Part shown: in pieces, positions 1-33,748 of the stretch
How positions within the stretch are numbered: position 1 is the first letter of the stretch
Layout of the letters: the number at the start of each line of letters is the position of its first letter
Assembly (NCBI GenBank): GCA_031264015.1
Contig: JAISET010000038.1
Span: forward strand, 1 to 33,748
Direction: 5' to 3'
Length of the DNA stretch: 33,748 bases
Origin: Deltaproteobacteria bacterium
GTDB taxonomy: Bacteria; Desulfobacterota; Desulfarculia; Adiutricales; Adiutricaceae
Program-made: the position numbers and the translations under genes
The notes under the pieces: model-generated
Databases searched by the model: none
What the model saw: only the letters and a program-made list of their open reading frames with translations
What the model was told of the DNA's origin: nothing

Positions 1-218
1 GTTGGAATATTCAATCAGCACAAAACATAGTCACGTTGACTTCAAAATATAGAAGTTGTTTATGGGAATCAGAAGTAGTGAAGACTATCTGTAATCACTT
101 TAATTTTGATGAAGATTTATCCTGTGTTCAGCCTGTGCTGGGCAAGTTCTGAGGGCTGCTTAAATTTTAGATAAAATAGGTTGCTTTTTACATCTACGCC
201 CCGGGGGGCGCCTGGCTG

Positions 219-246
219 TTGACACTGGAAAAGGAAATATTGTAAC
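219..246 (+). promoter_or_regulatory. Candidate sigma70-type promoter for the FHA-kinase operon
   Basis: A perfect TTGACA (219-224) is followed after 16 bp by TGTAAC (241-246), a 4/6 match to TATAAT. It lies about 40 nt upstream of the first gene, whose start has a GGAGGA ribosome site at 278-283. Bases 1-218 are A+T-rich, and I see no gene in them. Only motif matching supports this call. Confidence 0.4.
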
Positions 247-287
247 CTGACGGGAGCTTAGGCAATATTGTTGACCCGGAGGATTGG

Positions 288-2141
288 ATGGCGGCAGTAA
301 AAGTCACCTTTGAGGCCACCAAGGGCTCGCTGCTCGGCCGGGCCTTCTCCTATGAGGAAAAGACCCGCATTTTTATCGGGCGCAATGAGGACTGCGGCAT
401 CGTCGTCTCCGAGAACACCGTCTCGCGCTACCACTGCGTGCTGGAGATCACCCCGCCCGAGGTCAGGCTGCAGGACTTCGGCAGCCTCAACGGCACTTTT
501 TTAAACGGCGAGAAAATCGGCCAGGGCGACCGCGGCCGCTCCGGCGACGAGGCGGGCGGGGAGGCGGGCGAAGAGCATCTTTTGCATGACGGGGACGTCT
601 TGAGGCTCGGCTCCAAATGCGAGTTTAAAATATCCGTCATGGAGATCCAAAAGTGCGCCGGGTGCGGGGCCGAGCTGTCGGCCGCCCCCTCTGGCGACGA
701 GACGGTCTACGAGGGCGGCCCTCCCCGGCGCCTGGACAAAAAAGGGCGGCGCGTCTGCGAGGACTGCCACCTGAAGGCGGAAAAAGCGGAAAAAGCCGAA
801 AAAGCCGAAAAGGCCGAAAAGGCCGAAAAGGCCGAAAAAGCTGGGAAAGCCGAAAAAGCCGCGGCTGAAAAAAAACGGGCGGCCGGGAAAGCCGGGGCCA
901 AGCCGGAGGAAAAAAAGAGCCCGGCCAAGGAAAAACCCCGGGCGGCGGCGGACCAGCCGCCCACGGAGGAAATCAACCCGGCCGAGCTGGAGGCGGCCGA
1001 GCGGCTGGCCGGGGAGCTGGCCCGTCTGGTGGGCGGGGCGGCGGCGGAGGAGGAGAAGGCCAAAAAATGCGCCGGCTGCGGCCAAAAATTCGTCCCGGCG
1101 GGCCCCTCCGACACCCTGTGCCCAAAATGCCTGGACGCCAAGAACCTGATAGTCAGGGCCGTGCTGGCCGACATCATGGCCGGCAAGCTGCCCGGCAAAC
1201 CCCAGGAAAAAGCCGTCGGCCCGTCCCCGGTCGAGGGATACTCCAAGATAAGGCTTCTGGGGAAAGGCGGCATGGGCGAGGTCTGGAAAGTCCGCGAGGA
1301 GGGCAGCGGAAAATTCTTCGCCCTGAAGACCATGCTCCCCCAGGTCAAAACGGACGACAATTCCCGCGAGCTGTTTCTGCGGGAGTCGGACATAGGCAAA
1401 TGTCTCGACCATAAAAACGTCGTCAAAACCCATCGGACCGGCTCCGTCGGCGACACATTCTATATTTTGCTGGACCTCTGCGAGGGCGGCAGCGTCGACC
1501 AGCTGATGGCCAGGAGCGGGGGCAGGCTCTCCCTGGTCCTGGCGACCCGCCTCATCCTGCAGGTGCTTTCCGGCCTGGACTACGTCCACAACGTGGACAT
1601 GGAGGTGCTGGTCAAGAGATTCATGTTCAAGGGCGCAAAAGAGTTCCACGGGGTGGTCCACCGGGATTTTAAACCCGGCAACATCTTTCTTTCCGACGCG
1701 TCCGACAAGCCCGTGGCCAAGGTGGCCGACTTCGGCATGGCCAAGGCCTTCGACTCCGCCGGGCTGACCAAGTTCACCAAGAGCGGGACGGTGATGGGGA
1801 CGCCGGTCTTCATGCCCCGCCAGCAGGCCGTCGACTTCAAGTTCGCCAAGCCCGAGGTGGACGTCTGGGCGGCGGCGGCGAGCTACTACAACATGCTGAC
1901 CGGCCAGCTGCCCAAAAATTTCCGGGCCGGCAAAAACGTCTGGCAGATCATCGTCACCGAGCCGGCCGTGCCCATCCGCCAAAGGGACCCGGACGTGCCC
2001 GAGGGGCTGGCCAGGGTCGTCGACCGGGCCCTCCGGGAGGAGCCCTCGATAGGGTATAAGGAGGCGGCCCTGCTGCGGCGGGACATCATCGGGGCGCTGC
2101 CGGACAAGATGAGAAAAGCCGTCGCGGACGTGGCCTCATGA
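288..2141 (+). CDS. FHA domain / zinc-ribbon / Ser-Thr protein kinase
   Basis: This is a cytoplasmic Ser/Thr kinase with an N-terminal phosphothreonine reader. Residues about 25-115 form an FHA domain (IGR, SRYH and NGTFLNG motifs). Two CxxC pairs follow (C123/C126 with C157/C160, and C261/C264 with C278/C281), resembling small zinc ribbons. Between them is a charged EKA repeat tract (about 166-190). The kinase domain begins near residue 320: glycine loop GKGGMGEVW from G325, K347 in ALK, HRDFKPGN at 458-465 and DFG at 481-483. About 20 extra residues precede the HRD loop. The segment that is normally APE reads MPRQQ (509-513), so the conserved Glu is replaced. The start is ATG 288, with GGAGGA four bases before it. 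The stop overlaps the phosphatase start by 4 nt, so the two are probably translated together. Family assignment is firm; the substrate is unknown. Confidence 0.93.
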   Translation: MAAVKVTFEATKGSLLGRAFSYEEKTRIFIGRNEDCGIVVSENTVSRYHCVLEITPPEVRLQDFGSLNGTFLNGEKIGQGDRGRSGDEAGGEAGEEHLLHDGDVLRLGSKCEFKISVMEIQKCAGCGAELSAAPSGDETVYEGGPPRRLDKKGRRVCEDCHLKAEKAEKAEKAEKAEKAEKAEKAGKAEKAAAEKKRAAGKAGAKPEEKKSPAKEKPRAAADQPPTEEINPAELEAAERLAGELARLVGGAAAEEEKAKKCAGCGQKFVPAGPSDTLCPKCLDAKNLIVRAVLADIMAGKLPGKPQEKAVGPSPVEGYSKIRLLGKGGMGEVWKVREEGSGKFFALKTMLPQVKTDDNSRELFLRESDIGKCLDHKNVVKTHRTGSVGDTFYILLDLCEGGSVDQLMARSGGRLSLVLATRLILQVLSGLDYVHNVDMEVLVKRFMFKGAKEFHGVVHRDFKPGNIFLSDASDKPVAKVADFGMAKAFDSAGLTKFTKSGTVMGTPVFMPRQQAVDFKFAKPEVDVWAAAASYYNMLTGQLPKNFRAGKNVWQIIVTEPAVPIRQRDPDVPEGLARVVDRALREEPSIGYKEAALLRRDIIGALPDKMRKAVADVAS

Positions 2142-2914
2142 CCGGGGCGAGGACGGGCCTGTTCGACTACTCTTTCCGGGCGGCGGGCAGGACCGACGCG
2201 GGAAAAAAGCGGCGGAACAACCAGGACGAGGTCCTGCTCCTCCCCGAGCTGGGCTTCTTCGCCGTCTCGGACGGCATGGGCGGGCTGGAGAACGGCGCGC
2301 AGGCCTCCGAGTTCGTCGTCAGGAGCGTCGGCCCGCTGATGGGGGCCGCCGCCAGGGAGTTCGCGGCCAGCGGCGACCCGGAGGCGGCCGGACGGTCCTT
2401 CCTGGGCTCCGTGCGCCTGATGAGCGACAGTCTCTACGAGGCCGGCAACACGCCGAGTCATTTCCCCTTCGGCGCGACCTTCGTCGGGGTCTGGCTTTTG
2501 CGCGACCGGGCCATATTTTGCTGCCTCGGCGACAGCCGGGGCTATTGTCTGCCCAAACGCAAGAAAAATCTCAGGCAGATAACCGACGACCACAACATGG
2601 CGAGCCTTTTGGTCAAGACCGGAAAACTCACCAAGGCCCAGGCCAAAAACCACCCGTCCGGCTCCAGGCTGACCGCCTTCGTGGGCATGCCGCCCCCGGC
2701 CACCCCTGAGGTGTTCTCGGTGGAGACCCGGCCGGGCGATCGGATAATGCTCTGCAGCGACGGTCTTTACGGCCCCCTGGAGGAGGACGAGGTCGCCCGC
2801 GCGCTGCGCTCCAGCCGCGACCCCGATCGGACGTGCCGGCGGCTGGTCGACATGGCCAACGACAAAGGCGGGCCGGACAATATTTCCGTCGTCCATATAG
2901 CGATATCGGCTTAA
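2138..2914 (+). CDS. PP2C-family Ser/Thr protein phosphatase
   Basis: A 258-aa metal-dependent phosphatase that probably reverses the phosphorylation laid down by the flanking kinases. The PP2C motifs occur in order: RTDAGKKRRNNQD near the N-terminus, SDGMGG (metal-binding Asp), GDSRGY, CSDGLYGPL, and GGPDNISVV with the C-terminal metal-binding Asp. Length fits the bacterial PrpC/Stp type, with no membrane segment or extra domain. The ATG overlaps the kinase stop (ATGA at 2138-2141), indicating translational coupling. The next kinase starts 17 nt downstream. Kinase-phosphatase pairs of this kind, together with FHA proteins, are typical of bacterial phosphothreonine circuits such as the PpkA/PppA/Fha system. 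No secretion genes accompany this one. Confidence 0.93.
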   Translation: MTGARTGLFDYSFRAAGRTDAGKKRRNNQDEVLLLPELGFFAVSDGMGGLENGAQASEFVVRSVGPLMGAAAREFAASGDPEAAGRSFLGSVRLMSDSLYEAGNTPSHFPFGATFVGVWLLRDRAIFCCLGDSRGYCLPKRKKNLRQITDDHNMASLLVKTGKLTKAQAKNHPSGSRLTAFVGMPPPATPEVFSVETRPGDRIMLCSDGLYGPLEEDEVARALRSSRDPDRTCRRLVDMANDKGGPDNISVVHIAISA

Positions 2915-2931
2915 GGTGAAGATGGTACAAC

Positions 2932-5900
2932 ATGAGCGAGTCTGACAAAACGGCGCTCGACCCCGGGGCGACCATGCCGGATCCCGGGGCGACCGCGCCG
3001 GATAAAGACAAGGCCTTCGACTTGACCGCGTTCGACCCGGGTTTGACGGAAACCGGGCCGGAGGGCGTTTTAACCGCCGCCGACGCGGCCTCCCCGTCTG
3101 CCTCCCCCCTCGCCTTTACTCCTTACGCGCCGGGGGATCTCGTGCTCGGAATCTATCGGGTGGAGTCGAATGCCATCGAGTCGGGAGGCATGGGGCGGGT
3201 CTGGCGCGTTAACCACGCCGGTTGGAACTGCGACCTGGCCATGAAGCGCCCCAGGGCCGAATTTTTCTTAAGCGAGAAACACAAGGCGGACTTCGTCCGC
3301 GAATGTGAGGAATGGATCAGGCTGGGGCTCCATCCAAACATCGTCTCCTGCTATTACGTGCGAGAAATAGACGGCATCCCCTCCATTTTTTCCGAATGGA
3401 TGAACGGCGGCAGCCTGGCGGAGTCGATAGAGAGCGGAAGCCTCTACGCCGGGGACGACGGGGAGGCCGTCCGACGGATACTGGACGTCGCCATTCAGTT
3501 CGCCAGAGGGCTGCGCTACGCCCATGGGCGCAAGGACGCCGACGGTCGGGAAATCGGGCTCATTCATCAGGACGTGAAACCCGGTAATGTCTTGCTCTCT
3601 AAAGACGGGGAGGCCAAGGTTTCCGATTTCGGCCTGGCCAGGGCCCACGCGCTGTCGGACGGGGAGACAGTCACCCCTGGCGCCGACGCTCCCGCCGACA
3701 GCACCAAGACCAAGTACGCCGGCAGCGGCGGCTACACCCCGGCCTACTGCTCCATGGAGCAGATGGACGGGCAGAAGCTCACCCGTCGCACGGATATTTA
3801 TTCCTGGGCGGCGTCGGTTATGGAGATGTGGCTGGGCTCGAGGCCCTGGAGCAACGGCGTGGTGGCGGGCTTGAAGTGCTCGGAATATTTCAATATGGCC
3901 CGCCTGCCCATTCCGGAAGCCATGCGGGAACTTTTGACGCGATGCCTTGCCTCCGAGGCCGACGACCGTCCCCATGATTTCGGCGTCGTCGAAGAAAAAC
4001 TCTTGGAGATATTCGCGGCCGAAACGGGCGGGCCCTATTCTCGGCCGCCCAGCGTTCCGGCCAGAGACACGGCCAGCAGCCTCAACAACCGCGCCTTGAG
4101 CTTTCTTGACTTGGGGAAGCCCGGGGACGCGGAAAAATGCTGGAACCAGGCGCTGGCAATTTTACCAGACCACGGCGAAAGCATTTACAACCACGCTGTT
4201 TTCCAGTGGACGCTGGCTAAAATCGACGATTTGGAAGCCGTGCGAAGACTGACCATCAAAGATATTAATTCCGACCACTACCTGTCTTTGGTTCATCTGG
4301 CCAGAGGCGACGTAGAAAATGCCGAGGAATGTCTGGCCAGGGGAAGAAATGTCCTGGGGGAGACGGACGCCCTAACAAAATTGTCTGATTTGATAAAAAA
4401 AGTACAAAATGAAAAAAAGGACGCCAGATGTATTGAAAAATTTGATTTTGCTCCCCGGAACGACACCGACCGCCTGTTTGATAAAATTACGTCGATAGAT
4501 TGTTCTCGGGACGGGAGCAAGGCTCTCGTCTTGTCGCGCGGCAGGCTGACATATTTAGACCTTGTCAATAAAAATTGTGTCTGGCAGGCGACGACTAGCG
4601 GGGGCCAGGGCTCTCCAAACAGCTCCAATAAGCTCAGCTCGATCAGCCCGGACGGGAAGCATGCCCTATTGGCGGATGCGGGAGATCAGATAAAGATCTT
4701 CGATCTGTCGTCAGGGGAGTGCCTCCGGACTATCAAAGCGTCCAAAACATACATCAACGCTGTCTGCCATTGTCCCGATCCCGATATGGCGCTTTTCGGA
4801 GGAAATCTTGGGGACATTTTTTTATGGGATTTAAAAACCGGCGACCGAGTTCGAACTTTAACTTGTCCTGACGGAAAAAGTGTTTATTCCATATGTGTGA
4901 GCCCGGACGGGGAGATGGCGGCGTCGGGAGGAGAAGACGGCGCGGTGAATTTATTCCGCCTGGACACGGGAAGTTTTGTCGGATCTTTTACCGGACACTC
5001 CGGGAATGTCAATTCCGTCGCCTTTGGCTTTGACGGAAAAACATTAATCACCGGGGGTTCCGACAAGGGGATAAAATTATGGGATTTGAACACTTTGGAG
5101 TGCGTTAGAACATTTACCGAAAACAGTGGAAAAATCAACTCAATTTCTCTCAGCCTGGACGGCAAAAAGGCTCTTTCCGGTGGCGGACGTCACGACAGAG
5201 GAGTGGCCAAACTGTGGGACACCTCGACAGGCAGGTGTCTCCGTTCTTTTGATGATCACGCCACCGAAGTCGCCTCCGTCTATTTGTTCCCCGACGGATC
5301 TCATGGACTCGTCGGCGGCAGTACTGTGGAAACGTCGCTTAAAGTATGGAGGATGCCGGACACCGGCCCGCCAAATTATATTTTGAGCAAAATTCATCCG
5401 ACTAATATCGCGATCGGCCAAAAACAACTTTTTGATTCAAAAATTACGGAAATCCATGATCTTATGGCGGGCGATGACATCCCCGGCGCTTTGAAAAAAT
5501 TGAGCGAAGTGAGCGAGATCAAGCAATATGGCGATTTTCAAACTTACTATGACACTAAACGGAAATTGGCGAGATTCTGCGCCCGCGGCAGACCGACCGC
5601 CGTTGAAGTCTCAAGAATAAGATGCGATTCGACGGGGTCAGCCTTGACTTTTGACTCGACCGGCGACAGGATTTTCGGCGACAATTCTCGACTGTCTGAA
5701 ATTCATCTGTGGGATATTAAAACGGGGGAGCTAGTCAGACAATTTAGCGGGCATGACGGCTGGACTACGTCCATATGTCTGAGTCGGGACAAAAAAATAT
5801 TATTGTCGGGATGCATCGACCGGACCATGAAAATTTGGGATGTTGAGACAGGAAAAAGTATTGGCTCATACACACAACCTCAGATGCCGAAAATTTATGG

Positions 5901-6762
5901 CGTTTATTTCAGTCCCGACGGGCGCGACATTGTTTCCATCAGCGGCGCCATGGACGGGATACAATTATGGGATGTTAAAACTCGCAAATGTGTGGCCACC
6001 ATACGTAAAGATCAGGAGTTGTGGGTGGACGACGACTTGAATGTTATGCTCAACGGTGTGAGGTATTCGGACAACGGGAAAGAAATAATCGTGGCATATA
6101 GAGCGGCATATAGAACAGGTAAATTTAGTTATAACGGTAAAATTTTTAACCTGTCGGACGCGAAAGAACACAAGTTTCTTCGCCCGTTTCTTTCTGGGAA
6201 AAGTTCTTTTTTCTTTACCAACAGAGAGGGGGCCGACCTGAATGTAATACTGGCTGTTTACAATGTGAAGTCCAGAAAGAAAATTGACGTGATTCACGCC
6301 GCGGTGAAAGAATGCAGGCACGGTTGTTACAGCCCAGACGGAAAGCTAGTCGCCACTAGTTTTGACAACACGCTAGAAATATTGGACGCCGACTCGGGCA
6401 AATGTCTTCAGAGAATCGCTCTGACCTCCCATATTGGCGTCAATTCAAGTGATGTTTGTTTTAGTTTCGACGGGACGAAAATTGCCTCGACCTGCGGGAA
6501 CGAGATAATCGTTTATGAGCTTGACTACGATCTCGCTTTCCCCGGCTGGGCTGACTGGGATGACGGCGCCCTGCCCTGCGTGGAAGCTTTCCTGAGCGAG
6601 CACCCGAACCACACCGAGGCGGACTTTGAGGATCTTCTTGTCGAGCTGGGCGGCCGCGGCTACGGCTGGCTGCGCCCCGAGGGCGTCCGCGGCAGGCTTG
6701 AAACGCTGGATAAAAATAAAAAGAAAGGTTTTTTTTCCAGTCTCTTTGGAAAAAAGAATTGA
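2932..6762 (+). CDS. Ser/Thr protein kinase with TPR and double WD40 propeller
   Basis: A 1276-aa cytoplasmic kinase-scaffold protein. Residues 1-60 are disordered and contain five TxxD motifs (T7, T14, T21, T32, T48). The kinase domain spans about 75-345: glycine loop ESGGMGRVW, K105 in AMK, HQDVKPGN from H212, DFG at 232-234. Arg of HRD is Gln, but the catalytic Asp (D214) is kept. TPR-like helices follow (about 382-475). WD40 repeats fill about 506-806 and about 890-1195, separated by a helical linker; repeats such as GHSGNVNSVAF...IKLWD are clear. The last 80 residues form a distinct tail rich in Asp then Lys. ATG 2932 follows the phosphatase by 17 nt with a weak AAGGTG site. The WD40 half is noticeably A+T-richer than its neighbours. 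A broken copy of the gene lies immediately downstream. Confidence 0.92.
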   Translation: MSESDKTALDPGATMPDPGATAPDKDKAFDLTAFDPGLTETGPEGVLTAADAASPSASPLAFTPYAPGDLVLGIYRVESNAIESGGMGRVWRVNHAGWNCDLAMKRPRAEFFLSEKHKADFVRECEEWIRLGLHPNIVSCYYVREIDGIPSIFSEWMNGGSLAESIESGSLYAGDDGEAVRRILDVAIQFARGLRYAHGRKDADGREIGLIHQDVKPGNVLLSKDGEAKVSDFGLARAHALSDGETVTPGADAPADSTKTKYAGSGGYTPAYCSMEQMDGQKLTRRTDIYSWAASVMEMWLGSRPWSNGVVAGLKCSEYFNMARLPIPEAMRELLTRCLASEADDRPHDFGVVEEKLLEIFAAETGGPYSRPPSVPARDTASSLNNRALSFLDLGKPGDAEKCWNQALAILPDHGESIYNHAVFQWTLAKIDDLEAVRRLTIKDINSDHYLSLVHLARGDVENAEECLARGRNVLGETDALTKLSDLIKKVQNEKKDARCIEKFDFAPRNDTDRLFDKITSIDCSRDGSKALVLSRGRLTYLDLVNKNCVWQATTSGGQGSPNSSNKLSSISPDGKHALLADAGDQIKIFDLSSGECLRTIKASKTYINAVCHCPDPDMALFGGNLGDIFLWDLKTGDRVRTLTCPDGKSVYSICVSPDGEMAASGGEDGAVNLFRLDTGSFVGSFTGHSGNVNSVAFGFDGKTLITGGSDKGIKLWDLNTLECVRTFTENSGKINSISLSLDGKKALSGGGRHDRGVAKLWDTSTGRCLRSFDDHATEVASVYLFPDGSHGLVGGSTVETSLKVWRMPDTGPPNYILSKIHPTNIAIGQKQLFDSKITEIHDLMAGDDIPGALKKLSEVSEIKQYGDFQTYYDTKRKLARFCARGRPTAVEVSRIRCDSTGSALTFDSTGDRIFGDNSRLSEIHLWDIKTGELVRQFSGHDGWTTSICLSRDKKILLSGCIDRTMKIWDVETGKSIGSYTQPQMPKIYGVYFSPDGRDIVSISGAMDGIQLWDVKTRKCVATIRKDQELWVDDDLNVMLNGVRYSDNGKEIIVAYRAAYRTGKFSYNGKIFNLSDAKEHKFLRPFLSGKSSFFFTNREGADLNVILAVYNVKSRKKIDVIHAAVKECRHGCYSPDGKLVATSFDNTLEILDADSGKCLQRIALTSHIGVNSSDVCFSFDGTKIASTCGNEIIVYELDYDLAFPGWADWDDGALPCVEAFLSEHPNHTEADFEDLLVELGGRGYGWLRPEGVRGRLETLDKNKKKGFFSSLFGKKN

Positions 6763-6879
6763 AGTGATTTTTCAAATTAATTATCCGTCGCGCGGCGACG
6801 CGGGCGACCAAAACAGCCGGCAAAAAAATATTTTCGACGTCCAAATATCCGTCATGGTTCGAGGCGAAAAAGGCTTGGT

Positions 6880-7534
6880 GTGAGAGAGGCGGCCAAAACG
6901 GCGTTCGACCCCGGCGCGACCAGGCAGGAAAACGACGGCGCGCCAGGCAGGACGACGTTGGATCCCGACTCGGCGGAAACCAGGCATGAGAGCGAAACCG
7001 CCCCGCCCCGGAAGAAATTCAAGCCGCCCCGCCATCCGCCGCCTCCATCTTCGCACCCTACGAGTCTGGCGACCTCGCGCTCGGGATCTACCGGGTGAAG
7101 TCAAAAGCCGTCGAGTCGGGAGGCATGGGGCGGGTCCGGCGCGTCAACCGCGCCGGTTGGAACTCCGACCTGGCCATGAAGCACCCCGGGGCCGAATTTT
7201 TCGTCAGCGAGAAACACAAGGCCGACTTCACCCGGGAATGCGACGAATGGATCAAACTAGGCCTCCATCCCAACATCTTCTCCTGCTGCCACGCGCGCGA
7301 AATCGACGGCGTTCCCTCCGTCGGCGGCGCCGCGGGGAGGATGATTTTAAGAGTCTTCCCGCCGAGCTTGGCGGCCGCGGCCCCGGCTGGCCGCGCCCGG
7401 AGGAGGTCCGCGACAAGCTTGAGAAGCTGAGGAGAAAGCCCGGGAAAGGTTTTTTTCCAGACTTTTTGGAAAAAATTAACGCGGGTCTGTTTTGGCCGGC
7501 TCGTCATGACGCCCCGGGATACGAGGGGGACTGA
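6880..7534 (+). pseudogene. Decayed, internally deleted copy of the WD40 Ser/Thr kinase
   Basis: Three consecutive frames match the upstream kinase gene. From GTG 6880 the product reads KTAFDPGAT, like the kinase start KTALDPGAT. After a frame change near 7010-7045 it reads APYESGDLALGIYRV, then VESGGMGRVRRVNRAGWN through REIDGVPS, close to kinase residues about 65-149. Near 7310-7340 it jumps in another frame to LPAELGGRGPGWPRPEEVR and KGFFPDFLEK, matching the extreme C-terminal tail (about 1233-1276). The catalytic loop, TPRs and all WD40 repeats are missing, a loss of roughly 1,080 codons. DNA similarity to 3165-3370 is high, so the duplication is fairly recent. A working product is unlikely, although the 7095-7430 piece alone is open. 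Confidence 0.8.
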
Positions 7535-7633
7535 GGGGGACTGTGGCGGAGGGAGGATTTTTTTACGGCCTCAAATTTTATTTTCCATGATCAAGCCGGC
7601 CGGCCTTAAACCCGGTCTGGAGAAAATGTCGAG

Positions 7634-9307
7634 ATGAAGCGCCAGCCTAAAAATCCCAGGCTCAGGGTCATGATCGGTGAAAATCCGGGGGCGGCTTACG
7701 ACGTGGCGGGGAAACTGCGCGTCGGACGCGACGGAACCCTCAACGACGTGGTTTTGAAAGACGCCTCCGTCTCCCGGGAGCACGCCGTCCTGACGCTCGC
7801 CAACGGCGAGGTGACGATCGAGAGCCTGGGCAGGCATCCGGTCGTCGTCAACGGCGACGCCGTGGCCGGCCGGCGCGCCCTGCGCCACGGCGACGTCGTC
7901 ACCATGCGCTCGACGCTGTTTGTTTTCGAGGACCAGACCGGTTTGTCGGACTCGGAAAACGAGCTGCTGATCGCCTCCGGGCGGGCGACGGACATATTCA
8001 CCAGATTTGTGGCCGGGCCGGACGAGGGGGAGGAGCCCGACGGGGAGCCCGACCACCAGAGCTTCCGCCTGGCCTCCAGGCGGCTGAAATCTTTGTATGA
8101 GCTGTCCCAGACGCTCTCGGTCGAAACCGATTTGGAGCGCCTGCTGGACAGCGTCGGCGACTCGGTCCTCAAGCTCCTGCCGGCCAGCAACGTGGTCGTC
8201 CTGCTTATAAACCCGAAGACGGGCGAGCTGGAGCCGCGCCGGGTCAGGACCAGGGAGGACGGCGGCGACGCCGTGCCCTACAGCCGCCACCTGGCGCGCC
8301 GCTCGTTCGATTTCGGCGAGGCCATTCACTGGTCCGTCGACTCGGCGAAGTCGGTCTCCGAAAGCGTCGCCAAGCTGGAGATAACCGAGGCTTTGGTCGC
8401 CCCCCTGGAGTTCCAGGACCTCAGGCTGGGCGTCATGTATGTCGACACCCGGGGGGCCGGCGCCGCCTTCACCCCCCGGCACGATTTGGAGTTCGTGGTG
8501 GCTTTCGCCCGAAGCGCCGCCATCGCCCTCAGTAACGCCCGCCACCTGGCCATGTTGGAACGTTCTTTCCGCAACACCCTGGTCGCCCTCTCCAACGCCG
8601 TCGAGGCCCGGGACCATTACACGGTGGGGCACACCTGGAGGGTCACCTGCTTCGCCGTCGAGATCGCCCGCGAGATGGGCCTCGACGAGTCGGTGATCGC
8701 CGCCGTGGAGACAGGCGGCGTCCTGCACGACGTGGGCAAGATCGCCATTCCGGACAGCATTCTCTCCAAGCCGGGCCCGCTGACCGACGACGAGTTCGCC
8801 GTTATGAGGGGCCACCCCCAGAGGGGCGCCCGCATTCTGGAGGACGTCGAGTCCCTGAGGGTGGCGGTTCCCTGCGTCCTTTACCACCATGAAAAATTCG
8901 ACGGCGCGGGTTATCCCTTCGGCCTGCGGGGCGAAAAAATTCCCCTGGAGGGGCGGGTCGTCTGCCTGGCGGACGCCTTCGACGCCATGACCAGCGACCG
9001 TCCCTACCGCAAGAGACTGGCCCTGGAGGAGGCGGTCGGGCGGGTGCGGGAAGGTTCCGGCACCCATTTCGACCCCCGGTGCGTCTCGGCCTTCGACAGC
9101 TGCCACCGACGGGGTCTGTTTCAAGCCGCCCTGCAGGCTGATTCCGCCGCCGACGGCTTCGCGGTCAAATGCCCCTATTGCGACACCCTAGTCGCCGCCC
9201 CGGCGCGCCTCGGGGAGGAGGAAATAGTCGTCTGCCACGTCTGTCATCGAAAACTGCGTCTGCGCCTGGTTGACCAAAACATCGCGGTTGATATAATAGG
9301 ATTCTAG
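7634..9307 (+). CDS. FHA-GAF-HD-GYP protein, probable cyclic-di-GMP phosphodiesterase
   Basis: A 557-aa cytoplasmic signalling protein. An N-terminal FHA domain (about 10-105; GRDG and SVSREHAVL) should read phosphothreonine. A GAF-like sensor domain covers about 145-310, beginning with an amphipathic helix. A complete HD-GYP domain follows: GHTWRV, HDVGKIAIPD with H365/D366, HHEKFDGAGYP from H418, and LADAFDAMTSDRPYR. The known role of HD-GYP domains is hydrolysis of cyclic-di-GMP, and the metal ligands look intact. The C-terminus adds a small zinc ribbon (C513/C516 and C534/C537). ATG 7634 has GGAGA ten bases upstream. It is the second FHA protein in the locus, which suggests that it is recruited by the products of the upstream kinases; that link is inference. 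Confidence 0.9.
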   Translation: MKRQPKNPRLRVMIGENPGAAYDVAGKLRVGRDGTLNDVVLKDASVSREHAVLTLANGEVTIESLGRHPVVVNGDAVAGRRALRHGDVVTMRSTLFVFEDQTGLSDSENELLIASGRATDIFTRFVAGPDEGEEPDGEPDHQSFRLASRRLKSLYELSQTLSVETDLERLLDSVGDSVLKLLPASNVVVLLINPKTGELEPRRVRTREDGGDAVPYSRHLARRSFDFGEAIHWSVDSAKSVSESVAKLEITEALVAPLEFQDLRLGVMYVDTRGAGAAFTPRHDLEFVVAFARSAAIALSNARHLAMLERSFRNTLVALSNAVEARDHYTVGHTWRVTCFAVEIAREMGLDESVIAAVETGGVLHDVGKIAIPDSILSKPGPLTDDEFAVMRGHPQRGARILEDVESLRVAVPCVLYHHEKFDGAGYPFGLRGEKIPLEGRVVCLADAFDAMTSDRPYRKRLALEEAVGRVREGSGTHFDPRCVSAFDSCHRRGLFQAALQADSAADGFAVKCPYCDTLVAAPARLGEEEIVVCHVCHRKLRLRLVDQNIAVDIIGF

Positions 9308-9370
9308 ACCGACTTGACGAGTTATTTCGGCCGATAGTTCGGCGTCATATGTCCAAAACAGCTTGAAACT

Positions 9371-9415
9371 ATATTCAAAACAATCAACTAACGTATTAAC
9401 AATTGTTTTCAATAT
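9371..9415. repeat. Inverted repeat, 14-bp arms
   Basis: Arms at 9371-9384 and 9402-9415 are reverse complements at 13 of 14 positions, the exception being a central C-C mismatch, with a 17-nt A+T-rich loop. No T-run follows, so it is not a standard intrinsic terminator. It could be an operator, or an mRNA stem-loop between the HD-GYP gene and the protease gene. Confidence 0.6.
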
Positions 9416-9476
9416 GGACGCGAGTCATTAAAGATTATAAATGACAACCGTCCGGAAGTTTCCCCAAACTATGCTC

Positions 9477-9545
9477 GTCCGTTGGACGGCCCGCCCCTCG
9501 TTTGTTGGCCGGCCCGCCCCTCGTCCGTTGGCCGGCCGGCCGGCC
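9477..9545. repeat. Three tandem copies of a GC-rich 23-bp unit
   Basis: Units at 9477-9499, 9500-9522 and 9523-9545 share the pattern GTCCGTTGG-CGGCCCGCCCCTC with a few substitutions; the third diverges at its end into CCGG repeats. They lie 86-154 bp upstream of the preferred protease start. Confidence 0.65.
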
Positions 9546-9630
9546 TGACGGGGAAATGAAAAGCCTCGACGCCGGATTTGGCAAAACGAGGGGGCCGGCC
9601 GCCCTCACGTTGGAAATTGGAGAGACCTCC

Positions 9631-12600
9631 ATGGAACTTTCACCCTCCCTGCAATTCGTCATGCTCCGGGCCCAGGCCGAGGTGGCGGCGGCCAAGTCCA
9701 AAAATATGTCCCTCGAGTTCATCTTTCTGGGCATGCTCAAGCTGGCGGAGATCGCCGGCGGGGACATCGTCGAGGGATCCGACAGTCGGGCGGCGGTCGA
9801 TGCCGACATAGCGGAGGTGAAAAAAATACTGAAGGGCGCGGGCCTCGACTCCACCCGGGCCAGAGGCCTCCTGCGCCACGAGGTCGGCAGGGGCGTGGCC
9901 CATGACGAGCGGGCGCTGGTGACCCGCCTGGCCGAGGCCTCCGCGCGGGCCAAAAAACGAGGCGCCGACGAGATTTGGGCCCGGGACATGCTGCCGGGCC
10001 TTCTGCAAAACCCCACCGAGGCCATGCTGCGGGTGCTGCCGCTGAAAAACAAGCCGGGGGGGGGAGCCTCGGGGCCCCCGGGGGAGGACGGCCGGTCGGG
10101 GGAGGCCGGGGAGGAGAGCCGGGTCGACGAGATGAGTCGGGATTTTCTGCCCTCGCTGACCAACCGCATCCGCCTGACCCGGGCGACCCTTCTGAACGAC
10201 GTCCAGGGCCAGGACCACGTGGTCCACGCCTTCGTCGAGGGCGTCTTCGCCGCCGAGGTCCTGGCGGCCAGCGACGAGAAACGGGTCCGGCCCAGGGCCA
10301 TCTTCGTCTTCGCCGGCCCCCCGGGGGTGGGCAAGACTTTTCTGGCGGAGCAGGCGGCGGCGTCCCTCGCCCTCCCCTTCAAGCGCTTCGACATGTCCAG
10401 CTTTTCCGACCACCAGTCGTCAACGGGGCTGGTGGGCTTCGAGCGCAGCTACCAGGGCGCCAAGGCGGGGACCCTGACCTCGTTTGTCAAGGAAAACCCG
10501 CACAGCATCCTGTTGTTCGACGAGATCGAAAAGGCCCACATCAACACGATCCATCTTTTTTTGCAGGTCCTCGACGCCGGCCGGCTGACCGACCGCTTCC
10601 TGGACGAGGACGTCGCCTTCAAGGACACCCTCATCATCTTCACCAGCAACGCCGGGCGCTCCCTGTACGAGGGGGACGCCAGGCAGGACTCCGCCGGGGT
10701 GCCCCGCAAGACCCTCTTAAACGCCCTGGAGACGGAGAAAAACGCCCAGACCGGGCAGCCGTTTTTTCCGGGCGCCATCACCAGCCGCATGGCCACCGGC
10801 TGGCCTCTTTTGTTCAACCATTTGCGGGCCCACAACCTGGAAAAAATCAGCGTCAGGGAAATGTCCCGGTTTTGCGCCCTGTTTGAGAAACAGTACGGGG
10901 TGCGGGCGGAGGCGGAGGATCTGGTCGGCACGGCCCTTTTGTTCGGGGAGGGCGGGACGGCCGACGCCAGGACGCTGCGGGCCCGGACGGAACTGTTCTT
11001 CAAAAACGAGGTCTTCAAGGTCTGCCGCCTGTTCAGCGAGGAAAATTTCGAGGCGAGGCTGGCCAAACTCAACCGGCTCGTCTTCAAGGTCGAGACGGAC
11101 AAGCTGCCCGCCGAGGTGCGGCCGCTGTTCTTCTGCGACGAGACGCCGGAGATTCTTCTGTACGGGAGCCCTTTGTTTCCCGGCCAGGACGGCGTCGGGA
11201 CGGGCGGCTACGCGCTCCATCAGACCCAGTCGGTCAACGACGCCCTGGCCCTGGCCGGGGAGAAGGACATCCGGCTGGCCCTGGTGGACGTCGCCGTCAG
11301 AAGCGCCCCCCCGGGCCCCGCCGACCTCCGGGAGACCGTCTTCGCCGACTCGCCCGACTTGCTCCTGTCCGGGGCGGCCTTTGATTTCGCGCCCATGGCC
11401 GCCGGGATGTTCCGGGACGGCAACCGCCTGTTCAACACTCTGCGCCAGCGGCTGCCCGACCTGCCCGTCTATCTTCTCGAGACGGACGAGTTTCCCATCG
11501 ACGACGAGCTCCTGATGAGCTATGTCCGCGCCGGGGCGCGGGGCAAGCTCGTCCGGCCGACCGGGGACTTCACCGTTTTTAACGAGCAGATCGCCCTTGT
11601 CTGCCGGGAGCTTTACTCCCAGGGGGTGGCGGCCCGTCTGGCCTCGGAGCGCAAGGTGCTCTATTTCGAGACCGCCCCCAAGCTCTCCGAGGACCAGGGC
11701 GAGATCACCGTCCGCCTGAGGGACTTCTCCCTGAAGCGGGCGACCGACGCCGACGACGCCGGCGGCCTGCTCGACGACGTCGAGAAGCCCAGCATTCGCT
11801 TCGGCGACGTCATCGGCGCCGCGGAGGCCAAGGACGAGCTGAAGTTCTTCATAGACTATCTGAAAAACCCCAAAAAGTTCACCGCCCGGGGTCTGAAGCC
11901 GCCCAAGGGGGTCCTGCTTTACGGTCCTCCGGGCACGGGCAAGACGATGCTGGCCAAGGCCATGGCCGGCGAGTCGGACGTGGCCTTCATTCCCGCCGTG
12001 GCCAGCTCCTTCGTCACCAAGTACCAGGGCAGCGGGCCCGAGGCGGTGCGCTCCCTGTTTAAAAAGGCCCGCCGCTACGCCCCGGCGATTGTTTTCATCG
12101 ACGAGATCGACGCCGTCGGCCGAAAGCGCGGGGAGTCGAACACCTCGCACGGCGAGGAGATGGCCCTGAACGCCCTTCTGACCGAGATGGACGGCTTCTC
12201 GGTCGACCCCAAGCGCCCCGTCTTCGTCCTGGCGGCCACCAATTTCGACGTCGAGGAGGGTCAGGGGGGCATGGGCGTGATCGACGCCGCCCTGGCCCGG
12301 CGCTTCGACCGCAAGGTGCTCGTCGACCTGCCCAACGCCGCCGAGCGCGAGCTGTTTTTCCGCTTTTTTCTGGCCAAAAACAAGACCCATACCGTCAGCG
12401 AGGAGATGATCGTCCGCCTGGCCTCCCGCTCCACCGGCATGAGCCCAGCCAACCTGACCTCGGTCATCGAGCTGGCCAACCGCATGGCCGTCAAGGCCGA
12501 CGTCCCCCTGTCCGACGCGCTGTTGGACGAGGCCTACGAGCTGATCAAGCACGGCGCCAAGAAGGAGTGGGGTTACGAATATCTCGAGCGGGTGGCCAGG

Positions 12601-13098
12601 CACGAGAGCGGCCACGCCTTTTTGTGCTACCTCGGGGGCCACACCCCCTCCTATCTGACCATCGTGGCCCGGGGCGGGCACGGCGGGTATATGGAGCATG
12701 CCTCCGACGAGTCGGGCCCGCTCTCGACCAAGGAGGAGCTCATCAGCCGCGTCCGGACAAGCCTGGGCGGGCGGGCGGCGGAAATAGTCTATTACGGGGA
12801 GCGCGACGGCGTCTCCACCGGCGCCTCCGGCGACCTGAGCCAGGCCACCAAGATCATCCGGGCGATGATCGCCAGCTACGGCATGGATTCGGAGTTCGGC
12901 CTCGGGGTGATGGACCAGCGGGAGGCCGCCTCCTCGCCGGAGTTGAACAAGCGGGTCAACGAGATCCTGGCCCAGGAGATGCGCGAGACCATAGGCCTGA
13001 TCGCGGGCAACAAGCCCCGCATCGACCGTATGGTGACGGCGCTTTTGGAGCGGAACAAGTTGAGCGGCCAGGAGATGGAGGAGCTGCTGAAAGATTGA
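9631..13098 (+). CDS. Soluble ClpA-like/FtsH-like double AAA+ zinc protease with receiver-like linker
   Basis: A 1155-aa fusion. Residues 1-150 resemble a Clp N-domain. An AAA+ module of the ClpA/ClpB second-domain type follows: GPPGVGKT at 229-236, ILLFDEIEKAH from 293, and TSNAG. Residues about 505-660 look like a degenerate receiver domain (LVD near 551, LLETD near 614, K639). The C-terminal third is FtsH-like: GPPGTGKT at 765-772, IVFIDEID at 820-827, ARRFDRKV, then the M41 zinc motif HESGH at 991-995 and GDLSQAT with the probable third ligand Asp. No transmembrane segment is visible, unlike ordinary FtsH. The likely role is ATP-driven unfolding and degradation of selected proteins in the cytosol. 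ATG 9631 was chosen over TTG 9502 and ATG 9556 because GGAGAG precedes it by six bases and the Clp-N homology begins there. Both ATPase sites appear complete. Confidence 0.88.
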   Translation: MELSPSLQFVMLRAQAEVAAAKSKNMSLEFIFLGMLKLAEIAGGDIVEGSDSRAAVDADIAEVKKILKGAGLDSTRARGLLRHEVGRGVAHDERALVTRLAEASARAKKRGADEIWARDMLPGLLQNPTEAMLRVLPLKNKPGGGASGPPGEDGRSGEAGEESRVDEMSRDFLPSLTNRIRLTRATLLNDVQGQDHVVHAFVEGVFAAEVLAASDEKRVRPRAIFVFAGPPGVGKTFLAEQAAASLALPFKRFDMSSFSDHQSSTGLVGFERSYQGAKAGTLTSFVKENPHSILLFDEIEKAHINTIHLFLQVLDAGRLTDRFLDEDVAFKDTLIIFTSNAGRSLYEGDARQDSAGVPRKTLLNALETEKNAQTGQPFFPGAITSRMATGWPLLFNHLRAHNLEKISVREMSRFCALFEKQYGVRAEAEDLVGTALLFGEGGTADARTLRARTELFFKNEVFKVCRLFSEENFEARLAKLNRLVFKVETDKLPAEVRPLFFCDETPEILLYGSPLFPGQDGVGTGGYALHQTQSVNDALALAGEKDIRLALVDVAVRSAPPGPADLRETVFADSPDLLLSGAAFDFAPMAAGMFRDGNRLFNTLRQRLPDLPVYLLETDEFPIDDELLMSYVRAGARGKLVRPTGDFTVFNEQIALVCRELYSQGVAARLASERKVLYFETAPKLSEDQGEITVRLRDFSLKRATDADDAGGLLDDVEKPSIRFGDVIGAAEAKDELKFFIDYLKNPKKFTARGLKPPKGVLLYGPPGTGKTMLAKAMAGESDVAFIPAVASSFVTKYQGSGPEAVRSLFKKARRYAPAIVFIDEIDAVGRKRGESNTSHGEEMALNALLTEMDGFSVDPKRPVFVLAATNFDVEEGQGGMGVIDAALARRFDRKVLVDLPNAAERELFFRFFLAKNKTHTVSEEMIVRLASRSTGMSPANLTSVIELANRMAVKADVPLSDALLDEAYELIKHGAKKEWGYEYLERVARHESGHAFLCYLGGHTPSYLTIVARGGHGGYMEHASDESGPLSTKEELISRVRTSLGGRAAEIVYYGERDGVSTGASGDLSQATKIIRAMIASYGMDSEFGLGVMDQREAASSPELNKRVNEILAQEMRETIGLIAGNKPRIDRMVTALLERNKLSGQEMEELLKD

Positions 13099-14003
13099 TC
13101 CGGCACTCCCGCCAAAACTCGGGCGAACCGCCGGGAAAAAAAAGGCGGACGTCTATGACGAATTGGACGAGGTTGGGGTCATGGGCGCGGCCGTCAAGAG
13201 AACGGAAGGGGGGCTGAGAAACCCCGAAAATTATCGGGCGGCCGTCGCTTTGAGAAATTTTCACCGCGCTTGGAGTTTCTCCGTTCCGCCCGGAAGTTTT
13301 TCATTTCGCTTGGGACTTTATTTCTCTCGCTTGGGACTTTCTTTTTCCAATCGGAAGTTTTTTTTTCCGCGTTCGGGGGCTGTTTTGCCTCCCCGCTTGA
13401 AGTTTCTATTCTCTGTTTGGTGATTATTTTTCTTCACTTGGTGTTATTTTTATTCCGTTTGGCAGTTTTTTTACGCCGCTTGGCAGGTTTTTCTCTTGCC
13501 CGGGACTTTTTTCTTTCGTCTGAAGATTTTTTTCGCTGCTCGAGAGGTCCTTTTTTCTGGCTTGAAGCCTCTTTTTTTTGGGCTCCGGGCTTCTTTTTTT
13601 TTGGGCTCCTGGCTTCTTTTTTCATTTCGGGCCCTCATTATTTTTCTCCGGGCCTCTTTTTCTGGCTCCGGGCCTCTTTTTCTGGCTCCGGGCTTTTTTA
13701 TTTTTTCCAGGGTCTCTTTTTTTCTTTTCGGGGCGGCTTTATTTTTCTTCCGGCCCCATTTTCCCGCCCGCGGCCTATTTTTTCGGAACGAGGGCCGCCC
13801 GGCTTGGCCCGGGCGGCGGCCGCCGGGGCGCGGGCGGGGGGAGAGGCCGGGCGAGACTCGCGGGGTCGGAAGAAAGGCCGGACTTCCGAAAAGCCGGCGC
13901 CCCCCCCGGCTTTGGGGGTTTGTCGGTTTGCGGGCAGGCCAGTTGTTTTCCCGCTTGTTTGCCTGACGGCGGCGCCGCGGCCGGGGTGGCGGCTCGTTTT
14001 CCT
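13099..14003. other. Non-coding interval between the protease gene and the trkA promoter
   Basis: I see no convincing gene in these 905 bp. The centre (about 13260-13770) is a degenerate T-rich array, listed separately. The stretch 13770-14003 is very GC-rich. Open frames exist on both strands, but they translate to Phe-rich (plus) or Lys/Arg-rich (minus) low-complexity strings with no ribosome sites or family features, so I treat them as spurious. Confidence 0.6.
13260..13770. repeat. Degenerate T-rich repeat array
   Basis: About 500 bp consist of runs of 4-9 T residues spaced roughly every 20-30 bp and separated by GC-rich words such as GCTTGGGAC, GGAAG, GGCTCCGGGC and CGGGCCTC. The best-preserved part is an exact 20-bp tandem duplicate at 13651-13670 and 13671-13690. 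TCGCTTGGGACTTT also recurs about 21 bp apart near 13306 and 13327. Strand asymmetry is strong: the top strand is pyrimidine-rich in the tracts. The function is unknown. Confidence 0.7.
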
Positions 14004-14032
14004 TTGGCAAACGACGCTTTTGCTGCTATCAT
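14004..14032 (+). promoter_or_regulatory. Candidate sigma70-type promoter of trkA
   Basis: TTGGCA (14004-14009) and TATCAT (14027-14032) each match consensus at 5 of 6 positions, with an ideal 17-bp spacer. It would start transcription about 100 nt upstream of the trkA ATG at 14138. Confidence 0.6.
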
Positions 14033-14137
14033 GGTGGGGCCGAGCGTTTTTCGGGCCCCGCCGCGGGCGCCGACAGTCGTTTTTTTGTCCTCCCCGGGCG
14101 GGCCGGTAGGGCCCGGGGCGCCCCGAGTGTGTTTTTC

Positions 14138-15493
14138 ATGAAAGTCATCGTTGCCGGGGCCGGCGAGGTCGGCTACAACATCGCCGAGAGGCTCTCCCGC
14201 GACAAGGCGGACGTGGTCCTGGTCGACATAGACCAGGCCCGCCTGGACGCCGTGTCGGAAACCCTGGACGTGCAGACCATCCGCGGCTCGGCCTCCCACC
14301 CGGCGGTCCTGAAGGACGCCGGCCTGGACGACAGCGACATGCTGGTGGCCGTCACCAGCAGCGACGAGATCAACGTCCTGGCCTGCCGCATGTCCCAGCT
14401 GCTGGCCCCGGAGGTCAGGCGGGCGGCCCGGCTCAGGGACCAGCTTTTATACAAGGCCGTCAGCGAGGAGGTCCTGAAGGACGGGCTGGGCCTCTCTTTC
14501 GTCATCGACCCGACGTCCCTGACGGTGGACAACATCCTGGATTTTCTTGATCTGCCGGGGGCGGTGGACGTCATCAACGTGGCCTCCGGCAGCCTCAAGT
14601 TCGTGGGCCTGCGGCTCGGGCGCAGCCACCCCGCCGTGGGGCGGCCGCTCTCCGAGGTCCTGCCCCGGGGCGGCGGCAACAACCTCCTGGTCGTGGCCAT
14701 CTACCGCCACCACCAGGTCCTCATCCCCACCGGCGGCACCGTCTTCAAAGCCCGCGACCTCGTCTACATGGCGGCCACCCCCGACCACATGCCGGAGGTG
14801 GCCGCTTTTTTTGAGATCGAGTGGAAGACCGTCGAAAACGTCTTCATCATGGGCGGCGGCGAGGTGGGCCTCAGCCTGGCCCGCAGGCTCGAGGAGAGAA
14901 GCGGGTCGCTGTCCATCAAGCTGATCGAGCAGAACGCCGAGCGCTGCGAATATTTGAGCCGCGAGCTCAGCCGCTCCATCGTCCTGCGGGGCGACGCCAC
15001 CGACCAGACCCTGCTGGAGGACGAGGGCGTCGCCGACTGCGACGTCTTCATCGCCGTGGGCACCGACGACGAGAAGAACATGGTCACCTGCCTTTTGGCC
15101 AAGCGTCTGGGCGCCACCAACACCATCACCCGGGTCAACCGCTACAGCTACGCCCCCCTGGTCTCGGCCATCGGCCTGGAGTCGCTGGTCTCGGCCAGGG
15201 TGGCCGCCGTCTCGGCCATTTTGAAATACATCCACAAGGGGGTGGTGGTCTCCGTGGCCACTTTGCAGAACGAGGACGCCGAGATCGCCGAGGTCGCCGT
15301 CACCGAGGACTCGGACCTCTGCGGGAAGTCTTTGAAGGACTCCAAGTTTCCCTCCGGCGCCATCGTGGCCGGGGTCATCAGGGACGGGGCCTGCTTCGTC
15401 CCCCGGGGCGACAGCGTCCTGCGGTCGGGCGACACTCTGGCCGTGGTGGCCAGGTCCGACGTCGTCCATCATCTGACCAAGAAGCTGGGCTGA
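14138..15493 (+). CDS. trkA: Trk system potassium uptake regulatory protein TrkA
   Basis: A 451-aa peripheral membrane subunit that binds nucleotide and gates the TrkH potassium channel. It has the standard duplicated layout of nucleotide-binding RCK_N and C-terminal RCK_C domains. The first Rossmann motif is GAGEVG at 6-11 with the acidic VDID strand; the second is GGGEVG near residue 239. TNTITRVNR and the closing RCK_C segment (SGDTLAVVAR) are typical. Length matches the family. ATG 14138 is chosen because MKVIVAGAGEVG is the usual TrkA start; a GTG three codons earlier is possible, and no strong ribosome site is visible. The trkH gene follows after a 390-bp gap that contains its own probable promoter. 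Confidence 0.95.
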   Translation: MKVIVAGAGEVGYNIAERLSRDKADVVLVDIDQARLDAVSETLDVQTIRGSASHPAVLKDAGLDDSDMLVAVTSSDEINVLACRMSQLLAPEVRRAARLRDQLLYKAVSEEVLKDGLGLSFVIDPTSLTVDNILDFLDLPGAVDVINVASGSLKFVGLRLGRSHPAVGRPLSEVLPRGGGNNLLVVAIYRHHQVLIPTGGTVFKARDLVYMAATPDHMPEVAAFFEIEWKTVENVFIMGGGEVGLSLARRLEERSGSLSIKLIEQNAERCEYLSRELSRSIVLRGDATDQTLLEDEGVADCDVFIAVGTDDEKNMVTCLLAKRLGATNTITRVNRYSYAPLVSAIGLESLVSARVAAVSAILKYIHKGVVVSVATLQNEDAEIAEVAVTEDSDLCGKSLKDSKFPSGAIVAGVIRDGACFVPRGDSVLRSGDTLAVVARSDVVHHLTKKLG

Positions 15494-15883
15494 CGGCGAG
15501 ACAGCGGCCGGCGGGGCTTTCCGGACCTTCGGCGCCCGGCTCCTTGCCCGTCGGCCCGCGATGGGGTAATATTGCCAAAGAATATATTTGTTTGCTAAGT
15601 TTTGGCAAGTCTTGGTTAGTGTCACTTTGTTTCGTATAATTGTTAGCAATTTCTTGTTTCGGACGCATACGTTCTTTCTTTTTCCTAGATTGTTGGCGCC
15701 CGTCCGGCCGGCGGCGGCCGTCTTGTCCGCGGCGGCGTACGCCGTCGTTTTTGTCCCGTCGGCGTCGTCGTCCGCCTTGTCGCGGAAATCGCCGGAAACC
15801 GGCGCCCTTGTTTTATTTTCCGGGGCGCCGACGCCGGGCGGGCCTGGCCGGCCTCTACGGACGGACCGGGTCTCAGAGGGCTG
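15494..15883. other. trkA-trkH intergenic region
   Basis: These 390 bp hold no recognisable gene. An A+T-rich block (about 15565-15690) contains a probable promoter and an 8-bp inverted repeat with arms at 15572-15579 and 15601-15608, ending just before the -35 element. The remaining 190 bp up to trkH are GC-rich and would be untranslated leader. Confidence 0.55.
15612..15640 (+). promoter_or_regulatory. Candidate promoter of trkH
   Basis: A perfect TATAAT (15635-15640) lies 17 bp downstream of TTGGTT (15612-15617, half-match to TTGACA), inside an A+T-rich island. The inverted repeat TTGCCAAA/TTTGGCAA (15572-15608) abuts it and could be an operator. The leader to the trkH ATG would be about 235 nt. 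Confidence 0.5.
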
Positions 15884-17335
15884 ATGATCAATCCCCGTCT
15901 CATAGCCCATCTGACCGGCTGGATAATCCTGTTCACCGGCCTGGGGTTTCTGCTGCCCCTGATCCCGGCCTACGTTTACGCGGACGGCTCGGCCCTGTGG
16001 TTCTGGGAGTCGCTGGCCGTCTCGACGGCCCTGGGGGCGGCCCTGATGGCCGTCGGGGGGCTGACCTCGGCCCACGAGCCCCGCTATCGGGACAGCCTGG
16101 CCGTGGTGGGGCTCTCGTGGTTTTTGATCAGTCTCGTGGGCTCGCTGCCGTTCATTTTTAGCGGCCACCTCGACGTCTGGTCGTCGATCTTCGAGTCCTT
16201 CTCGGGCTTCTCCTCCACCGGGGCCTCGGCCATAGAGGATTTGCGGCCCGTCCCCCGGGGGCTTTTGTTCTGGCGCTCCTTCATCCAGTGGCTGGGGGGC
16301 ATGGGCATCATAGTCCTGATGGTCGCCGTCCTGCCGTTTCTGGGCGTGGGCGGGCAGATCATGTTCAAAAGCGAGCTCTCGGGGCCCGCCTCCGACAAGC
16401 TCCGGCCCCGGGTGGCCCAGACGGCCAAGATCCTCTGGGGGCTCTATCTGGTTTTGACGGTGGTCCTGGTGGCCCTGCTGTCCGCCGGCGGGCTCGAATT
16501 TTTCGAGGCGGTCTGCCAGGCCCTGGTGACCATGAGCACGGGCGGCTTCTCCAACTTCAACGAGTCCGCCGCCTACCACGACAGCCGCTTCGTCCAGGCG
16601 GTCATCCTGGTCTTCATGTTCCTGGGCAGCATCAGCTTCGCCCTGTACTGGCAGCTTCTGTCCGGCAACTGGCGCTCGCTGGTCCTGAACGGCGAGGTCT
16701 TGTTCCTGTCGGGGCTTTTGCTGCTGATCTCGCTGGTCTCCACGGCGGCCCTTTTGCATTCGGACTATTACCAGAGTCCTTTCGAGGCTTTCTTCCAGTC
16801 GCTCTTCCAGGCGACGTCGGTGGCCTCGACCACCGGCCAGTTCACCGCCGACTGGACCGGCTGGCCGCATCTCTCGCAGGCCGTGATCTTTTTTCTCTTT
16901 TTCGTCGGCGGCTGCTCCGGCTCCACCAGCGGCGGGGTCAAGTGCATCCGCTGGCTCCTCCTGATTAAAAGCATCCACCGGGCCTGCCGCAGGCTCATCC
17001 ATCCCCGGGGGGTCTTTCCCGTGCGCCTGCAGGGCCGCAACATGAGCGAGCAGGTCCTGGAGGGCGTCTGGCTTTTTTTTCTGATATACTTTCTGACCAT
17101 GGCCGTCAGCACCCTGGCCGTCACGGCGGTGGGGCTCGACCTGCTGACCGCCTTCTCCGCCTCGGCCAGCGCCCTGGGGAACGTGGGCCCGTCCTTGGGC
17201 CTGGTGGGGGCCACCGGCTCCTACGCCGCCTTCCCGCCCGCGGCCAAGGTAATTTTGTCTTTGTGCATGCTCATGGGCCGCCTGGAGTTCTATAGTTTCG
17301 TGGTCCTGTTCTTTCCCGAGTTCTGGAGACGCTGA
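15884..17335 (+). CDS. trkH: Trk potassium transporter membrane subunit TrkH
   Basis: A 483-aa inner-membrane potassium channel/transporter subunit that works with TrkA. The sequence is hydrophobic throughout with about ten membrane helices. The four filter/pore-loop signatures are recognisable: SGFSSTGAS, STGGFSNFNES, TGQFTADWTGW and SALGNVGPSLG. The stretch GGCSGSTSGGVKCIRW is typical of the family. ATG 15884 has AGAGGG only three bases upstream, which is close but is the only visible site. Its stop is two bases before the start of the mpl-rnc gene, so the two are probably co-transcribed. Confidence 0.95.
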   Translation: MINPRLIAHLTGWIILFTGLGFLLPLIPAYVYADGSALWFWESLAVSTALGAALMAVGGLTSAHEPRYRDSLAVVGLSWFLISLVGSLPFIFSGHLDVWSSIFESFSGFSSTGASAIEDLRPVPRGLLFWRSFIQWLGGMGIIVLMVAVLPFLGVGGQIMFKSELSGPASDKLRPRVAQTAKILWGLYLVLTVVLVALLSAGGLEFFEAVCQALVTMSTGGFSNFNESAAYHDSRFVQAVILVFMFLGSISFALYWQLLSGNWRSLVLNGEVLFLSGLLLLISLVSTAALLHSDYYQSPFEAFFQSLFQATSVASTTGQFTADWTGWPHLSQAVIFFLFFVGGCSGSTSGGVKCIRWLLLIKSIHRACRRLIHPRGVFPVRLQGRNMSEQVLEGVWLFFLIYFLTMAVSTLAVTAVGLDLLTAFSASASALGNVGPSLGLVGATGSYAAFPPAAKVILSLCMLMGRLEFYSFVVLFFPEFWRR

Positions 17336-17337
17336 CC

Positions 17338-20214
17338 TTGCCCGTCGACAACCTTGACATGGCCTTAAACTGCGCCCCGCCCGGCTTCAGGCCGGGTCCC
17401 GGAGCCCGCGTGCATCTGATCGGCGTGGGCGGGGTGGCCATGGCCTCCCTGGCCGGACTTCTGGCCGGGGCCGGCTGCCGGGTGACGGGGAGCGACCTCG
17501 ACGTCTACCCCCCGGCCAGCTGCATGCTGGGCTCCATCGGCCTCGTCCCCCTCAGGGGCTACGGCCCCGGGACCCTGGAGGGCGCCCCGGACCTGGTGGT
17601 GGTGGGCAACGTGGTCACCCGGGCCTTTCCGGTCCTGGAGGAGCTCGACCGCCTCAAACTCCACTTTCTCTCGTTGCCGCAAGTTTTGGAGCAGTTCTTT
17701 CTGGACAAGACCACCAACATCGTGGTGGCCGGCTGCCACGGCAAGACCAGCCTGACCAATCTCGTCGCCGTCCTCCTCGACCGCGCCTGCCTCCCCTCCG
17801 GACATTTCATCGGCGGCGCCAGCGCCGACTTCCCCGTGCCCTGGCGGGCGGCCCCCCCGGGCGGCCTGATGGTGGTGGAGGGCGACGAGTACGACTGCGC
17901 CTTCTTCGACAAGAACCCCAAGTTCCTGCACTACCGCCCCAAGATAGTGGTCCTGACCTCCGTGGAGTACGACCACGCCGACATCTACCCGGACCACGAG
18001 TCGGTGCGGGGCGCCTACCTGAGGCTCATGGCCCTCCTGCCCCCCGACGGGCTGCTGGTCTATTTCGGCGACGACCCGGACGTCGAGGCCGTGGCCTCCG
18101 CCGCCCGCTGCCGCCGCCTCTCCTACGGGACGAGTCCGGACCGCGGCCTGTTCCTCTCCGAGTTCAAGCCCGGCGGCCTCTCCACCAGCTTCACCCTGGG
18201 CGGCCCCGGCCTTTTTCTCCTCCGGGAGGTCGCCCGGGCCGTCGGCGACGACGCGGGGAGTTTTTCCCCGTGCGGGGAAAAGGACGGCCGACCCCAGCGG
18301 CCCTCCCCCGAAAAGAGGGCCCGGCGCCTCCCGAGCTTTCCCGGCGGCGGCTACCAGTCCAGGCTCAGGGAGCTGACCGAGGCCCTCTCCCAGCCGGACG
18401 GGCAGGCCGGCGCCCCCCCGGCCGGACCCGGCCCGGCCGCGGCGGCCTCGCCGGCAGCTGTCGGCGACGGCCTCGGGCCCCTCCCGGAGCCGCCGGCCGG
18501 GCTTGTCCGCGAGAGCCCGTCCAAACGGCGCCGCCGCAGAAGGCGCGCGGTCGGCCGCGGCGTCGGCGACGGTTCCGACGAGGCCCCCGGCGACTTGACG
18601 GACGACCCGGCGGACGACTCTTTTGACGACGCCCCCGGCCCGGACGAGGCCCGCGCGGACGGCGACGGCGACGGTTCCGGGAACGGCTCCGGCGCCCCGG
18701 CCCCGGGGCCCGGGTGTCCGGCGGCGCCGTCCCGGGCGGGTGTTTTCAGCCGGGCGCCCCGGTCCTCCTCCTCTTCCGACGACGACTGCTCGCCGCTGAG
18801 TCTCATGCTGCCCAAGCCGGGTCTGCACAACGCCCTGAACGCCGCAGCGGCCGCGGCCTGCTTTCTGGCGGTCGGCGGCGGGCGCGACGAGGCGGCGCCC
18901 ATCCTGGCCCAGGTCAGGGGGGTGAGGAGGCGCCAGCAGGTTCTGCTGGACCGGGACGGCATCACCCTGATCGACGACTTCGCCCACCACCCCACGGCCG
19001 TGGCCGCCACGCTGCGCGCCTTGCGGGACGGGTTTCCCAGCCGCAGGATCATCGCCGCCTTCGAGCCGCGCAGCAACACCTCCAGGCGCGCCCTCTTCCA
19101 GAAGGACTACGTCCGCAGCCTCAAGCTGGCCAACGTGGTCTTCCTCTCCGGCGTCGACAACCCCGGGAAGGCCCCCGAGGGCGACAGGCTCGACGTGGCC
19201 CGGCTGGCCAGGGACGTCGGCCAGGCCGCGGCCCTGCCCGACCCGCGGGCCCTGGCCAAGGCCGTCCTGGCCGAGGTCAAAAGCGGGGACGTGGTCGTGC
19301 TGATGAGCAACGGCGGCTTCGGGGGCGTGGCCAAGATTTTGAGCAGGGATCTCGAGTCCCAGCTGGACGACGGGAGGTTTTCCGACAGCTGGCTCTGCGG
19401 CTGCGGCTGCAACCAGCCCTGCGACTCCCTGGCCCTGGCCCCCAGGACGGACTACAGGCGCGACGAGGTGGCGGGCTACCGCTTCCAAAACCCGGCCCTG
19501 CTGGAGTCGGCCCTGACCCACCGGTCGGTCTTGGGCTCCGCCAAGTGCTGCCAGCCCAAGGACGGCCAGTGCCGGGAGGGCGCCGACGGCCGCGCGGGCG
19601 CCGGGCCCCCCCCGCGCGGGGAGACGGAGAAGGACAACCAGAGGCTGGAGTTTCTGGGGGACTCGGTTCTGAACCTCTTCGTGGCCGAGCTTCTCTTTCG
19701 AGGCGAGCCCAAGAGCAACGAGGGCGAGATGACCCGCCAGCGGGCCTGCCTGGTCTGCGAGTCCAGGCTGGCCGAGGTGGCCAGGGGGCTGGACCTGGGC
19801 TTCCGCCTGACCATGGCCCCCGGCGAGGAGTCCAGCGGCGGCCGGGAGAGGCCCTCGGTGCTGGCCGACGCCATGGAGGCCGTGCTGGGCGCGGTCTATC
19901 TGGACGGCGGGCACCGCGGGGCCATGGACCTGGTCGAGAAGCTCTGGGGCGCCTACATCGACGGCAGCTTCCCCAAAATAGTCGACCACAAGTCCCGCCT
20001 GCAGGAGGTCACCCAGCGCCTCAAGCTCGGCCAGCCGGCCTACACGCTGGTCGGGGTCTCCGGGCCCTCCCACAGCCAGACATTCACCATGAGGGTGGTC
20101 ATCGGCGACATGAGGAGCTCCGCCACCGGCAGCACCAAGAAGATGGCCGGGCAGAGGGCCGCCCGGGAGCTTTTCCAGCTCCTGGTCCAGGAATACCCCG
20201 ACGTGCTCGAATAG
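17338..20214 (+). CDS. mpl-rnc: Murein-peptide ligase Mpl fused to ribonuclease III
   Basis: A single 958-aa frame encodes two enzymes. Residues 1-680 are Mpl, which attaches recycled L-Ala-D-Glu-mDAP peptide to UDP-MurNAc: GVGGVAMASLAGLL, P-loop GCHGKTS at 132-138, EGDEYDCAFFDKNPKFLHYRP from 181, DDFAHHPTA near 548, FEPRSNT, and MSNGGFGG near 657. A disordered insert of about 195 residues (about 305-500, with an Arg-rich stretch) interrupts the middle domain before GLHNALN. After a Cys-rich linker, residues about 705-955 are RNase III: NQRLEFLGD at 767-775, NEGEMTRQ, D844/E847 in ADAMEAVLGA, then a dsRNA-binding domain. The first catalytic-motif Glu is Gln here. TTG 17338 is preferred because GGAG precedes it by nine bases; ATG 17359 is the alternative. 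Since era follows, the RNase III part holds the usual rnc position. Confidence 0.92.
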   Translation: MPVDNLDMALNCAPPGFRPGPGARVHLIGVGGVAMASLAGLLAGAGCRVTGSDLDVYPPASCMLGSIGLVPLRGYGPGTLEGAPDLVVVGNVVTRAFPVLEELDRLKLHFLSLPQVLEQFFLDKTTNIVVAGCHGKTSLTNLVAVLLDRACLPSGHFIGGASADFPVPWRAAPPGGLMVVEGDEYDCAFFDKNPKFLHYRPKIVVLTSVEYDHADIYPDHESVRGAYLRLMALLPPDGLLVYFGDDPDVEAVASAARCRRLSYGTSPDRGLFLSEFKPGGLSTSFTLGGPGLFLLREVARAVGDDAGSFSPCGEKDGRPQRPSPEKRARRLPSFPGGGYQSRLRELTEALSQPDGQAGAPPAGPGPAAAASPAAVGDGLGPLPEPPAGLVRESPSKRRRRRRRAVGRGVGDGSDEAPGDLTDDPADDSFDDAPGPDEARADGDGDGSGNGSGAPAPGPGCPAAPSRAGVFSRAPRSSSSSDDDCSPLSLMLPKPGLHNALNAAAAAACFLAVGGGRDEAAPILAQVRGVRRRQQVLLDRDGITLIDDFAHHPTAVAATLRALRDGFPSRRIIAAFEPRSNTSRRALFQKDYVRSLKLANVVFLSGVDNPGKAPEGDRLDVARLARDVGQAAALPDPRALAKAVLAEVKSGDVVVLMSNGGFGGVAKILSRDLESQLDDGRFSDSWLCGCGCNQPCDSLALAPRTDYRRDEVAGYRFQNPALLESALTHRSVLGSAKCCQPKDGQCREGADGRAGAGPPPRGETEKDNQRLEFLGDSVLNLFVAELLFRGEPKSNEGEMTRQRACLVCESRLAEVARGLDLGFRLTMAPGEESSGGRERPSVLADAMEAVLGAVYLDGGHRGAMDLVEKLWGAYIDGSFPKIVDHKSRLQEVTQRLKLGQPAYTLVGVSGPSHSQTFTMRVVIGDMRSSATGSTKKMAGQRAARELFQLLVQEYPDVLE

Positions 20215-20336
20215 GCGCCGGCCTGGCCGCGCCTGCCGGTTTGTTTATTATTCCGTCAGTCGTCCTTTCACCCCTTCGTCCAAGCGTCAGCCGGACGCCC
20301 GTCTCCCCGGGCAGAGAAAGCAGGCCTTTTAAATAT

Positions 20337-21557
20337 ATGAACGATCATCAAGACAGCGACAATCGGGACACTTCCGCCAACCTGGCCGCCCCCGGGGGCG
20401 CCGACGTCGGCGACCGGGTCGACAAACAGTCCGAGGACGCGGCGTCGGCTGACGATCCTGCCGGGAACGACGCGGCGTCGGCCGATTCCGTCAGTTCCGA
20501 GAAGTCGGGGGACGTCGGGGTCATCAAAGACTCCGAAGACTCCGAAGAAACCAAAGACTCTGAAGACCGTATAGAAACAAAAGATATTCAGGACATGTCC
20601 GCCGAAAAGGAACAGTCGGTTGAAAAAGACCTGTCGGCAGAAAAAGACCGGCCGGCTCACAGGGCCGGCTTCGTGGCCATCATGGGGGCGCCCAACGCCG
20701 GCAAGTCCTCTTTGATGAACAAATATCTTGGCCAGAAAGTGGCCATTGTCACCAGAAAGCCCCAGACGACCAGGCACCGCATCCTGGGGGTGCTGACCGA
20801 GCCGCGGGGGCAGCTGGTCTTCTGGGACACGCCCGGCGTCCACAACTCCAGAAAGGCTCTGAACAGGGAGATGATGTCCCGGGCCCAGGCGGCCCTGGCC
20901 GACTCCGACGTCTGCCTGTGGCTGATCGACGGGCAGCGCCAGGGGCCGGAGCACAAGCTGACCGGCCAGCTGGTCACGGCCGACCGCCGCAAGCCCCTGA
21001 TCGTCTGCCTCAACAAGATCGACCTCCTGGGCCCCGACGACGTCGCGGCCTGGGCCGGACATATTGATGACGAGATCAAGCCCGAGGCTTTTCTGGCCGT
21101 CTCCGCCAGAACCGGCTTCGGGCTCGACAAGCTGAAAGACACCCTGATCGCCCATCTGCCCCCGAACCCGCCGCTCTTTTCCGAGGACACCCTGACCGAC
21201 CAGACTCTGCGGGCCATCGCCGCCGAGTACGTCAGGGAGGCCGTCTTCGATCTGACCCGCCAGGAGCTCCCGTACTCCACGGCGGTGACCATCGACGAGT
21301 TCAAGGAGCCCGACCCCAGGGACAGAAAACCCCTTTACCGCATTTCGGCCACCATCCACGTCGAGCGCGAGAGCCAGAAGAAGCTGATGATCGGGCGGCG
21401 TGGCGTCATGCTCAAAAACGTCGGCCAGAAGGCCAGGCTGGGCCTGGAGGAGATTCTGGAGGGACAACTGTTCCTGTCCCTCTTCGTCCGGGTCACCTCG
21501 GGCTGGAGCGAGGACTCCCGCTCCTTGGAGGAGTTCGCCTACGGGGAGTTCGACTGA
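20337..21557 (+). CDS. era: GTPase Era with acidic N-terminal extension
   Basis: A 406-aa GTPase that binds 16S rRNA and assists 30S subunit assembly. The G motifs are complete: GAPNAGKSS from residue 117, PQTTRHRI, DTPGVHN, NKID and VSA. The C-terminal KH domain has the GxxG loop in MIGRRG and ends with the usual SGWSEDSRSLEEFAYGEF. Ordinary Era is about 300 aa; here some 110 acidic, Ser/Asp/Glu-rich residues precede the GTPase. ATG 20337 is the first Met after an in-frame leader lacking family similarity, with only a weak GAGAAAG upstream. A later start at the MSAEKEQ Met (20595) would remove most of the extension. The gene follows RNase III, the classic rnc-era order. Confidence 0.95.
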   Translation: MNDHQDSDNRDTSANLAAPGGADVGDRVDKQSEDAASADDPAGNDAASADSVSSEKSGDVGVIKDSEDSEETKDSEDRIETKDIQDMSAEKEQSVEKDLSAEKDRPAHRAGFVAIMGAPNAGKSSLMNKYLGQKVAIVTRKPQTTRHRILGVLTEPRGQLVFWDTPGVHNSRKALNREMMSRAQAALADSDVCLWLIDGQRQGPEHKLTGQLVTADRRKPLIVCLNKIDLLGPDDVAAWAGHIDDEIKPEAFLAVSARTGFGLDKLKDTLIAHLPPNPPLFSEDTLTDQTLRAIAAEYVREAVFDLTRQELPYSTAVTIDEFKEPDPRDRKPLYRISATIHVERESQKKLMIGRRGVMLKNVGQKARLGLEEILEGQLFLSLFVRVTSGWSEDSRSLEEFAYGEFD

Positions 21558-21587
21558 GGTCCGGTCGGGGCCGCGGTCGCCGGACGC

Positions 21588-22766
21588 ATGACTTTCTCCT
21601 CATCCAAACCGCCGGCGGCGACTAAAATGGCCGCGGCAGCCGCCTCGGGGCCGTCGTCGGGCGGCGGCTCGACCTCCTCTTTTTCCTCGCCGTCGCCGTC
21701 GTCATCGTCGCCGTCATCGTCGTCGCCGTCATCGTCGTCCCCTTCCCCTCCGCCCGTTTCCGCGGCCATGATTCTGGCCGCCGGTTTCGGGACGAGGCTG
21801 CGGCCCCTGACCTGCCTGCGTCCCAAGCCCCTGCTGACCGTCCTGAACAAGCCCGTCCTGGCCCGCTGGCTCGACGTCCTGGCGGGCCTCGGGGTCTCCA
21901 GGACCGTGGTCAACGCCCATTATCTGGCGCCCATGTTGGCGGATTTTATAGATTCCGCGAGGGGCGGTTATCCCCGCATGGAAATAATTGTCTCCCTGGA
22001 GGATGAAATTCTGGGCACGGGAGGAGGCTTGAAGCAGGCCGCCCGGCTGTTGTTTCCGGATGACGACGACGGTGGCGGCGACACCGGAGGCGGCGCCGGT
22101 CGCGACGACGACGGCGGCCGGGGTCGCAAATCCAAACCCTTTTATGTCGTCAACGGGGACGTCCACACCGATCTGGACTTAAAAGACCTGGCCTCCGCGC
22201 ATTTGTCGGCGTCGCCCGTCGCCACCCTGGCCCTGGTGGACAGGCCGGACAAGGCGACCGTCAGCGTCGACGCGGACGGCGTCATTCTGGGTTTTCGGGC
22301 CGGGGAAAAACTTCCCGGAGAAACCGGCAGATTGTGCGGGGCGGGGGTGATGATACTGGAGAGCCGTTTTCTGGAGCTGCTGCCCGCCGGGTTTTCCGAC
22401 AGCGTGGAGCGCCTGGGGCGATTGCCTGACCTGGGCCGCGCCGTCCGGGGGCGGTTTTATCCGGGCGTCGACTGGACGGACATCGGCTCCCCGGGCGACT
22501 ATTACGCGTTGCAGAAAACGCTCGCCCGCGGGCGAATCGTCGCCGAAAATCCCGGGCTTCTGGAAGGGGACGTCTCCGGCTTCGTCGTCGCCGAGGCGGG
22601 CGCCAGGGTGGCCGTTGGGGCCTCGGTCAGGGACTGCGTCCTCCTGAGGGAGGCCGACGTCAAAGCCGGGGCCGTTGTCGGCGGGGCCGTGGTGGCCGGG
22701 ACGGTCGGGGGCGACGTTCGTCTGGAGGGCGGGGTGGTCGCCGACCGGCCCGACGCGGGCGCCTGA
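21588..22766 (+). CDS. NDP-sugar pyrophosphorylase family protein, MurU-like
   Basis: A nucleotidyltransferase that couples a sugar-1-phosphate to a nucleotide. From Met61 it reads MILAAGFGTRLRPLT...RPKPLLTVLNKP, the signature of the family; EDEILGTGGGLK, VVNGDVHTDLDL and WTDIGSPGDYYAL follow. Residues about 315-390 form hexapeptide-like repeats. The best-fitting subgroup is MurU/mannose-1-phosphate guanylyltransferase-like. With an AmgK-like gene as its probable original neighbour and Mpl nearby, a role as MurNAc-1-phosphate uridylyltransferase is a reasonable inference. Residues 1-60 are a Ser/Pro tract encoded by TCN/CCN repeats. The true start may be ATG 21768 (332 aa), since family homology starts exactly there; neither start has a clear ribosome site. 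Confidence 0.85.
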   Translation: MTFSSSKPPAATKMAAAAASGPSSGGGSTSSFSSPSPSSSSPSSSSPSSSSPSPPPVSAAMILAAGFGTRLRPLTCLRPKPLLTVLNKPVLARWLDVLAGLGVSRTVVNAHYLAPMLADFIDSARGGYPRMEIIVSLEDEILGTGGGLKQAARLLFPDDDDGGGDTGGGAGRDDDGGRGRKSKPFYVVNGDVHTDLDLKDLASAHLSASPVATLALVDRPDKATVSVDADGVILGFRAGEKLPGETGRLCGAGVMILESRFLELLPAGFSDSVERLGRLPDLGRAVRGRFYPGVDWTDIGSPGDYYALQKTLARGRIVAENPGLLEGDVSGFVVAEAGARVAVGASVRDCVLLREADVKAGAVVGGAVVAGTVGGDVRLEGGVVADRPDAGA

Positions 22767-22786
22767 TCATTCTCCTCCCTTTTTTT

Positions 22787-22809
22787 AGCCCGAGTTAACT
22801 CGGCGGGCT
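22787..22809 (+). terminator. Possible weak terminator after the MurU-like gene
   Basis: AGCC/GGCT and CGAG/CTCG arms around a TTAA loop form an interrupted hairpin 20 bp after the stop. The T7 run lies before the hairpin (22780-22786). What follows is only GAGAATTTTCTG, so it is not a classical intrinsic terminator. Confidence 0.3.
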
Positions 22810-22978
22810 GAGAATTTTCTGTTTGCTAGAAGGATTAGAATATGTTATGATTGACTCTGACAACTGTCTTAATTGCCTTTGGGCTATAATGTGATGGCAA
22901 ACGTTCGGAGCGCCCAGAGCGCCTAAAGCCGCCATGCCATGCCAGGCCAAGGGCCTTGAGGCTTCGGCCAGACCCGAG

Positions 22979-23040
22979 CCAGGGGCAGGCGCCCGGAGGC
23001 TTTGAGCCATGCCCAGGCCAGGGGCAGGCGCCCGGAGGCT
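22979..23040. repeat. Exact 23-bp direct repeat
   Basis: Identical 23-bp copies occupy 22979-23001 and 23018-23040, 39 bp apart; the words around them (GCCATGCC, GGCCAAGGGCC) are also partly repeated. The region marks the transition from chromosomal GC-rich DNA into the island. Confidence 0.7.
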
Positions 23041-23088
23041 CCGAGGCGGCTCCTTGAAACCAGTCGACGGGTGATGCTGGCCCGGACC

Positions 23089-24459
23089 TTAAAAAACATT
23101 AGGGTCCCAAGAACCATTTTCCCAAAATTCCTTATAACGGTCGGCAAACTCGGCTATTACCGGCAAATTGTTTCGGGGGTGACGGCAGGCCTTGGCACAG
23201 GTAGAAACTACATCTTGGTAAAATTCACGGGTGACCACAGAAATATCGTCATTACTGGAGGTTATTTTGTGAATTTTCTCAGAGATCTTTTCTCCTCTAG
23301 GGAACATGATGAAACTGGGGGCCTGACCAAACGGATTAATCAGGATATAGCGCCAGCTTGGATCAGCGGCTCCCCGGCCAGGCAGGATCTCGGTTGGCCT
23401 GGCGTCACCCCCGTTAGTCAGTTGATAATAGACAAATTCAACGGCAGATATTCTTCTGGCTACCAGAACACAAGGACCTTTGACCAGATAGCATCGTTCG
23501 TCTATGGAATAAAAAATGCTCAGTAAATCCTCCAGTTCAAATCGGATGTCATGGTTTTTAATGGCTTTCCAGCCCAGAGAGGTAAGTTTCCTTACAGTTA
23601 TTCCGAGACAGTCAGCAATTTCTTCAGGTGGGTTGGGCCAGCAGGCTATGAGATTTCTAAAGGTTTCAGGAAATTGATCATCATCTTGTACTTGCAATTG
23701 TTCGTCATTGGCCAGATAAAAATTTTCTCTTGTTTTTGATTTATGGAAATAACGTGGGACGCCATCTATGGAACTGGAAGTCCAGTAAGCCAACCAAGGG
23801 CCTGGATTCCAGTCAAGTTCTCCATCAGAACTTAGTTTTGTCTTTTTAAAGGGCATAGCCCGCCAAGACTTTACCAATTCCCGTTGTTTGGGGGTAAAAT
23901 CAGAGTTCCGATTCAGATAAGAATGGTGAACCTCTGAAGAATAATATTCAAGAAATTTTGTTGGTTTTAACATTTCTTTTTTGGTCGGGTCTTGATCAGC
24001 TGGGTCATAGAAATAAATGAAATTATCCTGGAATTTTTGGGCTGCCGCCAGGCAGGCTGGCAGAGACCTGTCGTTAGCCTCGGCTGTTTCAACCCTGACG
24101 CCAATTTGGGCCAGATCCACAGTCAGTCTGGGAGCGGTTTTAGCCAATTTCGAGCTGATTTTCAGAATATCCGGTTGACCTCGCAGCTCTGGGCCATTGG
24201 ACCACAGGTGAAGAAGGACCTCTTTCAGGGCTCTAGGTTCTGTAGCCAAACTGAAAGTGTGTAGGGAAATTGGCAGACCGGGTAGAGTCAGACCATAAAG
24301 AATGATTGGCTGAAGAGAGTATTCTTCCTCTGCTTCTCTGACGCTGAGAGGAGGATTATTAACATAGACAAGACCAAATTCAGGATGGGCGAAAAGATGC
24401 TTTAGATAGGACACATAAAAATTGTGCATTCTTATGGGAGTTTGGTATTGAAAGATCAT
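23089..24459 (-). CDS. Uncharacterised protein, largest member of a local paralogous family
   Basis: I do not recognise a named family. The 456-aa product is soluble, with no signal peptide. The N-terminal 130 residues (HNFYV, GLVYV, PIILYGLTLPGLPIS, LRGQPDILKISSKLAKTAPRLTVDLAQIGV) match the start of the gene at 25182-25979. A central WRAMPF...GELDWNPGPWL segment matches the end of that gene. The last 200 residues are unique here and include a possible helix-turn-helix (EEIADCLGITVRKLTSLGWKAI). The PDILKISSKLAKTAPRL block vaguely recalls DUF6930-like domains, but I cannot confirm it. ATG 24459 is preferred over 24510: AAAGG lies six bases upstream, and the distance from Met to HNFYV is the same 11 residues as in the paralog. 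The gene is A+T-richer than the chromosome. Confidence 0.72.
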   Translation of the reverse strand: MIFQYQTPIRMHNFYVSYLKHLFAHPEFGLVYVNNPPLSVREAEEEYSLQPIILYGLTLPGLPISLHTFSLATEPRALKEVLLHLWSNGPELRGQPDILKISSKLAKTAPRLTVDLAQIGVRVETAEANDRSLPACLAAAQKFQDNFIYFYDPADQDPTKKEMLKPTKFLEYYSSEVHHSYLNRNSDFTPKQRELVKSWRAMPFKKTKLSSDGELDWNPGPWLAYWTSSSIDGVPRYFHKSKTRENFYLANDEQLQVQDDDQFPETFRNLIACWPNPPEEIADCLGITVRKLTSLGWKAIKNHDIRFELEDLLSIFYSIDERCYLVKGPCVLVARRISAVEFVYYQLTNGGDARPTEILPGRGAADPSWRYILINPFGQAPSFIMFPRGEKISEKIHKITSSNDDISVVTREFYQDVVSTCAKACRHPRNNLPVIAEFADRYKEFWENGSWDPNVF

Positions 24460-24603
24460 TTTAGGCCTTTCATAGGTTTTAGATGTTAGTGAAGACATAC
24501 ATCTTGTCAACCACCGACTGAGGTGTGAATACCTCGCCGTGTTTGTGGATGCATAGATTTGACTTTATGGTGAGCAGTTCGAGGCTTGGGAGCATCACAT
24601 ATC

Positions 24604-25121
24604 TCAACAGTCACGGTCGGTGTATAAGTAATTTTTATTGTCGAACGGATCTTTGGAAACAAACCGGCGATAGGTATTTTTAATCTTGGCTTCCAAAGGT
24701 GTCATCCAGGGGCCTGTCTTCCAGTCCAAGGGACCGACCAAAGAATCGTCAATCTCTTGACAGGGTGAAGATAGCCATTCCGCAATATCATCTTTTTTTA
24801 GGATAGCATCGCGGCCAGATTTGAATTTTTTCTCGAAACATTCCAAAAACGCCAGGACAGCGGGGTATAGAGGTGACAATCTTTGCCCATACGATATGTG
24901 TTGACTATTTCGTTTTTGAGGCTGGTCAGGTGGTTTTCCAAGGCTTCCACACCTTTACAAGCCAAAGGCAGACGCTCCCGAAGCCGCCAACGCCTGCGCC
25001 AAAAGCGTTTGTATTTTTCTTCACTGGCACAGGTCGTATAGCCTGAGTAGGGTCTTTTTCGGACGCTGCGACTCATTTTTAAGGCCCACAGGTTTTTCAA
25101 GCTGTTTTTTAGGTTTTTCAA
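24604..25121 (-). pseudogene. Broken fragment of the same paralogous family
   Basis: The downstream half (24604-24879) encodes FEKKFKSGRDAILKKDDIAEWLSSP...SLVGPLDWK...WMTPLEAKIKNT, closely matching residues about 175-235 of the gene at 25182-25979. The upstream half (25121 to about 24880) is open in a different frame, with a basic N-terminus (MSRSVRKRPYSGYTTC) that does not match the paralog. A single frame change near 24870-24890 would join them. I read this as a truncated, frameshifted copy joined to unrelated sequence. Alternatively, 24604-24879 could be a short separate gene. Confidence 0.5.
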
Positions 25122-25131
25122 GCTATTTTTC
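25090..25131. repeat. Two tandem 21-bp units
   Basis: AGGTTTTTCAAGCT occurs at 25090-25103 and again at 25111-25124, each followed by a T-rich tail, giving a 21-bp tandem duplication. It covers the apparent start of the broken paralog on the minus strand. Confidence 0.65.
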
Positions 25132-25181
25132 TAGGTCTCAAAGTGTCTAAATAGGCTAAAACAAACTACTTTAACTAAGTC

Positions 25182-25979
25182 TCAATCATAATTAATAATA
25201 TTTGAACGGTCAATTCCATATGTCTTGGCAATGTCGATGTATAAGTGTTTCCCATGGTGATGGCTTTCACTGGAAACAGCTCGGGGAAAGGTGTTTTCAA
25301 CCTTGGCTTCCCAAGGTGTCATCCAGGAGGCTGGTTTCCAGTCTAGGGGACCGATCAATGAACCGTCTATCTTTTGGTAGGGTAAAGATAACCATTCCGC
25401 AATATCAGCTTTTTTAAGGGTAGCATCTCGGCCGGATTTGAATTTATTATCGAATTTTTCTAGGTGATCTGACATGGCCTTTTCGCGCAAATAACTGATT
25501 AAGTAGTCTATTGAAGCGAACTCCTGTCGAGCAGCCCGAGATAAGAAGCGTGAGGACAGACCATAAGCTCCGGCCATGGAACCATACAGTGATTTCTCTT
25601 TTTTATCGGCAGCCTCGACCGTAACTCCAAATTTGGCTAAATCTTTAGCCAAAAAAGGGGCCGCTTCAGCCATTTGGGAAGTGATTCTTAGGATGTCAGG
25701 GTGACCTCTCAAACCTTCAGCCAGGTGCCAGCCTTCATGGAGAACATCTTTAAGAGGAACAGGTTGCGCCAAGGGACTGAAAGTAAACCAGCTGATGGGA
25801 AGTTTGGGCACTGTCAAGCCATAAACGATAATGGGCTCCAAGTCGCATTCTTTGACTTCCTTCAATCTGACTGGGTCAAAAGAATAGACAAGACCGTGTT
25901 CTTCACTGTAAAAATGGGATTTGCAAACGATCACGTAGAAATTATGGACCCGAGGGATGGGTTGCTTTATGTCGTCCAT
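25182..25979 (-). CDS. Uncharacterised protein, short paralog of the 23089-24459 product
   Basis: A 265-aa soluble protein without a recognised domain. Its first 130 residues align with the 456-aa neighbour (HNFYV, GLVYS, PIIVYGLTVPKLPIS, LRGHPDILRITSQMAEAAPFLAKDLAKFGV). Its C-terminal part (KSGRDATLKKADIAEWLSLP...GPLDWKPASWMTP) matches both the middle of that neighbour and the broken fragment between them. It lacks the neighbour's last 200 residues. ATG 25979 has AAGGAG 12 bases upstream, which is somewhat distant. A good minus-strand promoter lies about 90 bp further up. The three copies in a row suggest tandem duplication followed by decay. No function can be assigned. Confidence 0.68.
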   Translation of the reverse strand: MDDIKQPIPRVHNFYVIVCKSHFYSEEHGLVYSFDPVRLKEVKECDLEPIIVYGLTVPKLPISWFTFSPLAQPVPLKDVLHEGWHLAEGLRGHPDILRITSQMAEAAPFLAKDLAKFGVTVEAADKKEKSLYGSMAGAYGLSSRFLSRAARQEFASIDYLISYLREKAMSDHLEKFDNKFKSGRDATLKKADIAEWLSLPYQKIDGSLIGPLDWKPASWMTPWEAKVENTFPRAVSSESHHHGKHLYIDIAKTYGIDRSNIINYD

Positions 25980-26040
25980 AAGAGTTATGAACTCCTTGCA
26001 AAATTGGGTTTTTTTGTTGGTTTTTTTTTGTAAGGCCAGT

Positions 26041-26324
26041 CTTAACGAGACAACTTAACCAGACAATTATAGCTGGCTTTCACCAACAAGTAAAGTGGGT
26101 TAGAGATAATAATTTGTCAGTAAAATGGATCACATGAAAAGACTTGCATGCAATCTTAAAATTGTTATTCAAATTTGCATTCAAAATGTGATTAATTTTG
26201 AAAGCGATCTTTGTTAAGTCTCTCAATCCAAGGCCAATTAGTTAATTGTATCATACCCTTTTTATCCTTAGCCACTTGAGACAGTCCTACTTAAACTTTT
26301 TGCATTGCTTCATCTAGAGATTTG
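26041..26324. other. A+T-rich non-coding stretch inside the island
   Basis: I see no gene in this stretch or in the bases up to the transposase end at 26458. It contains the divergent promoter of the hypothetical gene at its left end, and the first arm of a 22-bp inverted repeat begins just after it. Confidence 0.5.
26066..26094 (-). promoter_or_regulatory. Candidate minus-strand promoter for the 25182-25979 gene
   Basis: Read on the minus strand, TTTACT (26094-26089) and a perfect TATAAT (26071-26066) are separated by 17 bp. The site lies about 90 nt upstream of the ATG at 25979. Confidence 0.5.
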
Positions 26325-26476
26325 AATATTGATCAACAGGTAAAAACCCCAGCCTGTTCATTTTAAAGACATTTGACTACTGTATCTTGTGTTTTCCCTT
26401 AATTATAGTCACTATATATAGTGCTGACTTTGGCCCTAAGAAAAAAATAGGGACTTTTTACCGGTTGATCAATATT
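26325..26476. repeat. 22-bp inverted repeat pair at the transposase 3' end
   Basis: Arms at 26325-26346 and 26455-26476 are reverse complements at 21 of 22 positions, separated by 108 bp. The right arm overlaps the last codons and stop of the transposase. The spacer holds a perfect 14-bp palindrome, CACTATATATAGTG (26410-26423), and a CCCTA/TAGGG hairpin (26435-26452). It may mark an inverted duplication of the element's end. Confidence 0.7.
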
Positions 26477-27449
26477 GAGTTGCCAAAACATTTTTTCCGC
26501 AAAACCCTCCAGATTTGTTCTGCAGGATTGAGCTCAGGACTATACGGAGGCAACTTTGGCAAAGAAAAGTTTTTTGGGAGTATTGTGTCTTTACTTCCAT
26601 GGGATGACGCGCCATCTAAAACCATAACGACAAATTTATCTCTGTATTTGTTTTTCAATAACTTCAGGAAGGCATTCATATTTTTAGTGTCCATTTTATT
26701 TATCTGCTATCATATAGTCAAGTTTTCCATTCCAAGGGCAAATAGAAGCATACGCATAACGATACTCCCGGATTATACAAGTCTTTACCATCGGTCGGTT
26801 CGGATATGGAGCCCGACAAGATTGAGGATAATAGAGTCGACCAAATCTGGCTTCGTCTTGAAACACCAGCTTTACAGGTAATCTTTCTTTGTTTTTCCTC
26901 GAGATGGAAGCCAGCATTTTTGGGAGTTTTTTTAAACCCCTCCTGTGGGGCAGGGTCACTCTTAGGGTGGCTGGTGTCCGGCTCCGTCTTTCTCCACCCA
27001 TTTCTTTCCAGCATTCTATATGTTGTAGACAAAGGTATGTCATGACCGGCTAATTCTCGCAGCTGGTTATGGATTGGAGCCGCGTCAATTAATTCTCCCG
27101 CCAGAGACTGGTCAAGGAATTTGCCCAAGAACTCCGCCTCCTCCTCCTCTGGCGTCATGAGTTGGTTCCGTCTCCAGCAGCGGTTCTCAGTCGTTTCGTG
27201 GAATTCAGCACCCGCCATCCCTTCAATTAGGTGCCTGTTACGGTTAACAGTCATTGTGGAGATCCCTAGAAGTTCAGCTGTCTGCCCGACTGTAATGTTA
27301 AACCTGCCATTTACAAAAAAACTTCGTTCAGCCCATGCGACGGCTCCGGCGACGCAGGCAGGCTTCTCGCCGGCCCCCGCCGGAACTGCTTGACATGCTC
27401 TGAAATCCCCGTGGAAAGTAGCTTTGACAGATTTTTTGTAGATCGACAA
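26458..27449 (-). pseudogene. IS630-family transposase split over three reading frames
   Basis: Frame one (from 27449) gives an N-terminal helix-turn-helix region (TVGQTAELLGISTMTVNR) and RMLERNGWRKTEPDTSHPKSD. Frame two gives KKLPKMLASISRKNKERLPVKL and FQDEARFGRL with the first catalytic Asp. Frame three (26694-26458) gives VVMVLDGASSHGS and LPPYSPELNPAEQIW with the second Asp and the Glu. All three DDE residues are therefore present, but two +1 (or -2) frame changes are needed. The first falls at an A7 run in GGTTTAAAAAAACTCC (minus strand, near 26930-26940); the second is at TAAAATG (26698-26692), where a stop is followed one base later by ATG. Either the copy is decayed, or it uses slippage and reinitiation; some IS630 members are known to use frameshifting. 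Confidence 0.8.
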
Positions 27450-27697
27450 TATAAAATTAACTCCGTCTGTTTCTTTTCAGTCCCAAAAACTTCCCCGCTC
27501 GTCTCTCTTCCTCCCCAAAAAGCCCGCCGCGGGACTTATTTCCGCCCCGCTCGGCGCCCCGTTTTTCACCGCGTCGCGCCTCTCGACTTTTTGATTGAAT
27601 TGTATTATCATTGGTCCAGATATAGTTTCTTTTGACCTACACAACATGCTCTCTTCGGTCAAATTGAGCGTGTTTTTTGGTTTTTTCGGAGGTGACG

Positions 27698-28819
27698 GTG
27701 GAGCCGTCGGAGATCGATCTCACCGCCGCCGTCTCCTGGGCGGCCCGCTTCTTTCCCGGCCCGGGGGACGTCGCGGCCGAGCCCCTGCCCGGGGACGCCT
27801 CCCCCAGGCGCTACGTCCGCCTGCGCCGGGGCGCCGGGAGCCGCCTGCTGCTGGTCGGTCCGGACAGGGAGGAGAACAGGCGCTGGCTTTTCCTGGGCCG
27901 GCAGCTTTGGTACCATGGCCTGGCCCTGCCCCGCGTCCCGCGGGCCGACCTGGAGGCCGGCTGGTTTCTGGTGGAGGACCTGGGGACGGCGAGGCTCGAT
28001 TCTCTTTGGGAGGGGGGGGCGGACCCCGTCGCCCTCCGGGACGCCTACGCCTCGGTCATGACGGCCTTGGCGGACTGGCATACCCGCGCCCTGGGGGCGG
28101 CCGGCGGCTTCGCCTCCCTCAACCCCGCCTACGAGCCGGACTTTGTTTTTAAGTGGGAGTGGGGATACCTCCTGGACGGCCTGGCACGCCTGGGCCTGCC
28201 CGAGGCCCTGGAGCCCGGCCCGGGCCTGCTCCGGGAGGCCGGGGAGCTTTGCGCCGCGGCCTGTTTGAACGCCTCTCCCCGGGTGCTGATCCACCGGGAT
28301 TTTCAGAGCCGCAACCTGATGGTCGTCCCCGGGGGCGTCGTCATTATCGACTGGCAGGGGGCGAGACTTGGCCCCGCCGCCTACGACCTGGCCAGCCTGC
28401 TCTACGACCCCTACGTCCCCGCGGACGACGAGTTTCGTCTGTTCTGCCTGGGGGCGTATCTGCGCGCCCTGGAGCGCTCCGGCGGCGTCGCGGCCGTCCT
28501 GGGCGAGCGCGCCGACGCCGACGCCTCCGCCCCCGGGCCCGGCTCGCCCGAAGGCCTGCTGGAGGCCATGAGACCGGCGGCGGTCGCCAGGCTTATGCAG
28601 GCCTCGGGGGCTTATCTGAGTCTCTGGCTGGTCAGGGGCAGGCCGGCCTACCGGGCCCATCTGCCCGTCTCCCTGGGCCGGGCGGCCGCTCTTCTGCGGG
28701 GCCCCGTCCCGCCCGGCGGGCCGTCCGGCCGGCCTCCCAACCCGTCTGCCGACTTGCCGCTTCTGGGCGGCCTGCTGGCGAAGGCCGCTTTACTGGCGGA
28801 GGAAAAATGTCGGCTATGA
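27698..28819 (+). CDS. Aminoglycoside-phosphotransferase-fold kinase, AmgK-like
   Basis: A 373-aa cytoplasmic kinase. GDASPRRYVRL and the Brenner motif HRDFQSRNLMVV, followed by IIDWQGARLGPAAYDLASLLYDPY, match the sugar-kinase branch that includes AmgK, which phosphorylates MurNAc/GlcNAc at the anomeric position. The known partner of AmgK is the nucleotidyltransferase MurU; a MurU-like gene ends at 22766, just across the island. GTG 27698 is chosen because GGAGG (27688-27692) lies five bases before it; an upstream TTG at 27677 stays open but has no ribosome site. The stop overlaps the der start region (ATGA at 28816-28819), so the two are probably coupled. Family is firm; the exact substrate is inferred from context. 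Confidence 0.85.
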   Translation: MEPSEIDLTAAVSWAARFFPGPGDVAAEPLPGDASPRRYVRLRRGAGSRLLLVGPDREENRRWLFLGRQLWYHGLALPRVPRADLEAGWFLVEDLGTARLDSLWEGGADPVALRDAYASVMTALADWHTRALGAAGGFASLNPAYEPDFVFKWEWGYLLDGLARLGLPEALEPGPGLLREAGELCAAACLNASPRVLIHRDFQSRNLMVVPGGVVIIDWQGARLGPAAYDLASLLYDPYVPADDEFRLFCLGAYLRALERSGGVAAVLGERADADASAPGPGSPEGLLEAMRPAAVARLMQASGAYLSLWLVRGRPAYRAHLPVSLGRAAALLRGPVPPGGPSGRPPNPSADLPLLGGLLAKAALLAEEKCRL

Positions 28820-30714
28820 TCGCCTTGGTGGGGCGCCCCAACGTGGGCAAATCGTCCCTGTTCAACCGTCTTCTGCGCCGCTCGGCCGCCCTGGTCGACG
28901 ACCGCCCCGGGGTGACCCGCGACCGCCACGTGGCTCGCCTGGTCATCGAGGGCCGGGAGGGTCTTTTGGTGGACACGGGGGGCTTCGAGTTTTCCGACGT
29001 GGACCCGCTGGCCGGGCCCATCACGGCCCAGATCAGGGCTGCCCTGGAGCGCTGCGACCTGGCCGTGCTGGTGGTGGACGGGCTGTCGGGGCTGCATCCC
29101 CAGGACGCCGAGATGGCCCGCATCCTGCGCCAGGAGGGCCTCAAAGTCGTCGTGGCGGTCAACAAGCTGGACCGGCCCCAGGACTTTGACGCGTCGTTGG
29201 AGTTTCACGGGCTGGGCCTCGAGCAGATGTTCCCGGTCTCCGCCGCCCACGGGACCGGGGTCGAGGAGCTCAGGGCGGCTTTGTTCGAGAGCCTCGAGCC
29301 GACGATGGCGGACGACGACGACGCGGACGCCCCGCCGCCGCCGCCCAGGGTGGCCGTCATCGGCAGGCCCAACGCCGGGAAGTCGTCGTTAATCAACCGC
29401 CTGGTCGGCGAGGACCGCCTGGTGGTGGACGCCAGGCCCGGGACGACCAGGGACGCCATCGAGGTCCCCCTGGAGTCCGGGGGCAGGCCCTACGTCCTGG
29501 TGGACACGGCCGGGGTCAGGCGCCGGGGCCGGGTGGGCGAGAGGCTGGAGAAGCTCTCGGTCATGCGGGCCATCGAGGGCATCGAGCGGGCCGACGTGGC
29601 CGTCCTGGTGGTGGACGCCCTGGAGGGCCTGGCCGAGCAGGACGCCCACATCGCCGGCTACGCCCACGAGCGGGGCCGCCCGATGATCATCCTCCTGAAC
29701 AAGTGGGACGCCGTTCCCGACAAGGAGGAGACCCGCGGAAACATCGCCAGGGAGATGGACCTCAAGCTGGTCTTTCTGGCGGACGCCCCGGTGATGACGG
29801 TCTCGGCCATGACGGGGGCGGGCCTCAAAAAACTGTTCCCGACCGTCGACCGGCTGATGGCCCAGTACGTCTTCCGGGCCTCCACCGCCGACGTCAACAA
29901 GGTTCTGCGCGAGGCGCTGGCCGCTCACACCCCGCCTTTCGTCGGGCCCAGGCGCCCCAAGTTTTTCTACGCCGCCCAGGTGGCCACCAGGCCCCCGACT
30001 TTCGTGGCCTTCGCCGACCGCCCCGAGGCCGTGCATTTCTCCTACAAGCGCTATCTGGTCAACCGCCTGAAAGACGCCTTCGGCCTGGACCTGGTCCCCG
30101 TGGTCCTGCGAATCCGCAGCCGCCGCGACGAGGAGCGCTCCGGACGCCCCAGAAAGCCGCCCCAGGCACGCCCGGCCCCCGTCTCCCGGACCCTCGAGTC
30201 CCGGGGCCCCGACGCCCCCGAGGCCGCCTCCGACAGGGAGCTGGCCCGCGAGCTCGAGAGGAGCGCCCCCGCCGGCCAAAAGCGCGCGGCGCCGGGCCGG
30301 GCCTCGCTCCCGAAGCCCGCCGCCCCCGGGCCCGCCGCGCGGGTCACGCCCGTCAAGGCCGCGCCCCGCAAGGCCAGGTTGTTCGACGACGACCTCTTTG
30401 ACGACGACGCCCCCAAGGCCGGTCCACCCAAGGCCGGGGCCGTCCATTCCAAGGCCGGGTCCGCGACGTCCGGGGCCCCGTCCGCCAAGCTGCCCGGGGC
30501 CAAGCCCAGGCCCGCGTCCGCCAAGCTGCCCGGGGCCAAGGCGGATCCTCCCAAGCCCAAGGCGCCGCCGGTCGGACGCCCGAAGGCCGCGACGACCCCC
30601 AAGGCCGGGACCGCCAAGGACCAGGCCGCCCCCTTCACGGGCAGGAACAAGGCCAAGTCCCCCAAAAAGAAGACGCCCGGCCGCAAGAGGACGGGCAGGC
30701 AGCCGAAGAAATAA
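28807..30714 (+). CDS. der: Ribosome-assembly GTPase Der with long basic C-terminal tail
   Basis: A 635-aa tandem GTPase for 50S subunit maturation (EngA/Der). The first G domain has GRPNVGKSS near residue 9, PGVTRDR, DTGGF and NKLD. The second has GRPNAGKSS near 187, PGTTRDA, DTAGVRRR and NKWD. The KH-like domain ends near residue 437 (VPVVLRIRSRR). The remaining roughly 195 residues are a Pro/Ala/Lys/Arg-rich tail with repeats such as AKLPGAKP, making the protein well over the usual 440-490 aa. ATG 28807 is preceded by GGAGG (28798-28802). ATG 28816, three codons later, overlaps the upstream stop and is an equal alternative. Confidence 0.95.
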   Translation: MSAMIALVGRPNVGKSSLFNRLLRRSAALVDDRPGVTRDRHVARLVIEGREGLLVDTGGFEFSDVDPLAGPITAQIRAALERCDLAVLVVDGLSGLHPQDAEMARILRQEGLKVVVAVNKLDRPQDFDASLEFHGLGLEQMFPVSAAHGTGVEELRAALFESLEPTMADDDDADAPPPPPRVAVIGRPNAGKSSLINRLVGEDRLVVDARPGTTRDAIEVPLESGGRPYVLVDTAGVRRRGRVGERLEKLSVMRAIEGIERADVAVLVVDALEGLAEQDAHIAGYAHERGRPMIILLNKWDAVPDKEETRGNIAREMDLKLVFLADAPVMTVSAMTGAGLKKLFPTVDRLMAQYVFRASTADVNKVLREALAAHTPPFVGPRRPKFFYAAQVATRPPTFVAFADRPEAVHFSYKRYLVNRLKDAFGLDLVPVVLRIRSRRDEERSGRPRKPPQARPAPVSRTLESRGPDAPEAASDRELARELERSAPAGQKRAAPGRASLPKPAAPGPAARVTPVKAAPRKARLFDDDLFDDDAPKAGPPKAGAVHSKAGSATSGAPSAKLPGAKPRPASAKLPGAKADPPKPKAPPVGRPKAATTPKAGTAKDQAAPFTGRNKAKSPKKKTPGRKRTGRQPKK

Positions 30715-30779
30715 TCATGGCGCCTCTCGGCAGGACCGCCAGGACTTGCCGGCCAGGGACTTTTTGAAGAAATAATCAT
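30705..30779. repeat. 14-bp direct repeat around the der stop codon
   Basis: GAAGAAATAATCAT at 30705-30718 spans the last codons and stop of der and recurs exactly at 30766-30779, again with the same stop context. This suggests a small local duplication downstream of the gene. Confidence 0.6.
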
Positions 30780-30912
30780 AGCCGGCCCGGACCGCCGGCT
30801 GCCTGACGGCTCGTCATGGCGGGGGAGGCGGGTTTTTAAGGGCGCCCGGCGCGATCGTCCGTTAGGCCGGCGGGCGGCCAACCTGCGGGCAATATAAAAA
30901 AAGGATAATGAA

Positions 30913-32301
30913 ATGAGGAACATGGCCACCAGGACGCTTTTTTATCTTTTTTTAATTTCCGTGTCTTTCGCAGTCGCCGCGGCCTGCCCTGGCTTCGGGG
31001 TGGCCGCCCGGGCCCAGGACGCCGGCGCCCCCGGTTTCGTCCCCGCCGACGCCGCTCCCGAGGCCCCGGCTCCCGGCGCCGCGCGGTTCGTCGACGAGGA
31101 CGTCTCGGCGGAGGAAGCCGGGGGCGAGGGCGCGGACGGAACATTGGCCGGGGGCTCGGACAGTCACCCGGCGGCGCCGCCCGCCATGGCCTCGGCGCCG
31201 CCGGCCCCGGCGCGCCCGCTGCCCACTGTGCCCGAGCTGGCCCCGGCCGGAGGGCCGCCGACATTCATTTTGGTGGCGCCCGAGACGGGGCACTGGTCCG
31301 TCTTCGGGAGCGAGGCCGTCCTGGGGGCCGAGCTGGCCATTAAAAACATGGGCGGCAACTTCGCCCTGAAGACCGTCGACGAGTCGGACCCCGCCCTGGC
31401 CGGCTATCTGCAGGCCCTGGGCTCGCCGCTGGTGGTCTTCGGGCATCTTTTCGAGACGACCCTGGCCCAGGCGGCGCCGTATTATAAAAAGATCGGCGCC
31501 CCGGTCATCCTCACCTACATCGAAAGCCCCCAGACCGCCGACCTGGGCCCGGGCTACGTGCGCCTGCTCCCGGACCCCGCCAGCCAGGGCAGGCGCCTGG
31601 CCAGGGAGGTGCCCAGAAGCGGCAAGCGCGTCCGCCAAGTTTTCATTCTGGAGGGGCCGGACCAGCCGCAAAAAGAGCTGGCCGAGGCCTTCAGGCAGCA
31701 CCTGGTCAACCCCGCCGCCCCCGAGCCCACCAAGGCCGACCCCAAGCCTCAGAAGCCCAGGGCCATGAAGCCGTCCCAGGTGACCACCGTCGCCATCGAG
31801 AACGCCGACGACCTTTTGGCGGTCAACGACTTCAAGAGCACGCCCCAGGACTGGATCCTGGTGGCCCTGCCGCCCCGTCTGGCCATGCGGGCCGCCCCGA
31901 TTCTGGGGGGCAGCAGCATGAAGAGGGCGACGTTTTTGCTGCCGATGTCGCTTTCCGTCAGGGAGATCGGCGCCGCCTTCCTGGCCGCGGACATCCGTAA
32001 CGCCCAGATGGCCCTGCCGCTGGAGTTCGGGTCCGGCAAGACAGCCAACAAGAACCTCTCCGAGTTTCGGCGCAGATACCTGCAGTTCCATCGCCGGGAG
32101 CCCAGCTGGGCCGCCGTGGTCGCCTACGATGCCGCCACCCTGGCGCAGCTGGCCGTCTCCAACGAGGGCGGGGCCATGTCGTACCTGAGCGACGGCGAGA
32201 TGGCCCACGTGACCGCCGCCGGGCGGCCGACCCTCGGCTCCGACGGCTGGCCGGTCTCCATGGTCAAAATGAACGCGGATCAGCTGCACTGGCTCCCTTA
32301 A
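30913..32301 (+). CDS. Exported periplasmic-binding-fold protein, LppC/LpoA-like
   Basis: A 462-aa exported protein. Residues 1-35 are a signal peptide: a basic start, the hydrophobic LFYLFLISVSFAVAAA core, and a probable cut at ARA-Q. The Cys after AVAAA could instead be a weak lipobox. A Pro/Ala/Glu-rich linker (about 36-115) leads to a type-1 periplasmic-binding domain (about 117-455; FILVAPETGHWSVFGSEAVLGAELAI and PLVVFGHLFETTLAQAAPYY). This fold is shared by amino-acid-binding proteins and by LppC/LpoA, which activate penicillin-binding proteins. No ABC transporter genes are adjacent, which slightly favours the latter. ATG 30913 has AAGGA seven bases upstream (30901-30905). Confidence 0.78.
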   Translation: MRNMATRTLFYLFLISVSFAVAAACPGFGVAARAQDAGAPGFVPADAAPEAPAPGAARFVDEDVSAEEAGGEGADGTLAGGSDSHPAAPPAMASAPPAPARPLPTVPELAPAGGPPTFILVAPETGHWSVFGSEAVLGAELAIKNMGGNFALKTVDESDPALAGYLQALGSPLVVFGHLFETTLAQAAPYYKKIGAPVILTYIESPQTADLGPGYVRLLPDPASQGRRLAREVPRSGKRVRQVFILEGPDQPQKELAEAFRQHLVNPAAPEPTKADPKPQKPRAMKPSQVTTVAIENADDLLAVNDFKSTPQDWILVALPPRLAMRAAPILGGSSMKRATFLLPMSLSVREIGAAFLAADIRNAQMALPLEFGSGKTANKNLSEFRRRYLQFHRREPSWAAVVAYDAATLAQLAVSNEGGAMSYLSDGEMAHVTAAGRPTLGSDGWPVSMVKMNADQLHWLP

Positions 32302-32351
32302 GTTTTTAGTCCGGCGGAGTTTTTCTTCCTGATAATAACAATATTGCCGTT

Positions 32352-32410
32352 GTGACTTTAACTGTGACTTTTACTGGTCTTTGACCGTGACTTTGACAGT
32401 GACTATAATT
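32352..32410. repeat. Five tandem 12-bp repeats upstream of dinB
   Basis: Units start at 32352, 32364, 32376 (11 bp), 32387 and 32399, following GTGACTTTNACN with substitutions. A related CACTTTGACC occurs at 32425-32434. The array overlaps the probable dinB promoter. Confidence 0.7.
32381..32409 (+). promoter_or_regulatory. Candidate strong promoter of dinB
   Basis: TTGACC (32381-32386) and TATAAT (32404-32409) are 17 bp apart, a near-consensus sigma70 promoter about 95 nt upstream of the dinB ATG. The core elements lie within the 12-bp tandem repeats, so a repeat-binding regulator would compete with polymerase. No CTGT-N8-ACAG LexA box was found. Confidence 0.65.
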
Positions 32411-32505
32411 TTATTTACAATTTTCACTTTGACCGCGTCGGCGTCTTTGTCAGAAGCCGCGGCCGCGGCCAAAGCTGTTTCTATTCTTCTGCGCGGCGGG
32501 GAAGC

Positions 32506-33748
32506 ATGGAGGACCAGGGCGACATAAAGGCCCTCCCCTGGGACGGGCGCTGGATCGTCCATCTCGACTTGGACGCCTTCTACGCCTCGGTCGAGGTGCT
32601 GGACAATCCCGAACTGCGCGGGCTGCCGGTCATAGTCGGCGGCCAGGTCTTGAGAAGCGTGGTCTCCACCTGCTCCTACGAGGCCAGGGCCAGGGGCGTC
32701 CGCTCCGGCATGCCCGGGGTGGAGGCCAGGAGGCTCTGCCCCGAGGGCATATTTTTGCCGGTCAGGATGTGGCGCTACCGGGAGATGTCGGGCAGGGTCA
32801 TGGAGATCTTCCGGCGCTACACGCCCCTGGTCGAGCCCCTGGCCCTGGACGAGGCCTTTCTGGACGTCACGGGGTCCCTGCGGCTCTTCGGGCCCGCCGA
32901 CCAAATAGCCGGGCGCGTCCGCCGGGAGGTTTTCGCCGAGACCGGCCTGACCATCAGCGCCGGGGTCTCGACGATCAAGCATCTGGCCAAGATCGCCTCG
33001 GGGTTCAAAAAACCGGACGGGCTGACGGTCATAGAGCGGGGCCGGGAGCTGGAGTTTTTGAGGCCGCTGCCGATCGGGAAGCTCTGGGGGGTGGGCCGGG
33101 TGACCGAGAAGACGCTGCGGGACATGGGCGTCGCGACGGTGGGCCAGCTGGCCGACATGCCCGAGAAATACGTGGCCGCCCGCCTGGGCAAAAACGGCCT
33201 GCACCTGTGGTCCCTGGCCAACGGCGTCGACGACCGGCCGGTGGAGCCCGCCCGCGACGCCAAGAGCGTCGGCAACGAGGAGACGTACATGGAGGACGTC
33301 TCCGGCGAGGATGACGTCGGCGTCGAGCTGCTGGCCCTGGCCGTCAAAGTGTCCGCCAGGCTCCGGGACGCGGGTCTGGCCGCCATGACGGTCACCGTCA
33401 AGGCCAGGGACAACAAGTTTAAGACCGTGACCAGGTCCAGGACCCTCAAGGAGCCCCTGGCCGACCATCTTCGCCTCTTCGAGACGGCGACGGAGCTGTT
33501 CCCCCGGGAGCTCCCCGGACCATTCAGGCTTTTGGGGCTCTCCACCTCCAACCTGATCCCCGCCGGCCAGTTTTTTCGGCGGCCGGACCTCTTCGCCTCG
33601 GCCGGCCTGAAACCCGCCTCGCCCGCGCCCCGCATGAGCCCCAGGCTGGTCGAGGCCATGGACGCCGTCAACCGGCGCTTCGGCCGCGACCGCCTGATGC
33701 CCGCCACCCTCCTGCGTCGCTCGGAAAGGGACGACGACGGCGACGACG
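32506..33748 (+). CDS. dinB: DNA polymerase IV (Y-family), 3' end beyond window
   Basis: The first 414 codons of an error-prone translesion polymerase; the frame is still open at the window edge. The catalytic carboxylates are in DLDAFYASVE (D21) and LDEAFLDVTG (D115/E116). SYEARARGVRSGMP, AGVSTIKHLAKIAS and KPDGL follow as in the family, with the helix-hairpin-helix GVGRVTEKTLRDMG and the little-finger domain after it. The visible end already exceeds the usual core, with RRSERDDDGD suggesting a charged tail. ATG 32506 has GGGGA (32498-32502) upstream. The separate promoter and repeats suggest its own regulation. Confidence 0.95.
   Translation, partial: MEDQGDIKALPWDGRWIVHLDLDAFYASVEVLDNPELRGLPVIVGGQVLRSVVSTCSYEARARGVRSGMPGVEARRLCPEGIFLPVRMWRYREMSGRVMEIFRRYTPLVEPLALDEAFLDVTGSLRLFGPADQIAGRVRREVFAETGLTISAGVSTIKHLAKIASGFKKPDGLTVIERGRELEFLRPLPIGKLWGVGRVTEKTLRDMGVATVGQLADMPEKYVAARLGKNGLHLWSLANGVDDRPVEPARDAKSVGNEETYMEDVSGEDDVGVELLALAVKVSARLRDAGLAAMTVTVKARDNKFKTVTRSRTLKEPLADHLRLFETATELFPRELPGPFRLLGLSTSNLIPAGQFFRRPDLFASAGLKPASPAPRMSPRLVEAMDAVNRRFGRDRLMPATLLRRSERDDDGDD

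Follow-up and report, generated by a model that had tools for sequence, protein, structure and literature searches.

The stretch of DNA analysed here (the window, 33,748 nucleotides of contig JAISET010000038.1 from a Deltaproteobacteria bacterium) encodes a single-chain protease in which a Clp-type AAA+ module, a predicted receiver domain, an FtsH-type AAA+ module and an M41 zinc peptidase follow one another behind a segment resembling the Clp N domain. Clp-type unfoldases depend on a peptidase that is a separate protein, and FtsH is anchored in the membrane. The account of the locus that we consider probable as a whole is a soluble, self-contained AAA+ metalloprotease with two motors, switched by a kinase/phosphatase system. 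The family is a new combination of known modules, and its recurrence across about eight phyla, often beside kinase or phosphatase genes, makes it look like an undescribed signalling-linked machine for protein destruction. It offers a single-gene system in which to study the cooperation of two different AAA+ rings, and a candidate for phosphorylation-controlled proteolysis in bacteria, gut Lachnospiraceae included.

Domain architecture of the fusion protease

The protease gene runs from an ATG at 9631 to a stop codon at 13096-13098 and is preceded by an RBS-like motif and a promoter match (Table 1); the latter is a consensus match only, at 11 of 12 positions with TG before the second hexamer. 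Pfam searches with the window protease sequence itself placed AAA_2 at residues 221-352 (E = 4e-33), AAA at 761-899 (5e-47) and Peptidase_M41 at 986-1152 (1e-27). Among NCBIfam models, residues 181-412 came nearest to ClpA (139 bits) and residues 718-1148 to FtsH (TIGR01241, 336.6 bits, short of the equivalog cut-off of 600 bits). The first AAA+ module is closest in the PDB to the second AAA+ rings of ClpE, ClpC, ClpA and ClpB, and its SYQG aligns with their GYVG pore loop; the chain has this one D2-like Clp module and lacks the D1 and D2 pair of ClpA and ClpC. The N-terminal membrane anchor of FtsH is missing: no transmembrane segment was found in the window protease, with a maximal 19-residue hydropathy of 1.31 vs. 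2.71 for a housekeeping FtsH control.

Table 1. Features of the protease gene and its upstream neighbours in the window
Feature	Position	Strand	Details
FHA domain and Ser/Thr kinase	288..2141	+	conserved neighbour; HRDFKPGN and DFG intact
PP2C phosphatase	2138..2914	+	conserved neighbour
Ser/Thr kinase, middle region and WD40 propeller	2932..6762	+	conserved neighbour; HQDVKPGN, DFG
Decayed second copy of kinase-WD40 gene	6881..7476	+	non-coding; internally deleted, frame-shifted
FHA-GAF-HD-GYP protein	7634..9307	+	directly upstream of protease
Sigma-70-like promoter match	9270..9297	+	TTGACC-16-TATAAT, upstream of protease gene
RBS-like motif	9619-9624		GGAGAG, ahead of protease ATG
Protease ORF (Clp_N-like/AAA_2/receiver-like/FtsH AAA/M41 fusion)	9631..13098	+	1155 aa; ORF confirmed
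Clp N-domain-like helical segment	9631..10029	+	aa 1-133; family profile, Clp_N in 6/48, predicted helices
Clp D2-type AAA+ module	10144..11070	+	aa 172-480; Walker A 229-236, Walker B D297-E298, sensor N340, pore-loop Y274, Arg-finger candidate R386
Receiver-like domain	11143..11571	+	aa 505-647
Phospho-acceptor position of receiver-like domain	11287-11289		D553
FtsH-type AAA+ module	11776..12555	+	aa 716-975; Walker A 765-772, D824-E825, pore-loop Y798, R890-R891
M41 zinc peptidase	12574..13086	+	aa 982-1152
Zinc-binding motif of M41 peptidase	12601-12615		HESGH
Third zinc ligand	12832-12834		D1068

Pfam matched neither Clp_N nor Response_reg on the single window protease sequence; both were seen family-wide. 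Besides the Clp_N hits in N-terminal segments (Table 1; best E = 1.3e-6), a family profile of this segment matched the PDB with a best value of 2e-10, to ClpC, and its best 60 PDB matches were of the ClpC/ClpA/ClpB/Hsp104 type with few exceptions, for example a type VI secretion protein. These matches point to a Clp N domain in the family, the assignment in the window protein itself resting on the profile.

Response_reg was found in 18 of the 48 family middle segments (best E = 2.2e-5), and the profile of these segments matched receiver domains in the PDB at about 1e-6, together with two de novo designs. The proteins matched in G057 and G061 are response regulators of the ordinary kind; they were rejected as family members and bear on the receiver assignment only. 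When the middle segment was modelled with AlphaFold (pLDDT 83), receiver-containing proteins made up 49 of its best 50 PDB structural matches, with TM-scores of about 0.65-0.75 by target. Residues 505 to about 647 are accordingly modelled as a receiver fold, in which the phospho-acceptor Asp at the end of strand 3 (D553) is Asp in 43 of 48 segments and the remaining active-site residues (acidic pair, Thr/Ser, Lys) are largely replaced. At these positions, which were placed by eye using the ends of the strands, the window protein has G512-S513, E617 and R642, while the family is acidic at 513 in 27/48 and has Ser/Thr at 617 in 10/48.

The domain series given by the first-pass annotation, from the Clp-N-like domain through the degenerate receiver to the FtsH-type AAA+ and M41 modules, is borne out by these searches, as is its reading that no membrane segment is present. 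Its ClpA/B-type module also stands, now refined to a single D2-type ring in place of a two-ring ClpA. It had allowed that residues 505-660 might hold no receiver fold and the N-terminal half no Clp domain; a predicted receiver fold and a Clp N match are present. In a full-length monomer model (pLDDT 81), matched best in the PDB by AFG3L2, FtsH and YME1, a disordered linker follows the N domain, and AAA1, the receiver, the FtsH AAA and M41 are folded; the pTM of 0.60 makes relative domain placement uncertain.

Catalytic conservation and spread of the family

We aligned 44 family chains, one of them ending at a contig edge. Both Walker A motifs (GxxxxGK), both Walker B DE pairs, both sensor Asn residues, the arginine-finger candidates R386 and R890-R891, HExGH and the zinc ligand D1068 are invariant, extending to the family what had been noted of the Walker A/B sets and HESGH in the window. 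At the pore-loop position, the Clp ring (274) has Y, F or W in 44/44 chains and the FtsH ring (798) Y, W or F in 42/44. Binding to the Clp protease core requires the IGF motif, and chaperones of the ClpB type, which lack this motif, are unable to dock (PMC7966870). In the loop from sensor 1 to the arginine finger, the docking tripeptide [ILMV]G[FLMV] occurs in 0/44 chains, a count made without a ClpA/ClpX positive control. The catalytic invariance and the lack of the tripeptide fit the self-contained soluble unfoldase-protease proposed at first pass, and sequences and models together strongly suggest a soluble hexameric enzyme of this kind.

Three shorter sister chains (L092 7088-9409, L094 862-3312 and L095 6745-9213; 774-822 aa) have the order AAA_2-FtsH-M41 without a receiver; the Walker motifs of their Clp-type AAA+ are decayed and HEAGH is intact. 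Judged from sequence, they represent a second fusion family, with a probable pseudo-ATPase. Their decay indicates that loss of ATPase function is possible in the Clp part, as would suit a Clp ring that is only regulatory or disaggregating, with the FtsH-M41 half alone acting as the processive protease; in the long chains, however, both AAA+ modules keep every examined catalytic residue in 44/44, and we find this division of labour quite improbable. The sister form also indicates that conservation in the long family is not automatic. We favour two working motors.

The family was collected with a profile of its unique region (the end of AAA1, the middle segment and the linker) built from the window, G005, G052 and G308. 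Scanning the genomes of 84,980 species yielded 54 loci, and at 44 of these the architecture first read in a single gene recurs as a complete chain of 1.0-1.25 kaa with two Walker A motifs, HExGH and no inner stops. The window's assembly is indeed a draft of 282 contigs, but the idea that an assembly or gene-prediction artefact fused clpA-like and ftsH genes is scarcely conceivable: it is refuted by the full-length architecture at 44 loci, which means that the window protease is no chimeric contig, and members include records not marked MAG (Lachnospiraceae bacterium NE2001, Syntrophaceticus schinkii Sp3). One candidate, G041:C85, had the frame length of a full member but was rejected: it is a TilS-FtsH read-through that contains masked bases and has the membrane segments of an ordinary FtsH.

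As labelled in the records, the family spans about eight phyla: Bacillota (most members), Planctomycetota, Acidobacteriota, Chloroflexota, Hydrogenedentota, Lentisphaerota, Thermodesulfobacteriota and 'Deltaproteobacteria' bins labelled Myxococcota. It is patchy, with full members in 3 of 63 genomes of the window's class and in 2 of 395 genomes of a phylum sample, the window's own included. No relatives were found in the viral contigs or the plasmids searched, leaving a phage or plasmid origin unsupported. The closest relative of the window protease is that of Christensenella UBA7703 (74%), and a quick tree places it inside a Bacillota group among Clostridia, away from the same-genus G005 copy. 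A nearby TrkA gene (14129-15493) is 80% identical to same-genus genomes and typical of the genus. The nesting among Clostridia beside a genus-typical TrkA makes horizontal acquisition likely, and the simplest reading of the sequences and the quick tree is that the gene was probably gained from Clostridia.

The kinase and phosphatase neighbourhood

The gene order in the window is FHA-kinase, PP2C, kinase-WD40, remnant, FHA-GAF-HD-GYP, protease. The order FHA-kinase, PP2C, kinase-WD40, protease is also found in the Syntrophobacteraceae genome L037 and several Clostridia, and variants of the kinase/PP2C/protease order occur in Planctomycetes (L058) and Hydrogenedentota (L071). Among 55 loci, many of them on short contigs, a kinase lies near the protease at 25, an FHA-kinase at 14 and a PP2C at 16; kinase neighbours are mostly absent from a divergent Ruminococcus/Oscillospiraceae clade. 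The window's 3.95-Mb genome holds three PP2C matches, which puts chance proximity within 10 kb at about 1.5%, for this genome alone. At L057 (6827-12466), a single 1879-aa chain runs kinase-TPR-(propeller-like)-Clp ring-receiver-FtsH-M41. The earlier suggestion of phosphorylation-linked proteolysis, drawn from the position of the gene after the FHA/kinase genes, gains from the cross-phylum neighbourhood and from this kinase fusion, and gene context points with moderate confidence to phosphorylation as a control on the protease or its substrates.

DnaK-type genes, in place of kinases or together with them, adjoin the protease at four loci (L022 1043-3199, L052 from 1, L067 729-6536 and L082 from 16495); L067 further encodes a protein whose N-terminus looks J-domain-like by eye, and Pfam scored no J-domain there. 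These neighbours would fit a general quality-control protease tied to Hsp70 and not to phosphorylation, which would sit beside kinases since genomes of this sort often carry signalling clusters. However, kinase and PP2C neighbours outnumber Hsp70 several times over among the loci, few PP2C genes are present in the genome of the window, and one genome has the kinase fused to the chain; we therefore hold a role tied to Hsp70 to be rather unlikely and retain control by phosphorylation as the preferred reading.

The remnant matches the kinase-WD40 gene at 82% over 297 bp and 76% over 140 bp (blastn); a 182-aa ORF lying between the kinase gene and the HD-GYP gene was rejected as a gene, being a pseudogene remnant in the wrong frame. 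At L046, two kinase-WD40 genes stand in tandem. The FHA-GAF-HD-GYP gene was not seen beside the protease at other loci, bar one GAF-HD match in L045, and its position between the kinase cluster and the protease makes a link to c-di-GMP possible. The ORF at 13270-14109 has no Pfam match and looks like a chance ORF, and an Rfam search gave no match.

Other loci show further arrangements. The window's Clp-N query matched a separate small upstream ORF at L061 and a stretch of the kinases adjoining the protease at L040 and L054; Pfam scored no Clp_N in the L040 or L061 proteins. At L085, in the divergent clade, a ClpP-like protein of 192 aa was read by eye upstream of 1723, a neighbour that, like the scarcity of kinase genes in this clade, counts against the account favoured here. 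The window's genome also carries separate ClpP and housekeeping FtsH genes, which makes the fusion protease an additional machine.

Proposed machine and comparison with known systems

We propose that six chains would stack as a barrel of rings, with mobile Clp-type N domains on top, followed by the Clp D2-type AAA+, a receiver-like collar, the FtsH-type AAA+ and M41; the Clp half would occupy the place of the membrane anchor in FtsH. The N domains or an adaptor would catch the substrate, and aromatic pore loops would thread it through both motors directly into the chamber of M41, with neither ClpP nor a membrane involved. The receiver-like domain, lying between the motors, would be placed to couple or gate both. 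The FHA-kinase, the kinase-propeller protein and PP2C would set the phosphorylation of the protease or its substrates and so switch degradation. We infer the hexamer, the direction of threading, the cytosolic location and the control by phosphorylation. More tentatively, Ser/Thr phosphorylation by the operon kinases might mark substrates for the one-chain protease or protect them from it, FHA and WD40 serving in recognition and PP2C as eraser, a scheme that is possible although we would not lean on it; if true, it would be a counterpart in function of phosphodegron-dependent proteolysis, without ubiquitin or proteasome.

Our search of the open-access literature found no described family with the Clp-receiver-FtsH-M41 architecture; subscription papers lay largely outside it, and an earlier description is possible. 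FtsH-MoxR-vWA ternary systems, known in e.g. Planctomycetes and Deltaproteobacteria, likewise have two AAA+ modules of which the second is FtsH-type, but there both are FtsH-type, the first is inactive, and MoxR and vWA genes are defining, so that both rings and the defining genes differ from those of the window protease (Kaur et al. 2020, PMC7159879). Neither MoxR nor vWA is among the Pfam families listed for the nine ORFs of 288-17002.

ClpCP with McsB phosphoarginine tagging is a kinase-linked degradation route with entry via the Clp N domain; it resembles our proposal in this linkage, whereas the kinases at the window locus are Ser/Thr kinases. Two acidic positions of the Clp N domain are presumed here to bind phosphoarginine, the first corresponding to E29 of the window protease. 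That position is Glu in 30/44 chains and the second has no counterpart, so we treat this as a lead only.

Like ClpA, ClpC and ClpE working with ClpP, the window protease has a Clp N-domain-like segment and a D2-type AAA+ ring that would feed a peptidase; unlike them, it has one Clp ring, not two, no ClpP-docking tripeptide, and a covalently joined zinc peptidase. With FtsH and the m-AAA and i-AAA proteases (TIGR01241, PF01434) it shares AAA+ and M41 over residues 718-1148, HExxH and the third Asp ligand, but it lacks their membrane anchor, scores under the 600-bit cut-off, and carries a Clp ring and a putative receiver in front.
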